A DNA stretch of 64,000 nucleotides from Henriciella sp. (lineage in GTDB: Bacteria; Pseudomonadota; Alphaproteobacteria; Caulobacterales; Hyphomonadaceae), in the NCBI GenBank assembly GCA_030066975.1, contig JASJAO010000004.1, positions 310,001-374,000 on the forward strand, given 5' to 3'. Shown in pieces: positions 1-64,000 of the stretch. The position numbers and the translations under genes were made by a program. Within the stretch, counting starts at the first letter, position 1. Each line of letters opens with the position of its first letter. Under the pieces are notes generated by a model that was not told the DNA's origin, made no database searches, and saw only the letters and a list, made by a program, of their open reading frames with translations.

Positions 1-576
1 ACGCCTTGGGCTCATTCCGGCTACGGAGTTGAACCCTTCTGGTGTGATCAGGGTGACTCTACCGCCTGCACGTACGCCAAGATCGTTCGCAAGGAACCGA
101 CCGATATAGATCTTGTCGCCACCATTGCGCCCCGCGCCGAACCCGTCCTGCCTGGCCTTCTCTGATCCCCTCTCTAGGAAGGGCAGATTGTCGAGATCCT
201 CAATCCGCACCCCGCGCACGGCCGCGCCGACTTTCGCGTAATCGGTGCTTGCGAGCACCTGTTCCTCAATCACCGGCGAGACGCTGACCACATTGGGCAG
301 CTGGCGCAGATCGATCACCAGATCATCAATGACAGATTCTGGTTGATCGATGACTTGCACAAAAATATGTCCCTGCCCGCCGAGCAGCGCATTCAGCAAA
401 GTTGCGCGAAATCCGCTCATCACCGACATGATCACAATCAGAGCCGTCACGGCCAGCATGATGCCGACAAAGGAAATGATCGAGATCAGGGACACCCCGC
501 CCTGCGAGCGTCGGGCCCGCAAGTAGCGCCAGGCCAACGTGCGCTCGACCGCGCCGAAAGGGGCTGCTCCGGCCAT
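1..576 (-). CDS. Lipoprotein-releasing ABC transporter permease (LolC/LolE family), partial
   Basis: This is the N-terminal 192 residues of a LolC/E-type permease; the gene runs off the left edge. LolC/E proteins form the membrane part of LolCDE, which extracts lipoproteins from the inner membrane for transfer to LolA. The translation from the ATG at 574-576 begins with an amphipathic WRYLRARR segment, then SLISIISFVGIMLAVTALIV, the typical first membrane helix, then a periplasmic stretch with GVRIEDLDNLP and GDKIYIGRFLANDLGVRAG, as expected for the MacB-like periplasmic domain. It follows proS on the same strand with only 6 bp between them, so the two are probably co-transcribed. Which of LolC or LolE it is cannot be decided from this part. 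Confidence 0.9.
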   Translation of the reverse strand, partial: MAGAAPFGAVERTLAWRYLRARRSQGGVSLISIISFVGIMLAVTALIVIMSVMSGFRATLLNALLGGQGHIFVQVIDQPESVIDDLVIDLRQLPNVVSVSPVIEEQVLASTDYAKVGAAVRGVRIEDLDNLPFLERGSEKARQDGFGAGRNGGDKIYIGRFLANDLGVRAGGRVTLITPEGFNSVAGMSPRR

Positions 577-582
577 ACCCGC

Positions 583-1908
583 CTAGGCGCCCGTGATCCG
601 CGCAATCGCTTCATCGAGCGTGACGTCACTCTTCTCGCCGCTGGCACGATGCTTCAGCTCGACCTTGCCTTCTTTGACGCCGCGCGGCCCGACCGTAATC
701 TGCCAGGGCAGCCCGATCAGATCCATGCGGTTGAACTTGGCCCCGGCCCGGTCTGATGTCTCATCATAGAGCGGGTCCTTGCTGGCTGCGGTCAGTTTCG
801 CATAAGCCTCATCAGCGACCGCGGCGACGTCCGCCGCATCAGGTTTCATTGAGATAATGCCCGCATCGAACGGGGCAACAGATGCTGGCCAGACAATCCC
901 GTTCTCATCATGGCTGGCTTCAATAATCGCTCCGACCAGACGTGATACGCCGATCCCGTAAGAGCCGCCATGGATCGTCGCGAGTTTGCCCTCAGGGGTC
1001 TGAACGTCAGCCTTCATAGGCTCGGAATACTTCGTCCCGAAGTAGAAAATATGGCCAACTTCGATCCCACGTGCCTCAATTCGGCTATCTTCTGGCACGG
1101 CGGCATAAGCGGCCTCGTCGTGTTTCTCGTCAGTCGCGGCATAAAAACGCGTCCGCTTTTCCATCTCGGCTTTCAGAGCGGCTTCGTCTTCAAAGTCGAA
1201 GTCAGCACCGGGCGGTGGAACATCCAATACGGCCTTGTCACAGAAGACCGCGCTCTCGCCGCTATCGGCCAGGATCAGGAATTCATGGCTGAGGTCGCCG
1301 CCAATCGGCCCCGGGTCGGCCTGCATCGGGATGGCCGTCACGCCAAGCCGGTCGAACGTGTTGAGATAGGCCGCGAACATCTTCTGGTACGAGATCCGCG
1401 CTGCCTCTTCACTCACATCGAAGCTGTAGGCATCCTTCATCAGGAATTCCCGGCCCCGCATGACGCCAAAACGGGGGCGGACCTCATCACGGAACTTCCA
1501 CTGCTGGTGATACAGGTTCAGCGGCAGCGCCTTGTAGCTCTTCACATATTGCCGAAATATATCGGTGATCATCTCTTCATTGGTGGGGCCGTACAACATA
1601 TCGCGATCATGCCGATCGGTGATCCGCAGCATTTCTGCACCATAGGCCTCATAGCGGCCGCTCTCGCGCCAGAGATCGGCCTGTTGAAGCGTCGGCATCA
1701 GCAGCTCAATCGCCCCGGCGCGATCCATTTCCTCGCGCACAATCTGCTCGATCTTTTTCAGCACTTTGAAGCCAAGCGGCAGCCACGAATAAATCCCCGC
1801 CCCGTTCTGGCGGATCATACCGGTACGCAGCATCAACTGGTGGCTGACAATCGCCGCATCCGAAGGCACATCCTTGGTCACGGGCAGGAAAAAACGGGAA
1901 AGACGCAT
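583..1908 (-). CDS. proS: Prolyl-tRNA synthetase
   Basis: Class II aminoacyl-tRNA synthetase that charges tRNA-Pro in the cytoplasm. At 441 residues it is the short alphaproteobacterial type, lacking the large editing insertion of the E. coli enzyme. Class II features are visible: motif 1 region around [31 protein letters not shown], motif 2 around [25 protein letters not shown], and motif 3 near [17 protein letters not shown] start at the ATG at 1908 (MRLSRFFLP) because the alternative in-frame start at 1923 is a TTG and family members begin at MRLSR. The C-terminal anticodon-binding domain ends with the gene, 6 bp before lolC/E. Confidence 0.96.
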
Positions 1909-2046
1909 GGGCGAAAAATCCAATCAACTCATCAACCCAAACCTGTTATGCAGAACCGGTAAACTTGGCTAGGGGGCGATGTGTACGATGAGACCTCCTT
2001 GGCAACGATCTGCCAGGTGGCGGTCGGAGCTCACGCGCCGAAAGAC

Positions 2047-2514
2047 CTAAGCTTGATGGGGCAAAGTCCACCAGACCGTAGTCGGGCTGAGCCCATGCGT
2101 TTCGAAGAATGATGCGGCTTCGACATCTTTATGCGGCACCGGAAAAATCAGCTGTCCTGCCTGCTGGCCTATTGTGCGTAATTTCAATGCCTGCAGCAGC
2201 GCCGCGCCGGCCGTATCCCAGGCCCCTTCGGTGACGACAAAATCATCAACCATCCAAGTCGTCCCAGTTGGACTGTACACAGGGGGCACAAAGGTCGGTT
2301 TGGCTTGCAGGCACCCCGCCAGGCCTTTTGTGTCGTCGGCGACGAGCAGGACAACCTCCGACGCCTCAATCTGCCCGCTCAGAAACGCCCGACTCATGTC
2401 GGCCGAGCCCTCAGCTTTGCGCCAAAAGTTCGGCTCCCACGCGGCCAGTTGAACTCGCTTCGATTCAATCAGCTCGACAATGGCATCCACGTCCGCCTGA
2501 ACCGCTTCGCGCAC
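2047..2514 (-). CDS. Probable GNAT-family acetyltransferase
   Basis: A 155-residue protein with the look of a GNAT fold: an N-terminal MREAVQADVDAIVELIESKR strand-helix, a central VVLLVADDTKGLAGCLQAK strand pair, WMVDDFVVTEGAWDTAGAALLQAL in place of the usual acetyl-CoA loop, and a C-terminal ASFFETHGLSPTTVWWTL segment. The substrate is unknown. It lies 27 bp downstream of the response regulator on the same strand. The only in-frame start is GTG at 2514; a purine-rich GAGAGGAGG touches it directly and another AGGAGG lies about 17 bp upstream, so translational coupling to the upstream gene is likely. The acetyl-CoA binding R/Q-x-x-G-x-A signature is not obvious, so the family call is moderate. 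Confidence 0.6.
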   Translation of the reverse strand: MREAVQADVDAIVELIESKRVQLAAWEPNFWRKAEGSADMSRAFLSGQIEASEVVLLVADDTKGLAGCLQAKPTFVPPVYSPTGTTWMVDDFVVTEGAWDTAGAALLQALKLRTIGQQAGQLIFPVPHKDVEAASFFETHGLSPTTVWWTLPHQA

Positions 2515-2541
2515 CCTCCTCTCACCTTGTTCCTCCTGTGG

Positions 2542-3228
2542 CTAAGGTGCGAGACGATACCCGCCCGCTTCGGTGAGCAACAGACGCGCATTGCCCGGGT
2601 CCGGCTCGATCTTCTGGCGCAGGCGATAGATATGCGTTTCCAGCGTGTGGGTCGTGACAGCCGCGTTGTAGCCCCACACCTCAGACAAAAGCTCATCGCG
2701 CGCCACCGACTTGCCGCCCGCTCTGTAAAGATACTTCAGAATATTGGTCTCTTTTTCCGTCAGGCGGATCTTGCGTTCATCCTCGCGCACCAGCAGCTTC
2801 ATGCTCGGACGAAACTCGTAAGGCCCGACCTCGAACGTCGCATCCTCGCTCTGCTCAAAACTACGCAGGTGCGCCCGGACCCGGGCGAGCAGAACGGAAA
2901 ACTTGAACGGTTTGGTGACATAATCGTTGGCGCCGCTATCGAGGCCCAGAATGGTGTCGGCATCTGTATCCTGCGCCGTCAGCATAATGATCGGGGCCCG
3001 CACCCCGCGCGTGCGCATCAGTTTACAGGCCTCGCGGCCGTCCATGTCCGGCATGTCCACATCCAGCAGGATCAGGTCGACCCGTTCGCTTTCCGCCAGT
3101 TTAACTCCGGTGGTCGCGTTATCGGCCTGCAGGATGGTAAAGCCCTCATACAGTCCGAACTGCTCTGCCAAAGCTTCGCGCAGATCATTGTCATCATCGA
3201 CCAAAAGTAGTGACTTTGTCACAGCCAT
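2542..3228 (-). CDS. OmpR/PhoB-family two-component response regulator
   Basis: A 228-residue DNA-binding response regulator. The receiver domain (about residues 5-120) has the acidic pair DD11-12, the phospho-acceptor D56 in LLDVDMPDMDG, T84 and the conserved K106 in VTKPF. A winged-helix output domain (about 135-226) ends with THTLETHIYRLRQKIEPDPG and LLLTEAGGYRLAP, typical of OmpR/PhoB effectors. No histidine kinase is adjacent, so its partner and targets are unknown. The downstream GNAT-like gene may be co-transcribed. Confidence 0.92.
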   Translation of the reverse strand: MAVTKSLLLVDDDNDLREALAEQFGLYEGFTILQADNATTGVKLAESERVDLILLDVDMPDMDGREACKLMRTRGVRAPIIMLTAQDTDADTILGLDSGANDYVTKPFKFSVLLARVRAHLRSFEQSEDATFEVGPYEFRPSMKLLVREDERKIRLTEKETNILKYLYRAGGKSVARDELLSEVWGYNAAVTTHTLETHIYRLRQKIEPDPGNARLLLTEAGGYRLAP

Positions 3229-3325
3229 TGAATTCTCCCTTGTCTCTGGCGGTGGAAATAGAGACTTGCCTGTATAACTTCATTACACGCCTGATCAGGC
3301 GATGTCACAAAAAGGAGAGCGGCAC

Positions 3326-3838
3326 GTGACCGCAGTAGAGTTTACAGCGACGGCCAAAGGCAAATTTTCCGGTGGCGATGTCACCTGTCGGTGCGCGCTC
3401 GGCAAAGGCGGCATTGTCGGCGCCGCGCTGAAACGCGAGGGCGATGGTGCCTCGCCCCTCGGCCGTTGGGAGATGCGCCGCGTCTTTTATCGCGCAGACC
3501 GTGTCGACCGCCCGGAAACGGGTCTGCCTTGTGTCGCCCTGCGAGAAAGCGATGGCTGGTGCGATGACCCCGAGCATCCGCTCTATAACCGCCCGGTCGC
3601 CCTTCCCTTTGCCGCCAGTCACGAAAAGCTGTGGCGCGAGGATCATGTCTATGATCTGATCGTGGAGCTTGGACATAATGACAGCCCGCCACAGCCCGGA
3701 CGCGGCAGCGCCATTTTCTTTCACCTCGCCCGCCCGGACTACAGACCGACCGAGGGCTGTGTTGCCGTTGCGAAGGAAGACATGCTCGCCGCGCTCAAAC
3801 AGACTGGCCCAGGCTCAAAACTGACGATCAGCTTCTAA
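3326..3838 (+). CDS. L,D-transpeptidase (YkuD) family protein
   Basis: A YkuD-type domain of about 170 residues. The catalytic signature is the C-terminal FFHLARPDYRPTEGCVAV, with His followed by the S/T-E-G-C nucleophile motif used in L,D-transpeptidation of peptidoglycan. No signal peptide or membrane segment is visible, which is common in this short 'catalytic-domain only' subgroup and leaves the cellular role open. I chose the GTG at 3326 because AAAGGAG lies 8 bp upstream; an ATG at 3302 is in frame but has no Shine-Dalgarno sequence. Its stop overlaps the stop of the convergent flavoprotein gene (3835-3838). Confidence 0.85.
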   Translation: MTAVEFTATAKGKFSGGDVTCRCALGKGGIVGAALKREGDGASPLGRWEMRRVFYRADRVDRPETGLPCVALRESDGWCDDPEHPLYNRPVALPFAASHEKLWREDHVYDLIVELGHNDSPPQPGRGSAIFFHLARPDYRPTEGCVAVAKEDMLAALKQTGPGSKLTISF

Positions 3839-5238
3839 GCCGGCAGTTCAGCGATATATTGCTGCAGCTTCATCATGGCCGGCATGGAATTGTCCCGCAG
3901 GCGCTGCAGAACGGCAGTCTTCGCCGTATCCTCTTTGTCGACATTGCGCGCCAGATGCGAATAGCCGTCCAGGCGGTTGTTACCGATCCAGGCGCGCAGC
4001 GTCTTGTCCTGCGACCAGTTGAACTGATTGGTCATGAAGGCCGCTGTCATGCGTAGCCAGTCGGTGTCGTGGTTGGGCAATGGCACCACCGTGCAGAGCC
4101 GGTTCTTCTCGGCCTCGTCGGGATAGTTTAGGTCAACATAGGCGATCACCGCTGCACTGAACACCGGCTGCACCGTGCGCACCGTCTGCAGCTTGATCTG
4201 GTCCCCCTGAAACACCGGCGCTTCTTCCATATTGCCGACCGCACGGGCCGAGCAGTCGACATAGAGCCAGTCCGGGTCGCTTGCCATTTCACCTTGCTCG
4301 AACACGATCTTGTCTGGCTCGATACGCTGAATGCGGCCCATGCGGATAATGTTCTTGATCTTGCGCAGCTCGGTCAGCTCGGCCTGACTGACCGTCGCGC
4401 CGTGGAACATTTTCGGACGAACATTCTTGTCGATGCGCAGGAACACACCGGCTGCTTCCAGTCGGTCAAACATGTCTTCAACACTGGTCGATTGGGCGAT
4501 GGCTTCAAACTGAGCGGCCTGCGCGCCCATGGTCTGATCGAAAAATTCTTCCGTCGGCTGCGTGTTGCCGCGATCCATCAACCAGGCATCGCGCGACATC
4601 ACCCAGTGGATATCATCAGCCGGAATGCTATGCTCAAGCATCCACAGCACAGCATCGATCCCGGTCTTGCCGCCACCCACCACAAGATAGCCGGAATGAC
4701 GGCGCTTGAGCTTTGGCAACTCGTTGAGCGGCACAAAGGGCAAGCCGTCGGCAATTTCAAAATTGGGTTTGTGGGTCGAGGGCACCTGTGTCTTGAGGTA
4801 AGTCGCGTCCACGGTCTTCTCGCGCACCTTCACTGTCACCGTTTCTCCCGACAGCATGGAGGTGAATGTGCCGTCCCAATTGTACTCACACATCGGGAAA
4901 TACTGAATGCGCCCACTTGGCAGGAAGTGATGGCGCATGACCTCATCAAAATAGCTCAGAACCTCCGGGCCGGTTGCAAGATCGTTCAACCCCTTATTGA
5001 GACCCGTCTGGTCGATCCGGCCTTTACTAAGTTCCTTGGAGCTAACCCCGTAATAGGAGGACGGCTGGTGCAGTGTGACAAAGGAATAGGCATCATTCCA
5101 GTGCCCGCCGGGTTTGTGGTGCATATCGACGATGAGCACCTGTTTGTCGCTCTCCGACAGGATGACATCGGCAAAAGCCATGCCCATCGCGCCGCTGCCA
5201 ATGACAAGATAGTCGGTTTCAATTTCGGTCTTTGTCAT
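3835..5238 (-). CDS. FAD/NAD(P)-dependent oxidoreductase (monooxygenase-like)
   Basis: A 467-residue flavoprotein. It has an N-terminal FAD Rossmann motif (DYLVIGSGAMGMAFADVI) followed by the monooxygenase-like HWNDAYSFVTLHQPSSYYG segment, and a second nucleotide-binding motif near the middle (GYLVVGGGKTGIDAVLWML). This pattern is that of flavin-containing monooxygenase/thioredoxin-reductase-like enzymes; the substrate is unknown. The start at 5238 (MTKTEIETDYL) is preceded by AAGGAAG at a good distance; a longer frame to 5298 would run through the operator region. It is divergent from a TetR regulator, with two palindromes between them, so it is very probably that regulator's target. Confidence 0.85.
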   Translation of the reverse strand: MTKTEIETDYLVIGSGAMGMAFADVILSESDKQVLIVDMHHKPGGHWNDAYSFVTLHQPSSYYGVSSKELSKGRIDQTGLNKGLNDLATGPEVLSYFDEVMRHHFLPSGRIQYFPMCEYNWDGTFTSMLSGETVTVKVREKTVDATYLKTQVPSTHKPNFEIADGLPFVPLNELPKLKRRHSGYLVVGGGKTGIDAVLWMLEHSIPADDIHWVMSRDAWLMDRGNTQPTEEFFDQTMGAQAAQFEAIAQSTSVEDMFDRLEAAGVFLRIDKNVRPKMFHGATVSQAELTELRKIKNIIRMGRIQRIEPDKIVFEQGEMASDPDWLYVDCSARAVGNMEEAPVFQGDQIKLQTVRTVQPVFSAAVIAYVDLNYPDEAEKNRLCTVVPLPNHDTDWLRMTAAFMTNQFNWSQDKTLRAWIGNNRLDGYSHLARNVDKEDTAKTAVLQRLRDNSMPAMMKLQQYIAELPA

Positions 5239-5301
5239 CGCATCTTCCTTCGTTCCACCCAAACTCGCCCCGTCGAAAGTGTACTTTGACAAAGCCACTT
5301 G

Positions 5302-5337
5302 ATAACACTGTTATGGTCGTGTAATAACGGCGTTATT
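5302..5337. promoter_or_regulatory. Two palindromic operators between flavoprotein gene and TetR gene
   Basis: Two near-identical inverted repeats lie in the divergent intergenic region: ATAACACTGTTAT at 5302-5314 and AATAACGGCGTTATT at 5323-5337. Both are perfect around one central base and share the half-site ATAAC. Their centres (5308 and 5330) are 22 bp apart, about two helical turns, which would place two TetR dimers on the same face of DNA. An outer inverted pair CCACTTGA (5295-5302) and TCAAGTGG (5343-5350) frames them. The assignment to the adjacent TetR protein is inference. Confidence 0.75.
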
Positions 5338-5360
5338 GTAAGTCAAGTGGGTTCTTGAAA

Positions 5361-5969
5361 ATGTCAGATACGAAGACGCGCATACTCGATGCGGCCTCAA
5401 ACCTGTTCGCCGAAGACGGGGCCAGCGCGCTGAGTGTGCGGGCGATATCCAAACGCGCCGGACTGTCCACCATCGGCATCTACAATCATTTTCAGGGCAA
5501 GCAGGGCATTCTCGATGCGCTTTACGTTGAAGGCTTCAACATGATAGCTGCGGCCATGAGAGCAAGCCATGACGCCGCCTCCCCGCGCCAAGGCATCATT
5601 GATGCCATCACCCGCTATATGACCATTTCGACTGAGCAGGCGGGTCATTTTCGCCTGATCTTTGGACAGGGCGACAGCAGCTACACACCCTCCGACGCAG
5701 CGAAAACCGTCGGGGCAGCCGCTTTTGATGACTTTGTCTATCTCGTCGCGCGGGCCTTACCGAAGGACTGCCCGCGCAATAAACTCCGTGAAGTCGCACT
5801 ACAGATTTTCGCCACAGCGCATGGTTACGCCACACTCCAACACCACGAAACCACCGAACTGATGCGCGCGCCTGATTGGACCGCGCTTGCCATAAACGCG
5901 ATTACCGCCTTGCTGGACGCGGCGATGGCCACAGATCGGCCGCCACATTCCGGACACAAGAATCGCTGA
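5361..5969 (+). CDS. TetR/AcrR-family transcriptional regulator
   Basis: A 202-residue TetR-type repressor. The N-terminal helix-turn-helix is clear: TKTRILDAASNLFAEDGASALSVRAISKRAGLSTIGIYNHFQGKQGILDAL. The remaining all-helical part is the ligand-binding/dimerisation domain. The ATG at 5361 is preferred over an in-frame TTG at 5355; no clear Shine-Dalgarno is present, so the message may be leaderless or weakly translated. It most likely represses itself and the divergent flavoprotein gene through the two ATAAC palindromes just upstream. Confidence 0.93.
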   Translation: MSDTKTRILDAASNLFAEDGASALSVRAISKRAGLSTIGIYNHFQGKQGILDALYVEGFNMIAAAMRASHDAASPRQGIIDAITRYMTISTEQAGHFRLIFGQGDSSYTPSDAAKTVGAAAFDDFVYLVARALPKDCPRNKLREVALQIFATAHGYATLQHHETTELMRAPDWTALAINAITALLDAAMATDRPPHSGHKNR

Positions 5970-6007
5970 GCTTCGACCTGGGGCGGGCTTCATAAGGAGG
6001 CTGCGCG

Positions 6008-6208
6008 ATGTATCAGCAGACCCAAGACCCGGCCAAGTATGCTCCAGATGGCCACTATTACCTCGTGACGCGTGAGGGTGAACACGGTCCCTATGACAGC
6101 TATGATGAAGCCGTTGAGGCGGCACGCAACCCGATGAATCCGCTCCACGGCATCGACACACGCGGCGGGTACGCTGTGGTCGACAAGGGAGAGCCAGACC
6201 TCAACTAA
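6008..6208 (+). CDS. Small hypothetical protein, 66 aa
   Basis: A 66-residue protein without a recognised family. It is supported by a strong ribosome-binding site (AAGGAGG at a suitable distance from the ATG) and normal codon use. The sequence is polar with YYLVTREGEHGPYDSYDEAVEAA, resembling short strand-helix modules in which a coloured 'GPYDSYDEA' turn leads into a helix, and ends with TRGGYAVVDKGEPDLN. No signal peptide or membrane segment is seen. It lies between the TetR gene and the convergent yggS-like gene, 38 bp after the former. Confidence 0.75.
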   Translation: MYQQTQDPAKYAPDGHYYLVTREGEHGPYDSYDEAVEAARNPMNPLHGIDTRGGYAVVDKGEPDLN

Positions 6209-6212
6209 CGCT

Positions 6213-6872
6213 CTAAGACTCGCGCGCGCCAAACAGGCCAGTCCCGACCCGGACATGCGTCGCGCCAAGGCGCGCGGCGAGGGCATAATCCCCGCTCATG
6301 CCCATCGAGACTACCGGAAGATCGTACCGATCAGCGAGCTTCTTCAGCAAGGCGAAATGCGGGACCGCAGGCTCATCTGCAGGAGGAATGCACATCAGGC
6401 CCGTGACGCGCCCGGGCCATTCAGCGCGCGCCAGCTCTAACAGCGCTTCCAGCGCCTCGACCAGCACCCCGCCCTTTTGCGGCTCAGCGCCGGTATTTAC
6501 CTGGATCAACAGATCCGGCGGCGCCGCGCCCGTCTTGGCGACAGCCTTGATCAGGGCACGCAGCAATTTCTCCCGATCCAGCGTCTCGATCACATCAAAC
6601 AGGCGCACCGCATCCTCGGACTTATTGGTCTGCAGCGGCCCGATCAGGTGAAGCCGGAGCCCGTCCACCATCGCGCGGCGCTCCGTCCATCGCGCTTGCG
6701 CCTCTTGCACGCGGTTCTCACCAAACACCCGCTGCCCCACCGCCAGAGCCGCCTCGATCCGCTCCTCCGGCTGACGTTTGGAGGCGGCCACCAGGGTCAC
6801 ATCCGCGCCGATCTCATCCAGAATGCGCGCACGCGCCTCGCCAATACGATCCAAGTCTGTATCTTCGCTCAT
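6213..6872 (-). CDS. YggS-family PLP homeostasis protein
   Basis: A 219-residue PLP-binding TIM-barrel protein of the YggS/PROSC family, which buffers pyridoxal phosphate and affects amino and keto acid balance. Visible signatures are TLVAASKRQPEERI with the PLP lysine, FGENRVQEAQARW, LHLIGPLQTNK, LLIQVNTGAEPQKGG and the C-terminal LSMGMSGDY-like VVSMGMSGDYALAARLGATHVRVGTGLFG. The start at 6872 matches family N-termini; the frame is open for another 57 codons upstream, but that part is unlike the family. Its start codon is separated by a single base from the start of the divergent ThiE-like gene. Confidence 0.93.
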   Translation of the reverse strand: MSEDTDLDRIGEARARILDEIGADVTLVAASKRQPEERIEAALAVGQRVFGENRVQEAQARWTERRAMVDGLRLHLIGPLQTNKSEDAVRLFDVIETLDREKLLRALIKAVAKTGAAPPDLLIQVNTGAEPQKGGVLVEALEALLELARAEWPGRVTGLMCIPPADEPAVPHFALLKKLADRYDLPVVSMGMSGDYALAARLGATHVRVGTGLFGARES

Positions 6873-6873
6873 A

Positions 6874-7491
6874 ATGGCGTTGAAACACCACCCCGCAGCG
6901 ATCCGCAAGCTCCACACCGCCATTCGTGCGGCGCGCCAACATTTGCCGCCGGCCTGTCCTCCATTGTTGTTTCTCACAGATCCAACACGCACGCCCGATC
7001 CCATCCACATCGCGGCTGCGCTTCCGACAGGCAGCGGCGTCATTTATCGTCACTTTGGCGCAGAAAACCGGGTGACAACCGCCCGGGCACTCGCATCACT
7101 CTCTCAAAGGCGAGGGCTGACCTTCCTAATCGGTGCAGATCCCGGTCTTGCGCGCGAGGTCGGCGCAGATGGCGTTCATTGGCCGGAAGCCAAGCTGGTG
7201 CAAGTCCCTCACTGGCGCGGTGCGTTTCGTCTCAACACAATGAGCGCCCATAGTCCGATGGCCGTCCGGCGTGCCACTGAGATCGGTATGGACGCCGCTT
7301 TGGTCTCCACCGTGTTTCCCTCCAACAGTCCGAGCGCGAGCCGTCCGATGGGCCCGGCCCGGTTCCGTCTTCTGGCTCAAACTGCCCCGTTGCCCGTCTA
7401 CGCGCTTGGCGGTGTGAACCCCTCCAATGCCGGACAGGTCGCAAGCTTTGCAGGGCTCGCCGCCATTGATGGCCTCGCTCAATTGTCATGA
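6874..7491 (+). CDS. Thiamine phosphate synthase/TenI-like protein
   Basis: About 205 residues with the ThiE/TenI barrel signatures in order: LLFLTDPTRTPDP (start of the barrel), GADGVHWPE (the usual GADGVHLGQ region), a STVFPSNSPSASRPMG segment matching the pyrophosphate-binding loop, and VYALGGVNPSNA near the C-terminus. ThiE joins HMP-PP and thiazole phosphate to form thiamine phosphate. Several canonical positions are altered (W-P for L-G after GADGVH), so it may be a divergent paralogue rather than the main ThiE. The start codon is one base from that of the divergent yggS-like gene, leaving no leader of its own. Confidence 0.75.
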   Translation: MALKHHPAAIRKLHTAIRAARQHLPPACPPLLFLTDPTRTPDPIHIAAALPTGSGVIYRHFGAENRVTTARALASLSQRRGLTFLIGADPGLAREVGADGVHWPEAKLVQVPHWRGAFRLNTMSAHSPMAVRRATEIGMDAALVSTVFPSNSPSASRPMGPARFRLLAQTAPLPVYALGGVNPSNAGQVASFAGLAAIDGLAQLS

Positions 7492-7562
7492 GACCGGCAT
7501 AGCGCGACCCTGCGCGCTCCTGTATGTTGAAGCAAGACTAAAGCTTGAGGGAGGCGTCGCCG

Positions 7563-8543
7563 ATGACCGGAACATTCAAACATAACGGGGTCGAATTGGA
7601 TCAACCCGGGCGCGGGCGGATCTATAACTCGATCATAGAGACAATCGGCAACACACCCATTGTCCGCGTCCCCAAACTCGCCTCTGAAGAGAATTTGAAG
7701 TCTGAACTTCTCCTCAAGCTTGAATTCTTTAATCCGCTGGCCAGCGTCAAGGATCGCATCGCGGTTGGCATGATCACCGCGCTGGAAGAAGCGGGAAAAA
7801 TCGGTCCCGGCACAACGCTGGTCGAGCCCACGTCAGGCAATACCGGCATTGGCCTCGCCTTTGTGGCCGCCGCACGTGGCTACCGCCTGATCCTGACCAT
7901 GCCGGAATCCATGTCGATCGAACGCCGCAAGATGCTGTCCATCCTCGGCGCAGAACTGGTACTCACCCCGAAAGAGGAAGGCCTCGCAGGCACGCTCAAG
8001 AAAGCCGATGAATTGCTGAACAATATCGAAGGCGCGGTGATGCCGAGCCAATTCGACAATCCTGCCAATCCAGCCATTCATGAGGCGACAACGGCGGAAG
8101 AAATCTGGCGCGACACCGATGGTGCGGTGGATGCCGTGGTCTCCGGCGTCGGCACAGGTGGTACGTTCTCAGGCTGTGCCCGCGTTCTCAAGACCCGCAA
8201 GCCAGGCCTGAAAATGTTTGCCGTCGAGCCCGAAGACAGCCCCGTTCTGTCCGGCGGCGAAGGCGGCCCGCACATGATCCAGGGCATCGGCCCGGGCATG
8301 ATCCCCGGTAATATGTCGCCTGACCTGATGGATGGGGTGATCAAGGTGTCGAATGAAGACGCGTTCGCCGCCGCCCGCCGACTCGCCCGCCTCGAAGGCA
8401 TCCCGATCGGTATTTCATCCGGTGCCGCCGTCACAGCCGGCCTCGAAGTTGCCAAACGCCCGGATATGGACGGCAAAACCGTCGTCGTGATCATACCTTC
8501 TTTTGCCGAGCGGTACCTCTCGACAGCTTTGTTTGAGGCCTAA
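7563..8543 (+). CDS. cysK: Cysteine synthase A
   Basis: A 326-residue PLP-dependent O-acetylserine sulfhydrylase making L-cysteine from O-acetylserine and sulfide. The PLP lysine is in NPLASVKDR, the substrate loop is TSGNTGIGLAFVAA, the phosphate-binding loop is SGVGTGGTFSG, and the C-terminal GISSGAA motif is present. The ATG at 7563 has a GAGGGAGG ribosome-binding site. A PNIQGIGPG-type loop appears as MIQGIGPGMIPGN, as in CysK proteins. tRNA-Arg lies convergently just downstream. Confidence 0.95.
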   Translation: MTGTFKHNGVELDQPGRGRIYNSIIETIGNTPIVRVPKLASEENLKSELLLKLEFFNPLASVKDRIAVGMITALEEAGKIGPGTTLVEPTSGNTGIGLAFVAAARGYRLILTMPESMSIERRKMLSILGAELVLTPKEEGLAGTLKKADELLNNIEGAVMPSQFDNPANPAIHEATTAEEIWRDTDGAVDAVVSGVGTGGTFSGCARVLKTRKPGLKMFAVEPEDSPVLSGGEGGPHMIQGIGPGMIPGNMSPDLMDGVIKVSNEDAFAAARRLARLEGIPIGISSGAAVTAGLEVAKRPDMDGKTVVVIIPSFAERYLSTALFEA

Positions 8544-8551
8544 AAACAGCC

Positions 8552-8628
8552 TGGCGACCCCTGCAGGATTCGAACCTGCGACCGTCCGCTTAGAAGGCGG
8601 GTGCTCTATCCAGCTGAGCTAAGGGGCC
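8552..8628 (-). tRNA. tRNA-Arg (anticodon TCT)
   Basis: A complete 77-nt cloverleaf on the minus strand with encoded CCA (8552-8554). The acceptor stem GGCCCCT pairs with AGGGGTC (one G-U), the D-arm is GCTC...GAGC, the anticodon loop is CTTCTAA giving anticodon TCT, and the T-arm is GCAGG-TTCGAAT-CCTGC. The anticodon stem has one C-A mismatch at its outer pair. Its 5' half and upstream flank are duplicated near 10.63 kb. Confidence 0.96.
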
Positions 8629-8690
8629 ATTCGGCACGTGACTACTGAACCTCGCGATGAAATCAAGACGAATTTCAGAGCCACGCGGCA
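8579..8690. repeat. Imperfect direct repeat, copy A (tRNA-Arg 5' part plus upstream flank)
   Basis: This roughly 112-bp segment covers the 5' two-thirds of tRNA-Arg and about 60 bp of its upstream flank. It recurs at 10624-10736 in the same orientation with only scattered differences; for example CTCTATCCAGCTGAGCTAAG and GACTACTGAACCTCGCGATG are identical. Weaker similarity continues rightwards (8701-8735 against 10756-10790), where copy B runs into the end of the neighbouring gene. The two copies frame one gene, the PQQ dehydrogenase-cytochrome fusion. Confidence 0.9.
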
Positions 8691-8766
8691 TCGACGTGAA
8701 GATCAGAGGATCTGAGGCTTTGAGTGCATATGCAGCCCGTATTGGCCCGCCACATGCGTTATTCAC

Positions 8767-10509
8767 TCAGTCGACCCCCGGCTCCACCTCCCCGGAATTC
8801 ATCTGTTTGAGGACGTCGATGATTTCAGAAATGACACGATCGTCAGTGATTCCCGGATTGACCATGCTGGTGCCCGGGACAGCCTCATCGGGATTGCGCA
8901 GATAAGCGGTAAGTTTTGCCTCATTCCAGGTGCCGCTCTCGGCGATCAAGGCGTCCGAATACTGATCGAACGTCGGATGGGCTCCAATTCGAGAGTTATA
9001 GACAAGCGCAAGCGCTGGCCCGATTCGATGCTCATCCCTGTTATAGGCGTGACAAGTGCTGCACTGCGCGAACGTCGCGGACATGATGTCAGCAAAAGCC
9101 GGATCAGTCTGCGAGAGTTCATCGAGGTAGCGAGCGACAATCTGGTCACCGAAACTGCCCGATACCGGTCGCAGGAAAATCACCTCATGCGCATCGGTCC
9201 AGACAACAAGCTCGCCGTCATCTGCTTGCTCAATGTCGCGCAGTTTGCGTCCAAACTCGATGGCCTCTGTGAAAACAACGCGATCTTCAACCGTTCGAAT
9301 GCGAAACAGGGTTCCAGCACGAAGACTGATGGCCCCAACGTCACCCGCCCACGTGTCATGAAATCCATCAAGAGATGTCAGACCCGAAACGCCGATAGAG
9401 GGCAACCAGGAGAACATGGGTTCAGCATAGCCGTCATGTCTACCGACTGACTGAACATTCGGCAGAGGCGCACCATCATACTCGGTACCGTAGCTGACTA
9501 CTGGCCAGCCATAATTATTTTCCTCTGTGATGAGGTTAAGCTCATCGCCGCCGCGAGGCCCGTGCTCCACCGACCAAAGGCGACCTTCGGCGTCAAATGT
9601 GATGCCTTGTGCGTTTCGGTGACCGATAGAGAAGTGGGTGGCTTCGCCTGTCTGCAGATCGATGCTGACCACTTTGCCATAGTCTGCGTCAGGATCCTGC
9701 GCCAGAGACCGCGTACTCAACTCCGTTCGACCGTCTGAGTCCCATCCGTTCCATCCATACTCACCAATCGTCAAATAGGCAGTTCGACCATCTGGCCCGA
9801 ATGTAATCCGCCCGCCCGCTTCTTCGCCTTGGATCGCCAAATTTACAGCCCGAAGCGGCAGGCAAGGGCTTGAGGTAAAGACGTCTTGCCAGTCATCGGC
9901 GCTTGCGGTCACATCGCTTATCTCAGCCTCACCCAAGTCCAGTCTGGAAAGGACAAGGCTGTAGCAAGCACGCTCTGCGTTAAAGTCGGTATACGTTATA
10001 AACAGATAGCGCCCGCTTTCGTTCGATAGATACTCGATATCGTTGTAACGAAGACGGCCGAACCGATGCCGAAAGTCGGGCGTGCCATATTCAGCGCTCG
10101 CGGCAACCTCGCGATAGCCTTCGAGACCGTTGTCCGGAACGTCGACCGCACTGACCTCAACGTCCCCACTTTCATTTGTGAGGTAGATGCGGCCTCTGAA
10201 CGTCATCACCACCGCGGTTCCGTCGATCATCGCAAGCCCGCCACCGGAACCCGGAATTTCTGCGCGAGGCACCGACACTACGGTGCCTTCAATTCCGGTG
10301 AATGAACTCGCAAAGTACTCTTTGGGAGGACCCGAGTCAGCGGGGGTTCCCAGGCTATTATACTCACGCTCAATCCGGTCTGTGACCTTAAAAAGGAAAC
10401 TGAACGGTGCTGCCTCGGAATCGCGGTTGAACGCCAGTATCGCAGCACCGATGATCAAACCGGTCACAGCACCTACCAGAACGGCCACAACCGCTTTCCA
10501 ATCCAACAT
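8767..10509 (-). CDS. Membrane-anchored PQQ-type sugar dehydrogenase fused to cytochrome c
   Basis: A 580-residue protein. Residues 1-28 form an uncleaved membrane anchor (AVVAVLVGAVTGLIIGAAIL), placing the rest in the periplasm. The middle is a beta-propeller of the GdhB/PQQ sugar dehydrogenase type, best seen at SIGHRNAQGITFDAEGRLWS and EHGPRGGDELNLI. The C-terminal ~100 residues are a class I cytochrome c with heme motif CSTCH at 483-487 and a likely Met ligand near residue 549 (GTSM). The architecture suggests oxidation of a sugar or aldose-like substrate with electrons passed within the same chain to the respiratory chain; the substrate is unknown. It stands alone between the two tRNA-Arg-derived direct repeats, which suggests it was acquired. 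Confidence 0.88.
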   Translation of the reverse strand: MLDWKAVVAVLVGAVTGLIIGAAILAFNRDSEAAPFSFLFKVTDRIEREYNSLGTPADSGPPKEYFASSFTGIEGTVVSVPRAEIPGSGGGLAMIDGTAVVMTFRGRIYLTNESGDVEVSAVDVPDNGLEGYREVAASAEYGTPDFRHRFGRLRYNDIEYLSNESGRYLFITYTDFNAERACYSLVLSRLDLGEAEISDVTASADDWQDVFTSSPCLPLRAVNLAIQGEEAGGRITFGPDGRTAYLTIGEYGWNGWDSDGRTELSTRSLAQDPDADYGKVVSIDLQTGEATHFSIGHRNAQGITFDAEGRLWSVEHGPRGGDELNLITEENNYGWPVVSYGTEYDGAPLPNVQSVGRHDGYAEPMFSWLPSIGVSGLTSLDGFHDTWAGDVGAISLRAGTLFRIRTVEDRVVFTEAIEFGRKLRDIEQADDGELVVWTDAHEVIFLRPVSGSFGDQIVARYLDELSQTDPAFADIMSATFAQCSTCHAYNRDEHRIGPALALVYNSRIGAHPTFDQYSDALIAESGTWNEAKLTAYLRNPDEAVPGTSMVNPGITDDRVISEIIDVLKQMNSGEVEPGVD

Positions 10510-10623
10510 TTTGGCACTCCTGACCGATTACGCTGTCTTCGATAGAGCACGAGTTCCGTCATGATCAACCGCTACTTCGACGCAGTCACAGCAATTCAGA
10601 GCAGGATGATCGAACTTCTTGCA

Positions 10624-10736
10624 CGACCGTCCGCTAGGAAGGCGCGCGCTCTATCCAGCTGAGCTAAGGGGCCGTCCCGGCACGTGACTACTGAACCTCG
10701 CGATGAAATCAAGACGAAATTCAGAGCCACGCCGCA
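10624..10736. repeat. Imperfect direct repeat, copy B, with broken tRNA-Arg fragment
   Basis: Second copy of the repeat at 8579-8690. Its left part (10624-10671) is a fragment of a minus-strand tRNA-Arg: it has the 5' acceptor strand, D-arm and part of the anticodon arm, but the T-arm and 3' end are absent and the anticodon region is altered (CTAGGAAGG instead of CTTAGAAGG). It cannot fold into a full cloverleaf. The right part matches the upstream flank of the intact tRNA-Arg. The 10510-10757 intergenic region otherwise shows no gene. Confidence 0.88.
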
Positions 10737-10757
10737 ACACGCCAAGGTAGAACGCGA

Positions 10758-11204
10758 TCAGACAATCCGAGGCTCAACCCGCATATGGGGTTCACCATTG
10801 CTGGTCTTGGCCGCGGTCACACCAGCAGCCGATATGGTGGCCTTCACCTGCTGTCGCAGGGCTGAAAAGCTCTCCCAGTCGACCACGTCCACGGGTTGAT
10901 CGAAGCGGACCGTGACTTCAAACTGGGAACCACCCGCCCGCTCGCGCACCGCAAGCAAACGCCCCGTGAACGGCTTGCCGAGATAGCGCCCCGACACCTC
11001 TCCGCCCGTTCGAAACCGCTGTTCCGGCGCGTTTGAAAGCCGCGCAGACGCGGTGTTCCAGTCTCGGAAGCCAAGCTCTTTGGCAATCCGCTCCAGGGCT
11101 TCGCCATGGCTGATTTTTGTCCCGGCCTTGCCGAGATCGATGCGCAGTTCTCTGGCGCGTTCTTTGGCCTGCGCACGCGTCACAGGAAGGGTCATGTCTG
11201 ACAT
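10758..11204 (-). CDS. Glyoxalase-superfamily-like small protein
   Basis: About 148 residues. The N-terminal module, with AKERARELRIDLGKAGTKIS followed by SHGEALERIAKELGFRDWNT, matches the domain seen in proteins annotated as 'glyoxalase superfamily protein' (H-S-x-A-L-E...GF-x-x-W-N-x-L/A). The remaining part, GEVSGRYLGKPFTGRLLAVR and FEVTVRFDQPVDVVDWESFSALRQQV, is beta-rich. No metal-binding glyoxalase residues can be assigned, so an enzymatic role is not shown. I use the start at 11204 (MSDMTLPVT); the frame also allows 11234 and 11195. Its 3' end lies next to repeat copy B. Confidence 0.6.
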   Translation of the reverse strand: MSDMTLPVTRAQAKERARELRIDLGKAGTKISHGEALERIAKELGFRDWNTASARLSNAPEQRFRTGGEVSGRYLGKPFTGRLLAVRERAGGSQFEVTVRFDQPVDVVDWESFSALRQQVKATISAAGVTAAKTSNGEPHMRVEPRIV

Positions 11205-11410
11205 GGTCTTTGCTTTCATCATTGCGATGATCACGTCGATAGCGGGGCTTGCCTTGCCGCAGGATCATCAGGAATGATGTCATGCAATCTAACCGAACCA
11301 GCGTTCGGGAGACTTCACCAATGAGCGCAAACTCAGCAAGCGGCAGGCGTCTCTGACCTAGCGCTCGTTTAGAGCGTCCAGCCTTCAACTGTCAATCCAA
11401 TTGTAGGGAC

Positions 11411-11716
11411 TTAATGCGTCCAGGGCTGTTTACGGGTCGCGGAGAAATTCTCTGAATACGACTTGACCAGGCGCTTGCGTTCCCGCGCTTCTTCAACCGT
11501 GAAAGTGATATTCTCGCGCTTGGCATAGGCGACCGCTTGCTCGCGGGTATCGAAATGGAGGCGGACCTGACCGGTCGTGTCATCAATGCTGGTCCAGCCC
11601 ATGACGGGGTCGCTCGCGCGCTTCGCAGAAGAGCGGAATTCAAGCACCCACTCATTGGAATTACCATGTCCAGACTGCATGGCGGTCTTGGCAGGTTTGT
11701 AGATGCGCGCGTCCAT
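11411..11716 (-). CDS. NADH dehydrogenase accessory subunit, NDUFS4-like (ETC complex I subunit)
   Basis: A 101-residue protein of the 'ETC complex I subunit conserved region' family, homologous to mitochondrial NDUFS4 (18 kDa/AQDQ subunit), found in alphaproteobacterial complex I. The signature runs ARIYKPAKTAMQSG, WVLEFRSS, DPVMGWTSIDDTTGQVRL, FDTREQAVAYAKRENI. It binds at the peripheral arm and has no cofactor. The ATG is preceded by AGGAGA. It lies just upstream of (in transcription, downstream of) tRNA-Pro, which is on the same strand with a 24-bp gap. Confidence 0.92.
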   Translation of the reverse strand: MDARIYKPAKTAMQSGHGNSNEWVLEFRSSAKRASDPVMGWTSIDDTTGQVRLHFDTREQAVAYAKRENITFTVEEARERKRLVKSYSENFSATRKQPWTH

Positions 11717-11740
11717 ATTCTGTCTCCTGAAGGAAGAAAA

Positions 11741-11817
11741 TGGTCGGAGCGAGAGGATTCGAACCTCCGACCCCCTGGTCCCAAACCAGGTGCGCTACCA
11801 GGCTGCGCCACGCTCCG
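11741..11817 (-). tRNA. tRNA-Pro (anticodon TGG)
   Basis: A 77-nt minus-strand cloverleaf with encoded CCA (11741-11743). The acceptor stem CGGAGCG pairs perfectly with CGCTCCG, the anticodon loop TTTGGGA is closed by CCTGG/CCAGG and gives anticodon TGG, and the T-arm is GGAGG-TTCGAAT-CCTCT. All invariant positions are as expected. Confidence 0.97.
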
Positions 11818-11853
11818 GACTCCCGATATACTGCCGGTTTTTTGCACTGCAAC

Positions 11854-12291
11854 CTATTTTTGCTGTCGCCGGACAGTGCGGAAGGTCGCATCCGCGCGGG
11901 CGCTCAGTTTTTTGCCGTTGACGGACAAATCCGCCGTCACGTGCGTGATCCCGCCTTCGCTCGACACCACCCTGGGCGCGGCCTCCAACCAGTTGTGTAG
12001 GCGGACTGTATCAAAGAATTGCAGGGTCAATTTCAGCGTCACAGACATCCGCCGCGTCGCGTCGTAAACGGCCCAGGCCAGCGCCCCATCGGCGAAGGCG
12101 GATGCCATGCCGCCATGCAGAAAGCCCATACTGTTACAGTGCCGCTCCAGCACCAGCATGCCGGACCGCAGGTCGCCTTCCCCGCTGGCGCGGAAGATCG
12201 GGCCATTATGCTGTGTAAACGGCCCGCGCGATGTTGAGAGTGCGAACCCTTCCGGGACTTCAAATCCGTCCGGCAGGTCGCTCAGGTTCAT
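11854..12291 (-). CDS. PaaI-family hotdog thioesterase
   Basis: A 145-residue single hotdog-fold protein. The motif HGGMASAFADGALAWAV is the PaaI-type active-site helix (H-G-G-x-x-x-x-x-x-D), and LTLQFFDTVRL and THVTADLSVNGKKLSARADATF are the following strands. Such enzymes hydrolyse acyl-CoA thioesters; the specificity is unknown. It overlaps the DUF192 gene by 4 bp (ATGA), indicating an operon. Confidence 0.88.
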   Translation of the reverse strand: MNLSDLPDGFEVPEGFALSTSRGPFTQHNGPIFRASGEGDLRSGMLVLERHCNSMGFLHGGMASAFADGALAWAVYDATRRMSVTLKLTLQFFDTVRLHNWLEAAPRVVSSEGGITHVTADLSVNGKKLSARADATFRTVRRQQK

Positions 12292-12761
12292 TCGGTTTCG
12301 AGCAGGTCCGTATTGCCGAAAATCGGATGCACAACCTTGTCGCCCGGCTCAATGCCAAGTTCTGCGGCCACGCCGCCATTGATCTCCAAAACGCCTTTCA
12401 CCGGCACACCTGGCGAAATCGTACGCAAGGACCCCGGCACCGTGTTGCGCGCAATCATCTCAATCGTACCATCCACAGCGATGAACAGCATATCGAGCGG
12501 GATCAGTGTGTTCTTCATATACATGGCCGGCTCGCGCGGCTGCACAAACTCGAACAGCATGCCTGTGCCCGCGTCCAGCGTTTCACGCTCCATCAGGCCG
12601 AAGGCAATTTCTTCGGGATCATCGGCAATCTCGACCGTGAACGGGTGCGAGGCCTCATCACTGAGAATGGTCAGCGGTGTCACCGCCATCGGATCGGCGA
12701 GGGCTGGCAGGGGAGCAATCAACAAGGCAGCCAGAAGGCTGTAAGCAACGCGAGACATCAT
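12288..12761 (-). CDS. DUF192 secreted protein
   Basis: About 157 residues. The N-terminus is a clean signal peptide (SRVAYSLLAALLIAPLPALA), so the product is periplasmic. The DUF192 core follows: FTVEIADDPEEIAFGLMERE, GMLFEFVQPREPAMYMKNTL, PLDMLFI, and GVPVKGVLEINGGVAAELGI with the final GDKVVHP. The family's function is not established. Two adjacent Met codons (12761, 12758) are possible starts; the longer frame to 12800 would spoil the signal peptide. It is translationally linked to the thioesterase and follows the cold-shock gene. Confidence 0.88.
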   Translation of the reverse strand: MMSRVAYSLLAALLIAPLPALADPMAVTPLTILSDEASHPFTVEIADDPEEIAFGLMERETLDAGTGMLFEFVQPREPAMYMKNTLIPLDMLFIAVDGTIEMIARNTVPGSLRTISPGVPVKGVLEINGGVAAELGIEPGDKVVHPIFGNTDLLETE

Positions 12762-12805
12762 AGAGCTGCTGTAGCCGCGCGCGCCGGGCCGGGCAAGCAC
12801 TGGAC

Positions 12806-13333
12806 TCAGGAATCGCCGCGTTTCTTTATTAAAATCACGTTCATGCCCTTTTGGCCCTGCCCGGTGACAATCATCACCTCATCACCGGTTTCGAGCATCT
12901 CGATATCGGCCTTACGCATCACGGAAATATGCACGAAAATGTCTTCATTCAGGCCCGGACGATTGACGAAGCCAAACCCCTTGGTCGGGTTGAACCATTT
13001 CACGATCGCCTGCTCATAAACAATTGCTTCGCCGCGTTCGCGCGCAATCGAGGCCTTTGGGCGGTCCATCTCATGAATGATCAGCACCTGCCAGCCCCGC
13101 TCACGCAGGACGACATCGCACATGATCCGCGCGCCTTCATCTGCGGTCCCTTCGCCATAGGCGCGCAGGCAGGAGACGTGCATCATCACATCGGAATTGA
13201 ACACAATGCCGTCAGCCGTTTCAGGCACAACAAAGCCATAGCCCTTGGCCGAATCGAACCATTTCACATGGCCGGTGACCTGGACTACGGTTTCGGGCTC
13301 GCCCGTTGGATTTGGTTCAGCCGCTTCGTTCAC
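12806..13333 (-). CDS. Double cold-shock-domain protein
   Basis: A 175-residue protein with two cold-shock domains. The first has [18 protein letters not shown] (RNP1 K-G-Y-G-F-V) at about residues 20-85; the second has [18 protein letters not shown] with IFVHISVM at about 108-172. These OB folds bind single-stranded DNA or RNA and act as RNA chaperones. The tandem form followed by DUF192 is a familiar alphaproteobacterial arrangement. The first domain carries variant residues in its second RNA-binding motif (VMMHVSCL). Confidence 0.94.
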
Positions 13334-13430
13334 GCCGCATAACCCCCTGCCTTCTCATTTATATACTTAATGAAAGTCTGTCACCCATCCGAACGCGGAC
13401 GAAAGTCAAAATCCAAAAGGCGTGGTAAAA

Positions 13431-13505
13431 TGGCACTCCCTAGGGGAATCGAACCCCTCTTTCCAGGTTGAAAACCTGGCGTCCTAACCGATAGACGAAG
13501 GGAGC
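13431..13505 (-). tRNA. tRNA-Glu (anticodon TTC)
   Basis: A 75-nt minus-strand cloverleaf with encoded CCA. The acceptor stem GCTCCCT pairs with AGGGAGT (terminal G-U), the anticodon stem-loop is CCAGG-TTTTCAA-CCTGG giving TTC, and the T-arm is AGGGG-TTCGATT-CCCCT. The D-loop sequence GTCTATCGGTTAGGAC is typical of tRNA-Glu. Confidence 0.97.
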
Positions 13506-13674
13506 GCACGGTTCGAAGGCGCGATATAGCGGCCACACCCAGCGCTTGCAAGCCGAATTTTGAAGGCAGATTGACCTTTTTGCAGTGCCTCCGCGATTTA
13601 CCCGCCCAGGCCGCTTCTGTCGCAGGCAGAGCATCAAAAAGATCGCAAAATCGCCTTCATTCATCTTTCATTAG

Positions 13675-13687
13675 GCACGAGTCGTGC
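13675..13687. promoter_or_regulatory. Palindrome upstream of the small high-affinity-SD ORF
   Basis: GCACGA-G-TCGTGC is a perfect inverted repeat around one base, containing a GAGTC (GANTC) site that could be a CcrM methylation target in this lineage. It lies about 65 bp upstream of the small ORF at 13753, a plausible position for an operator or the first hairpin of the transcript. No confident -35/-10 pair was identified. Confidence 0.4.
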
Positions 13688-13752
13688 TTAGTTGAAGGCG
13701 TCCGAGGACTGCGCGTCCCGGATTTGTTCAGCAACTGAAAGGAGGTGATCCA

Positions 13753-13833
13753 ATGTCAAGTGAGAAACCAGGTGAGGCGATTGAATTCGTTTGTATTGGA
13801 TATCTCGTGGAGCAGCCTCTGCGAGCCATCTAG
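13753..13833 (+). CDS. Small ORF (26 aa) with ribosome-binding site complementary to the whole 16S tail
   Basis: An ORF of 26 codons plus stop. The sequence AAAGGAGGTGATCC at 13738-13751 is the exact complement of the conserved 3' end of 16S rRNA, and the ATG follows with ideal spacing. The peptide begins MSSEKPGEAIEFVCIGYLVE and ends QPLRAI; it has no signal peptide and no recognised family. The ORF is followed by a small hairpin, a GAGCCG/CGGCTC hairpin and a strong intrinsic terminator, so the unit looks like a short, highly structured transcript that carries one very efficiently initiated mini-gene. It could be a leader peptide, a dual-function sRNA or a short protein. Confidence 0.65.
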   Translation: MSSEKPGEAIEFVCIGYLVEQPLRAI

Positions 13834-13892
13834 ACAGGCACGGCAGCCCTGTTGAACGCTGTCAGAATTCAAGAGCCGAACCGGCTCACGAA

Positions 13893-13926
13893 GGCCACGC
13901 TCTCTTTGCTCAGAGCGTGGCCTTTT
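13893..13926 (+). terminator. Intrinsic terminator after the small ORF
   Basis: A perfect 11-bp stem, GGCCACGCTCT (13893-13903) with AGAGCGTGGCC (13912-13922), encloses an 8-nt loop and is followed by TTTT. A second stem GAGCCG-AAC-CGGCTC lies just upstream at 13873-13887. It separates the small transcript from the TPR-CHAT gene that starts at 13993. Confidence 0.93.
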
Positions 13927-13992
13927 CGCATCTGGCACGGCTTTCTGGTTGCCGCCTGAACAACGCTTCCCTAGAGTTCAGGACTGGAGCAG

Positions 13993-16809
13993 ATGAACAG
14001 CCGAGGTCTTATGCGCGGGCGAAATGTCCTGATATCTATCGTGTTTCTTGTTCTGCAGCTGGGCATGGCAACCGCCCAGACCAGCCCCGAGCCAGAGCCT
14101 TCATCAGAAGGCGAGATCGAATGGAGCACGCTCAATCAAAGTGTCCTCAAGGCCTATGAAACCGGGCAATATCGAACCGGGCTTGAGCTCGCGGCGACCG
14201 CGCTTGAAGTGGCTGAAGAAACATTCGGCGATCTGCATCAGAACACCATCACCGCCATAAACAATCTCGCCACTATGAACAGCTTACTGGGGCGACGTGA
14301 CGAGGCCGAACGCCTGTACGATCGTACCTTGGACCTAAGCCGCACCCTGTTTGGCCCCAATCATCCTTCAACCCTTCGCGCCGTCACCAACCTTGCGGTT
14401 CTGTACGACGAACAAGGTCGGTGGGATGACGCCGAAACATATTACCAACTGGCGCTACGGGGGCGCGAGGCGATTGGCGGCAAAGACGACCCGGCCACGC
14501 TCATGACCGCCAACAATCTTGCGACTATGTGGCTACAGCAAAGTCGCTATGGCAAAGCCGAACCCCTGATGCTGGATACGCTCGAGCGCCGAAGGCGCGT
14601 CCTTGGCAAAAATGACCCGGCAACACTGACTTCTGAGAGCAACCTGGCTCAGCTTTACCTCGCCCAGGGTCGAATTGATGAGGCCGAACCGATCTTCATC
14701 CGAGTGTTGCTCGCACGCGAAGTTGTGCTCGGCCAGTTGCACCCGGATACGACCACCACCCTGAACAACATCGCAGCCTTCTACAAACAGCGCGGCAGAC
14801 TTGCCGAGGCCGAACGCTACTTCAACCTGGCGCTCGAGCGCTATGAACAGAGCTTTGGTGCCCAGCACCCTTTGACTCTGTTGGCCCTCAACAACGTCGC
14901 CACCGTACATATTGAACAAGGCAAGTATGAAACAGCCGCTCGGGCTTTGCGCGAGGCGCTGGCGGGCCGCGATGCGGTCTTGGGAGCAATCCATCCCGAG
15001 ACGCTGATCTCCGTCAAAAATCTGGCCGACGCGTACAAAGCACTCGGTCAATACGCCGAAGCTAAGGACCTCTATATACGGGCCCTGCTGACCAGCGATC
15101 TTGCGCTTAGCCCCACTCACCTCGATCGGGCGCTCTATCATGCCGGTTTCGCCGACTTCCTGCTGAAACAGGCTGAGCCGGCCACATCTGCGATTGTGCA
15201 CCTAAAGGTTGCCGTAAACGTCGTTCAGTCGGCGCGAGCCGAAATGGCGGGTCTCAGCAGCGAGACGCAGGCTGCATTCCTCGACAAGAATGCTTTTTAC
15301 TATGAACGGTTGCAGAAGCTGCTCATCGAAGCCGGTCGCTTCGCCGAGGCTGAGCAAGTCGGGCGGATGCTGAAAGAGCAAGAATATTTCGAGTTTATCC
15401 GCCGCTCCACACGCGGCGAAGACCCGCGCGAAACCTTGGCCGATCTCACCCCGTTGGAAAGCCAATGGGCGGATCAATTTGCCGCCTGGTCAGAGCGTCC
15501 GAATAAGATCGCCGTCACCCTCGCCGCGCTGAAGACCAAACAGCGCAGCGGCACCGTCCTCACCGCGCTCGAAGACACCCAATTGACCGACCTGCAGGCG
15601 CAATACGACACCGCCTATGCCGATTACAAACAGCAGGTGAACACCTGGCTCGCCTCGGTTCGCGACTTATCTGACGAGACGATACAGGCCGAGGCCCGCG
15701 CGCTCGAGGCCCGCTTCCACGATGATCTGCAAGGCGAGATTGCCGATATTGGCGATGAGGTCGCCGCTCTGCAGGTGGTCGCCTTCGAAGACAGCCTGCA
15801 CTTCTTCCTGATCACGCCGCGCGCGTTCAAACATATTGAAACACCGGTCAAGCGCGCTGACCTCAATGAGGCGATCTTCGCCGCCCGCCGGGCGGTTCAA
15901 CCCGATCCAGTCAGCGGTTTTCTGGACCCCGATGCCAATGCCAAACTCAAGGCCTTGCACGATCTTCTGTTCGCGCCGGTGGAGCAAGAGCTCGCCGATG
16001 CCGGCACCGAAACGCTGATGTTGAACTTGCAAGGGGCGATCCGCTACGTGCCATTCGCCGCGCTCTATGATGGTGACCAGTATCTGACAGAGCGCTATCA
16101 GCTCGCGCTCTTCACACCCGCCGCCCGCACCCGGTTTGAAGCGGCTGAGGATATGTCCGAAGGCACCGGGTTTGGCGTCACCGCATCGCACACGATTGAC
16201 GGCCTCGGAACCTTCTCTGCTCTGCCCGGCGTCGAGGCGGAGCTTGCAGCCATTCTCGGCAGCGATGAAACGCCCGGCATTATGTCCGGCTCAACCGATT
16301 TGGATGCCGCTTTCACGCGCGCGAGTTTTGCCGACCGCCTGGAGGAAGGCCGCCCGGTCGTTCATATTGCCAGCCACTTCTATATGCGCGCGGGCAATGA
16401 CGCCGATTCCTTCCTGCTTATGGGCGATGGCAGTACGCTGACGCTGGCTGAAATCAACGAAACGGCCGGTCTGCGCTTTCGCGGCGTTGAATTGCTCACG
16501 CTGTCGGCCTGCTCGACCGCGCTGAACAGTCAGGGCGACTTTGATGTCGGCGCTGGAACGGGCGCAGAGGTTGAAGGCTTTGGGGTCCTCGCACAGCGCA
16601 AGGGCGCCGAAGCCGTCCTTGCCTCGCTATGGGATGTCGCCGACACCACAACCTCAATTCTGATGGCGGATCTTTACACAAATCTGTCGGCCGGAGAGAT
16701 GAGCAAGGCCGAAGCCCTGCAGGCCGCCCAACTTGCCCTGCTCGAAGACCCAGCGACCCAGCATCCTTTCTACTGGGCCCCGTTCATTCTGATGGGAAAT
16801 TGGAAATAG
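13993..16809 (+). CDS. Secreted TPR-CHAT protein (caspase-like peptidase fold)
   Basis: A 938-residue protein. A signal peptide or anchor (VLISIVFLVLQLGMATAQ) suggests export. Residues about 45-400 hold a run of kinesin-light-chain-type TPRs, each of about 42 residues, with the recurring pattern LGxxHPxTLxxxNNLAxxYxxQGRxxEAE. A helical linker (about 400-620) follows. The C-terminal CHAT domain (about 640-938) has the caspase-like dyad: H795 in HIASHF and C840 in TLSACSTAL, then the GAEAVLASLWDVAD motif and the closing HPFYWAPFILMGNW. CHAT domains are cysteine peptidases related to separase and caspases; TPR-CHAT fusions are known but their bacterial roles are mostly undefined. The usual HG after the catalytic His is HF here. 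It may be co-transcribed with the FMN oxidase 33 bp downstream. Confidence 0.92.
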   Translation: MNSRGLMRGRNVLISIVFLVLQLGMATAQTSPEPEPSSEGEIEWSTLNQSVLKAYETGQYRTGLELAATALEVAEETFGDLHQNTITAINNLATMNSLLGRRDEAERLYDRTLDLSRTLFGPNHPSTLRAVTNLAVLYDEQGRWDDAETYYQLALRGREAIGGKDDPATLMTANNLATMWLQQSRYGKAEPLMLDTLERRRRVLGKNDPATLTSESNLAQLYLAQGRIDEAEPIFIRVLLAREVVLGQLHPDTTTTLNNIAAFYKQRGRLAEAERYFNLALERYEQSFGAQHPLTLLALNNVATVHIEQGKYETAARALREALAGRDAVLGAIHPETLISVKNLADAYKALGQYAEAKDLYIRALLTSDLALSPTHLDRALYHAGFADFLLKQAEPATSAIVHLKVAVNVVQSARAEMAGLSSETQAAFLDKNAFYYERLQKLLIEAGRFAEAEQVGRMLKEQEYFEFIRRSTRGEDPRETLADLTPLESQWADQFAAWSERPNKIAVTLAALKTKQRSGTVLTALEDTQLTDLQAQYDTAYADYKQQVNTWLASVRDLSDETIQAEARALEARFHDDLQGEIADIGDEVAALQVVAFEDSLHFFLITPRAFKHIETPVKRADLNEAIFAARRAVQPDPVSGFLDPDANAKLKALHDLLFAPVEQELADAGTETLMLNLQGAIRYVPFAALYDGDQYLTERYQLALFTPAARTRFEAAEDMSEGTGFGVTASHTIDGLGTFSALPGVEAELAAILGSDETPGIMSGSTDLDAAFTRASFADRLEEGRPVVHIASHFYMRAGNDADSFLLMGDGSTLTLAEINETAGLRFRGVELLTLSACSTALNSQGDFDVGAGTGAEVEGFGVLAQRKGAEAVLASLWDVADTTTSILMADLYTNLSAGEMSKAEALQAAQLALLEDPATQHPFYWAPFILMGNWK

Positions 16810-16842
16810 ACTTGAGCCGCGCTTTGGCGCAAACAATGCGCC

Positions 16843-17991
16843 ATGCGCCTGAAAGACTGTCATAATTTCTCCGATTTCCGCCGCCTTGCCAAGAAGCGCC
16901 TGCCCGGGCCGATCTTCCACTATATCGACGGCGCGGCAGATGATGAGGTCACCTATCGCCGGAACACGGAAGCCTATGAGTCCGTCGATCTCGTGCCCAG
17001 TGTGCTCAATGATGTGTCAGAGGTGGATCTCTCGGTTGAGGTCATGGGCCAGAAACTCGACATGCCGCTCTATTGCGCGCCAACCGCGCTACAGCGCCTG
17101 TTTCATCATGAGGGTGAGCGCGCCGTCGCCCGCGCTGCAACCAAGTATGGCACCATGTTTGGCGTCTCCTCGCTTGCCACGGTCTCGGCAGAAGAGATTG
17201 CCGACCTCGCGCCCGGACCGAAACTGTTTCAGTTCTACTTTCACAAGGATCGCGGCCTGAACGACGCCCTGTTGGAGCGCGCCCGCGCGGCCAAGTTCAA
17301 CGTCATGGCGCTCACCGTCGACACGATTACCGGCGGCAACCGCGAACGCGACTTGCGCACCGGCTTTACCTCGCCGCCGCGCTTGACGCCGTCCTCCCTG
17401 TTCAGCTTTGCCGCGCACCCGGCCTGGGCCTGGAACTTCCTCACCAAAGACAAGTTCGACATGCCGCACCTCTCCGGCCATGTCAGTCAGGGCACCAATC
17501 TCGCTGTGTCGGTGGGGGAGTATTTCACCAGCCTGCTCGACCAGACGATGAACTGGAAAGACGCTGAAAAGCTCTGCGCTCAATGGGGCGGTCAGTTCGC
17601 CCTGAAAGGCATCATGAGCGTCGAGGATGCCAAACGCGCAGTCGACATTGGCTGCACCGGGATCATGGTCTCAAATCATGGCGGGCGACAGCTGGACGGA
17701 GCGCGCGCGCCCTTTGATCAACTCGTAGAGATTTGCGACGCGGTCGGCGATCAGATTGACGTTATCTGCGAAGGCGGCGTGCAGCGCGGCACGCATGTTC
17801 TGAAAGCCCTCTCGGTCGGTGCCAAAGCCGTGTCGGGCGGGCGGCTCTATCTCTATGCGCTTGGCGCCGCCGGACAGCCCGGCGTCGAAAAAGCACTCGG
17901 TAATCTGCGCACGGAGATTGAACGCGGCATGAAACTGATGGGTGTGACCTCGATCGATCAGCTCACTCGGGACAATCTGCGCTGGCGCTGA
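16843..17991 (+). CDS. FMN-dependent alpha-hydroxy-acid oxidase/dehydrogenase (LldD-like)
   Basis: A 382-residue member of the family of L-lactate dehydrogenase, glycolate oxidase and mandelate dehydrogenase. FMN- and substrate-binding landmarks are present: FHYIDGAADDEVTYRRN, MPLYCAPTALQRLFHHEGE, the QFYFHKDRG strand, LTVDTITGGNRERDLR, LKGIMSVEDAKRAV, and the catalytic His in SNHGGRQLDGA followed by CEGGVQRGTHVLKALSVGAKAV. These enzymes oxidise 2-hydroxy acids, usually feeding quinone or oxygen. Which acid is used cannot be told from sequence. The gene is followed by a hairpin that terminates the opposite strand. Confidence 0.92.
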   Translation: MRLKDCHNFSDFRRLAKKRLPGPIFHYIDGAADDEVTYRRNTEAYESVDLVPSVLNDVSEVDLSVEVMGQKLDMPLYCAPTALQRLFHHEGERAVARAATKYGTMFGVSSLATVSAEEIADLAPGPKLFQFYFHKDRGLNDALLERARAAKFNVMALTVDTITGGNRERDLRTGFTSPPRLTPSSLFSFAAHPAWAWNFLTKDKFDMPHLSGHVSQGTNLAVSVGEYFTSLLDQTMNWKDAEKLCAQWGGQFALKGIMSVEDAKRAVDIGCTGIMVSNHGGRQLDGARAPFDQLVEICDAVGDQIDVICEGGVQRGTHVLKALSVGAKAVSGGRLYLYALGAAGQPGVEKALGNLRTEIERGMKLMGVTSIDQLTRDNLRWR

Positions 17992-18001
17992 ACAAAAAGA
18001 A

Positions 18002-18025
18002 AGGCCCGGCAGATAAACCGGGCCT
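18002..18025 (-). terminator. Intrinsic terminator of the subtilase gene
   Basis: The stem AGGCCCGG/CCGGGCCT (18002-18009 and 18018-18025) is flanked on the left by AAAAAGAAA, giving a U-rich tail only on the minus strand. It therefore terminates the subtilase gene; for the plus-strand oxidase gene it is a hairpin without a U tract. Confidence 0.85.
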
Positions 18026-18050
18026 CCCACACTCAAGCCATGCTTGGCGT

Positions 18051-19949
18051 CTATTTTACTGACGCGATCGCATTCACCGGATGGATCACAGGCAGCTCCT
18101 GTTCTCCTTCTGTGGTGGCCGTGTCGACCATCGTCTCAACCACGTCTGCCACAGTGAGATCCGGATTGGTCGCCCACAGCTTACCGGCAAGGTTCGCCAC
18201 CTGCGGCGCCGCCATCGACGTGCCGGAGAGTTTCAGCTCCCGCCCACCTGGCACACGGCCGGGCACTTCAAACCCGTTAGCGTAGAGATCAATCGACTCG
18301 CCATAGGACGTGAAGCCTGCTGCCTGTAGCTCCTGATCGACGGCGCCAATCGTGATCACGTTGGGCAGATTTATACCGGCCGGGACCGAAGTCACGAACT
18401 CGACATTCTCATCCTCATTCCCTGCCCCTGCGACGAACAGAATGTCCGGGGCTGAGGCAAACGCTTCAATCAGACCATCTTCCATAATCTTGAAGATCGC
18501 TGCAGCCCGCTCCTGACGCTTGTCGGCTTCCGGCTCTGCGCCTGTGATCTGCAGCATCGACTCGACCATGGGCCGGGTGACGCGCCAGCTCATATTGACG
18601 ACTTTCACGTCGTTCGCCTTTAGGAAGTCGACGCTCGTCTTGGCAGCTGCGACCAGACCCTCAGCCCATTCTTCGTCGATCGGCTCGGTTGGCAGTGGAT
18701 CGGTCGGCCAGGTGAAGCGCACATTCAGCAGTTTCGCGGCACCATTCCCTTCTGCGGCAATGTCCGCGACATGCTGGCCGTGTACATAATTGCTCGCGAC
18801 CGACAATGACTTCTGAAAGTCCATCATGTTCTCAGGCGAGATCTCCTGGATCTGGGCCAGGAAGGCCGCTTTTTCCGGCGTTTCCAGTCCAGCCTGAAGA
18901 TCAAGCGAGCCTTTGATCGTATCATAGAGGCCGTCCATCTGGTCGGCATAGTCAGCGCCTTCCGTAATCAGGTCGCTCTGTTCCAGTTCGAAGTCTGGCC
19001 CGAATGCAATGCCGTGGGCGTAACCCGGCCCCTCGTTGGATGGGTTCACCCACATGCGCTCGCCCTGGATGCTGCTGTCGACGCCGGTGTCCCAGACCGC
19101 GATCAGAACCTCTTCGCCATCGGCCACATCTGCGACACGCGGGCTCCAAAGATCAACCGCTTCGACTTCCGGCACCTGCTCCAGGCGCTCGCCAATCAGA
19201 TCGCCAATCATCGGCATGTAAGGGACCATGGCCATGGTCTGCTTGATGCCAACAATCGAGGTCGCCATGCCGCGATCAATGGTCATGCCCGATTGCTCCA
19301 CCAGCGGATCGATCTGGGCCTTCAGAGAGGCCTCGAGCAGGTTGACATTCACCAGCTGCATCTGCCCGCGTGTGGCCTGCAGCTCGTCGCGGGCAATGTT
19401 CACGTCGACCCCGGCGAGCGCGGTCTCAATCTCGCTGCGGAACGCCGCCTCAAACGCCTCGCCCGAGGTTTCGCCGGTGCTCAGCGCAGCACGCGCAAAA
19501 GAATCGGAAATCACACCGGACATTTCTTTGTCAGCCGGCTTGCTGGCCAACTCGAGCATCTGTGGCGAGGTGGCAAGCACACCCTCCCAATCGCCTTGTG
19601 CCGACAGGACCACACGCTTGGCCGATAGAACCCCGCGCAGCGTGCCATCGTCTTCAATCTGATAGTTCTCCAGCAGATCTGTCACGGCGACATCAAGCTC
19701 ACCGACGAGGGTGTCATATTCCGGTCCGTCACCGAGTACGATTTCGCTGGGCTTTTTCGTCAGCGTGATTTCAGTGCGCGGCAGATCCGCTTCACTGGTG
19801 ATGACAGATCCGGCCGGGGCCGCATCCTCTGTCGCCGCGGTTTCGACGGTCTCTTCAACGGCTGTGTCAGCAGCATCTGGGGTCTCAGCCGGTGTACACG
19901 CCACCAGCGCAAACGCGGCACTCCCAAGCAGAATATGGCGAAGGGTCAT
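18051..19949 (-). CDS. Lipoprotein S8 (subtilisin-like) serine protease
   Basis: A 632-residue protein. The N-terminus is a lipoprotein signal (HILLGSAAFALVAC) with Cys at about residue 18, followed by an acidic low-complexity linker (residues 20-50). The S8 catalytic triad can be placed: Asp in LIAVWDTGVDSS, His in YVHGQHVADIAAEGNG and Ser in SGTSMAAPQVANLAGKL, with the oxyanion Asn in FVAGAGNEDENVEF. A long insertion separates Asp from His. It should be an envelope-anchored protease; the targets are unknown. A terminator lies just after the gene. Confidence 0.94.
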   Translation of the reverse strand: MTLRHILLGSAAFALVACTPAETPDAADTAVEETVETAATEDAAPAGSVITSEADLPRTEITLTKKPSEIVLGDGPEYDTLVGELDVAVTDLLENYQIEDDGTLRGVLSAKRVVLSAQGDWEGVLATSPQMLELASKPADKEMSGVISDSFARAALSTGETSGEAFEAAFRSEIETALAGVDVNIARDELQATRGQMQLVNVNLLEASLKAQIDPLVEQSGMTIDRGMATSIVGIKQTMAMVPYMPMIGDLIGERLEQVPEVEAVDLWSPRVADVADGEEVLIAVWDTGVDSSIQGERMWVNPSNEGPGYAHGIAFGPDFELEQSDLITEGADYADQMDGLYDTIKGSLDLQAGLETPEKAAFLAQIQEISPENMMDFQKSLSVASNYVHGQHVADIAAEGNGAAKLLNVRFTWPTDPLPTEPIDEEWAEGLVAAAKTSVDFLKANDVKVVNMSWRVTRPMVESMLQITGAEPEADKRQERAAAIFKIMEDGLIEAFASAPDILFVAGAGNEDENVEFVTSVPAGINLPNVITIGAVDQELQAAGFTSYGESIDLYANGFEVPGRVPGGRELKLSGTSMAAPQVANLAGKLWATNPDLTVADVVETMVDTATTEGEQELPVIHPVNAIASVK

Positions 19950-20163
19950 TCATTTCTCCATTTATGATGGCGCAGACCTAAGTCGATTATTATTGAATTA
20001 CAATATACAATTATCGAAAAACACGCATTCACGCGTATCGGGTGTGCTCAATTCCGATCCCCACGCCGGAAAGTTGCCTGTGATGACACAGCGCAGGTCA
20101 AACCGGATAAGCTGCGCAAACGTGTCGCTGGACGATGCCACATCACCCTCTAAGTCCCCACGC

Positions 20164-21714
20164 ATGGCTGATGCATCAACTCTGCAGATTGTTTGGTTTA
20201 AGCGCGACCTTCGCATTGACGATCACGCCGCGCTGAGCGCTGCGGCAAACCACGGCCCGGTCCTGCCCTTGTTCATTGCCGAACCGGATCTGTGGCGCCA
20301 GCCCGATCAGTCAGCCCGGCAATGGGACTTCGTTGCCGAATGCCTGCACGAACTCCGCAACGATCTCGCCGGTCTCGGCCAGCCGCTTGTCGTGCGCATC
20401 GGTGACGCGATGGAGATATTTGGGCGCGCCCGGTCCCGCTTTGGCGATATACAAATCTGGTCTCACGAGGAAACTGGAAATGCCTGGACCTATGCGCGCG
20501 ATCGACGCGTTGCCGCATGGTGCCGGGAAAACAGCATCGCTTGGACGGAGCTTCGACAGAGCGGTGTGATCAGACGCCTGAAATCGCGCGATGGCTGGGC
20601 CAAACGCTGGGACCGGTTCATGGCCGAACCCGCGCATGACACCCTGCGCGCGCTATCGACTTTGGACGACATTAAGCCCGGCGCCATTCCCACGGCATCT
20701 GAACTTGGACTGGCAGCAGATCCCTGCCCGGGGCGTCAAGCCGGTGGACGCGGAGCCGCGCTGGACCACTTGCACTCTTTTCTACACGTCCGTGGGGCGC
20801 CTTATCGACGCGCGATGTCCAGTCCCACCGAAGGCGCCGAGCATTGCTCACGTCTGTCGCCGCATTTGGCCTGGGGTACCGTTTCAATGCGCGAAGTGGC
20901 GCAAGCCACCTGGGCCCGGCAGCGCGAGATCAAAGCCGAAGGCCTGAAGGGCGGATGGCGTGGATCGCTCTCCTCATTTCAGGGTCGCCTGCATTGGCGG
21001 GACCATTTCACCCAGAAACTTGAGGACGAGCCCTCGATTGAAACCCGAAACCTGCACCGGGCCTATGATGGCTTACGGCCTGCTCTGCCAGACTCAGAAG
21101 CCTTTGAGGCCTGGTCGACTGGTCAAACGGGCCTGCCCTTCGTCGATGCCTGTATGCGCAGCCTCGCGGCAACCGGATGGCTGAATTTTCGAATGCGGGC
21201 CATGCTCATGGCTGTCGCCAGCTACCATTTATGGCTCGATTGGCGCAAACCCGGTGAGCGACTGGCACGCCTGTTCACCGATTACGAACCCGGTATCCAC
21301 TGGCCGCAGGTTCAGATGCAATCTGGCACCACAGGCATTAATACGATCCGGATCTACAATCCTGTGAAACAGGGATATGATCAGGATCCCGACGGCGCAT
21401 TTGTACGACGCTGGCTCCCCGAACTCAGCAATGTGCCGTCAGAGTTCATTCACGAACCCTGGACATGGGATCAGGCCGGACAGGTCCTCGGCAAAACCTA
21501 TCCCATGCCGATCATTGATCACCTCGAAGCCGCACGGGAAGCCCGCCAGAAAGTCTGGGCCGTACGCAAAGGCTCTGGATTTCGCGACAATGCAAGCGCG
21601 ATCCAGAATAAACATGGCAGCCGCAAATCCGGCATCCCAATGCGCGGCAGGCGCAAAACCGCAAAGGCGAAGACTGATCAATTCCAGCTTCCCCTCGAAG
21701 ACGGACAAACGTGA
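20164..21714 (+). CDS. Cryptochrome/deoxyribodipyrimidine photolyase family protein
   Basis: A 516-residue flavoprotein. The N-terminal antenna-binding domain starts with LQIVWFKRDLRIDDHAALS, and the C-terminal FAD domain contains SRLSPHLAWGTVSMREVAQ, FQGRLHWRDHF, LPFVDACMRSLAATGWLNFRMRAML and FTDYEPGIHWPQVQMQSGTTGINTIRIYNP. Photolyases use blue light to split pyrimidine dimers; related cryptochromes sense light. The late FAD motif has QVQMQSGTTGIN where classic photolyases have NWQWxAGTG, so the subclass is uncertain. The frame is open far upstream, but MADASTLQIVWFKRDLR is the sensible start. The C-terminus (KSGIPMRGRRKTAKAKTD) is basic. Confidence 0.92.
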   Translation: MADASTLQIVWFKRDLRIDDHAALSAAANHGPVLPLFIAEPDLWRQPDQSARQWDFVAECLHELRNDLAGLGQPLVVRIGDAMEIFGRARSRFGDIQIWSHEETGNAWTYARDRRVAAWCRENSIAWTELRQSGVIRRLKSRDGWAKRWDRFMAEPAHDTLRALSTLDDIKPGAIPTASELGLAADPCPGRQAGGRGAALDHLHSFLHVRGAPYRRAMSSPTEGAEHCSRLSPHLAWGTVSMREVAQATWARQREIKAEGLKGGWRGSLSSFQGRLHWRDHFTQKLEDEPSIETRNLHRAYDGLRPALPDSEAFEAWSTGQTGLPFVDACMRSLAATGWLNFRMRAMLMAVASYHLWLDWRKPGERLARLFTDYEPGIHWPQVQMQSGTTGINTIRIYNPVKQGYDQDPDGAFVRRWLPELSNVPSEFIHEPWTWDQAGQVLGKTYPMPIIDHLEAAREARQKVWAVRKGSGFRDNASAIQNKHGSRKSGIPMRGRRKTAKAKTDQFQLPLEDGQT

Positions 21715-21744
21715 GAGATGACAGCGTGCCGTTTCCGGCGCGGG

Positions 21745-22377
21745 TTACCACTTCAATACAGACTGAACCGCGTCACGAGCGCGGTAGCGCGCGTCCCAGG
21801 CGCGCAGCAAGGGCCGCTCCCCGATCAAATCGACTTTGATGAACCGCAGAAACTGGAACGCTGCGGCGAGCGTAAAATCCGCCACAGAGACAGCCTCACC
21901 GCCTAGGAAGGGTCGCGCATCCCCGAGCAGGCCTTCAAGGAAATCGAGCGGCTTTTGCAGCGCATCTTCAATCGCGGCGGCCCGTTCCGGATTCGGCGGA
22001 TAGCCAACCGGCGAGGCTTTCACATGCACATACTCCGCGATTGGATTCGCGATCTTGAACTCAATGATCCGCTCCAGATCACGTGCCTGCGCGCGCGCCT
22101 CAGGGGACCCGGTCAGGAGGGCACCCTCCGGAAACTTCTCTGCCAGATAATTGATGATGGTCAGCGACTCTCGCAGGAACGCGCCGTCCTGATATTCCAG
22201 CACAGGCAGCGTCCCGAACGGGTTCCGGGCGAGATGCTCTGGCTCGCGATGGCGGCCTTTAAGGGTATTGACGGTGATCTGTTCAATCGGCAGCGGCGGA
22301 CCCAGGGTGTCCCGTTCAGCGATGTACAGCATCACTTTTGTCGGATTAGGCGCCAAAGCAACGGTATAGAGTTTCAT
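21745..22377 (-). CDS. Glutathione S-transferase family protein
   Basis: A 210-residue GST. The N-terminal thioredoxin-like domain has MKLYTVALAPNPTKVMLYIAE, NPFGTLPVLEYQDGAFLRESLTIINYL (cis-Pro and the E-S glutathione-binding pair), and the C-terminal helical domain has FLGGEAVSVADFTLAAAFQFLRF. The first turn, L-A-P-N-P-T-K, has Asn/Pro where active Ser/Cys would be in many classes, so the catalytic residue is not evident. Convergent with the photolyase gene, which ends 31 bp away. Confidence 0.9.
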   Translation of the reverse strand: MKLYTVALAPNPTKVMLYIAERDTLGPPLPIEQITVNTLKGRHREPEHLARNPFGTLPVLEYQDGAFLRESLTIINYLAEKFPEGALLTGSPEARAQARDLERIIEFKIANPIAEYVHVKASPVGYPPNPERAAAIEDALQKPLDFLEGLLGDARPFLGGEAVSVADFTLAAAFQFLRFIKVDLIGERPLLRAWDARYRARDAVQSVLKW

Positions 22378-22569
22378 ACCCCCGTATAGGGCTTTGACAC
22401 GCCCGTGCGCAATGTGCCGCGAAACGAATTTCCAGACCCCGCTATCTCAAAGCACCGTCGTTTCCCCACATTGCGAGCATCCACATCGGGCTACAGGCAC
22501 GAGTGCTTGACGAACGCAGCGTTAGCCGGGTCTGGTGACACGCGACATACACGTTCGGGAGGAACCGCC

Positions 22570-23376
22570 ATGCAAGACCGCGTCACGATCACCATGCTTG
22601 AGGATGGGATTGCGGATGTCCGTTTGATCCGCAGCAACAAAATGAACGCGCTGGACCCGGCCATGTTCCGCGGCCTTACCGAAGCGATTGATCAGCTGAA
22701 AACCATGCCGGGGCTCCGCGTGGTTGTCCTGTCAGCAGAAGGCCCCGCCTTCTGCGCCGGGCTCGATCTGTCGAGTTTCGGACAATCAGATGACAAGAAA
22801 GATGGCGATGATCCCACTCGCGGGCTCTCTCCGCGCACCAAGGGCATCAGCAATGACCCGCAATATGTCGCCTATGGGTGGCGAGAAATTCCAGCGCCGG
22901 TGATCGCGGCGGCGCACGGCGTGGCCTTTGGCGGCGGCCTGCAATTGCTGTCGGGCGCAGATGTGAAGTTCATCCACCCCGAGACACGCTGCGCGGTGAT
23001 GGAAATGAAATGGGGTCTAGTGCCGGATATGGCAGGCTTCCCGCTCTGGCGAGAGAATGTCCGCGGCGATCTGCTGCGTGAGCTGACTTATACCAATCGC
23101 GAGTTCTCCGGTCGCGAAGCAGTAGAGTTCGGGTTTGCGACGCATGTCAGCGACACCCCGCAAACCGACGCGATGGCGCTCGCCAAAGTCATCGCGCTAA
23201 AAAACCCGCATGCGGTCCGCGCTGCAAAACGCCTCTTCACTGTAAAGAGCCACTCGACCGACGCCGAATTGCTGCAGGCAGAATCGGTCGAGCAGGATGG
23301 CATTATCCGCAAACCGAACCAGGTCGAAGCCGTGATGGCCTCGATGGAAAAGCGCAAACCCGAATTTGTCGACTGA
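22570..23376 (+). CDS. Enoyl-CoA hydratase/isomerase (crotonase) family protein
   Basis: A 268-residue crotonase. The CoA-binding and oxyanion-hole segments are GPAFCAGLDLSSFG and AAHGVAFGGGLQLLSGADVKF. MEMKWGLVPDMAG occupies the catalytic segment; the two glutamates of enoyl-CoA hydratase 1 are only partly conserved, so hydratase, isomerase or another acyl-CoA reaction is possible. The ATG at 22570 has GGGAGGA at a good distance; the longer frame from 22405 lacks support. It belongs with other fatty-acid genes in the window. Confidence 0.9.
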   Translation: MQDRVTITMLEDGIADVRLIRSNKMNALDPAMFRGLTEAIDQLKTMPGLRVVVLSAEGPAFCAGLDLSSFGQSDDKKDGDDPTRGLSPRTKGISNDPQYVAYGWREIPAPVIAAAHGVAFGGGLQLLSGADVKFIHPETRCAVMEMKWGLVPDMAGFPLWRENVRGDLLRELTYTNREFSGREAVEFGFATHVSDTPQTDAMALAKVIALKNPHAVRAAKRLFTVKSHSTDAELLQAESVEQDGIIRKPNQVEAVMASMEKRKPEFVD

Positions 23377-23418
23377 GTGGGCTAACTCGAAGAAATCACC
23401 CGACCAAAGGCCATTCGC

Positions 23419-23892
23419 TTAAACCGTCGCAAAATGCCGGATCAGCCGTTGATGCCGCCGCTTGAACACCCAGGCGAAGATTGACTTGAGCACGCCGCCC
23501 ATAAACGGGAGGCGTGGCACGAAGGAGCAGGTGTCGGTGATCTCAACCCCGCCATCGCGCTCGATCAGGGTCCGCCGATGCGTCCAGAGCGTCATGTTGA
23601 AGTTCGAAGATCGCTCATCGAACGAGTTTGGTGCATCAAATCCGGTAAATGAGAATTTGTGCTGATCAACCGGCACCAGTCCAAACAGGCGCACACCGGC
23701 AGAGAAATAGCTTTTCCCGTCGGCAGGAATGTCAGCCAGCTGTGCATAGGCATTTGGGTAGCTCATCCGAAACACCGGACCCAATTCATAATTGACCCCC
23801 TCCCAGCTGCCAACCTGCTGCCAGACCTCGTCCCGCGACACGTTGGGAATGAATGAAGATTGCTGAAACTGGATGGCTCGTGTGTCCGCCAT
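23419..23892 (-). CDS. SRPBCC (START-like) family protein
   Basis: A 157-residue protein of the polyketide-cyclase/SRPBCC type. The N-terminal VSRDEVWQQVGSWEGVNYELGP, central FGLVPVDQHKFSFTGFD and late VEITDTCSFVPRLPFMGGVL fit the helix-grip fold with a hydrophobic cavity for a lipid or aromatic ligand. No catalytic residues are identifiable. It is divergent from a TetR regulator and is likely its target. Confidence 0.8.
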   Translation of the reverse strand: MADTRAIQFQQSSFIPNVSRDEVWQQVGSWEGVNYELGPVFRMSYPNAYAQLADIPADGKSYFSAGVRLFGLVPVDQHKFSFTGFDAPNSFDERSSNFNMTLWTHRRTLIERDGGVEITDTCSFVPRLPFMGGVLKSIFAWVFKRRHQRLIRHFATV

Positions 23893-23994
23893 TTTGAGTG
23901 TGTGCTCCTTCGCGCTCGAGATTGATTGGAGTTGCCAGTATCAGGCCTAACAAGTATATTGAATAATTACTCGGATTTTCTACTCGGATTTCGA

Positions 23995-24621
23995 ATGACC
24001 TCCTCAACCCCGCGCCAAGGCGCCAGAAAGCCCGTCAGATCGGCGAAACAGAAACGCGCCAAAGCAACCGTTGAAGTGATCATCGAAGCTGCGACTCGGA
24101 TTTTGTCGGATCAGGGCTGGGACGCATTGAACACGAACACCATTGCCAGACGTGCCGGTGTTTCGGTCGGATCGCTCTACGAATATTTCCCAAACAAACA
24201 GGCGATCCTTGATGTGATTCTCGATCGCCACCTTTCAAAAGGCGACGCGCTGATCGCCCAGGGTGCAAAGGACGTTCAGGCCGGGGCCACTACTGCACAG
24301 GACGTGGTTGACCTGCTCGTCTCCGGCTTTGTCCGCCTGCACAGCGATGACCCCAAACTGCACCGCGCCTTGTCCGCAGATGTACCCCTGTCGAAAGCCC
24401 AGCACAGACGGGTGGAGGCGGTGCGCGAGCGGATCATCGACCTGACCGCGGCCGCCCTCGCCGATAAAGTCAGCGCGCCTGCAATGAAAGCGACCCTCTT
24501 GGTCGATACCGCTGATGCCCTGACCCATAAATGGCTGATCGACGACGTCGGAACACCGGTCTCCGCAGAAACGCTGGCGCAAGAACTCAAGACAATGCTG
24601 GGGCTCTACGCCCTCGCTTGA
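23995..24621 (+). CDS. TetR/AcrR-family transcriptional regulator
   Basis: About 208 residues. A basic N-terminal tail (KPVRSAKQKRAKAT) precedes the helix-turn-helix VEVIIEAATRILSDQGWDALNTNTIARRAGVSVGSLYEYFPNKQAIL, followed by an all-helical ligand domain. The ATG at 23995 starts at MTSSTPRQG. The short region shared with the divergent SRPBCC gene holds a direct repeat ACTCGGATTT at 23969-23978 and 23982-23991, close to the start codon, which could be a binding site. Autoregulation and control of the SRPBCC gene are inference. Confidence 0.92.
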   Translation: MTSSTPRQGARKPVRSAKQKRAKATVEVIIEAATRILSDQGWDALNTNTIARRAGVSVGSLYEYFPNKQAILDVILDRHLSKGDALIAQGAKDVQAGATTAQDVVDLLVSGFVRLHSDDPKLHRALSADVPLSKAQHRRVEAVRERIIDLTAAALADKVSAPAMKATLLVDTADALTHKWLIDDVGTPVSAETLAQELKTMLGLYALA

Positions 24622-24917
24622 CCGGGTACCCCGCTGTCAACACCCGCGCACTGCAACGTGGCCGCTTTAACGCAGAGCGCGGCCGTTGGCTGGGCGACTT
24701 CACCTCGCCTCAAGTCAGACAAACGCATGCATCCGCCCTAAGCCGGAACCGAATGCCTCCTGTCAGCGTTATTGCGGAAACAAGCAATAAGGCCACCCAA
24801 TGCGTAGTACGGCTATCAAATTCGTATTATTAAAGGCTGATCGCTTCACTTTCCTCCAGACGGCACTAGCTCGTTACCTGTATAGCCTCGCGGAGAAACC
24901 ACCGAAGGAAAGTAGGT

Positions 24918-26852
24918 ATGCCTAATCTTAGATTTTCTGCCAGTGTTTTTACTTTGGCCGCCGCTCTCACCGCATGTGGCGGTGGGGGAAGCGACAGCCC
25001 GGCGCCGGTCAGCTCAAACCCGCCGCCAACGCCGTCACCGGTGACCACAAGCTCAACGGTGTCCAGCGGCGCGGTGACCGGCTTCAGCAGCATTGTTATC
25101 GACGGTTTGGTCATCCAGACCGATGATGACACGGTCTTTGCAATTGAAGGCGAGGACGACGTTCTTGGCGATGACAGCGTAATTGAGCTCGGCATCGTCG
25201 TGACGGCCAGAAGCGAAGAAGACGACGATGGCAATCTGATTGGAAAGCGTTTCGAAGTCGACGATGGTATTCGCGGCATTATCGAGAGCATCTCTCCAAA
25301 TCCGGAAGACCCGCAATTCGGTACTTTGATCGTGGCGGGTCAGACCATTATTGTGGACGGCAACACGATCATTGATGACGACCTTGAGGATGTCGACGGC
25401 GTTAGCGGCGTCGATATTCGCGATCTTGATCCGGCACTCTCCCCAGGCGGGCTGGGCCTTGTCGTAGAAGTCAGCGGCTTCCCAACGGAATTTGGTGCGC
25501 TCGCAACCCGCATTGATGACGAGGATATCAACCCCGCCGATCTTGGCTCGTCCGGTGATGATGACGACAATGTTCAGGTCGTCGGATTTGTGGATACCGT
25601 CGATCCATCAGGTGATTTCTTCAGTATCAATGCCGCAACATTTCTTGTGGATGGCGCGACCGAACTCGACGACGATATTGTGATCGATGACACGCTGGTC
25701 GGGCGGTTTGTGGAGGTCGAAGCCGACATTGACCTGAATGGTAATTTCATCGCGCTGGAGGTCGAGGACGAGTCTGATCTCGATGGCTTGTTTGATGATG
25801 ACTTCGACGATGATGACGATTTCGACATTGAAGGCATTCTCCAATCGGTCGATCTCGAAAGCGATCCAGACCTGATTATAATCAATGGTATTGAAATTCC
25901 CGTTCAGGACGCAAGCGGCCTGGTTGAGTTTGTCGGTCAGCGCGTTGATATTGAAGGCGAGTTCGACGCTGACGGTGTGCTTGTCCTCGACGAGGTCGAA
26001 ATCGAATCGGCAAACTCGGTAGAGACCGATGATTTGATCGCTTCCATCGATACGACGGCAGGAACCTTCACCACCCGTTTGGGCCTCGTGATTGAACCAA
26101 CACCGGCGAGCCGCCTTGAGGTTGATCTCGACCGCGGGGATGATGACGACAATCTTACAACGGCAGAGTTTCTCGATCGGATCAGTGTTGGCGATAGGAT
26201 CGAAGCGCGCGGCATCCCTACTGAAACGGATATCGTCTGGACCCGGATTGAGGCCGAAGACGAGGACGATCAAGAGTGCCGCCTGCAGGGGCCGGTGGAC
26301 GCTGGGACGATCCTTGATCCAAATTTCGATATCCTGGCCATCGAGATCGATACGACCGGGCTTGAGGATGATGGGTTTGAAAGCGATGCGGGCGAAGACC
26401 GTTCGAGCTTCTTTGGTGCGCTACTGGCCGGCGATATCGTTTCCGCCGAAAGCGGTGATGCCGGTCTTGGTTGTTCCAGTGGCCTTCTCCAGACTCTTGC
26501 GGACGGCGAGGTTTCCATCGAAGATGATGACGACATCGCCGGGAACGATCGGTTGGACGATGAGGATGATGTTGACGGTATCAATTCGCTGGAACTGGAA
26601 GGTTCTATCAGTGAACTCAACGCGGACGCGAATACGTTTGTAGTCGCCGGAACACGCATCACGGTGACCGAGACCACGCTGATTGACATCTCAATTGTTG
26701 AGGAAGCGCGCGGTACGGACCTCGATCGCGATGATGATATCCCGTTCGGTGCTTTACCTGAAACGCTGGACGAGCTTCTCGCCAACGGCGACGAAGTCGA
26801 GGTCGTCATCGATAAAGACAACAACGCCCTGAGTATCGAAGACGCGGATTGA
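24918..26852 (+). CDS. Asp-rich DUF5666-type lipoprotein
   Basis: A 644-residue lipoprotein: signal peptide NLRFSASVFTLAAALTAC with the lipobox Cys, then GGGGSDSPAP and a Pro/Ser/Thr linker. The rest is a series of beta-rich units of about 70 residues (for example VSSGAVTGFSSIVIDGLVIQ, EDPQFGTLIVAGQTIIVDG, NVQVVGFVDTVDPSGDFFSI), matching DUF5666 repeats. Acidic runs such as EEDDDGN, DDDFDDDDDFD and EDDDDIAGND are unusually frequent, suggesting calcium binding or a strongly charged surface. The ATG has GAAGGAAAG upstream. The 296-bp gap before it contains no gene; only a modest AT-rich region near 24810-24830 could hold a promoter. Confidence 0.85.
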   Translation: MPNLRFSASVFTLAAALTACGGGGSDSPAPVSSNPPPTPSPVTTSSTVSSGAVTGFSSIVIDGLVIQTDDDTVFAIEGEDDVLGDDSVIELGIVVTARSEEDDDGNLIGKRFEVDDGIRGIIESISPNPEDPQFGTLIVAGQTIIVDGNTIIDDDLEDVDGVSGVDIRDLDPALSPGGLGLVVEVSGFPTEFGALATRIDDEDINPADLGSSGDDDDNVQVVGFVDTVDPSGDFFSINAATFLVDGATELDDDIVIDDTLVGRFVEVEADIDLNGNFIALEVEDESDLDGLFDDDFDDDDDFDIEGILQSVDLESDPDLIIINGIEIPVQDASGLVEFVGQRVDIEGEFDADGVLVLDEVEIESANSVETDDLIASIDTTAGTFTTRLGLVIEPTPASRLEVDLDRGDDDDNLTTAEFLDRISVGDRIEARGIPTETDIVWTRIEAEDEDDQECRLQGPVDAGTILDPNFDILAIEIDTTGLEDDGFESDAGEDRSSFFGALLAGDIVSAESGDAGLGCSSGLLQTLADGEVSIEDDDDIAGNDRLDDEDDVDGINSLELEGSISELNADANTFVVAGTRITVTETTLIDISIVEEARGTDLDRDDDIPFGALPETLDELLANGDEVEVVIDKDNNALSIEDAD

Positions 26853-27096
26853 ATTGCAAGCGATGAGAGAGCTCTGCCACAGGCCCGGAAACCCTTCCAT
26901 CCTTCGCAGCAAGCACTGTCACGGCCCTAGATCGGTGGGGTTTGAGGGTACGATCCTGACCGAATAAGCACATATTGAGTGTCCGTTTTAGGGTGCCGAT
27001 TCAACTAATCTCCGCTTTGAGACCCACTCGCCCATGCACCCCTTCCCCAACGTTCAGGAACTTGACGCCAGAGGCCAAACCTCCAATCAAGTCTGC

Positions 27097-27564
27097 ATGC
27101 GTTGTCTTGCCCTGTCTTTCATGCTGCTTGCCGCGTCGTGTGCTCCGGACCCGCGGGGGCCTGAACCGGTCAATCTGTGCGAGGGGCAATCGGGCTGTGT
27201 TTCGGCCTCAACCCGGGATCTGGTCGCAGTCGATGGGGATACGTTTGAACTCCGACGCCTCACCGTCGATGGCGCGGAGCGGATTCGTCTGCGCCTGATT
27301 GGCTGGGACAGCCCCGAAACCGGCGACAGTGCGAGTTGCGCCGCCGAGCAGACGCTTGGTGAACAAGTCGAAGCCCGGGCCCGCGCCCTCTTCTCCGCCG
27401 GGCAAACCATCACCTTCAAACCGGAAGGTGTTGACCGTTTTGGCCGCATGCAGGCGCATGTCTATCTTGATGGCATCCATATCGGCTGGCTCCTCGCCGA
27501 GGACGGGCTCTCGCGCCCGTGGAGCCCGGGTGAGCCGCGCCCGGATTGGTGCGCAGAAAGCTGA
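27097..27564 (+). CDS. Thermonuclease (SNase) family lipoprotein
   Basis: A 155-residue SNase-like OB-fold nuclease. The start at 27097 gives a lipoprotein signal (RCLALSFMLLAASC). Active-site landmarks are VAVDGDTFELRR, IRLRLIGWDSPETGD with the first Arg and Glu, and PEGVDRFGRMQAHVYLDG with the second Arg. It should degrade nucleic acids in the periplasm or at the outer membrane. The 244 bp upstream contain no gene. The MmcQ/YjbR gene follows 3 bp later. Confidence 0.9.
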   Translation: MRCLALSFMLLAASCAPDPRGPEPVNLCEGQSGCVSASTRDLVAVDGDTFELRRLTVDGAERIRLRLIGWDSPETGDSASCAAEQTLGEQVEARARALFSAGQTITFKPEGVDRFGRMQAHVYLDGIHIGWLLAEDGLSRPWSPGEPRPDWCAES

Positions 27565-27567
27565 GCC

Positions 27568-27909
27568 ATGGTCACAATTGACGCGTTCAAAGCCATCGCG
27601 CTATCTTTCCCAAAGGCGCAGGAGAAGGCACATTTCGACCGGATCGGCTTTCGCGTGGATGCGCCCAGGGGCAAGATCTTCGCGACGCTGCTCGCCGATG
27701 GGTCCAGCGCCAATCTGATGCTCAGCCGGGACGAACAGGACCTGCTCTGCGCTGCCGAACCTGCGATCTTCACCCCCGTCCCGAACAAATGGGGTGAGAA
27801 AGGCGCGACCACGATGACACTCGCCGCAGCTGACGAAACGACGGTTCGATCCGCGCTCAAAATGGCCTGGACCCGGGCTGCACCGCCAAAATTGAAGACC
27901 GCGACCTAA
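27568..27909 (+). CDS. MmcQ/YjbR-family protein
   Basis: A 113-residue protein of the MmcQ/YjbR family, which has a CyaY-like fold and has been annotated as DNA-binding. Typical features are FKAIALSFPKAQEKAHFDRIGFRVD, KIFATLL, NLMLSRDEQDLLCAAEP and the PNKWGEKGATTMTL turn. It follows the nuclease gene with a 3-bp gap, so they are likely co-transcribed. The stop overlaps that of the convergent crotonase gene by 4 bp. Confidence 0.87.
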   Translation: MVTIDAFKAIALSFPKAQEKAHFDRIGFRVDAPRGKIFATLLADGSSANLMLSRDEQDLLCAAEPAIFTPVPNKWGEKGATTMTLAAADETTVRSALKMAWTRAAPPKLKTAT

Positions 27910-28727
27910 GGCTTGCCCCAATCCGCCGGGCGCTTGTCGAGAAACGCCTTGATCGCTTCCTTATAGTCCGGCTGCTGCACCATCTCGTTCAGTAGCGCGT
28001 TCGCCTCACGCACCGACGCGCCGACATCGCGGTGGAAATCGAGATACGTCTGGCGCTTGGATTGTTTCAGCGCTTCAGGCGACACGCGCGTGATCATATC
28101 CGCCACATAGGCGCGCGTCTCGTCCATCAGATCCTCGCGCGCCACAAGCCGGTGCACGAGCCCCATCGCGTGGGCTTCTTCGGTCAGGAACTTTCGGCTT
28201 GAGAGCAGCAGCTCCAGCGCCCGCGCCCCACCAATCAGCCGCGGCAGCAGCCAGGACAGACCATACTCCGCCGGCAGGTTCAGCGGCCCGTGCGCCGTGG
28301 TTAGCTTCGCGCCCGGCACGGCAAAGCGAATGTCGGCGTAGCAAGCGAGCACCAGTCCCACGCCTGCCGCCGCGCCATTCACGGCTGCAATCACCGGCTT
28401 GGACAGCGCAAAGTGATAGGCAAAATCCTCCCGAAACGGCGCAAACTCCGTCTCGCCCGGCGTGACCAGATCGACCGGCGTGCCCGCGTCGTAGCTGCCC
28501 GCCTCCGCATGCCCGTCCAGCGCCTTCGCATCCCCGCCAACACAGAACCGCTCCCCCGCTCCGGTCACGATCACCGCCCGCACGGCCCCGTCCGCCTCCG
28601 CCTGCCCCAGCAGATAGCGATACTCCGTATGCATCCGCCCGGTCCAGGCATTGCCGCGATGCGGCCGGTTCAGCGTGATCGTTGCGATCGCGTCACCCAC
28701 CTCATAGCTCGTCGCCTTCAGCTCCAT
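27906..28727 (-). CDS. Enoyl-CoA hydratase/isomerase (crotonase) family protein
   Basis: A 273-residue crotonase. GERFCVGGDAKALDG and AAVNGAAAGVGLVLACYADIRF form the oxyanion hole, and LNLPAEYGLSWLLPRLIG holds a Glu at the usual catalytic position. The C-terminal tail ALLNEMVQQPDYKEAIKAFLDKRPADW is characteristic of acyl-CoA hydratases. The start at 28727 has GGAGGAGG upstream; the longer frame to 28850 is unsupported. It is unrelated in position to the other crotonase at 22.6 kb. Confidence 0.92.
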   Translation of the reverse strand: MELKATSYEVGDAIATITLNRPHRGNAWTGRMHTEYRYLLGQAEADGAVRAVIVTGAGERFCVGGDAKALDGHAEAGSYDAGTPVDLVTPGETEFAPFREDFAYHFALSKPVIAAVNGAAAGVGLVLACYADIRFAVPGAKLTTAHGPLNLPAEYGLSWLLPRLIGGARALELLLSSRKFLTEEAHAMGLVHRLVAREDLMDETRAYVADMITRVSPEALKQSKRQTYLDFHRDVGASVREANALLNEMVQQPDYKEAIKAFLDKRPADWGKP

Positions 28728-28848
28728 CGCGCGCCTCCTCCGCCAGCACGCCCAAGTATGAAACGCCGCACGCTGCCTTGTCCAACCCCCACCCCACGTC
28801 ACACATCTGAAACTTGATCCCACCGGCCAGCCTTGGCATTCTGACCCC

Positions 28849-29355
28849 ATGTCGAGTTACCGCCACAGCTTTCGCCCCGGCTGCACCTATTTCTTCACGC
28901 TCAGCCTGCGTGAGCCGGACAGCGACCTGCTCACCAAAAACGTCCGCTTGCTCAGTGACAGCGCCGCCGACGTCGAAGGCCTCTACCCGTTTGAGACCGT
29001 TGCCACTGTGCTCCTGCCCGGCCATATGCACCTGATCGCGGTGCTGCCTCCGGGCGACACCGACCACCTGACGCGGATGAAGGCGCTCCGCTCCGGCTTT
29101 ACCCGCCGCCTCGCCGAGCGCATCCCCCGCCGCGAGCGCCCCCTGCCCGACCCCTGGAAGCGCCTCTATTGGGACTATCTCATCCGCGACATGGCCGACT
29201 TCACCGCCCATATCGCCTATCTGCACGGCAACCCGGTCAAGCACGGCCTCGCCAGCCACCCCGATGACTGGCCATACTCGACCTGGCACCGTTTCAAACA
29301 CGAAGAACTTGCCCCCTGGAGCGCCGAAGACATGGGCACTGTGGGCGAGGCATAA
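28849..29355 (+). CDS. REP-associated tyrosine transposase (RAYT)
   Basis: A 168-residue Y1-type HUH transposase of the TnpA-REP/RAYT family. The metal-binding HxH motif is H59-M-H61 in LLPGHMHLI, and the nucleophilic Tyr is Y124 in HIAYLHGNPVKHGL; WKRLYWDYLIRD is the conserved segment between them. RAYTs are host-borne relatives of IS200/IS605 transposases that are thought to cut and spread REP sequences. Three REP-like units lie directly downstream (29395-29621). The gene appears intact, with no terminal inverted repeats or target duplications, as expected for this family. Confidence 0.93.
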   Translation: MSSYRHSFRPGCTYFFTLSLREPDSDLLTKNVRLLSDSAADVEGLYPFETVATVLLPGHMHLIAVLPPGDTDHLTRMKALRSGFTRRLAERIPRRERPLPDPWKRLYWDYLIRDMADFTAHIAYLHGNPVKHGLASHPDDWPYSTWHRFKHEELAPWSAEDMGTVGEA

Positions 29356-29394
29356 ATCTGGCAAAGCGCTAAGGCCTGCGGCCACGCTTTGCGA

Positions 29395-29436
29395 AGCGGG
29401 TTCCCGATCGTCGCTGCGCTCCTCCGATGAACCAGG
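29395..29436 (-). repeat. REP unit 1 (inverted)
   Basis: This 42-bp unit reads on the minus strand as CCTGGTTCAT, a variable imperfect hairpin, then GGAACCCGCT. The same two boundary motifs frame units 2 and 3 in the other orientation. It starts 40 bp after the RAYT gene. Confidence 0.88.
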
Positions 29437-29488
29437 CTGAGGGCTCCGGGTCTTGGACGGCAGGTTCCGAACCTGGGACAGCCTTGAG

Positions 29489-29527
29489 CCTGGTTCATGG
29501 GCTGGCGCAGCCAGACCGGAACCCGCT
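29489..29527 (+). repeat. REP unit 2
   Basis: CCTGGTTCAT at 29489-29498, hairpin GGCTG-GCG-CAGCC, then GGAACCCGCT ending at 29527. Just to its left, 29461-29475 holds a perfect palindrome CAGGTTC-C-GAACCTG that may be a remnant of two fused boundary motifs. Confidence 0.9.
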
Positions 29528-29581
29528 TCGACGCCCTGCGCCGCAGGCGCTCAGCGGGCGTCAAAAGAACTCAGTCCTGTA

Positions 29582-29621
29582 CCTGGTTCATGTGAGCGCG
29601 AAGCGCGATACGGAACCCGCT
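29582..29621 (+). repeat. REP unit 3
   Basis: CCTGGTTCAT at 29582-29591, hairpin GCGC-GAA-GCGC, then GGAACCCGCT ending at 29621. The boundary motifs are identical to those of unit 2, whereas the hairpin is different in sequence, so structure rather than sequence is conserved. The 29622-29662 stretch contains a further hairpin CGCCC-GAA-GGGCG. Confidence 0.9.
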
Positions 29622-29662
29622 ACCACCCGCGTCGCCCGAAGGGCGTTAGCGCGGGTGAAAAC

Positions 29663-30289
29663 TCAACCCTCTCCGTCAGAGAATCCACCCCACTCACTCT
29701 CCGCAAGAGGTTGCTCCCCCCGCAAACCACACAAATGCACATACAGCTCATAATCCCCCATCGCCGAGAGCTGCGCCAGCGACACCGTATCCCCCGGCGC
29801 CCAGCCCTCCGGCAAACTCTCGTCCGCCAGCTCTGCCGCCGCCGCCGCCTCCAGCGCCGCCAACCCCGCTTCACGCCGGTTGCCCGCCTTCCACGCCGCG
29901 AGCAGTCGGTCCGCCAAGCCCGTCTCTCCCGCCTCCAAAGCGTCCCGTACCGCGCGCAGCAAATCTCCCGGCGCGTCCAGACCCTCGCGCACCAGATCGA
30001 CTTGCGGCGGCCGCCCCGAGCCCGGCACCCGTCCGCCCAGCCCCTGCTGCAACATAAACCGGCCGGAGGGATAAGACCGCGCCTCGCTCCCCTTCCGCGC
30101 CAACGGGTGCTCCGGGTCGAGATCACACAGGCGAAACCCAAACAAAGCCGCCCAGCGCCGATAAGTTGTCAGCGACAGCCCAAGCGCCGCACAAATTGCT
30201 GCAGGGGCCTCCCCCGCCCGCGCACGCCGCTCCGCCTCAGCTGCCAGCCCGCGCCGATCCGCAATATCCACTGCCCGCAAATCCGTCAT
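29663..30289 (-). CDS. Hypothetical protein with N-terminal HTH-like segment
   Basis: About 208 residues, not assigned to a family. The N-terminus, AEAERRARAGEAPAAICAAL followed by GLSLTTYRRWAALFGFRLCD, looks like a helix-turn-helix of the kind used by small DNA-binding proteins and terminase small subunits. The middle is Ala/Arg/Glu-rich helical sequence (GLAALEAAAAAELADESLPEGW), and the C-terminus is acidic. I start at the ATG at 30289; the frame continues to 30376 but without sense. It lies between the REP units and the quorum-sensing cassette, has high GC, and is convergent with the RAYT gene. Confidence 0.55.
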   Translation of the reverse strand: MTDLRAVDIADRRGLAAEAERRARAGEAPAAICAALGLSLTTYRRWAALFGFRLCDLDPEHPLARKGSEARSYPSGRFMLQQGLGGRVPGSGRPPQVDLVREGLDAPGDLLRAVRDALEAGETGLADRLLAAWKAGNRREAGLAALEAAAAAELADESLPEGWAPGDTVSLAQLSAMGDYELYVHLCGLRGEQPLAESEWGGFSDGEG

Positions 30290-30333
30290 AGGTGGGAGTA
30301 TACGCTGGAACGAGAAGTGTAGGATAAGTCCCC

Positions 30334-30367
30334 GTAGGGCGGGTTGAGGCAAAAGCCGATACCCGCC
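30334..30367. repeat. GTAGGGCGGG hairpin repeat, left
   Basis: GTAGGGCGGGT at 30334-30344 pairs through GGCGGGT with ACCCGCC at 30361-30367. The same GTAGGGCGG core recurs at 32366 and, inverted, at 32436, on the other side of the quorum-sensing genes. The element differs from the RAYT-adjacent REP units. The rest of 30290-30569 holds no gene. Confidence 0.7.
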
Positions 30368-30569
30368 AAACGTCACACACCAGAATCTACATATCGCGAA
30401 GCGATGCTGTCTGCCAGAAGTTGAGAGCGATGCGCCATTGGCACAGATGAGGAATGCACTCTGTATGGGAATCAGTTAGCTCGATAGCTTGGCGGTACGC
30501 AGCTCTGGAAGCAAGAGCAACAAGAGTTGCTATTGCTAAGCGTCAAGAATCTAATCTCCCTCTACCACT

Positions 30570-30636
30570 AGTAGAATAAAACTTTTCATTGGGGAATTTC
30601 AAAACACGAAGTTCCCCTGCGGAGGGAAATTCTACT
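30570..30636. promoter_or_regulatory. Concentric inverted repeats upstream of luxR-type gene
   Basis: Two inverted repeats share one centre (about 30603). The inner pair is GGGGAATTTC (30591-30600) and GAAGTTCCCC (30608-30617), ten pairs with one G-T; the outer pair is AGTAGAAT (30570-30577) and ATTCTACT (30629-30636). The inner one has the size range of a LuxR-type box or a terminator/attenuator hairpin but no U tract follows. It ends 37 bp before the LuxR start codon, so a regulatory role for the quorum-sensing genes is the natural inference. Confidence 0.6.
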
Positions 30637-30673
30637 GGAGTCTCATCCGGTACATGAATTTATGAGGCTGTGA

Positions 30674-31381
30674 ATGCTCGAGGAATATTTTGAAGAGATA
30701 ATCTCCGCGAACGGAATTGAACGGAAATTTGATACGGTACACACTTTGGCCAAAGGTCTGGGGTTCAAAGACGTCTTCTACGCACGAGTTATCAAAGACG
30801 ATGAAAACGCCCGACTGAATGATGACAACCTAAAACGATTGAGACGGGGAAACGAGAAGTGGATCGCGTCTTATGAACGGCAAAACTTTCGCCAGATCGA
30901 TTGGGCAATCGAAAAATCCGTTTCTTCATACTCACCATTCCGCTTAGACGATATTCCGAAGAATCTAACCGCCAACCAGATTGAATTTGTGCGGTACGCC
31001 CGGGAAAACAATAGACAGAATGGATTTGCGCTTCCACTCCGGAACGGCTTCGGCATTTCTGGTGGATTCTCCGCGACCGGAGCAGAATATAGACCTGACG
31101 ATGTCTCTATCGCCAAGTTGATTGCTTGTGCTCAATTTTTTGATTTGTTAGTTTGCTCAGAAATCAGTGACACTCGGGCTTCGGAGTTCTCGCTAACAAA
31201 GCGAGAAGTCCGCCTATTAAAATTGTTCGTTAACGGACGATCAATGGCACAAATTGCTCACTTTGTTGGCGCGACTGAGCAATGGATTCGAAAGTCATTT
31301 CTCGACATGCGGCGCAAGATGAAAGCAAATTCAAACAGTGAACTTGTATACCGTGCGGTTGCTATGAAAATCATAAATTAG
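30674..31381 (+). CDS. LuxR-type quorum-sensing regulator
   Basis: A 235-residue LuxR solo-sized regulator with its own synthase next door. The N-terminal autoinducer-binding domain (about 5-165) keeps W63, Y67 and D76, equivalents of LuxR W57, Y61 and D70, and G117. It has W77 where LuxR has Pro71 and L91 where LuxR has W85, so the pocket is atypical. The C-terminal LuxR HTH (about 175-232) has LTKREVRLLKLFVNGRSMAQ and IRKSFLDMRRKMKANSNSEL. The gene is AT-rich (one line counted at 43 percent GC against 63 percent in uvrB), suggesting transfer. Confidence 0.9.
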   Translation: MLEEYFEEIISANGIERKFDTVHTLAKGLGFKDVFYARVIKDDENARLNDDNLKRLRRGNEKWIASYERQNFRQIDWAIEKSVSSYSPFRLDDIPKNLTANQIEFVRYARENNRQNGFALPLRNGFGISGGFSATGAEYRPDDVSIAKLIACAQFFDLLVCSEISDTRASEFSLTKREVRLLKLFVNGRSMAQIAHFVGATEQWIRKSFLDMRRKMKANSNSELVYRAVAMKIIN

Positions 31382-31430
31382 CAACGTTTGTAGAGTGTTT
31401 TGCAGGAAAGCGTTCTTACAGCATTCGTGC

Positions 31431-32042
31431 ATGAGAACCTGCATCATTACACCGCAAACACTACAGTCTGAGCGTGCTAGCCTCAAACTGTTCCATCAAC
31501 TCCGCCATGAAATATTCATAGGCTCAGTAGAGCGGCCCGACCTCACAAGCGTTGGCAAACTTGAATACGACATCTGGGACACTCCTCTTTTTGATAGCGT
31601 CAGATTTCTTCTACTCGATGATGACAACCGTCCAATCGGCGTCGCGCGTCTTGTCCCTAGTGAACAGCTGACAATGCTTGAAGCAAATCATCAGGAATTC
31701 ATGTGGAAGATGCACGATAAGCGTCCAGACCTGTGGGAAATTCAACGGTTGGGAATAGTCCAGGATTTGGATCCCATAACTATGGAACGTGCGATACTTT
31801 TCTTACTCGTCGAAATTTCTACTTGGTGCCTGGAAAACGACATCACCAAAGTCATGCTACTTACATACTCCGGTATCGCCAACAAACGGCTAGAGACAAT
31901 GACCAGAATGGGGCCTGAGTTGCCGCTTGTAGGCGCGCCCCACGTAGCCCTTGTCGGGACACTCGATCCACACGTTATCGAAGAGTGGGCGCAACGCTAT
32001 CGCTCTTTGACGAACACCGCACCAAGAACAACAGCAGCCTAA
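31431..32042 (+). CDS. Acyl-homoserine-lactone synthase (LuxI-like)
   Basis: A 203-residue LuxI-type GNAT-fold synthase that would make N-acyl-homoserine lactone from SAM and an acyl donor. Conserved LuxI positions are R25 and F29 (LRHEIFI), E45/D47/D50 in LEYDIWDTP, R73 in GVARLVPSEQLTML, and E103/R106 in WEIQRLGI. The Trp normally after the first loop (W34 of LuxI) is absent (SVERPDL). I start at the ATG at 31431; an upstream GTG at 31395 is in frame. It is 49 bp after the LuxR-type gene on the same strand, and AT-rich like it. Confidence 0.88.
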   Translation: MRTCIITPQTLQSERASLKLFHQLRHEIFIGSVERPDLTSVGKLEYDIWDTPLFDSVRFLLLDDDNRPIGVARLVPSEQLTMLEANHQEFMWKMHDKRPDLWEIQRLGIVQDLDPITMERAILFLLVEISTWCLENDITKVMLLTYSGIANKRLETMTRMGPELPLVGAPHVALVGTLDPHVIEEWAQRYRSLTNTAPRTTAA

Positions 32043-32056
32043 AGATAGAAACTAAC

Positions 32057-32278
32057 ATGGACCGTACAAGAGAATTCGCCGCCCTATCAATGATGATAGA
32101 GCATATCAGTGAGCACCTGATCGATTTGGGTGTCAAAGACCCTGAGATCAATAAAACACTAGCCCGATTGCAGTTTCTGATTTTCCGCCACTATACATCC
32201 TCGCACCTAAAAATTGTTCCAAATGTCGATGATGATAAGATCAATGAAGCTACAGGAACTAAAACCCAATCGAAGTAA
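32057..32278 (+). CDS. Small hypothetical protein downstream of luxI-type gene
   Basis: A 73-residue mostly helical protein (TREFAALSMMIEHISEHLID, INKTLARLQFLIFRHYTSSH) without a recognised family. It starts 14 bp after the synthase stop, shares its AT-rich composition, and is in the same direction, so it looks like the third gene of the quorum-sensing operon. A longer frame from 31985 overlaps the synthase and is less likely. A role in signalling is suggested only by position. Confidence 0.6.
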   Translation: MDRTREFAALSMMIEHISEHLIDLGVKDPEINKTLARLQFLIFRHYTSSHLKIVPNVDDDKINEATGTKTQSK

Positions 32279-32365
32279 TCCTCTAACATCGGGCCACTAC
32301 CCCGAAACCACTCGCACTTTTCTGAGCGCAAATTCACGCCGTTAATCGGCATCGCTTCACGACGC

Positions 32366-32436
32366 GTAGGGCGGGATTTACACCGCCAATAACAAAGCCA
32401 AAGGTCGCTACTCCGTAGGGGCCAGCCCCGCCCTAC
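32366..32436. repeat. GTAGGG repeat pair, right of the quorum-sensing genes
   Basis: GTAGGGCGG at 32366-32374 with hairpin partner CCGCC (32383-32387) is followed by an inverted copy ending GCCCTAC at 32436 (with GTAGGGGC at 32415). Together with the copy at 30334 they bracket the LuxR/LuxI cassette. The 32279-32475 gap holds no gene. Confidence 0.65.
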
Positions 32437-32459
32437 AGCCCCAAGTTCAACCTCGCTTT

Positions 32460-32482
32460 CAATTGATCCAATGGATCAATTG
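32460..32482. repeat. Perfect 23-bp palindrome over the uvrB stop
   Basis: CAATTGATCCA and its complement TGGATCAATTG flank a single A. The uvrB stop codon (minus strand, 32476-32478) lies inside the right arm. There is no U tract, so it is not a standard terminator. Confidence 0.85.
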
Positions 32483-34659
32483 AGTCCAAGCTCGGTTTCG
32501 CGTAGCCGCTTAACTTCATCGCGCAGCCGTGCCGCTTCTTCAAACTCCAGGTTCGCAGCCGCTTCGCGCATTTGCTTCTCCAGCCCGGCAATGGCGGCGG
32601 CCATGTTGTGGCCGGGTTCAAAGCTTACCTGCGCCTCCTCTACCCCTTTGAGACGGCGGGATTTGCCGCCTTTCAGCTGTTGCGCCTTGCCGCCCGGTTT
32701 TTCGCCGAGCTCGCCGAGAATATCGGCCACGTCGCGTTTGATCGTGGTCGGCGTGATGCCGTGTTCGAGGTTGTGGGCGTGTTGTTTCTCGCGGCGGCGG
32801 TCGGTTTCGGCCATGGCCCGCTCCATCGAGCCGGTCACCTTGTCGGCATAGAGCAGGACGCGCGCGTCGGCATTGCGGGCGGCGCGGCCAATCGTCTGCA
32901 CCAGGCTGGTCTCGGAGCGCAGGAACCCCTCCTTGTCTGCGTCCAGAATAGCAACCAGGCCGCACTCGGGAATATCGAGCCCCTCCCGCAGCAGGTTAAT
33001 GCCGACCAAAACATCAAACTCGCCGAGGCGCAGATCGCGGATAATCTCGATCCGCTCCACTGTGTCGATGTCTGAGTGCATATAGCGGACCTTGATGCCC
33101 TGCTCGTGCATGAACTCGGTCAGGTCTTCCGCCATTTTCTTGGTCAGCGTGGTGACCAGTGTGCGATAGCCCTTGGCCGTGGTTTCGCGGATTTCGGCGA
33201 TCACATCATCCACCTGATTGGTCGTTCCGGTGGAAACAGGCCGAACCTCAACCGGCGGGTCGAGCAGGCCCGTCGGGCGGATCACCTGCTCGGTAAACAC
33301 CCCACCCGTCCGCTCCAGCTCCCAAGGCCCCGGCGTCGCCGAGACATGCACCGTCTGCGGCCGCATCGCATTCCACTCTTCGAACTTGAGCGGCCGATTA
33401 TCCAAACAACTCGGCAGCCGAAACCCATACTCCGCCAGCGTGCGCTTGCGATTAAAGTCACCCTTATACATCGCCCCAATCTGCGGCACCGTCTGGTGAC
33501 TTTCATCAGTAAAGACCAGCGCATTGTCTGGTAGATACTCAAACATGGTCGGCGGCGGCTCGCCCGGTTTGCGCCCGGTCAGATAGCGCGAATAGTTCTC
33601 GATCCCGTTACAGCTCCCCGTCGCTGCCAGCATTTCCAGATCATACTGCACGCGCTGTTCAATCCGCTGCGCCTCCAACAGCTTGCCTTCGTTCTGAAAG
33701 TGCGCCAGCGTCGTTTTCAGCTCGTCCTTAATGCTCTCAATCGCCTGATTCAGCGTCGGGCGCGGGGTGACATAGTGGCTGTTCGCATAGAGCTTTATCG
33801 CCGGCAGGTCCTGGCTCTTGCGCCCGGTCAGTGGGTCGAACTCGACAATGCTTTCCAGCTCATCGCCAAAGAAAGACAGCTTCCAGGCCCGGTCCTCATA
33901 GTGCGCCGGGAAGATGTCCAGCACATCGCCTTTCATCCGGAAAGACCCGCGCGCAAAGGCCATATCATTGCGCCCATATTGCAGCGCGACCAGCTTCGCC
34001 GCCACCTCACGCGGATCAATGCGCTGGCCAACCTCCAGCTTCTCGGTCATGCTCGTATAGGTCTCGACCGAGCCGATGCCGTAAATACACGACACAGACG
34101 CGACAATAATCACATCATCGCGCTCCAGGATCGCCCGCGTTGCCGAGTGGCGCATCCGGTCAATCGCCTCATTGATCGAGCTTTCCTTCTCGATATAGAG
34201 ATCCCGGCGCGGCACATAAGCTTCAGGCTGGTAATAGTCATAATAGGAGACGAAATACTCGACCGAATTCTCCGGAAAGAAGCTTTTAAACTCGCCATAA
34301 AGCTGCGCCGCCAGCGTCTTGTTCGGCGCGAGGATCAGCGCCGGGCGCTGCGTCGCCTCAATGATCTTGGCCATCGTGAACGTCTTGCCCGTCCCCGTCG
34401 CGCCGAGCAGGACCTGATCGCGCTCCCCGCCCTGAATGCCCTCGACGAGTTCCGGGATCGCCTCGACCTGATCGCCCGCCGGTTCATACGGCGAGTGGAC
34501 CTTGAAGCGCTGCCCGCCCTCCAGCTTCTCCCAGCGCCGGTCCGGCCGATGCGGCGTCCATTCGCTGCTCGGCAAAGCGCCGACCGCGTCTTTCGCGGCA
34601 CCAGACCAATCAAACGCGGCAGAGGCGTCCGAGACGCCGGAAAAGGATTTCGAGACCAT
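32476..34659 (-). CDS. uvrB: Excinuclease ABC subunit B
   Basis: A 727-residue nucleotide-excision-repair helicase-like protein. The Walker A GATGTGKT is at residues 86-93, the DNA-clamping beta-hairpin is marked by [15 protein letters not shown], the helicase motifs [18 protein letters not shown] and [13 protein letters not shown] are present, and the C-terminal UVR/UvrC-binding domain ([32 protein letters not shown]) is intact. It starts with about 40 extra N-terminal residues compared with E. coli UvrB. It works with UvrA and UvrC in damage removal. A palindrome overlaps its stop. Confidence 0.97.
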
Positions 34660-34714
34660 GGATCATATGTAGAACAGCCAACCGGATTCGCAAACCTTAG
34701 ATCTGTTGCGACGC

Positions 34715-35188
34715 TTACTTTGTGCGGGTCTCGACCATTCGGCTGCGATCCCCGAACCACCAGAGCGTCGCTGCGGTTGCTGCGAAAGTCGCTGTCTCGA
34801 TAATTGAGGACTGGCCTGCCGCATCGGCATGAAACCAGATCGCCGCAGAGATGCCCCAAAGCAGGAAGGTCAGAACAGGTCGCGTCAGACCGCGAACCGC
34901 ATTGACCCAGCGATAGCTCGGTCCGATCGCGGCTTCGGCCTCCATGGAGGCTTTCAGCCCGGCCCAACGCCCCGCCGTGTCTGCCAGGTCTCGCTCGGCT
35001 TCAGCTGCCGCCTGATCGGCCGCGCGCCGGGCCTCAATGACTAGCAAATCATGCGCCCACCGCGCCTGTTCATGCGCCATGCTTTGTCGGCGTTCGAAAA
35101 AGCCTGCCACCCGGCCGAGCGCGGTTCCGACCAGCCCAAAAACGCCCCCGCCTGCCGCATTCGCAGCCAGTCCAATGAGATCCGACAT
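34715..35188 (-). CDS. GTA-type three-TM holin
   Basis: A 157-residue protein resembling the '3TM holin of gene transfer agents' family. Hydrophobic segments are GGGVFGLVGTALGRVAGFF near residues 12-31, RPVLTFLLWGISAAIWFHA near 104-122 and IETATFAATAATLWWFGD near 128-147, with a charged coiled region between the first and second (EARRAADQAAAEAERDLADT). Such proteins permeabilise the inner membrane to let endolysin act. Its start overlaps the stop of the tail-fibre gene (TGATG), so they form one unit. Confidence 0.75.
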   Translation of the reverse strand: MSDLIGLAANAAGGGVFGLVGTALGRVAGFFERRQSMAHEQARWAHDLLVIEARRAADQAAAEAERDLADTAGRWAGLKASMEAEAAIGPSYRWVNAVRGLTRPVLTFLLWGISAAIWFHADAAGQSSIIETATFAATAATLWWFGDRSRMVETRTK

Positions 35189-36531
35189 CAGTTGGTTCCC
35201 TCCCTTTGTTCGAGTGCGGTGATCCGGTCAGACAGGGCCTGCACCGCAGAGACCAGCACCGGAATCAATTCCTCCTGTCGCAGCGCCTGACGGCTGCCTG
35301 CATCGTCGGGATCAGCGCGCGTCCACAAACCGACATCGTCATATCCTAACCCATCCAGGGTCCGGCGAACGTCTTGTGCGATGAAACCGAAATGAACCGT
35401 GTCCCTGTTTGGCCGACGGAAAGAGACCGGACGCAGCGCTGCAATCAGCTGTTCAGCCGCGCCGAGGTCCGTCACATCGATCTTGCCGCGAACATCTGAC
35501 GCAACCGTAGGCGCGTTCTGCAGATAGGCATCACGCCAGACCCGCCCGCTTTGGCCGAGATCCTGGCTTGCCGAGGTCTCGGGCGTGATATCAAACTTGG
35601 TTCGGACTTCCAGTTCATCCGGCCGAAGGGCGAGAGCCTCACCGTGCAGCACACCTGTTGTATCGGTTACGTCCAAAGACAGAATGCTGCCATCAGAGAG
35701 CGCCTGGACGTAGACCGGGCCGCCCGCGGCATTTGTCAGTTGCAGGCGCCCCTTATGGTGCAGGGTGCAGGTTCCGGCATTGGAGGTGACGAGCAGCCGT
35801 CCATGTACCGTCAGCTGATTTGTCCCGGACGGGGCGCCACCAACGCCCAGAACACCAGACGCTCGATTGAATTCCAGGCCCTCATTCCAGGCCGTCCCAT
35901 CATCTGAGACGCGGATCGAAAACGCGTCCGTGCCAACCAGGCCAAGTTCGGCTCGACCGCTATAGGCTGACTGAAACAGGATCGAACCGGTATGTCCCGG
36001 TGCCTCCTTGTTCAGCGAAACACGCAGATCGCCGGTCCCGCTGTCACCGACTTCGCGGGCTGTCCAAAGCGCAGAGTTCAATCGAGCGGCAAAAGGATTC
36101 GCTGCATCCGCGGTGGTTGCCAGTCCGAGAAATTCGAGATTCTGCGTCTCTGCGATGCCGCCTGATCCACCACTGCCCGAGCCGGTGTCCAGGGGCGTCC
36201 AATCGGTGCCATCGAAGATTACCAGAGCGCCATTCAAGCGATCCCAGACTCGCCAACCTGCCTTCGGCGTTTGAAACATCCACGCGCCATCCTGCCAGGC
36301 TACTAATTCCGATGCGTGCCCGCTCCAGGCATCCGTCGGAGCGGAACCGACAATCCAGGCCTGCCCTTCGCCGGGCGCAGGTGGCGGCGTGTCGAGCCCA
36401 ACCTCCTCGACGCTCGCCATGATCAGAACATCAAACGCCCGCAGGCTCTCATTCACGGTTACATGTTTCTGCGCCTGATTGGGCAACAGATAAGGCAGGC
36501 TCAAATTCGGGCTGAAATCTTCACTCGACAT
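35188..36531 (-). CDS. DUF2793 tail-fibre-like protein with S74 chaperone domain
   Basis: A 447-residue protein. The N-terminal DUF2793 domain (LSLPYLLPNQAQKHVTVNES) is typical of GTA/phage tail proteins of alphaproteobacteria. A central beta-rich, glycine-containing stalk has repeated short motifs (GRLLVTSN, GRLQLTNAAGG). The C-terminal ~90 residues are a peptidase S74/intramolecular chaperone domain: SDVRGKIDVTDLGAAEQLIA, with the Ser-x5-Lys-like self-cleavage pair, then PVSFRRPNRD and VHFGFIAQDVRRTLD. Such domains trimerise a fibre and cleave themselves off. A coiled-coil ISALEQ-like tail closes it. Only the holin is linked; capsid, portal and terminase genes are not in the window. Confidence 0.85.
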   Translation of the reverse strand: MSSEDFSPNLSLPYLLPNQAQKHVTVNESLRAFDVLIMASVEEVGLDTPPPAPGEGQAWIVGSAPTDAWSGHASELVAWQDGAWMFQTPKAGWRVWDRLNGALVIFDGTDWTPLDTGSGSGGSGGIAETQNLEFLGLATTADAANPFAARLNSALWTAREVGDSGTGDLRVSLNKEAPGHTGSILFQSAYSGRAELGLVGTDAFSIRVSDDGTAWNEGLEFNRASGVLGVGGAPSGTNQLTVHGRLLVTSNAGTCTLHHKGRLQLTNAAGGPVYVQALSDGSILSLDVTDTTGVLHGEALALRPDELEVRTKFDITPETSASQDLGQSGRVWRDAYLQNAPTVASDVRGKIDVTDLGAAEQLIAALRPVSFRRPNRDTVHFGFIAQDVRRTLDGLGYDDVGLWTRADPDDAGSRQALRQEELIPVLVSAVQALSDRITALEQREGTN

Positions 36532-36620
36532 ACGCGCGTCTCTCCGATGGGCATCTCATGCCCGCCAGAGTGACCCGATTGCCAGGTCGGTCGGATAGAT
36601 TTGATTGTCCGCGTTGCCGT

Positions 36621-37613
36621 TTAGGCGTCAGCCGTTTCAGCCGCAAACGCCTTGCGTGCATTAAGTGCACCGATGGCACTCAGATAATCGCGCTCCAGCT
36701 GGTCGACATATTCAGCCGTCGACATGCGGGATTTAACCGCGCCAATCCCCTGCCCACAGCCCCAAATGTCTTTCCAGGCCTTGGCTTCCTGATTGCCGCC
36801 AGAGCCGAAATTCATCGCACTCGGGTCACTTTCAGGCAGATTGTTCGGATCGAGCCCGGCTTTCGCAATCGACGGCGCGAGATAGTTGCCGTGCACGCCT
36901 GTGAACAGGTTCGAATAGATAATGTCCTTGGCATCGCTCTCGACGATCATGTCTTTGTAACCATCGACGGCATTGGCTTCGTGACAGCTGATAAAAGCCG
37001 ATCCGATATAGGCGAGATCTGCGCCCATGGCCTGCGCCGCTGCCACCGCGCCGCCATTGGCGATCGACCCTGACAGCGCCAAAGGTCCATCAAAAAACTC
37101 GCGAATATCCTGGATCAGAGCGAAAGGAGACGTCGTGCCCGCATGCCCACCCGCGCCAGCAGCGACGGCGATCAGGCCGTCTGCGCCTTTGTCCAGGGCT
37201 TTGCGGGCGAAGATCGCGTTAATGATATCGTGCAGAACGATGCCGCCATAGGAGTGGATCGCATCGTTGACCTCGGTCCGCGCGCCGAGAGAAGTAATGA
37301 TGATCGGCACTTTCCACTTCACGCACATCTCTACATCGTGATCCAGGCGGTTATTGGTCTTGTGGACGATCTGGTTGACCGCAAACGGCGCCGCCTTGCG
37401 ATCAGGGTTCTTTTCATCCCATTCGGCCAGCTCCGTCGTGATCCGGTCGAGCCATTCATCCAGAACCGGACCGGGCCGTGCGTTCAGCGCCGGGAATGAA
37501 CCGACAATGCCCGCCTTGCACTGCGCAATCACCAGATCCGGGTTGGAGATGATGAAAAGCGGTGAGCCGATCACCGGGATACGAAGGTTCTGCAAAACGG
37601 GGGGAAGCGACAT
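36621..37613 (-). CDS. Nitronate monooxygenase-like FMN enzyme (2-nitropropane dioxygenase family)
   Basis: A 330-residue FMN TIM-barrel protein. Family motifs are RIPVIGSPLFIISNPDLVIAQC (start of barrel), IITSLGARTEVNDAIHSYGG, GADGLIAVAAGAGGHAGTTS with the active-site His region, LSGSIANGGAVAAAQAMGADLAYIGSAFISCHEA and a late KAWKDIWGCGQGIGAV. Family members oxidise nitronates or act as NAD(P)H:quinone reductases/enoyl reductases; the true substrate here is unknown. The start at 37613 has GAGGAAA upstream. It is divergent from mutA. Confidence 0.9.
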   Translation of the reverse strand: MSLPPVLQNLRIPVIGSPLFIISNPDLVIAQCKAGIVGSFPALNARPGPVLDEWLDRITTELAEWDEKNPDRKAAPFAVNQIVHKTNNRLDHDVEMCVKWKVPIIITSLGARTEVNDAIHSYGGIVLHDIINAIFARKALDKGADGLIAVAAGAGGHAGTTSPFALIQDIREFFDGPLALSGSIANGGAVAAAQAMGADLAYIGSAFISCHEANAVDGYKDMIVESDAKDIIYSNLFTGVHGNYLAPSIAKAGLDPNNLPESDPSAMNFGSGGNQEAKAWKDIWGCGQGIGAVKSRMSTAEYVDQLERDYLSAIGALNARKAFAAETADA

Positions 37614-37787
37614 TGAATATTTCCTCGATAACACAGCTTTTGTGCGAACTGTCGGCGAAGCTAGCGCCTCGCGGGCCAACGGCAAGGCCTCACCGTGCGG
37701 TAGCGGCGCACCCAAGGTAAGTCTTGCCACAGCGGCGCGGCTGGGCCATTTCCGGTGCTGACTCGTCTCGGTACATTGAGGATACGT

Positions 37788-39689
37788 ATGCCATCCGATC
37801 TCCTGCCCTTATCCAGTGGTTTTGAAACAGCGACTGAAGCCGATTGGCTGGCGGCGGTCACAAAGGCGTTGAAAGGCGGCGGGATCGACCGGATCACCCG
37901 CGAGACCCGTGATGGCATTGCGATCAAGCCGCTCTATCGCGAAACCGACTTTCCTAGCGCGCAGGATGTCCGCGGCGCGCCGGGTGAACCGCCCTTCCTG
38001 CGCAGCGCCGTCGCCGAACCTGACGCCTATTTGCCGTGGGATATCCGACAGGTGTTTACCCACCCCAACCCGGCCGTCACGAATGCCGAGATCCTGCGCG
38101 ATCTGGAACGGGGTGTCAGCTCGGTACTCTTGTCACTGGATTGCTCAGGACAAGCCGGCTGCGTCATTGGCAACGCGGCAGATCTTGCAACCGCGCTACA
38201 AGGCGTTCGCGCCGATCTCGCAACCATTGCACTCGCCCATCGCGGCGCCGGATCAGGCGTTTCGGCGTCCGCACTCCTGGCGGAGTGGGCAGCGAAGCAA
38301 GACAATCCTGAAGCGCAAAAACTTGCCTTCAATATCAGCCCAATCACGCAACTTATCAGAACCGGTATCGTCGAAGGCGGTTTGGACCAGGCCTTCGAGC
38401 GCACGGCGGCCTTCATCAAACGTGTGGTTGACCCGTTCCCGCTTTCGACCAGCCTGATGTCGGAAGCCCTGACGACACATGAAGCCGGTGGCACAGAGGC
38501 TCAGGAACTCGGGGTCTTGATGGCGCACGCCGTCGATACGCTGCGCCGTCTGGATGCCGCCGGGCTCGCCCCCAGCGAAGCTGCAAACCAGATCCAGTTC
38601 ATGGCGTCCACCGATGCCAATTATGGCCTCGGGATCGCGAAGCTGCGGACCGCACGGCGGCTCTGGGCACGGGTCCAGGACGCGCTTGATCTGCCCGCTG
38701 CTCCGATGAAGCTCCACGCCGTGACCAGCGCCCGGATGCTGACCAAGTACGATCCCTGGGTGAACATGCTGCGCGGCTCGGCGGCCTGCTTTGCTGCCGC
38801 GATTGGCGGGGCCGACGCGATCACCGTGCGCAGCTTCAACAGCCCCCTCGGCATCCCTGAAGAACTCGGCCGACGTATCGCGCGCAATACCCAAATCATT
38901 GCGATGGAAGAAAGCGGTCTGGGCCGCGTTTCTGACCCGAGCGGCGGGGCCTGGTTTACCGAGACGCTCAGCGAAGATCTTGCCGTTGCCGCCTGGTCTG
39001 AGTTCCAGCAAATCGAAGCCGAAGGCGGCCTGACCGAAAGCCTCATCGCTGGACACCTGCAAGCCCGGATCGCCGAGAAGCGTGCCGCCCTGATGAAAGC
39101 CGTCTCCCGTCGCAAAGTCCCGATTACCGGCGTCAGCGAGTTCCCATTGCTTGAAGGTGTCGACGCCCCCGTGGCGAACGTTGCGCCTTATCAAAAAGGG
39201 GACAGCATCGACCCGGCGCCTCTCACAGCTCTGATTGGAGACATCGGCGCCCCGGGCGAAGACGCTTCCGCCGATGCCCTGCCCCGGATCAGCCTCGCGG
39301 AGCCCTTCGAAACCCTGCGCGATCGGGCCGAAACGCATTTCAGGAAAACCGGTGCACGTCCGTCAATCTATCTCGCAACGCTTGGTCCGCTGGCCGAACA
39401 CAATGCCCGCGCCGACTTTGCCCGCAACCTGTTTGCGGCAGGCGGCATCGAGGCCGTAGACGCGGACAGTTTCTCGGCCAGCGGCTGCACCATCGCGGTG
39501 ATCTGCGGCAGCGATACGCGCTATGAAGCCGAGGCCGCAGATGTCGCGAACGCCCTGAAACAAATGGGCGCGGCCCGCGTCTGGCTCGCCGGAAAGTTCG
39601 AAGCAGACAGTATCGACAGCCACATCAAGATGGGCTGCGACGTTGTCCACGAATGTACCCTCGCGCTGGCCGAACTGGGAGTGGGGTGA
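37788..39689 (+). CDS. mutA: Methylmalonyl-CoA mutase small (beta) subunit
   Basis: A 633-residue non-catalytic partner of MutB; together they isomerise methylmalonyl-CoA to succinyl-CoA in propionate and odd-chain/branched amino acid breakdown. It has the substrate-barrel domain with LFISPITQLIRTG-like FNISPITQLIRTGIVEGGL and HAVTSARMLTKYDPWVNMLRGSAACFAAAIGGADAITV, and a C-terminal B12-like domain (IYLATLGPLAEHNARADFARNLF) that lacks the DxHxxG cobalamin ligand, as usual for MutA. The ATG at 37788 has TTGAGGAT. It overlaps the next gene by one base (TGATG). Confidence 0.95.
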   Translation: MPSDLLPLSSGFETATEADWLAAVTKALKGGGIDRITRETRDGIAIKPLYRETDFPSAQDVRGAPGEPPFLRSAVAEPDAYLPWDIRQVFTHPNPAVTNAEILRDLERGVSSVLLSLDCSGQAGCVIGNAADLATALQGVRADLATIALAHRGAGSGVSASALLAEWAAKQDNPEAQKLAFNISPITQLIRTGIVEGGLDQAFERTAAFIKRVVDPFPLSTSLMSEALTTHEAGGTEAQELGVLMAHAVDTLRRLDAAGLAPSEAANQIQFMASTDANYGLGIAKLRTARRLWARVQDALDLPAAPMKLHAVTSARMLTKYDPWVNMLRGSAACFAAAIGGADAITVRSFNSPLGIPEELGRRIARNTQIIAMEESGLGRVSDPSGGAWFTETLSEDLAVAAWSEFQQIEAEGGLTESLIAGHLQARIAEKRAALMKAVSRRKVPITGVSEFPLLEGVDAPVANVAPYQKGDSIDPAPLTALIGDIGAPGEDASADALPRISLAEPFETLRDRAETHFRKTGARPSIYLATLGPLAEHNARADFARNLFAAGGIEAVDADSFSASGCTIAVICGSDTRYEAEAADVANALKQMGAARVWLAGKFEADSIDSHIKMGCDVVHECTLALAELGVG

Positions 39690-40186
39690 TGTTACGCTTA
39701 GTGAGGTCATCACTGGCTGCTAGTCTCACAACGATTTGTTTCGCAGCCTGGGCGCAAAATGGCCAACTCCCTGGTACTTGGCAATGCCAATCGAAACAGT
39801 CGGGAGAATTTTGGGAAGTCGAAGTCGAGCAAACTATCACGTATGCAATGAATAGTTTGTTTCGTTCAAAGACTATCGTGGATTTCGTTTTTTTTGATGC
39901 CCGGAACGACATTAGTTATGTCGTGGAGGGCACCGGAGACTATTATCTGACTGACAACAACCTGTGTACCAAGTTCCAGGATCTTTCTGTAACTGCAATA
40001 GATTTGAGCGATGATGGAACCTCTACCGACGAAGAACTTCGTGCGGAGGCAGATTGGTACCGATCAGAGATACTCAAGTCCGATATCTGCTCAGCCAAGA
40101 TCATCAACATCGCAAAGTATCGCATGATAATCGAAAGTATAAATGGGATGAAATTTGTGTGCGCGAAAAAGGGAGGCCTCTCATGA
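39689..40186 (+). CDS. Exported hypothetical protein embedded between mutA and mutB
   Basis: A 165-residue protein with a signal peptide ([20 protein letters not shown]) and no recognised family. The mature part is small and beta-rich ([50 protein letters not shown]), with four Cys residues in WQCQSK, NNLCTKF, SDICSAK and FVCAKK that could form two disulfides. It is far AT-richer than its neighbours (one line counted at 33 percent GC). It overlaps mutA's stop (TGATG) and its own stop overlaps mutB's start (ATGA), so it is inserted exactly into the operon with translational coupling. A role in the mutase reaction is unlikely. Confidence 0.75.
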
Positions 40187-42339
40187 CCAATTTCCCCGAT
40201 TTCACCAAACTCGACCTCGGTGCACTTGAGCCCGGTACCGCAACTGCCCGCCCGCGAACGCTGACTACACCCGAAGGCATTGATCTTGCCACCGCCTATA
40301 GCGCCGCTGACACCGCAGATCTTGACTTCCTCGATGATTATCCGGGCCTCGCGCCCTATGGCCGCGGCCCCTACCCGACCATGTATACCCAGCGGCCCTG
40401 GACCGTGCGTCAGTATGCCGGGTTCTCCACGGCCGAGGACTCCAACGCCTTTTACCGCCGCAATCTCGCAGCCGGTCAGAAAGGCCTCAGCGTCGCCTTC
40501 GATCTTGCAACCCACAGGGGGTATGATAGCGACCATGTTCGCGTGACAGGCGATGTCGGTATGGCGGGCGTCGCGATTGACAGCATCTATGACATGCGCA
40601 CGCTTTTCTCAGGCATTCCGCTCGACCAGATGTCCGTCTCGATGACCATGAACGGCGCGGTCCTGCCGATCCTTGCGCTCTACATTGTCGCCGCTGAAGA
40701 GCAAGGCGTCACCCCGGACAAGCTCGCGGGCACCATTCAGAATGACATTCTGAAAGAGTTCATGGTGCGCAACACCTACATTTATCCCCCCAAGCCCAGC
40801 ATGCGGATCATTTCAGACATATTCGCCTACACGTCTGAAAACATGCCGAAATTCAACTCGATCTCGATCTCCGGCTACCATATGCAGGAAGCCGGTGCGA
40901 CGGCGGATCTCGAACTCGCCTACACCATTGCTGACGGTATCGAGTATATCCGCGCGGGCGTCGCCGCAGGTCTCGATGTCGACGCCTTCGCGCCGCGCCT
41001 CAGCTTCTTCTGGGCGATTGGCATGAACACCTTCATGGAAGTCGCCAAGATGCGGGCCGCGCGGCTGATCTGGGCCAGGTTGGTGGATCAGGAATTCTCG
41101 CCAATGAACCCGAAATCCACCTCCCTGCGCACCCATTGTCAGACCTCCGGCTGGTCGCTGACGGCCCAAGACGTCTACAACAATGTCATCCGCACCTGTT
41201 TCGAGGCGATCGCTGCAGCGGGCGGACAGACCCAGAGCCTGCACACCAATGCCTTTGACGAGGCCCTTGCGCTGCCCACGGATTTCTCGGCCCGCATCGC
41301 CCGCAACACACAGCTCTTCCTGCAACAGGAAGGCGGCGCAGCCCAGACGATCGACCCATGGGGCGGGTCTTACTATGTTGAGCGCCTGACCCACGATCTC
41401 GCCGCCAAATCCCTCACCCATATTGAGGAAGTCGAGAAACTCGGCGGCATGCGCAAGGCGATTGAGGAAGGCATCCCGAAACTTCGTATCGAAGAAGCAG
41501 CCGCGAACACGCAGGCCCGCATCGATAGCGGTCAACAGACCGTGGTCGGCGTCAACAAATTCCTGCTCGATGAGGACGAAGACGTCCCCGTCCTGAAAGT
41601 CGACAACGCCACCGTGCGCCGGATGCAGCTCGACAAGCTCGCGCGCCTGAAATCAGACCGCGATCAAGCCGAGGTGGATGCGAAACTCGACGCCATTGCC
41701 GAAGCTGCGGCAGGCACCGAGGGCAATCTGCTTGCGCTCGCCGTCGATGCCGCGCGCGCAAAGGCGACAGTCGGCGAAATCTCCGAAGCGGTGGAACGCA
41801 GCCAGGGCCGCCACAAGGCCGTCATCCGCTCGATCAAAGGCGTGTACGGCGCGGGCGTTGAGCAGACCGAACGCGCCAAGGAAGCAACCGGCATGGCGGA
41901 AGCCTTCGCCCTCAAACATGGCCGCAAGCCGAAGATTTATATCGCAAAAATGGGTCAGGACGGCCACGATCGCGGCCAGAAAGTCGTTGCATCAGCGCTG
42001 ATGGACCTCGGCTGGGAGGTTGAAATCGGCCCCCTCTTCCAGACCCCGGAAGAGGCCGCCAAGGATGCCCGCGCCGCAGGCGTCGACATTGTTGCGGCCT
42101 CCTCACTCGCCGCGGGTCACTTGACCCTTGTGCCAGAGCTGAAACGCGCGCTCGGCAACGAAGGCGCTGCGGCCACCAAGATCATGGTCGGCGGCGTCAT
42201 CCCGCCCCAGGATTTCGATGCACTCTATGCCGCAGGCGCGGTCGCGATCTTTCCCCCGGGCAGTGTCATCGCTGATTGCGCCGCCGTAATGCTGGAATCG
42301 CTGGAGGGCGACGGCGACGGCGCGCAGGCAGCGGAGTGA
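40183..42339 (+). CDS. mutB: Methylmalonyl-CoA mutase large (alpha) subunit
   Basis: A 718-residue catalytic subunit. The TIM-barrel domain has [21 protein letters not shown], the substrate segment [21 protein letters not shown] and [20 protein letters not shown]. The C-terminal cobalamin domain contains [13 protein letters not shown] with the cobalt ligand H595, followed by the [17 protein letters not shown]-like and GGVIPPQD motifs. No MeaB chaperone gene is in the window. It overlaps the neighbouring embedded genes at both ends by 4 bp. Confidence 0.97.
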
Positions 42340-42659
42340 CTCAAACGGCGACCACAAACAACTTCGTGATCGTCTTTGGCGGCGATGATCTCGATTTGCC
42401 AAACCTCGTTGATGCAATCAAAGAATTTGGGGATTGGTGCCGTGTTACCGAAACAGCATATTTCATCGTTTCAACTCACGAAACAAAATGCATCATGGAA
42501 ACACTTCATAGATTCTGCGGCCCTTCAAGCGATCTCGCCATATTCTCAGTAGACAAACCTTGGTCTTCTTACATCGACTTGATCTCTGAAGATCTCATCG
42601 AAACGAAAATCGGAAAGATGTCTGATTATGTCCCGATCGATTTCACCCATCGAGGGTAG
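42336..42659 (+). CDS. SinR/Cas2-like small protein
   Basis: A 107-residue protein starting at GTG 42336, overlapping the mutB stop (GTGA). The pattern [61 protein letters not shown] resembles the SinR-like/VapD/Cas2 ferredoxin-like fold, in which IK-x-G-x-W-x-x-x-x-S/T-x-x-x-V-T is recurrent. There is no CRISPR array or cas gene nearby, so this is a fold comparison, not a Cas2 call. It is AT-richer than mutB (45-48 percent in two lines counted). The methyltransferase gene overlaps its 3' end by 32 bp. Confidence 0.55.
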
Positions 42660-43257
42660 TTCAACTGCCGGTTACGCCAACGAGGCCGATGACCTCTTCG
42701 AGCGCTATGAGGCGCGCAGGTCAGCCGACGTCCATAAGCCGTGGTCTCACTTCTTCCCGGCCTCACCCGCGCGCATTCTCGATATCGGCGCGGGCACCGG
42801 GCGGGATGCGGCTTGGTTCACCTCGCTCGGTCACCATGTCACAGCCGTTGAACCCGTCGATGAGATGCGCACGCGCGCTCAGAAGCTCCATCCCGAGCCG
42901 GAGATCACGTGGCTGAAAGATATCCTACCAGATCTGCCGGACGTCCGTGCCCTCAATCAGACGTTCGATATGATCCTGATGCATGCCGTGTGGATGCACC
43001 TCACAGAGCCTGAACGTACGAGCGGGATGGCCACACTCGCGTCGCTGCTCGCCTCCGGTGGCCGCATTGTGATGAGCCAGCGCCATGGCCCGGTCCCAAA
43101 GGGGCGTCGCATGTTCGAGATTGGCGGCGAAGAGACCATCTCTCTCGCCGCACAGCATGGATTGAAATGCCTCTACAATATCCGCACCGGGTCAACAGCC
43201 GCTGAGAACATGGCACTCCGCATTGAGTGGACCAGACTCGTGTTCGAAAAGAACTGA
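42628..43257 (+). CDS. Class I SAM-dependent methyltransferase
   Basis: A 209-residue methyltransferase. Motif I is RILDIGAGTGRDAAWFTSLG, followed by VTAVEPVDEMRTRAQ (SAM ribose contact) and FDMILMHAVWMHLTEPERTSGMATL and ASGGRIVMSQRHGP. The substrate is unknown. It overlaps the SinR-like gene, which makes it the last member of the mut run, but a metabolic link is not evident. The short N-terminal tail before DDLFERYEARR could be shortened if a later start is used. Confidence 0.85.
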   Translation: MSRSISPIEGSSTAGYANEADDLFERYEARRSADVHKPWSHFFPASPARILDIGAGTGRDAAWFTSLGHHVTAVEPVDEMRTRAQKLHPEPEITWLKDILPDLPDVRALNQTFDMILMHAVWMHLTEPERTSGMATLASLLASGGRIVMSQRHGPVPKGRRMFEIGGEETISLAAQHGLKCLYNIRTGSTAAENMALRIEWTRLVFEKN

Positions 43258-43319
43258 CGGCGCGGCACCCTTTTCAGGATCCAAATTCCCAGCCATCCTC
43301 CAAAAAAAGGGAGGTTGAG

Positions 43320-44756
43320 ATGGACGAGTATGATAAATGCGACGCGACTGATCTCGCGGCCATGGTCGCCGCAGGTGATGTCACGCCGAAAGAGCTGCTT
43401 GATGAGGCGGTGAAGCGCGCAGAGGCCGCGCAACCAGAACTGAATTGTTTCTCCGCCATGTTTCCAGATGTCGCCGAGGGGCAGATCGCGGGCACCCTCC
43501 CCGATGGGCCGTTCAAAGGCGTTCCGATGGCGGTCAAAGACCTCGGCTTCGAGATTGAAGGCCAACCCCTCACCAATGGCTCGCGTGCCTTTAAGGACAA
43601 TGTTGCGACGCGCGACAGTGAGCTTTGCAAACGCTACAAGGCTGCAGGCTTCACGCTGTTCGGACAGACAACTAGCCCTGAATTCGGCCTGACCACCACC
43701 ACTGAAAGCCTGCTCTATGGCCCGACCCGCAACCCCTGGGATACCTCGCGCACCTCAGGTGGCTCGTCCGGCGGCGCCTCATCCTGCGTCGCGGCAGGCG
43801 TCATTCCCATCGCTCATGCGAGCGATGGCGGCGGCTCGATCCGCATCCCGGCCAGCTGTACCGGCCTGTTCGGCATGAAACCGTCGCGCGGACGCACCCC
43901 GATGGGACCGGCCACAACCGAAGGCTGGAATGGCCAGTCGACCGTCCACGCCGTCTCCCGCTCAGTCCGCGACAATGCTGCCCTGCTGGACGTGACCCAT
44001 GGGCGTGAGATTGGCTCCCGCTATGTCGCGCCTGACTCCGAAGCCAGCTTCCTCAGCGCCCTTCACAGTGACCCGAAACCGCTCAAAATCGCCCTTTGGG
44101 ATACGGCCCCGAATGGCACCCGACCCGACGCCGAGGCGCAGGCCGGGCTCAACACCACGCGCAAACTGCTCGAAGACCTCGGCCACCATGTCGAGGAGGC
44201 AGGCCCCGTACTCGACGGCGAAGCGCTCGGCAAAGGCCTGCTCATGACCGTTTCCGCTGCCATGGCGATGATCATGGAAGTCCGCGGCCAGGCGCTCGGT
44301 CGCGAAATGACAGCTGAGGATATGGAGCCGGTCACCGCGCAATTCGTTGAGTTCGGCAACACCGTGCCGATGCGCGAGCTGATGAAAGCCAATCAGGCGT
44401 CGATCACAGCCGGCATGGCCTATGAGCAATTCCTGATCGATGGCGGCTATGACATGGTCCTGTCACCGACGACCTCTCGCGCCCCCGACCCCATCGGCAC
44501 CCTTTCGCTCAATCCCGACAATCTTGACGCCTATACAGAGGCGGTCACGACGTTCGCGCCGTGGTGCGCGATTTCGAACCAAGCTGGGACGCCCGCCATG
44601 TCAGTTCCACTGCACTGGACAGCAGACGACCTGCCGATCGGCATGATGTTCGGCGCGCGCTGCGGGAATGAGTGGCAGCTCTATCAGCTTGCCGGACAGC
44701 TGGAGCGCGCCGCGCCTTGGGCGCATCGTCGTCCACCCGTCTGGACCGGCTCGTAA
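43320..44756 (+). CDS. Amidase signature family enzyme
   Basis: A 478-residue amidase. The catalytic triad Ser-cisSer-Lys is present: K73 in PMAVKDLGF, cis-Ser in SGGSSGGAS (near 149-150), and nucleophile Ser near 173 in ASDGGGSIRIPAS. The C-terminal part (AGTPAMSVPLHWTADDLPIGMMFGARCG) is also typical. Family members hydrolyse a wide range of amides, including GatA-type transamidation, but no GatB/C is nearby, so it is likely a general amidase. GGGAGGTTGAG precedes the ATG at 43320. Confidence 0.92.
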   Translation: MDEYDKCDATDLAAMVAAGDVTPKELLDEAVKRAEAAQPELNCFSAMFPDVAEGQIAGTLPDGPFKGVPMAVKDLGFEIEGQPLTNGSRAFKDNVATRDSELCKRYKAAGFTLFGQTTSPEFGLTTTTESLLYGPTRNPWDTSRTSGGSSGGASSCVAAGVIPIAHASDGGGSIRIPASCTGLFGMKPSRGRTPMGPATTEGWNGQSTVHAVSRSVRDNAALLDVTHGREIGSRYVAPDSEASFLSALHSDPKPLKIALWDTAPNGTRPDAEAQAGLNTTRKLLEDLGHHVEEAGPVLDGEALGKGLLMTVSAAMAMIMEVRGQALGREMTAEDMEPVTAQFVEFGNTVPMRELMKANQASITAGMAYEQFLIDGGYDMVLSPTTSRAPDPIGTLSLNPDNLDAYTEAVTTFAPWCAISNQAGTPAMSVPLHWTADDLPIGMMFGARCGNEWQLYQLAGQLERAAPWAHRRPPVWTGS

Positions 44757-44863
44757 GCACAGGAATGGCGATCGGCGCTTTCATGCTGCTGAGGCCATAT
44801 CGGTTTTCGCGACCCGCTGCTGTGGTTAATTTCTAGAACCTGTTTCTAACTTATCGTCCATTT

Positions 44864-44879
44864 GTGATCATATGGTCAC
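44864..44879. promoter_or_regulatory. Near-palindrome upstream of lipid desaturase gene
   Basis: GTGATCATATGGTCAC is palindromic except for one T/G pair and lies about 100 bp before the desaturase ATG. A TATAAT hexamer at 44937-44942, flanked by GCGGAG/CTCCGC arms, is the best -10 candidate. The regulator is unknown. The remainder of 44757-44971 holds no gene. Confidence 0.4.
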
Positions 44880-44971
44880 TTCGACACTTTCTTGCCACAT
44901 TTCAGATGTTTGTGAACACTCACAGACAAGCGGAGCTATAATGTCTCCGCAAGCAAGATCAGGAGTTCAAC

Positions 44972-45562
44972 ATGTCTGTCACCGCAGTTTCAACCGGCGC
45001 GGGCATCGCGCTAAAAGTCTTTGGTGGCCTTTATCTGGCCGACGCCATTTCCGGTGTGTTTCACTGGTTTGAGGACCGTTACGGCAATCCAAAATGGCCC
45101 GTGCTCGGCCATACCATTCGCGAGAACCAGCAACATCACCACACCCCGCGCAGCTTTCTGAAAGGCACCCTATGGACCCGCAACCGAGAGGTCTGGGCCA
45201 TTGGCACCGTCTTTTTGATCATCTTCTATTTTGTCGGTTGGCTGAACCTGTTTACCGGCGCAGCCGTCATTTTCGGCATGTTCGCGAACGAGATCCACGC
45301 CGCGGCCCATCGCAGCCCGAAAGAAAACGGGCCTGTCATTACGGCCTTACAGAAAACCGGCCTGATGCAGTCGCACAAACACCATGCCGCCCACCACCGC
45401 AAAGGCAAGGACAGCCATTATTGTGTGATGACCAATCATCTCAACCCGGCCCTGGAACGGCTTCAGGTCTTCCAGAGGCTGGAACGCCTGATCAAATGGT
45501 CAACCGGCGTGGTCCCTCGCTTGGATGACAGCGTGAACCCCCGCTACCGACGCGCAGTTTAG
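44972..45562 (+). CDS. CarF/TMEM189-type lipid desaturase (plasmanylethanolamine desaturase family)
   Basis: A 196-residue His-rich membrane protein. It matches the human TMEM189 (PEDS1) B-domain pattern along its length: YLADAISGVFHWFEDRYGNP, LGHTIRENQQHHHTP (H55-H57), FGMFANEIHAAAHRSP (H109, H113), MQSHKHHAAHH (H135-H142), HYCVMTNHLNPALERL (H149) and RLERLIKWSTGVVPRLDD. Residues 72-108 contain hydrophobic spans. In this family the His clusters bind two metal ions and the enzyme introduces the vinyl-ether bond of plasmalogens; CarF in Myxococcus does this and is required for light-induced carotenoid signalling. A good AGGAG precedes the ATG. Whether this bacterium makes plasmalogens cannot be told. 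Confidence 0.85.
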   Translation: MSVTAVSTGAGIALKVFGGLYLADAISGVFHWFEDRYGNPKWPVLGHTIRENQQHHHTPRSFLKGTLWTRNREVWAIGTVFLIIFYFVGWLNLFTGAAVIFGMFANEIHAAAHRSPKENGPVITALQKTGLMQSHKHHAAHHRKGKDSHYCVMTNHLNPALERLQVFQRLERLIKWSTGVVPRLDDSVNPRYRRAV

Positions 45563-45581
45563 ACTAAGTGGAGATTATGTA

Positions 45582-45638
45582 TTGAGAATGATTTGCAATT
45601 GCGGAACAATCATGCCATCACTTGCAAATCATTCTCAA
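45582..45638. promoter_or_regulatory. Perfect 17-bp inverted repeat resembling paired Fur boxes
   Basis: TTGAGAATGATTTGCAA (45582-45598) and TTGCAAATCATTCTCAA (45622-45638) are exact inverted complements with 23 bp between. Each arm resembles a Fur-type box (GAGAATGATTTGC). The pair sits directly upstream of a small gene, so iron control is inferred. The RNA could also fold into a 17-bp hairpin ahead of the ribosome-binding site. Confidence 0.75.
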
Positions 45639-45653
45639 CTTTGGAGCCAGACA

Positions 45654-45857
45654 ATGTGTTATCCCGTCCACGACTCAAACATGATCGAATGGCTGCGGAC
45701 ACAAGTCCGTGTGCTTGAAGCCTGGCGTGAATCCATCGCTCTCAAGCCGCAGATCGATATCGAACTCCTCTCACGCGTTGAAGATCATTATCAGTGGCTG
45801 ACGCGTGAGATTCAGTTGCTGGAAACCGCTTTCGAGCCTGAGGCGCGCCGCGCCTAG
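45654..45857 (+). CDS. Small hypothetical protein, 67 aa
   Basis: A 67-residue helical protein (WLRTQVRVLEAWRESIALKP followed by a second helix, QWLTREIQLLETAFEPEARRA), with no family recognised. TTGGAGCC precedes the ATG at 45654. A longer frame to 45582 would run through the inverted repeat, so I take the shorter start. The paired Fur-like boxes suggest that it is induced when iron is scarce. It is convergent with the DUF938 gene, 6 bp away. Confidence 0.65.
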   Translation: MCYPVHDSNMIEWLRTQVRVLEAWRESIALKPQIDIELLSRVEDHYQWLTREIQLLETAFEPEARRA

Positions 45858-45863
45858 AGTGCT

Positions 45864-46556
45864 CTAACGCCGCTCGAAAACCACCGTGAGATTATTGGCA
45901 GGCATCTCAATCACCTGCCGCAATGTAAATCCGACCTCAGTCGCGACCGGCTCGATCTCCAGATCGAGGTCGCGCACACCCCAGGCCGGATCCCGCCGTT
46001 TCAGATCGTCACTGAACCGGGCGTTCGACGGTGCCATCTCTCCGCGCCGGGCGAACGGCCCATACAGAACGAGCCGGCCTTGAACTGGCAGCAACGCGCT
46101 TGCCCCGCGCAACAGCCCAGTCGCCGCCGCAAACGGCGCGATATGGATCATGTTCGCACAGAAGATCGCATCGAATCCCGCGGTCACATGCGCTTGGCTC
46201 CAGTCGGCCACTGTCGTGTCAATGATCAGCGGCCCCTTCAGGCGATCATGCTCAACCACCCCTCGCCACGCCGCTTGGCTCGCCCGACCGTCGGGATCGA
46301 TATCGCTATAGGTCCAGTGCAAGTCCGGCGCAGCTTGCGTGATGTGCACGCCGTGCTCGCCCGTACCGGACGCAATTTCCAACACGTTACCGGCGGTTAG
46401 AACATGGTCCAGAAAGACTTGGCGCACCGCGTCCTTGTTTCGCCCGGTTGAAGGCGAATAGCGCCGCCCATCACCTGCCATCGTCCGCGGCTCCAAAGCC
46501 ACCGGCTGCCCCGTCTCGGACTTTGGATCGTTCGCGTCGTCGCCGCTGGCGCTCAT
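45864..46556 (-). CDS. DUF938 methyltransferase-like protein
   Basis: A 230-residue Rossmann methyltransferase of the DUF938 family. The SAM motif is NVLEIASGTGEHGVHI, followed by WTYSDIDPDG (acidic ribose contact), FDAIFCANMIHIAPF, and the family marker GRLVLYGPFARRGEMAPSNA. The substrate is not known. Its start overlaps the aldo/keto reductase stop by 4 bp. Confidence 0.88.
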   Translation of the reverse strand: MSASGDDANDPKSETGQPVALEPRTMAGDGRRYSPSTGRNKDAVRQVFLDHVLTAGNVLEIASGTGEHGVHITQAAPDLHWTYSDIDPDGRASQAAWRGVVEHDRLKGPLIIDTTVADWSQAHVTAGFDAIFCANMIHIAPFAAATGLLRGASALLPVQGRLVLYGPFARRGEMAPSNARFSDDLKRRDPAWGVRDLDLEIEPVATEVGFTLRQVIEMPANNLTVVFERR

Positions 46557-47566
46557 CCGTCGGCCAGCTCATAGGCAAACTGTTCGGTGTCCACGATCTG
46601 CTGACCGAATGCGGTATAGCGCGGGCCAATCGACTTCTCCGGTAAGAAATGCGCGTCCAGCCGCGCCACGATCTCGTCAGACAGCGCAATCGCTCCCGCC
46701 GCAACGTTGTCCTGCAAGTGTGAGAGATTTGTTGTGCCGGGGATCGGGATGACATGCTCCCCTTTCGCAAGGGTCCAGGCGAGCGCCAGTTGCGCCACCG
46801 TACATCCGGCCTCTGCCGCACAGTCCCGCGCAACATCAAGCAGCGGCAGATTGGCGGCATAATGCTCTTCAAAGAATCGTGGGAACATGGACAGGCGCAA
46901 ATCACTTTCATGCATCTGCGCTGGATCAGCAGGCGGATCAGCCAAAAACCCGCGGCCAACCGGCGAAAATGCGACCAGTGCAATCCCGAGCTCCGCACAC
47001 GCTTCAAGCACCGCGATCTCGGGGTTTCGCACCCAAAGCGAATACTCCGACTGAAGCGCGGTGATCGGGTGCACCGCATGGGCACGACGCACCAGGCCTT
47101 CGCCCATCTCAGACAGGCCGATGCCGCGGATCTTACCGGCTTCAACCAGGCGCGACAGTGCCCCGACCGAATCCTCAATCGGCACATTCGGGTCCGGGCG
47201 ATGCATGTAGTAAAGGTCGATGGTCTCGGTGTTCAGCCGCTTCAAACTGGCCTCACAGGCGGCGATAATCGCTTCGGGGCGCCCATCCAGCGTCCGCTTG
47301 CCATCCTTGAAGCCCAGCACGCACTTACTCGCCAGATAGACCTCGTCCCGTCGATGCCCCACGGCTTTGGCGACCAATTGCTCATTCGTACCAAGCCCAT
47401 AAATCGTCGCCGTGTCAAAGAAATTGCACCCCAGATCCAACGCCCGATTGAGCAGCGCAATCGCGTCTGCCTCATCGGTCGCCGGGCCATAGGCATGGCT
47501 GAGATTCATACAGCCGAGCCCGACCGGATAGACTTTTTGTCCGCCGATATACCGTGTGTTTCCCAT
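46553..47566 (-). CDS. Aldo/keto reductase
   Basis: A 337-residue TIM-barrel NADPH-dependent oxidoreductase. The catalytic tetrad can be followed: Asp in FFDTATIYG with Tyr four residues on, Lys in YLASKCVLG and His in YMHRPDP. The NADPH-binding tail is VIPIPGTTNLSHLQDN. Specificity is unknown. It is 3 bp downstream of the acyl-CoA ligase and overlaps DUF938 by 4 bp, so all three form one operon. Confidence 0.93.
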   Translation of the reverse strand: MGNTRYIGGQKVYPVGLGCMNLSHAYGPATDEADAIALLNRALDLGCNFFDTATIYGLGTNEQLVAKAVGHRRDEVYLASKCVLGFKDGKRTLDGRPEAIIAACEASLKRLNTETIDLYYMHRPDPNVPIEDSVGALSRLVEAGKIRGIGLSEMGEGLVRRAHAVHPITALQSEYSLWVRNPEIAVLEACAELGIALVAFSPVGRGFLADPPADPAQMHESDLRLSMFPRFFEEHYAANLPLLDVARDCAAEAGCTVAQLALAWTLAKGEHVIPIPGTTNLSHLQDNVAAGAIALSDEIVARLDAHFLPEKSIGPRYTAFGQQIVDTEQFAYELADG

Positions 47567-47569
47567 CGC

Positions 47570-49315
47570 CTATCCTCTCGGCGTAAAGCGCTCTCGCAGC
47601 TCCGTTTTCAGGATCTTGCCATTCGCATTGCGTGGCAAAGGCTCATCCATAAACTGAATTTCAACCGGCACTTTGAACGCCGCCAGTTGGCTCGCCACAT
47701 GCGCGCGCAGCTCATCTTGCGTAGCCGTCTTGTCCGGCTTCAACTGCACGACGGCACCCACTTCCTGGCCCAGAATTTTGTGCTCAATCCCAACCACTGA
47801 GGCATCCATCACCGCCGGGTGATCGAACAGCGCGCTTTCAACTTCGATACAGTAGATGTTCTCGCCGCCACGGATCAGCATGTCCTTCGCCCGGTCGACC
47901 AGATACAGAAAGCCTTCCTCATCAATGCGCGCAAGGTCACCGGTAACAACCCATCCGTCCACGAAGGTTTCCGCAGTGGCCTGCGGCCGGTTCCAGTAGA
48001 GACGACAATTGGACGCCCCCTTGCACCAAAGCTCTCCGACCTCGCCCGGCGGCAAGATGTTGCCATCCGGATCAACGATTTTCAGCTCTACCGCTGCTGG
48101 CGGCGCGCCGGCGCTGTCAGGCCGATTGACATAATCCTCACCGATATTCAGCGTCGCCGTCGCACACGTCTCGGTCATGCCCCAGCCATTGCCGGGCGCG
48201 GCATCAGGAAACCTTTTCTTGATCGTGGTCACCAGTTCCGGCGCCGACGGCGCTCCACCATAAGAGATCGCCTTGATACTGGAGAGGTCATGCTGGTCGC
48301 GCTCCGGATGCTCCAGCAACTGCCAGGCAATTGCGGGCACGCCGCCGACCGCTGTGATCTGCTCTGCCGGAATGATCGGCAAGGCAAGGCCCGCATCCCA
48401 CTTATACATCATCACGATCTTATCGCCGCGCAGCATGGTCGGCACCAGGATCGCAAAAGCGCCTGTGGCGTGGAAGAATGGAATCGCCAGCAAAGTGGCG
48501 TTCTGCTCGTTTGGATCCGGCTCTGGCGGCTGCTCGCCGCGGCGCAGCAGCATACGCATCTGACAGCTCATCGAATTCAGAATATTCGAAATGATCGCGC
48601 GATGCGTCGCGAGCGCGCCTTTCGGCCGCCCGGTTGTGCCTGACGTATACATAATGGTCGCATCATCATCCGGCCCCAGGTCCACCGGTGGCAGGTCGAT
48701 CTTTGGCAGGTTCGCCCAGTTCGACACCGGTCCGATCAGCGACTCCATTGAAACCACGCGCGGGTCAGCCCGCTCATCGCGGTCCCGAGCAATAATCACA
48801 TGTTCAAGATCGGTCAGATCATCCATATGTTCACGAATACGCTCATAGATCTGGGGGTCCACGACCGCCAGTTTGGCGCCACTATCATTGAGGCCGTATT
48901 CCAACTCGTCACCAGTCCACCAGGAGTTCATCGGCGTCGCGATTGCACCAATGCTCAGGGCCGCAAAAAACGGCACCGGCCATTGCGGATAGTTGCGCTG
49001 AATGATGGCGACCCGATCGCCCTTCTTGATTCCGTATTTCTCGACCAAAATCCCGGCGAAATGCTCGACCGCCCGTGCGAATGCGGAATAGGTCACCCGC
49101 TCGTCCTCAAACACCAGAAAATCCCGATGCCCGAATTGTGGTTCCGCCACTTCCAGAATATAGCGAATGGTGGGCGGTGCCTGAACGTAGACTTTCATCG
49201 GTACGCCACCGACTTCGCCGTCTCCCAATTTCAATGGCGTGTCTGACGCAGCAATCGCCGCGTTCGCTTGTGCAATTGACATGACAGGCCAGTTTTCAGG
49301 CAAAGCTGATGACAT
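47570..49315 (-). CDS. Acyl-CoA ligase (AMP-dependent synthetase)
   Basis: A 581-residue ANL-superfamily enzyme that activates a carboxylic acid to acyl-AMP and then acyl-CoA. Motifs are TIMYTSGTTGRPKGALATHR (A3), GWGMTETCATATLN (A5), DGWVVTGDLARIDEEGFLYLVDRAKDMLIRGGENI (A7/A8) and the Lys in PRNANGKILKTEL (A10). Medium/long-chain or aromatic acid substrates are possible. It likely feeds the crotonases and mutase. GGAGGATTTTTA precedes the ATG, and a hairpin partly covers that site. Confidence 0.93.
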   Translation of the reverse strand: MSSALPENWPVMSIAQANAAIAASDTPLKLGDGEVGGVPMKVYVQAPPTIRYILEVAEPQFGHRDFLVFEDERVTYSAFARAVEHFAGILVEKYGIKKGDRVAIIQRNYPQWPVPFFAALSIGAIATPMNSWWTGDELEYGLNDSGAKLAVVDPQIYERIREHMDDLTDLEHVIIARDRDERADPRVVSMESLIGPVSNWANLPKIDLPPVDLGPDDDATIMYTSGTTGRPKGALATHRAIISNILNSMSCQMRMLLRRGEQPPEPDPNEQNATLLAIPFFHATGAFAILVPTMLRGDKIVMMYKWDAGLALPIIPAEQITAVGGVPAIAWQLLEHPERDQHDLSSIKAISYGGAPSAPELVTTIKKRFPDAAPGNGWGMTETCATATLNIGEDYVNRPDSAGAPPAAVELKIVDPDGNILPPGEVGELWCKGASNCRLYWNRPQATAETFVDGWVVTGDLARIDEEGFLYLVDRAKDMLIRGGENIYCIEVESALFDHPAVMDASVVGIEHKILGQEVGAVVQLKPDKTATQDELRAHVASQLAAFKVPVEIQFMDEPLPRNANGKILKTELRERFTPRG

Positions 49316-49322
49316 TAAAAAT

Positions 49323-49349
49323 CCTCCGGAAATTGTTTCTCTTTCCGGA
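49323..49349 (-). promoter_or_regulatory. Hairpin overlapping the acyl-CoA ligase ribosome-binding site
   Basis: On the minus strand TCCGGAAA (49349-49342) pairs with TTTCCGGA (49332-49325); the Shine-Dalgarno GGAGG (49327-49323) shares three bases with the 3' arm. In RNA this would partly hide the ribosome-binding site, so it may be a thermosensor-like or regulated leader, or equally a DNA operator. A separate CCCCTAGGGG palindrome is at 49365-49374. Confidence 0.4.
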
Positions 49350-49470
49350 TATTAGGGAGCATTGCCCCTAGGGGAAGGGGCGACGCAGCGGCAGCCGCCC
49401 CTGAACTTCAGTTCAAGGATCAAAAAGTCTGATTTCGGCGCTCAAAAAAGAGAGAAAGAGCGCCAACCGA

Positions 49471-49614
49471 TCAGTTACGATCGGCCAGCAGGACCGCGGG
49501 GTCAGACGTCGCATCATCGGCAAATGCCGAACCCACGCGCGCTTCGGTTGGTAGCATGCTCAGCGCAAGGCATGCCAAAAGACTGGCAAATACAATTGTC
49601 AGAAAGGCTCTCAC
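49471..49614 (-). CDS. Small secreted peptide, 47 aa
   Basis: A 47-residue ORF starting at GTG 49614 with GCGGAG upstream. The first ~32 residues form a typical signal peptide (positive MRAF, hydrophobic LTIVFASLLACLALSM, cleavage region VGSAFA), leaving a mature part of about 15 residues. No family is recognised. It lies in the 390-bp gap between the acyl-CoA ligase and the two lipoprotein genes, both on the same strand. The rest of that gap shows nothing. Confidence 0.5.
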   Translation of the reverse strand: MRAFLTIVFASLLACLALSMLPTEARVGSAFADDATSDPAVLLADRN

Positions 49615-49706
49615 TCTACACTCCGCAAATCAACTCGACCCCCCGAAAGGTCCAGCTTGCGCAGAGTTTTCCGAAAACGTCCTTGGCCGTCAAGCCCGTT
49701 AACGCA

Positions 49707-50357
49707 TTACTTACCAAATTCACAGAACCGCACGATGCGGTCCGTCCCGTCCGGCTCAGTCAAATCGTAACTTGGCCCAGTCAGTTCGTCATCATCGCAC
49801 AGATAACCCATCTGGAACATGTCGAGGATATAGTCGGCCGACGGTGTGAGATTGCGCGTCAGCATCAGATCCGCAGCATCCTGATGCGCGCCGAGTCGGA
49901 ACCGAGCTTCGAACTCTTCCGTGGGCGACAGGTCGCCGCTTGCAATCGCGGCCTGTAATGTCTCTGCCTCATGAGTCGCTTCAGTCAGCATATAACGTGC
50001 ATCCGCTGCAAACAGGCTGTTCTCATAAGTGTTGATCAGCTCACTGAAATCAGAAATCGCGCCCAGCACGTCATGCCCCTCACTAAAGCGCAGCTCGCCG
50101 CGCTTATAAAGCGCTTCTGCTTTTTCAGCCTCCGTCAATTCAGGCACACCCAGCAACTGCGTCAGGCGATCAATGGCGGTCGGTTCGTTGCCCGCGGCGA
50201 CGAGTTGCTCGACGCTGCTCATCGCGAGATCGAAGGCGCTCGGAACCTCCATCAGGTCGACTGGGGCAGTGTCCGTGACGGTGGTGTCGCTCACCACATC
50301 ACTACTGGCGCAAGCGGCCATGACGGCTAAGGACGTGAGGGCAATAAGTGTACGCAT
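49707..50357 (-). CDS. Hypothetical lipoprotein, paralogue 1
   Basis: A 216-residue lipoprotein (RTLIALTSLAVMAAC lipobox). The mature part is helical and may have TPR-like pairs (EALYKRGELRFSEGHDVLGA, FSELINTYENSLFAADARYML). It shares layout and short motifs with the neighbour upstream: an AFDxxMS stretch near the N-terminus and R-x-E-x-R ... DV-x-GAI-x-D in the middle. The family is unknown. Confidence 0.75.
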   Translation of the reverse strand: MRTLIALTSLAVMAACASSDVVSDTTVTDTAPVDLMEVPSAFDLAMSSVEQLVAAGNEPTAIDRLTQLLGVPELTEAEKAEALYKRGELRFSEGHDVLGAISDFSELINTYENSLFAADARYMLTEATHEAETLQAAIASGDLSPTEEFEARFRLGAHQDAADLMLTRNLTPSADYILDMFQMGYLCDDDELTGPSYDLTEPDGTDRIVRFCEFGK

Positions 50358-50428
50358 TCGATCAGGCTCCGTGTTGATCATGAACAAGCCACTCGTCGCC
50401 AGATCAGATGGCGAAACGAAGGCAGAAA

Positions 50429-51040
50429 TCAGGAATCTGGAAGAGCATCACACCAAACCAGCTCTGCGGCATAGTCCGGCGCGGCGCCAAACGTATGAAA
50501 CATCTCGCCACTGGCCCCATCCCCCTCGGCACAGACGAACCCAGCTTCGCGCAGCACATAAGTCTGCTCAGCCGTTGGGGTCAGCCTAGAGCGCTGATAG
50601 CGGGTCGCCGCCTCATCCAGCGCGCCAAGCGTGACTTTGTCATCAAACCAGTCGCTGAGATTCTGCAGACGGGATAAACGCACTTGCGCCTCTTCAATCA
50701 ACACTTGTCCGCGCGATTTTTGCGTCTCAAGTTCTTCGAAGGGCATTGTCTCGGATGCGGTTGCCAAAATCGTGTCGAGATCAGTTATCGCACCGGGAAC
50801 ATCGTACGCATGCTCGATTCGTTTTTCGGCACGTTGCTTCAGCAAATCATGGCGTTGGGCCGCGCTGAGGTCCGGATCGTCAAGTGCTTCGGCAATTCGC
50901 CGCTCAACATAAGGAAGGCTCGCGCTGGCAGCTGTCTCCGACATGACCGCGTCGAACGCGTCCGGGGCCATCTCTACGGGCACCGTTTCGCAGGCAGCCA
51001 AGACATACAGGAGGGCCGTCAGGCAAGTTTTCCGGATCAT
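50429..51040 (-). CDS. Hypothetical lipoprotein, paralogue 2
   Basis: A 203-residue lipoprotein (RKTCLTALLYVLAAC). It resembles the next gene: AFDAVMSETA, QRAEKRIEHAYDVPGAITDL, and a Cys-containing C-terminal segment (REAGFVCAEGDGASGEMF). The pair looks like a tandem duplication, 71 bp apart. A conserved C-terminal Cys pair (VCAEG and WCDAL) may form a disulfide in each. Function unknown. Confidence 0.72.
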   Translation of the reverse strand: MIRKTCLTALLYVLAACETVPVEMAPDAFDAVMSETAASASLPYVERRIAEALDDPDLSAAQRHDLLKQRAEKRIEHAYDVPGAITDLDTILATASETMPFEELETQKSRGQVLIEEAQVRLSRLQNLSDWFDDKVTLGALDEAATRYQRSRLTPTAEQTYVLREAGFVCAEGDGASGEMFHTFGAAPDYAAELVWCDALPDS

Positions 51041-51149
51041 GGGGACAGACTCAAACTTCAACAACAACGCGCGGGAATACGCCGCCCCAGACAATCGCCC
51101 GAATAAGGCCGTTCGGTGGCAAAACTGCTATTGGTAGATTACGCTTCGT

Positions 51150-53069
51150 CTAGGCGCGCGCAGCCTGCTCAATCTCCGCGAGGCTCCCGCGTCCCAGCGC
51201 GCCAATCGCGGTCGCCGCGATATGATGCGCGTTCAGGCCCGCTTCTTCATACATCAGCTCAGGCTTGTCCTGATCCTGAAACATGTCTGGCAGATGCATG
51301 GTGCGGACCTTGAGCCCGGCGTCCAACTGTCCGGTTTCGGCCAGGTGATGCAGCACGAAGGACCCAAATCCGCCGCGCGCACCTTCTTCAATTGTAATCA
51401 GCACCTCATGCTCGCGTGCCAGTCGATCCGTCAGCTCAGCATCAATCGGCTTGGCAAAACGCGCATCGGCAACCGTGCAGGACAAGCCTTGCGCCGAGAG
51501 CATGTCTGCGGCCAGCAGACACTCCTGCAGCCGGGCGCCATAAGACAGGATCGCAATCGCTGAGCCTTCGCGCACCACTTTGCCTTTACCGATCTCCAGC
51601 GGCGTCAGCAGCTCCGGAATCGCAACGCCTGTACCCTCACCGCGTGGATAGCGGAAGGCGGAGGGGCGATCATCAATCTCATTTGCGGTCACCACCATGC
51701 GCGCGAGTTCAGCCTCGTCCGACGCGGCCATACAGATCATCCCCGGCAGCGCGCCGAGATACCCGATATCAAAACTGCCCGCATGCGTAGAACCATCGGC
51801 ACCAACAAGACCAGCCCGATCAATCGCAAACCGAACCGGCAGGCTCTGGATCGCTACATCGTGCACAACCTGATCATAGCCGCGCTGCAAAAAAGTGGAA
51901 TAGATCGCCGCAAACGGCTTCATGCCATCGGCAGCCATACCGGCGGCCATGGTCACCGCATGCTGTTCAGCAATGCCGACATCGAAGGCGCGTTTCGGAT
52001 GCGCTTTCTGGAAAATATTCACCCCCGTGCCAGACGGCATCGCGGCTGTAATCGCACAAATCTTTGGATCGTCTTCGGCGAGCTTGGCGAGCGTCTGACC
52101 GAACACATCCTGATACTTTGGCGCCTTGGGCTGGGATTTCACCTGCTCGCCAGTAACGACATTGAACTTGGACACGCCGTGATACTTGTCGGCGCTGTTC
52201 TCGGCTGGCTCATAGCCCTTGCCCTTTTGCGTCACGACATGCAGCAGAACCGGGCGCTGCATCTTCTTGATATTCTCCAGAACCGGGATCAGCACATCCA
52301 GATCATGCCCGTCGATCGGCCCGACATAATAGAAGCCAAGCTCTTCAAACAGCGTGCCGCCCATGGCAAAGCCGCGAAGATATTCTTCCGCCTTACGCGC
52401 CGGACTTTCGAGTCCGATCGGTTTGGCAACTTTCTTGGCGAGCCGGCGGATGCCGCGATACTGCCGACTGGAGACCAGGCGTGAGAGATAGTGGCTCATC
52501 GCCCCAACAGGCGGCGCGATCGACATGTCATTGTCATTCAGAATGACCAGCTGCCGCATCTGCTCATAGCCGACATTGTTCATCGCCTCATAAGCCATGC
52601 CCGCAGTCATTGAGCCGTCTCCGATCACCGACACAACATGGTTCTTGTGCCCCTGTAGATCGCGGGCTTTGGCAAATCCGTGCGCGGCCGAAATCGAGGT
52701 CGACGCATGCGCCGCGCCGAACGGGTCATAGACGCTCTCAGCGCGCTTGGTGAAGCCGGACAGACCGCCGCCCTGACGCAGTGTGCGAATACGGTCCTTG
52801 CGCTCGGTCAGGATCTTATGTGGATAGCATTGGTGGCCCACATCCCAGATCAGCTTGTCTTTCGGCGTGTTATAGACGGCGTGAATCGCAACAGTCAGCT
52901 CAACCACACCGAGCCCGGCGCCAAGATGCCCACCCGTGACGGAAACTGCGCTGATCACTTCTGAACGCACTTCTTCGGCAATCTGTTTCAGCTCGTCGCG
53001 TGATTTGCCTTTCAAATCGGCAGGAGAATTCACAAAATCGAGCAACCGCTCGTTTTTTACGTCCGTCAT
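51150..53069 (-). CDS. dxs: 1-deoxy-D-xylulose-5-phosphate synthase
   Basis: A 639-residue thiamine-diphosphate enzyme that makes DXP from pyruvate and glyceraldehyde-3-phosphate, the first step of the MEP isoprenoid pathway. The ThDP motif is [21 protein letters not shown] with ILNDNDMSI; the pyrimidine domain has [19 protein letters not shown]. The C-terminal domain has [18 protein letters not shown]. The start at 53069 ([16 protein letters not shown]) has GGGAAGG upstream. It lies 39 bp after ispA, with which it forms an isoprenoid operon. Confidence 0.96.
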
Positions 53070-53108
53070 GTGTGGACCTTCCCTTTCGCCAGCCTTATCG
53101 CCCATACT

Positions 53109-54011
53109 TTAGCGTGTTCTATCGAGAACAAAATCAACTGATTGCAGCAATATATTGGCGCGATTGCGGAAAATAGCGAGGTGTGTCCGCGCTTGCGCGG
53201 CGAGCAGCCGCACCCGCTCGCGCGCTTGATCAATGCCCAACAGGGTCACGAAATTGGCTTTTCCAGCTTCGGAATCGGTTCGCAAAGGCTTACCAACCTC
53301 GGCTTCACTGCCCTCTGCATCCAGCAAATCATCGGCAATCTGATAAGCGAGCCCCAAATCGTGGGAGAAGCCGTGCAGGGCATTGCGTTCTGCCCCATTG
53401 GCGCCGCCGATAATGCAGCCCGCCTCCACCGAATAGGAGATCAAAGCCCCGGTCTTGAGCCGTTGCATCCGGGTAATTGTGTTCAAATCGCGCGGACTGT
53501 CATGTTCGAGCATATCGATCATCTGACCACCGACCATGCCCAGCGCGCCGGACGCATCTGACAGGCGCTCAATCAGGCGCAGACGAATCGCCGGATCCGA
53601 GTGGGTTTCTGAACTCGCCAGAATCTTGAAAGCCAGCGTCAACAGCGCGTCCCCGGCCAGCACTGCTGTCGCTTCATCAAACGCCTTGTGAACCGTCGGT
53701 TGACCACGGCGAAAATCATCATCGTCCATGCATGGCAAATCGTCATGGACCAGCGAATAGGTGTGCACACATTCCAGCGCCGCAGCGGCCCGCAAAAGCG
53801 CGCGCTCCGGCGCATCAAACAAGGCTCCGGTCTCGATCACATAGAACGGGCGCATGCGCTTGCCATTGGCCAGCGCCGCATGCCGCATGGCCCGCATCAG
53901 ATCGGCTTCAGGGCCCTGGGCAGGCGGTATCAGTTGATCCAGCGCGACCGTCACCCGGTCCGCAATTTCAGTCAGACGTCGTTCAAAGTCGATGTCGGAC
54001 CAGGCTTGCAT
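53109..54011 (-). CDS. ispA: Polyprenyl (farnesyl) diphosphate synthase
   Basis: A 300-residue prenyltransferase. The first Asp-rich motif is VHDDLPCMDDDDFRRG and the second is LAYQIADDLLDAEG, and TGALISYSVEAGCIIGG is the KT/G region. With Dxs and the small exonuclease subunit it forms the frequent xseB-ispA-dxs cluster. Chain length cannot be read with certainty, but the size and context fit farnesyl diphosphate synthase. It overlaps xseB (ATGA). Confidence 0.93.
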   Translation of the reverse strand: MQAWSDIDFERRLTEIADRVTVALDQLIPPAQGPEADLMRAMRHAALANGKRMRPFYVIETGALFDAPERALLRAAAALECVHTYSLVHDDLPCMDDDDFRRGQPTVHKAFDEATAVLAGDALLTLAFKILASSETHSDPAIRLRLIERLSDASGALGMVGGQMIDMLEHDSPRDLNTITRMQRLKTGALISYSVEAGCIIGGANGAERNALHGFSHDLGLAYQIADDLLDAEGSEAEVGKPLRTDSEAGKANFVTLLGIDQARERVRLLAAQARTHLAIFRNRANILLQSVDFVLDRTR

Positions 54012-54256
54012 CAATCAAAGCTCGCTGGCTCAGTCGTCACTTGCCCACCGCCCGCCTGAACGATCTGCTCGACCTTGAGCTCTGCGGCTTTCAATCGCGT
54101 TTCACAATGCTTTTTCAGCGCTGCCCCGCGCTCATAGATTTCAATGGATTTCTCAAGCTCAACATCGCCCTGCTCAAGCTGCGCGACAATGGTTTCCAGC
54201 TCGGCCATCGCTTCTTCGAAACTCATCTTGGCCACTGGTTTCGCCTTATCAGCCAT
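54011..54256 (-). CDS. xseB: Exodeoxyribonuclease VII small subunit
   Basis: An 81-residue helical protein: [55 protein letters not shown] are the family landmarks. It assembles with XseA to degrade single-stranded DNA. XseA is not in the window. The gene precedes ispA in the usual xseB-ispA-dxs order. Confidence 0.96.
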
Positions 54257-54326
54257 TCCCGCACATCCCTGTCTTTGCTCGCCAGCACCCTAAGCACGCA
54301 ATACGAACGCCTCAATGGGCTGAGCC

Positions 54327-54968
54327 TTATTTTCCACGATATTCATAAACGCGGTAGCTCCAGTACTTGTCGCCACCGTCGCGCACGCAGATCCAGCCCA
54401 GGTGCTTCAGGGGACGGCGGAGCATGCGATTGAACCAGCCATGCGCCGCAAGATAGACCGACTGGCCTTCCGCGGCATCATGCAATCGGGACGCGGCAAG
54501 CTTGGCGCGTTCTCGGGCTTCATCAACGCTCTCGCCATCCAGACTGTGACCGAACAACCAATACGTGCGAGCGAGGACATTCCAGGTCTTCGGCAAAAAC
54601 GCTCTCGTCCCCCAGGTTGGCGGGGGCAGTGGCGCCTCATCAAAAATTGGATCAGGTTCAGGGTCCCGGCCCCCAGTTGCCAATTTCGCTGTTTCGATCG
54701 CGCGCGGGCGCGTCGAGCTCATCACGTGATCTACATCGCGGACCGCCTGCACCAAGGCAGCTTTCGGCTGCTGATCTGGGGCGAGGCTGCCAGCTTCATA
54801 CTGTTGCCACCAGTCGACATATTGTTGCCAGGTCAATCGCGGTCCCACAGACCGATTAAGTGCTGGACGGCCGTGGCGTGAGACAATGATCTGACCGCGG
54901 CCATGCGATCGCTCGACCGTTCCGACTGGAGCTGTCCCCGGCTGCGACTCAAGTGTTTCGACGCGCAT
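54327..54968 (-). CDS. Histidine phosphatase family protein
   Basis: A 213-residue phosphoglycerate-mutase-like protein. The RHG motif is IIVSRHGRPALNR and the second His is in VYLAAHGWFNRML. The middle carries SSTRPRAIETAKLA, another family marker. The role and substrate are unknown. It is 71 bp upstream of xseB and is on the same strand. Confidence 0.87.
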   Translation of the reverse strand: MRVETLESQPGTAPVGTVERSHGRGQIIVSRHGRPALNRSVGPRLTWQQYVDWWQQYEAGSLAPDQQPKAALVQAVRDVDHVMSSTRPRAIETAKLATGGRDPEPDPIFDEAPLPPPTWGTRAFLPKTWNVLARTYWLFGHSLDGESVDEARERAKLAASRLHDAAEGQSVYLAAHGWFNRMLRRPLKHLGWICVRDGGDKYWSYRVYEYRGK

Positions 54969-55021
54969 GCCCCCGCTTAGACAGGTTGGCGAAGCGCATC
55001 AAGACCCTCTGTGTCTGCACC

Positions 55022-56164
55022 CTAGATGTGTCGGCGCGCGAGGGCTGACATCAATCCGCGCATCCGGGCTGGCGCGGAAAGCTCTGCGGCGGCAATCTGA
55101 TCAACGCGCCGACGCACCCGCGCCATCGCACCGCTGATCAGATCGGGCAGAACCTGCTCCCCCTGTCGCCAGAAAGCGCCTGCCCGCCGCAGCGCACCCG
55201 ACGACTGTCTTGAGGCACACAGCACTCCAACATCCAGAGGCTGTTGCAGATTACAATAGTGGCGCTTGTAGTGATCCAGTCCGATCCCGGCATCATAATG
55301 GGTCAACCCACCCTCCGGCAGGCGCTGCAGCATCTCCTGAACCAGCATGTTTCCAGGAGAATAGGCTGCAAAGCGCGGCTCGAACGCCGTCAACCAGCCG
55401 TGCAGAACCCGATCAGATTGCAGATTCACTTCAACCGCTGCGATCTCATCATCATAGCGCAGCACCACCGTTCGAAGACGCAGACGCCGCCCCTCATGCT
55501 GGCGCAGGCGATCCAGCATCGCGCGTGTCCAGTCAGGTTTTAGAACATCATGCAGACCGGTGCGCTCAAACTGGCGCTGTTTCAGCTCGATCAGCGTATC
55601 GAAGCTGAGTTGCGTGTGATCATCCCAGGCGAACCGCAATTCAGAAAAGTCCCGATCAACATTCCGGTGCAAACGCCGCATTTTCTTGAAATGTTTGGGC
55701 CAGGCTCGCTGCTGCTCGGCAAGAAACACATCCCACCCGAGGCTGAGATCCGACAAGTGCGCACCGTGTCGCTCCAGCCCCGGCCGAGCGGCGCTCCAAG
55801 ATTGGGGCAAAAGGCCCGATCCGGTGAAGCCGGCAAGGCCCAGACCGGCGAGGAAGGCCTCCTCTGTCAGCCCACAATCTGCGCTCAAGATCGGGCCATG
55901 AGCATCGGAAAATGGCGCCCCGATTGGCCTCGCCCAATCTCCCGGACGGACATGCATCGGCCACACCCCCACCAGATCGCCGTGTTCGAATGCCAGCCCA
56001 AATCGTGTGTCGGCCCGCACATCTGCAACGATTGCCGCAAACTCAGGGTCAAAAAACGGATTGTCATAGATCGGGCGGGCATCGCGCAAGGCTGTATAGG
56101 CCCGCCACAGATCGGACCCGAGTTGTCGACGCGTCAGCACCTGAAATGTAAAGGCTCCGACCAT
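55022..56164 (-). CDS. FemAB/CelD-like GNAT acyltransferase
   Basis: A 380-residue protein with a GNAT_acetyltransf_6 (FemAB/CelD-like) domain. Landmarks are YDNPFFDPEFAAIVADVRAD in the N-terminal part, LIELKQRQFERTGLHDVLKP, and RVLHGWLTAFEPRFAAYSPG followed by TLHYDAGIGLD-like LTHYDAGIGLDHYKRHYC. Members modify exopolysaccharide or other envelope molecules. The gene is on its own, 54 bp from the phosphatase gene. The substrate is unknown. Confidence 0.85.
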   Translation of the reverse strand: MVGAFTFQVLTRRQLGSDLWRAYTALRDARPIYDNPFFDPEFAAIVADVRADTRFGLAFEHGDLVGVWPMHVRPGDWARPIGAPFSDAHGPILSADCGLTEEAFLAGLGLAGFTGSGLLPQSWSAARPGLERHGAHLSDLSLGWDVFLAEQQRAWPKHFKKMRRLHRNVDRDFSELRFAWDDHTQLSFDTLIELKQRQFERTGLHDVLKPDWTRAMLDRLRQHEGRRLRLRTVVLRYDDEIAAVEVNLQSDRVLHGWLTAFEPRFAAYSPGNMLVQEMLQRLPEGGLTHYDAGIGLDHYKRHYCNLQQPLDVGVLCASRQSSGALRRAGAFWRQGEQVLPDLISGAMARVRRRVDQIAAAELSAPARMRGLMSALARRHI

Positions 56165-56243
56165 GGTCCGCCCGTTTGCATTAAGGGCGTAAACCTAGCT
56201 CAGAACGGTGTCTATTTCCTTAGCTCAACCGATACACTTATCG

Positions 56244-57104
56244 CTAAAGGCCTCTAAGCCAACGGTTTTTCATGCAAGGCTCAGCCGCCCCGCGCGAACA
56301 TCTATAGGTCGTGAACAAGACCGTATCGGCGCGTCCAATCAGATTATTGAACGGCACAAATCCCACCGACGCGTCTTCCAGCCGAACGCCAGGCCGCGGC
56401 GGACATCCGGCTTCGTCAATCACACCGGGACTGCTTTCGCGGCAATGCCCCGAGACGTTGCGCGCATCCAGGGAATTGTCGCGATTGTCGCCCATGAAGA
56501 AGAAATGCCCCTCTGGAACGATAAAAGTGACGGTATTGCCATACAGACCGCCTCCTTCGAAGGAATGGCTCAGCCAGTTTTCATCGCCAGTATCCTCGCG
56601 ATACTCAAGCGCCGTTACGGGCTGCTGCTTGCTGTGTTCAACATAGCGGATACGCCGGACTAACTCGCGATCAATCGGCTCGCCGTTCAGGTAAATCTGA
56701 CTGTTCACCAGCTGGATCTCATCACCCGGGATGCCGACGATCCGTTTGATCATCACGCGCGGGGTGTGCGGATGCTCGAACACCGCGACATCGCCCCGCT
56801 CGGGCTGACTCGCAAACACACGGCCATCCGGCAGCGGGATGTAGCGGCCAAAGCTGAACGGCAGCGAGTTGCGCGAATAGCCATAAGCAAATTTGTTCAC
56901 CGCGACCCGGTCACCGACCTGAAGATTGGGCACCATGCTTTCTGACGGGATCACCCGCAATTCGTAGACAAGGCCTGAGAACAGCAGAAACAGCGGAACA
57001 AACACGCTCAACGTGACGCCCCACTCTCGCAATTCCTTGATCACGGTCTGCTTCAGCGTCAGGCGCGGTTTGTCTTCATCTGGCGATGTTGCAACATCCG
57101 TCAT
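56244..57104 (-). CDS. lepB: Signal peptidase I
   Basis: A 286-residue inner-membrane serine peptidase that removes signal peptides. One TM helix (TLSVFVPLFLLFSGLVYEL) precedes the catalytic Ser S56 in IPSESMVPNL and the Lys K120 in RVMIKRIVGIPGD; FFMGDNRDNSLDAR is the C-terminal box. A Cys-containing insertion (SGHCRESSPGVIDEAGC) follows the last box, with an additional Cys pair near the C-terminus (RCSRGAAEPC). The start at 57104 is chosen for GAGAGAG spacing; upstream Met/TTG are alternatives. Confidence 0.95.
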   Translation of the reverse strand: MTDVATSPDEDKPRLTLKQTVIKELREWGVTLSVFVPLFLLFSGLVYELRVIPSESMVPNLQVGDRVAVNKFAYGYSRNSLPFSFGRYIPLPDGRVFASQPERGDVAVFEHPHTPRVMIKRIVGIPGDEIQLVNSQIYLNGEPIDRELVRRIRYVEHSKQQPVTALEYREDTGDENWLSHSFEGGGLYGNTVTFIVPEGHFFFMGDNRDNSLDARNVSGHCRESSPGVIDEAGCPPRPGVRLEDASVGFVPFNNLIGRADTVLFTTYRCSRGAAEPCMKNRWLRGL

Positions 57105-57203
57105 CGACATCTCTCTCAAAGCCTTGGGGTGCAGGCCCAGCTAGCGCTTAACGCGGACCGCCCAAGAAGGCGACAATCATGTTCAAAAAATGTCAGTCCG
57201 TGT

Positions 57204-58271
57204 TCAAACTGCGCTGTACCACGCCACGCCAGCTTCATCTGTTGAGACCGCTGCTTCCCCGCGCCTGATCAGGCAATTGAGATGTGCGAGCGCCTCCCCT
57301 GTGGCCATGCTGATCAAGTCTTCCCCGATCTTGCGCCCAAATATGGCGGGAAAGATATCCACCACACGTCGCGGGGCCTGACCAAGACGCTGTTTCAGGC
57401 GTTTTAACGCGATTTCATGACCGTGGATCAGGTGATCCAACCGGTCATGTGCGCCAGTAAAGGGCTCATTATGGGCGGGCAAGACCAGCACACCTGCTGG
57501 CACAGCTTCTTTCAGCTTGGCGCAACTGTTCAGCCAGTCTCTTAAGGGGTCCGCCTCCGGCTCGGTTGGAAACACCGACACATTCGAGGAAATCCGCGGC
57601 AGCAACTGATCCCCGGCGATCAGGACGTTCAAGTCCGGGCAGAACAGGCAAGCATGCTCCGGCGAATGGCCGTTGCCCATGACCACGCGCCAAGTCTCCC
57701 CCGCCATCTCGAACTCGTCCCCATCTTCCAGTCGACGATAGGCATCCGGCAGCCGCGAAACACCGCGCCCAAACCCGCCGAATCGCGATTTGTAAGTCTC
57801 GATCTGCGCTTCGGTCCAACCCGCGCGGTGATAGAAATCGGTCCCGGCCTTCGGCGCTTCGCGGCCCGTATCTGCCACCAGCATGCGGCATGAGACATAT
57901 TCCAGACGGCTGATCCAGAATTCCGCACCGGGGAACTTGCGCGACAACCAGCCCGCATTGCCGATATGATCAGGATGCATATGCGTGACAATGATACGCC
58001 AGACGGGACGCCCGCCCAAATGAGTCTCGAAGATCTGACGCCAGGCTGCCTTGGTCTCGTCCAGCGGCATGCCCGTATCGACAATCGTCCACCCCTTCGG
58101 CCCATCATCAATCAGCCAGAGGTTGATCCATTGCAACGAGAATGGCAGCGGCATCCGCACCCAATAGACCCGCTCGGCCACTTCCATGATTGTCCCAACC
58201 TCCGGCGTGGTCTCGCCGAACGGATAGGTCAGGGCCGCGCGGCCTGCTGTCTTGCCTTCAAAACCGTCCAT
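57204..58271 (-). CDS. MBL-fold metallo-hydrolase
   Basis: A 355-residue metallo-beta-lactamase fold protein. The metal motif is VTHMHPDHIGNAGWL, followed by NGHSPEHACLFCP, GDQLLPRISSNVSV and PAHNEPFTGAHD. The architecture with a helical C-terminal (VDIFPAIFGRKIGEDL) resembles RNase Z-like/alkylsulfatase-like hydrolases of thioesters or glutathione derivatives, but the activity is not known. The start at 58271 (MDGFEGKTAG) is preferred; the frame is open to 58343. Confidence 0.9.
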   Translation of the reverse strand: MDGFEGKTAGRAALTYPFGETTPEVGTIMEVAERVYWVRMPLPFSLQWINLWLIDDGPKGWTIVDTGMPLDETKAAWRQIFETHLGGRPVWRIIVTHMHPDHIGNAGWLSRKFPGAEFWISRLEYVSCRMLVADTGREAPKAGTDFYHRAGWTEAQIETYKSRFGGFGRGVSRLPDAYRRLEDGDEFEMAGETWRVVMGNGHSPEHACLFCPDLNVLIAGDQLLPRISSNVSVFPTEPEADPLRDWLNSCAKLKEAVPAGVLVLPAHNEPFTGAHDRLDHLIHGHEIALKRLKQRLGQAPRRVVDIFPAIFGRKIGEDLISMATGEALAHLNCLIRRGEAAVSTDEAGVAWYSAV

Positions 58272-58457
58272 CACCCCAAGATGGCATGCTGCCCCACGGC
58301 TTCCAAGTCTCTCTTTGGGGCATGCCGTAAGGTGACGAGACAAACACGCCTGGGTTGCCCCGACGACCTGCTTGCAAATCCCCTAACCGACGTACACCGT
58401 GAACGAAAATGCGGTCGCAACATCGTATTGCTGACCCGATCTTGAGGCAGGAAACAC

Positions 58458-59693
58458 GTGGACACGCAGCGCGATCTCGACACACCCCTGCGTCCTCTGA
58501 CCGGCGTTCAGAAGACGATGATCGCGCTTGGCAGCGTCGCCATGGGCGCGGGCATGACGATCAATTTCGTTGTTGTGGCGCCACTTGCGCGCACGGCTGG
58601 CCTCGCCCCTATTCAGGTCGCAGGCATTCTGACCCTGTCTGCGGCCATCTACGCCCTGATGATCCCGACCTGGGGACGGATCGCCAACAGTTATGGCCGC
58701 AAGCGCGTGATGGTGTTTTCGCTGCTCGCGATGGGGCTCACCAATATGGCGTTCCTGTTCGCGCTAAGCGCGGCACTGGCGGGCGCGATCACGGGCATGA
58801 GCATGTTTTTGACCCTGGTCTTTGTCAGGGTCTGGTTCGGCCTGCTCTCCCCGGGTCTGCAACCGGCTTCTATGGCCGCGATGACAGACGCAACGACAGC
58901 GCGAACCCGCGCCGGTGGTCTCGGCATGCTCGGGGCGGCGATGAGCATCGGCTCAATTATCGGTCCGGCCGGGGCAACAGTCCTCGCCCCCTTTGGTGCG
59001 CTGGTGCCGCTTTGGGGCTCTATCATCTTCTGTATTTTGACCGGCCTGTTTATCGGCTTTGTCCTGCCGCCAACCCGGAACACCAAACGCGCCGCCCTTG
59101 CTCGGCCCAATCCGCTCTCGATGCGTGACGAGCGTGTCTTCCCGCACCTTCTGTTCCTGTTCACCTATTTCGTCGCCGTCGGCATGATCCAACAGACGCT
59201 CGGCTGGTTCATCGAAGATCGCTACGATCTCGCCGAAGAGCGCGTGGTCCTGTTCACCGGCATCGCGTTCGGCTGTCTTGCCGTGATGATGGTGGTGATC
59301 CAGTTTGGCTATGTGCAGCCGAAGAAACCTGATCCGCGACATATCCTGCCGATTGGTCTCGCTTTGGTGTCGTTGGGCTATATCGCCGCCAATCTGTTAC
59401 AGCCGTTCTGGGCCATATGCGTCGCCTTTCTGGTCATCGGAGCAGGCGCGGCCCTCGCCGTTCCGGCAGCAAACGCACTCGGCAGCCTCTCGGTCCAGCG
59501 CAGCGAGCAAGGCGCCGCTGCGGCCTTGCTCTCGGCTGCCCCGCCCGCTGGGTTCATCTTCGGGCCGTTGATCGGTGCGGGGCTGTATCAGCTCGGCGCG
59601 CCCCTGCCCTTCTACGTGTCGGCCGCTATCATGGGCGCACTGGCGCTCTACGCGTTTCTGATTGTCGGGAAACGGCCGCTGGCAACAGAATAG
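58458..59693 (+). CDS. Major facilitator superfamily transporter
   Basis: A 411-residue, 12-TM MFS protein. The first half has WGRIANSYGRKRVMVFSLL (motif A), and the second half has ANALGSLSVQRSEQGAAAALLSAAPPAG, similar to motif C region in multidrug/tetracycline-type efflux carriers. The GTG start has GAGGCAGG upstream. The substrate is unknown. It is divergent from the MBL hydrolase gene (187 bp between starts). Confidence 0.92.
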   Translation: MDTQRDLDTPLRPLTGVQKTMIALGSVAMGAGMTINFVVVAPLARTAGLAPIQVAGILTLSAAIYALMIPTWGRIANSYGRKRVMVFSLLAMGLTNMAFLFALSAALAGAITGMSMFLTLVFVRVWFGLLSPGLQPASMAAMTDATTARTRAGGLGMLGAAMSIGSIIGPAGATVLAPFGALVPLWGSIIFCILTGLFIGFVLPPTRNTKRAALARPNPLSMRDERVFPHLLFLFTYFVAVGMIQQTLGWFIEDRYDLAEERVVLFTGIAFGCLAVMMVVIQFGYVQPKKPDPRHILPIGLALVSLGYIAANLLQPFWAICVAFLVIGAGAALAVPAANALGSLSVQRSEQGAAAALLSAAPPAGFIFGPLIGAGLYQLGAPLPFYVSAAIMGALALYAFLIVGKRPLATE

Positions 59694-59709
59694 GCCTCAG
59701 GCCGGGACT

Positions 59710-60012
59710 CTACTCCTGAACCCCCAATTGCGCCGCCAGATTGTCCATGAAAGAGCCCAAGGTCACGTCGAGCTCCGTCACCCCGTCCGCGTCATGCGTG
59801 GTTAGCACCACGTCGACCCGGTTGTAGACATTGAACCATTCCGGATGGTGATCCATCTGCTCGGCTTTCAACGCGGTGCCGGACATAAATGCCCAGGCTG
59901 ATTTGAAGTCGGAAAACTTGAACGCCTTACAGATCGCATCGCGATCCTCGTCCAATTTCTCCCAACTGGTCAGTTTCTCCAGCGCCGCATCTGCACCGAT
60001 TTTCTCCGCCAT
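59710..60012 (-). CDS. phhB: Pterin-4a-carbinolamine dehydratase
   Basis: A 100-residue protein with the active-site motif EQMDHHPEW, followed by FNVYNRVDVVLTTHDADGVTELD. It recycles 4a-hydroxytetrahydrobiopterin after phenylalanine hydroxylase turnover, or moonlights as DCoH. No phenylalanine hydroxylase is in the window. It starts at the stop of the lipoprotein gene (TAATG). Confidence 0.94.
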   Translation of the reverse strand: MAEKIGADAALEKLTSWEKLDEDRDAICKAFKFSDFKSAWAFMSGTALKAEQMDHHPEWFNVYNRVDVVLTTHDADGVTELDVTLGSFMDNLAAQLGVQE

Positions 60013-60620
60013 TAGTCCTGCCCTTCCGTGGTGGCCATATCTTCGCTCTCGTGAATGAAATAGAGCCAGCGCCCGTCCTCGGCGATCGCGGTTCGTACGC
60101 CGGGATAGCCCTGCCCGCCGCGGATACGCTCAATTCCCTCTTCCCCAACAAGATCCAGCAATCTCGCCCGATCGGCAAAGCTCAACCGCTCCGGGACAAG
60201 GTCCTCAGGCTGAAGCGCGGCGAGATCCGGCCAGATATACCAGGTCTCATCGCCCACTTCGCGCACACCGTATGGCCCGTCCAGCAACAGGCCGAGTTGC
60301 GCCAGCGGATCAAACCCGGTTCGGCGCAACAGGTCCCAGTGCACCCGGTTCGACTCGCCGGCAAAATTCGACACAAAGGCAGGCTCAGAATCCGCCAGAC
60401 GCGACAATCGCGTCAGCGAGTTGCGATCCAGAATTTCACGGATCGACGCGATCTTGGCCTCCACTCCTTCCGACAAATCCGCCGGCCCATCATCCTCGAC
60501 ATCAACGGGGCGCGTAATCGCCGGGGCTGCTTCGACCTGCAGCCTTACCGTGGGTGAAGCATCCTCGGCTCCGCAAGCTGCCAGCAATGGCAGCAAAAGC
60601 AGCAGAGCCAGCGCGCGCAT
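60012..60620 (-). CDS. Hypothetical lipoprotein
   Basis: A 202-residue lipoprotein (signal RALALLLLLPLLAAC). The mature part is polar, with a helical EGVEAKIASIREILDRNSLTR and a core LRRTGFDPLAQLGLLLDGPYG and GDETWYIWPDLAALQ that may be a small mixed fold. No family is recognised. It lies between the HAD hydrolase and phhB with TAATG overlaps on both sides, so the three genes form an operon. Confidence 0.72.
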   Translation of the reverse strand: MRALALLLLLPLLAACGAEDASPTVRLQVEAAPAITRPVDVEDDGPADLSEGVEAKIASIREILDRNSLTRLSRLADSEPAFVSNFAGESNRVHWDLLRRTGFDPLAQLGLLLDGPYGVREVGDETWYIWPDLAALQPEDLVPERLSFADRARLLDLVGEEGIERIRGGQGYPGVRTAIAEDGRWLYFIHESEDMATTEGQD

Positions 60621-61270
60621 TAGATCTCCGAATATCCCGTTGCCGCGCGCAGATCGCTGAGAATCTGATCGCCGCTCAGCGCCTTGATCGTATACATCCC
60701 CATCGCGCGCGCCGGTTTCAGATTGATCCCTAGATCGTCAATATAGATGCAGCGCGCCGGATCGACCGTCAGGGCCTCACACATCATTTCATAGATGCGC
60801 GGGTTCGGTTTGCGCACGCCCGCTTTCGAGCTTTCTATCACATGATCGAACTGGCTCAGCACATCAGCCACTCGGGCAGCCTTGTCGGCATCAGAGCTCA
60901 TGCCTGCCCCTTTGCCAACCGGGGCATTATTGGTGATACAGCCCACCTTCACGCGGGATTTACAGACGGCGAGCGCATTCACGACCCCCGGGCGCAACTC
61001 ACCTGAGAGCAGGCCCAGCACATCTTTGCCGGGCACTTCATGACCGCGCGCCTTGCTCTCGACCCGGAAGGCTGCATCAAAACCCTCGGCATCCAGTTCA
61101 GACCGCTCCAACCGTGCCCAGGCATTGGTATCGCCATTCACCGCATTCACGCCGCGAATGAAATCTTCAGGCAAGCCGTTCGCCACCTCATACCGGCGAA
61201 ACGCTTCAAACGGGGAGGAGGTCAACACCCCGCCAAAATCCCAAATCACAGCTTGCAACTCTTCAACCAT
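60620..61270 (-). CDS. HAD-family hydrolase
   Basis: A 216-residue HAD-IA protein. It starts with VIWDFGGVLTSSPFEAFRRY (motif I with Asp), has VGCITNNAP (motif II), ESSKAGVRKPNPRIYEMMCE (motif III Lys) and CIYIDDLGINLKPARAMGM (motif IV). The layout is close to the N-terminal phosphatase domain of epoxide hydrolase/ACAD10-like proteins. Substrate unknown. First gene of the operon with the lipoprotein and phhB. The start at 61270 follows MVEELQAV. Confidence 0.9.
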   Translation of the reverse strand: MVEELQAVIWDFGGVLTSSPFEAFRRYEVANGLPEDFIRGVNAVNGDTNAWARLERSELDAEGFDAAFRVESKARGHEVPGKDVLGLLSGELRPGVVNALAVCKSRVKVGCITNNAPVGKGAGMSSDADKAARVADVLSQFDHVIESSKAGVRKPNPRIYEMMCEALTVDPARCIYIDDLGINLKPARAMGMYTIKALSGDQILSDLRAATGYSEI

Positions 61271-61352
61271 GCCAAAAGGTCTAGCGGCAGGTTCGGAGAG
61301 TTTCAATCAACGTCTTGGGTCCCGGGCTCGGGAAGGGCCCCAGGAAGGGCCA

Positions 61353-62363
61353 TCACCGCGCATCGATCAGCGTCTGCTTTTCTCTGTGAGGGCCTTTTTC
61401 CATCTCTTCATGACCCGCTGTTTGAAATCCAACCGCCTCCAGCAGAGCGCCATCGCGGTCTTCGCCCGGATTGTCGGTCGTCAGCAGCCGGTCGCCTACA
61501 AAGATCGAGTTGGCCCCCGCCAGCAGCAACAGCGCCTGCTCGCCCTCACTCATGCCTTCCCGGCCTGCTGACAGGCGCACCCAGCTTTTCGGAAACACGA
61601 TCCGGCAGGTCGCAATCGCGCGCGCCATCTCTGTCACGCTGATCGGTGGACTATCGCCCAGCGGCGTGCCCTCAATCGGCACCAGCATATTAATCGGCAC
61701 ACTTTCGGGATGCGGCGTCAGCTTCGAGAGCTCATGGATCAGACCGATCCGATCCTCGCGCCCCTCGCCCATACCCAGAATACCGCCCACACAAAGCTTT
61801 ACGCCCGCCTCGCGCGCCTTGCTCAGCGTATCCAGCCGGTCGTCATAGGTCCGCGTCGTAACGACCGAGCCATAATATTCCGGCGACGTATCCAGATTGT
61901 GATTGTAATAATCGAGACCAGCTTCTTTCAACGCTTCGGCCTGGCCATCCTCCAGCATGCCCAGCGTCACACAGGTCTCCAGCCCTTCGGCCTTCACCGC
62001 CGAAATCATCGCTGCGACTTTCGGCACGTCCCGGTCTTTCAGCGAGCGCCAGCCCGCCCCCATACAAAACCGATCAGCCCCGCCTGCTTTGGCGCGTTTC
62101 GCCGCAGCAACCACCTCATCCAGCGGCATCAGCTTCTCCGCCGTCACACCGGTATCGAAATGCGCCGACTGGCTGCAATAGCCACAATCCTCCGCGCACC
62201 CGCCGGTTTTGATCGACAGCAACTGGCTTTTCTGCAGCGCCCCATCGGGCCAATTGACTTGTTTCACTGCAAGCGCCTGCCCGACCAGCGTATCCAGTGG
62301 CGCGGTATACAGCGCCCGGATATCATCGCGGGTCCAATCATGACGGGGCAAATCAAAAGCCAT
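61353..62363 (-). CDS. bioB: Biotin synthase
   Basis: A 336-residue radical-SAM enzyme that inserts sulfur into dethiobiotin. The 4Fe-4S cluster motif is C56, C60, C63 in TGGCAEDCGYCSQS. YYNHNLDTSPEYYG, GGILGMGEGREDRI and VRLSAGREGMSEGEQALLLLAGANSIFVGDRLLTT are family signatures. No other bio genes are present, so biotin synthesis genes are elsewhere. The 62364-62494 gap has no recognised biotin operator. Confidence 0.96.
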   Translation of the reverse strand: MAFDLPRHDWTRDDIRALYTAPLDTLVGQALAVKQVNWPDGALQKSQLLSIKTGGCAEDCGYCSQSAHFDTGVTAEKLMPLDEVVAAAKRAKAGGADRFCMGAGWRSLKDRDVPKVAAMISAVKAEGLETCVTLGMLEDGQAEALKEAGLDYYNHNLDTSPEYYGSVVTTRTYDDRLDTLSKAREAGVKLCVGGILGMGEGREDRIGLIHELSKLTPHPESVPINMLVPIEGTPLGDSPPISVTEMARAIATCRIVFPKSWVRLSAGREGMSEGEQALLLLAGANSIFVGDRLLTTDNPGEDRDGALLEAVGFQTAGHEEMEKGPHREKQTLIDAR

Positions 62364-62494
62364 AGTCTACTCCTGTGATATTCACTTTTGCGCCCTTGTC
62401 GTGCGAGCCGCGACCGGACGCAAGTGACAAATCATCTCCGCCTTTCATCCTTTTGATCCTCGCCTGCAGCGACCAGCGATCTAAGTGACCGGTC

Positions 62495-62872
62495 ATGATA
62501 AGTCGTATCTTTTTGGCCCTGGTCGGGCTCCTCTTTCTCGCCTTCGGACTGTGGTCGATCACTGACCCTCTGGGCATGACATCGCAGCTCGGCGTCGATG
62601 TCAGCGGCATCTCCGGAACCTTCGAAATGCGCGGCATTTACGGCGGCGTCAGTCTTGGCGCCGCGCTGCTCTGCCTGTTCGGCGCGCTGCGCCCGGCGAT
62701 GACGGATGCCGCCCTATGGTTTGTGACCGCCTATATGGGCGGCTATGTGATCGGCCGGGGGGCCTCCTTGATCAGCGGCGACACGGCCATGTCTTCCAGC
62801 TGGGTGTTTGCAGCCTATGAGGGCCTGATGCTGATCCTCGCCGCCGCCCTCCTCTATCGCCGCGCCAAATAA
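62495..62872 (+). CDS. DUF4345-type membrane protein
   Basis: A 125-residue four-TM protein: SRIFLALVGLLFLAFGLWSI, MRGIYGGVSLGAALLCLFGAL, ALWFVTAYMGGYVIGRG and WVFAAYEGLMLILAAALLY. The MRGxYGG turn and general layout fit DUF4345. Function unknown. It is followed by a good intrinsic terminator. Confidence 0.82.
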   Translation: MISRIFLALVGLLFLAFGLWSITDPLGMTSQLGVDVSGISGTFEMRGIYGGVSLGAALLCLFGALRPAMTDAALWFVTAYMGGYVIGRGASLISGDTAMSSSWVFAAYEGLMLILAAALLYRRAK

Positions 62873-62875
62873 AAA

Positions 62876-62899
62876 GCCCCTCCGCGAGAGAGGGGCTTT
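62876..62899. terminator. Bidirectional intrinsic terminator
   Basis: GCCCCTC (62876-62882) pairs with GAGGGGC (62890-62896), flanked by AAAA on the left and TTTC on the right, so it serves the DUF4345 gene and the converging TonB-receptor gene. Confidence 0.9.
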
Positions 62900-62926
62900 C
62901 TGAAGTCTTTACTTTAATGCTTTGGC

Positions 62927-64000
62927 CTAGAAAGTCTTTTTCAGGCTGATCCCGTAGGTTGCGGGCGCATTGGTATAAGCATTGACCGTGCCGGGCTGAA
63001 TCACACCCGGGAAGGCGCTGAGATAATACTCATCGTCAAAGATGTTCCGGCCCCAGACACGGGCCTCAAGGCCGTTCTGGAATGTGACACCGATCGCACC
63101 GTTCACGGTGTTCACTTCGCGCATCACGTCGGCAAGCGGATCACCTTCTGCTGCATCCACAACCTGCACTTCACTCTCATAGAGATAGTCGGCGCGGATA
63201 AAGCCAGTCATCCCGTTGTCAAAGTCCTTGGTATAGGTCGCAGACGTTGAAATGCTGGTCTCGTGAATACCAGAGGGCTGCTCGCCTGAGAGATCCCCGA
63301 CTGAAGAGTTCTCGAAAGAATCGTAAACCGGATCCATGAACGTACCCGCAAAGGTCAGGGTCAAAGGCTCGATTGGTGTCCAGGTTGCGTCCAGTTCGAT
63401 ACCTTGAGTGGACTGCTCTTCCGCGTTGCCAAGCACAAAGCCGGTTCCGGTGAAGATGTTGCTCTGGAAGTTTTCAATCGTCTGATCGAAGATCGCAACA
63501 TTAACCGCAAAGGTCGGGAATGATGCCTTAATCCCGAGTTCATAAACCATTGACTCTTCGGGGTCCGCAAAGCGGGTTCCGTAAGTCTGGTTCGGCTGAT
63601 CCAGACCCGCCGCCTCGATTGCGGCCTGATCCTCTGGGAACGGACGTGAATCCCGTGACAAGTTCCAGGACGTCGCCTTAAAACCGGTCGCCGCTGACGC
63701 GTAGACATTGATATTGTCGGTGGCGTCAAACGCCGCCCGCGCTGTCCAGGTCAACTCTTCGTCGTCGCTCTCGCCATCCTCGACAGAGTTCGGATAGTCA
63801 ACAAATTGCGGCACGAACTGCAGCGGTTGCAGAGCTTCCAGACCCGTACCGGTAAAATCAATCGCCGAGAACGGATAGTTGATCACGGTCGTATAAGAGG
63901 TCTCTTTCTCATCCTGGGTGAAGTTTAGCCCACCGGTCAGGGTCAAACGATCCGTGACATAGAAATCGAGCTGACCGAACAGTGAAATGGCATCATTGTC
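62927..64000 (-). CDS. TonB-dependent receptor, C-terminal part
   Basis: The last 357 residues of an outer-membrane beta-barrel; the gene continues past the right edge. Aromatic-alternating strands such as ELTWTARAAFDATDNINVYASAATGF, SMVYELGIKASFPTFAVNVAIFDQTIENFQSN, YTKDFDNGMTGFIRADYLYES, LEARVWGRNIFDDEYYLSAFPG end with the terminal Phe (YGISLKKTF), as in TonB receptors that take up siderophores, vitamins or oligosaccharides. The plug domain and TonB box are outside the window, so the ligand is unknown. Confidence 0.92.
   Translation of the reverse strand, partial: DNDAISLFGQLDFYVTDRLTLTGGLNFTQDEKETSYTTVINYPFSAIDFTGTGLEALQPLQFVPQFVDYPNSVEDGESDDEELTWTARAAFDATDNINVYASAATGFKATSWNLSRDSRPFPEDQAAIEAAGLDQPNQTYGTRFADPEESMVYELGIKASFPTFAVNVAIFDQTIENFQSNIFTGTGFVLGNAEEQSTQGIELDATWTPIEPLTLTFAGTFMDPVYDSFENSSVGDLSGEQPSGIHETSISTSATYTKDFDNGMTGFIRADYLYESEVQVVDAAEGDPLADVMREVNTVNGAIGVTFQNGLEARVWGRNIFDDEYYLSAFPGVIQPGTVNAYTNAPATYGISLKKTF

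Follow-up and report, generated by a model that had tools for sequence, protein, structure and literature searches.

In the 64,000-nucleotide stretch of DNA analysed here (the window), we have identified a divergent homologue of the CC2171 RNA family. The unit is best explained as a free-standing gene that would be expressed as a structured mini-mRNA of ~200-230 nt. Its start site carries the complement of the complete 16S rRNA tail, its short open reading frame (ORF) is under selection, and two helices, P1 and P3, are conserved as RNA. Based on these features, we propose, with a probability of roughly one half, that the function of the RNA depends on its being translated and not on the product of this translation. 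The elements of the unit are as follows.

13661..13692, plus strand: putative promoter with a -35-like CTTTCA and a -10-like GCTTAG, between which lies the palindrome GCACGAGTCGTGC (13675-13687); the upstream block is conserved in the genus alignment.
13701..13722, plus strand: 5' UTR hairpin TCCG...CGGA, from the fold of the window; relatives in the genus have similar complementary ends, as judged by eye.
13738..13751, plus strand: Shine-Dalgarno (SD) site AAAGGAGGTGATCC, complement of the entire single-stranded 3' tail of 16S rRNA, from genome search, pairing energy and alignment.
13753..13833, plus strand: ORF of 26 codons, MSSEKPGEAIEFVCIGYLVEQPLRAI, with stop codon TAG, from translation and from selection on frame and length.
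13756..13764, plus strand: 5' strand of P1, UC...GUGAG, in codons 2-4, from permutation, covariation and the window fold.
13780..13787, plus strand: P2b, AUUGAAUU, a possible partner of GAUCCAAU (13747-13754) in a pairing that would cover the SD and start codon, from partner permutation.
13804..13825, plus strand: P3, a hairpin in the ORF with the conserved core GGAG-CAGC-CUCY, from RNAalifold, covariation and stop geometry.
13885..13891, plus strand: 3' strand of P1, CUCACGA, directly before the terminator, from permutation and covariation.
13893..13926, plus strand: intrinsic terminator with a perfect 11-bp stem (13893-13903 with 13912-13922), an 8-nt loop and TTTT, from the sequence and from covariation of the stem in relatives.

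The 26-codon ORF under the SD site and the perfect 11-bp terminator, both described in the initial annotation of this DNA, were confirmed at these positions. The palindrome that it had placed before the unit is present as well and sits in the likely promoter, but its dyad is kept by only part of the genus; the upstream block as a whole is conserved across the genus alignment, and a consensus scan scored no sigma-70 promoter at 13661..13692. None of 200 dinucleotide shuffles is predicted to fold as well as the 255-nt unit (z -5.7).

The initial annotation did not recognise the unit. When searched with Infernal at an open threshold, it gives a full-length match (1-159) to RF01867, the Rfam entry for CC2171 ('Caulobacter sRNA', function unknown), with an E-value of 7.8e-7 and a score of 38.2 bits, which is below the gathering cut-off of 75 and therefore outside formal membership of the family. 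A match to a known Rfam family in a covariance search had been named at the outset as a result that would speak against the unit; such a match was obtained over the whole length, at a score under the family's threshold. The window copy contains the SD/start block of the family (GAAAGGAGGUGAUCCARUGUC), the helix between the first codons and the segment before the terminator, which is P1 and is part of the Rfam consensus, and the 3' intrinsic terminator. It differs in its first codons, which are AGUGAG rather than CAUUGUC with compensation in the partner strand, and in its start codon, AUG in place of GUG. Since pair letters and register differ, P1 of the window shows several mismatches when aligned to the Rfam model. 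The model detects genes in 114 of the 200 genomes searched in the order, and in 30 of these above the cut-off; of 20 diverse loci taken from other groups, 17 match it, and two loci from other families (L094 and L121) pass the cut-off. Databases list the family as non-coding, whereas the present analysis finds its ORF to be under selection, and the comparative data argue for translation. An RNA of Mesorhizobium, MH_s33, has been listed as an RF01867 match (PMC5596092), and a literature search of main texts found no description of the function of CC2171.

The 14-base site complementary to 16S rRNA that had been claimed for this region is present at 13738-13751 and covers the whole tail, the 16S rRNA of the source organism ending in ...GGCTGGATCACCTCCTTT if its exact mature end is as assumed. 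The only second exact copy of AAAGGAGGTGATCC in the 3.57-Mb genome is the antisense of the 16S end itself, and the chance expectation for 64 kb, both strands counted, is ~0.0005. Predicted pairing of this site with the 16S tail reaches -26.0 kcal/mol, compared with -19.1 kcal/mol for the runner-up among the 2,080 ATGs of the window and -16.1 kcal/mol for the best of the 103 window ORFs of at least 150 aa, which upholds the view that the site goes far beyond ordinary SD sites. The SD block is almost unvarying in 52 divergent sequences. In single-sequence folds, the SD has a mean unpaired probability of 0.43 and is thus paired more often than free; because of this, and because only 58% of loci are expected to form at least three P1 pairs in such folds, the picture of an open SD is not firm. 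In two loci of one genus (L259 and L260) the SD reads AAGGAAGGTGATCC, with an extra A that interrupts the perfect 16S complement, and the remaining unit is apparently intact. With the 16S end of Gammaproteobacteria, a T before AAGGAGG would pair. The idea that the base 5' of AAGGAGG tracks the last 16S base in this class was rejected, this base being mostly A.

Selection on the reading frame was assessed in 105 non-redundant loci whose ORF bodies have under 65% likeness to one another; the start block served to select them, without regard to an ORF. None of them has an in-frame stop codon at +15..+53, compared with 45 and 29 in the other two frames and 35.3 (sd 4.6) in shuffles, and in 94 of the 105 the frame is first closed by a stop codon at +54..+84 (shuffles 19.8, sd 3.8). 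Across lineages the ORF mostly spans 18-28 codons, with 26 the commonest length; within the genus it is constantly 26 codons long, without indels, and its stop codons vary (TAG 18, TGA 5, TAA 3). The start codon also varies in the class-wide list, between ATG, GTG and TTG. Judged by these patterns, the RNA looks translated.

The encoded peptide behaves differently. Across lineages nothing is common beyond the first few residues, which lie in P1, and searches of Pfam, NCBIfam and PHROGs returned no match for the window peptide. Changes at codon positions 1, 2 and 3 within the genus number 29, 31 and 52, and this mild third-position bias suggests some mild constraint on the peptide at that level. 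The conservation of residues between lineages that would define a conserved micropeptide family was not seen, and partial conservation is found in the genus only. In one family (L098, L099 and L102) the ORF departs from the short form: it runs to 56-58 codons and encodes Cys and a hydrophobic segment that resembles a signal peptide. In another (L262-L266) the ORFs have 18 codons (VSREVLENGVGTTWGARL and similar) and end before a GGCAACCC-like stretch.

The main hairpin of the ORF, P3, is conserved as RNA, a point that had been missed earlier. Its covariation is 0.525, against 0.287 in shuffled alignments (0 of 500 as high) and at most 0.252 in slid controls. The hairpin starts in all three frames (35, 13 and 4 sequences), and the same stretch is read as EQPL, WSSL or GAAF depending on the lineage. 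The stop codon, in turn, is located 7-12 nt downstream of P3 in 32 of 52 sequences when the ORF frame is followed, versus 0 and 4 in the other frames; the commonest distance is 9-10 nt (30 of 52), and in the window the 3' end of the P3 core is 9 nt before the stop codon. Since the peptide changes across lineages and P3 is read in three frames, comparison of the aligned loci shows the frame and the position of its end to be kept across lineages, and the amino acids not. The proposal of a highly translated micropeptide therefore stands in part: the open frame strongly supports translation, but lineages differ in the peptide and the frame of the hairpin shifts. The absence of conservation in both peptide and structure had been named as evidence that would count against the unit; the structure (P1 and P3) proved to be conserved, and the peptide, across lineages, did not.

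P1 is a long-range helix that was absent from the initial annotation and has been added by the present analysis. Across loci, it connects codons 2-6 to the foot of the terminator. In a set of 101 non-redundant loci, the pairing energy is -8.75 kcal/mol for matched strands and -5.96 kcal/mol for permuted partners (z -12.7; control window +0.6), in a permutation that ignores relatedness, for which the control window and slid controls compensate partly. Covariation in 43 sequences, picked to span the P1 types, is 0.536 compared with 0.217 when shuffled (0 of 500) and at most 0.127 when slid. P1 pairs in 91.9% of cells in this set and in 84.1% of cells in the set of 52 sequences, which was chosen for full length. 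Its strands vary over a range that goes from UCUCAUUGUC/GACAAUGGA in Caulobacteraceae to UCUAGUGAGAU/AUCUCACGGA elsewhere, and are GUGAG/CUCAC in the window. An additional pairing, P2, in which a segment near +30 (P2b) would bind the SD and start codon, is suggested by partner permutation (z -4.9; control window -0.3) and is the weakest element, with one mismatch in the window copy; it would be incompatible with P1 unless the two formed a pseudoknot.

The element is widespread and almost always present as a single copy in the genomes searched. Within the genus, DNA searches restricted to clear E-values found it in 27 of 29 genomes; in the family, some kind of match was obtained for 93 of 105 genomes, the weaker matches including terminator-only pieces. 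The start block, with up to two mismatches, occurs in 108 of 387 alphaproteobacterial genomes (0 for a reversed control pattern). A model was built from 52 divergent full-length sequences; the window is among them, so its own score under this model is not independent. This model finds the element in 78 of 289 alphaproteobacterial genomes (~27%), at one place each except in one genome. In one order outside Alphaproteobacteria, the element is present in 19 of 29 genomes, at 20 places of which one (L288) is an ordinary gene. Among the matches listed for named genomes are loci titled Gammaproteobacteria, Pseudohongiella and Litorivicinus, titles that may err where they belong to metagenome bins; bins titled Klebsiella, Rheinheimera and Rhodoferax (L140, L171 and L187) are probably misnamed as to organism. 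A distant blastn search gave no match on plasmids, and viral contigs contained no exact match to the start block. The Bradyrhizobium sORF bll1319_ISGA, considered as a relative, was rejected as a dehydrogenase fragment (PMC5082802).

A leader function, one of the options raised initially, is disfavoured because the unit possesses a terminator of its own and has no neighbour conserved across lineages, the largest neighbour family accounting for 10 of 106 loci. Even within the genus, homologues adjoin genes other than those flanking the window copy. The combination of an own terminator with the lack of a conserved neighbour speaks for a gene that acts in trans.

An open frame of fixed length that encodes a variable peptide suggests that being translated, and not the peptide, may be what matters. 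In such a mechanism, the full-tail SD would capture a 30S subunit despite P1 blocking the coding side, and the translating ribosome would then open both P1 and P3. With the ribosome at the stop codon, P3 could refold behind it. The closed state, in which P1 is formed, and the occupied state, in which the P1 strands are free, would thus constitute a switch, and an RNA with two such states might report or titrate free initiating ribosomes in trans, a possibility close to the ribosome-titrating RNA that had been raised among the initial options. Our fuller proposal, which we offer tentatively and with less confidence than translation dependence itself, is that of a widespread proteobacterial RNA acting as a mini-mRNA independently of its peptide: it would capture 30S subunits by way of the complete 16S tail, and its occupancy-dependent structure would let it sense or buffer the capacity for initiation. 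Dedicated literature searches found no description of such an RNA as a decoy or as a dual-function RNA.

Other explanations have to be weighed against this. The unit could be a plain mRNA for a functional micropeptide, with an RNA structure that merely tunes expression or stability, which would account for the strong selection on frame and length, for the 26 codons that the genus keeps while its stop codons swap, for a start site whose predicted SD outranks all others in the window and for the hydrophobic versions of 56-58 codons in a few lineages. We consider it unlikely, though the likeliest of the rivals, given that the residues shared across lineages are limited to the first few within P1, that P3 is read in three frames and that the protein family databases gave no match. 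If instead the 14-nt pairing parked the 30S subunit at the start site and elongation hardly occurred, the whole-tail pairing of -26 kcal/mol and the start of P1 immediately after the AUG would be readily understood; in S. aureus, extended SD-anti-SD helices on the 30S platform stiffen start selection (PMC13009471). Such a pure 30S decoy is improbable, however, since selection for a frame that is open up to a P3-positioned stop implies that ribosomes reach this stop.

It is similarly improbable that the RNA is a non-coding sponge whose SD-like stretch pairs in trans with the anti-SD motifs of other small RNAs (CCUCCUCCC or the Caulobacter SisA-D type). Alphaproteobacterial small RNAs with anti-SD loops do exist (PMC3927594), SisA-D have a sponge of their own in CrfA (PMC12559287), and Rfam types RF01867 as an sRNA, but the open frame, its fixed length and the stop geometry would be unexplained by a sponge, the complementarity extends beyond the CCUCC core to the whole 16S tail, and the element is also present outside Alphaproteobacteria.

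The preferred reading, in which translation matters and its product does not, has partial parallels. Like Pos19 of Rhodobacter and rnTrpL of Sinorhizobium, the element would be a short transcript, first taken as a small RNA, with a short translated ORF. These two reportedly have a functional peptide or an attenuation origin, whereas the present element lacks a conserved peptide or downstream gene and has a fixed structure around the ORF. It shares with the extended SD sites of S. aureus (PMC13009471) a pairing that goes past the SD core toward the start codon, and differs in covering the whole tail, in being one dedicated RNA of Proteobacteria and in having a blocking helix directly after it. 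Schrader et al. (2014, PMC4117421) reported two earlier predicted ncRNAs of Caulobacter to be translated and ncRNA regions generally not to be; in Sinorhizobium, annotated sRNAs harbour one third of the translated sORFs that were newly found (PMC10117765). CC2171 was already known as an uncharacterised family; new are its breadth, the selected ORF without a conserved peptide, the geometry of P3 and stop codon and the complement of the complete 16S tail. A family filed as a Caulobacter non-coding RNA is far broader, extending into Gammaproteobacteria, and is a warning that translated RNAs can hide in 'sRNA' families. A dedicated RNA that complements the full 16S tail would be a direct cellular readout or buffer of free ribosomes.

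Downstream of the unit, 13993-16809 of the window encodes a large protein with, as judged by eye, tetratricopeptide repeats followed by a CHAT-type protease domain; it is not conserved beside the element. The window copy has no neighbour resembling the rescue factor ArfB; 16 of 26 genus homologues (for example L009) lie near a gene, ~0.9 kb upstream of the element, for a GGQ-motif protein that, by eye, resembles this factor.
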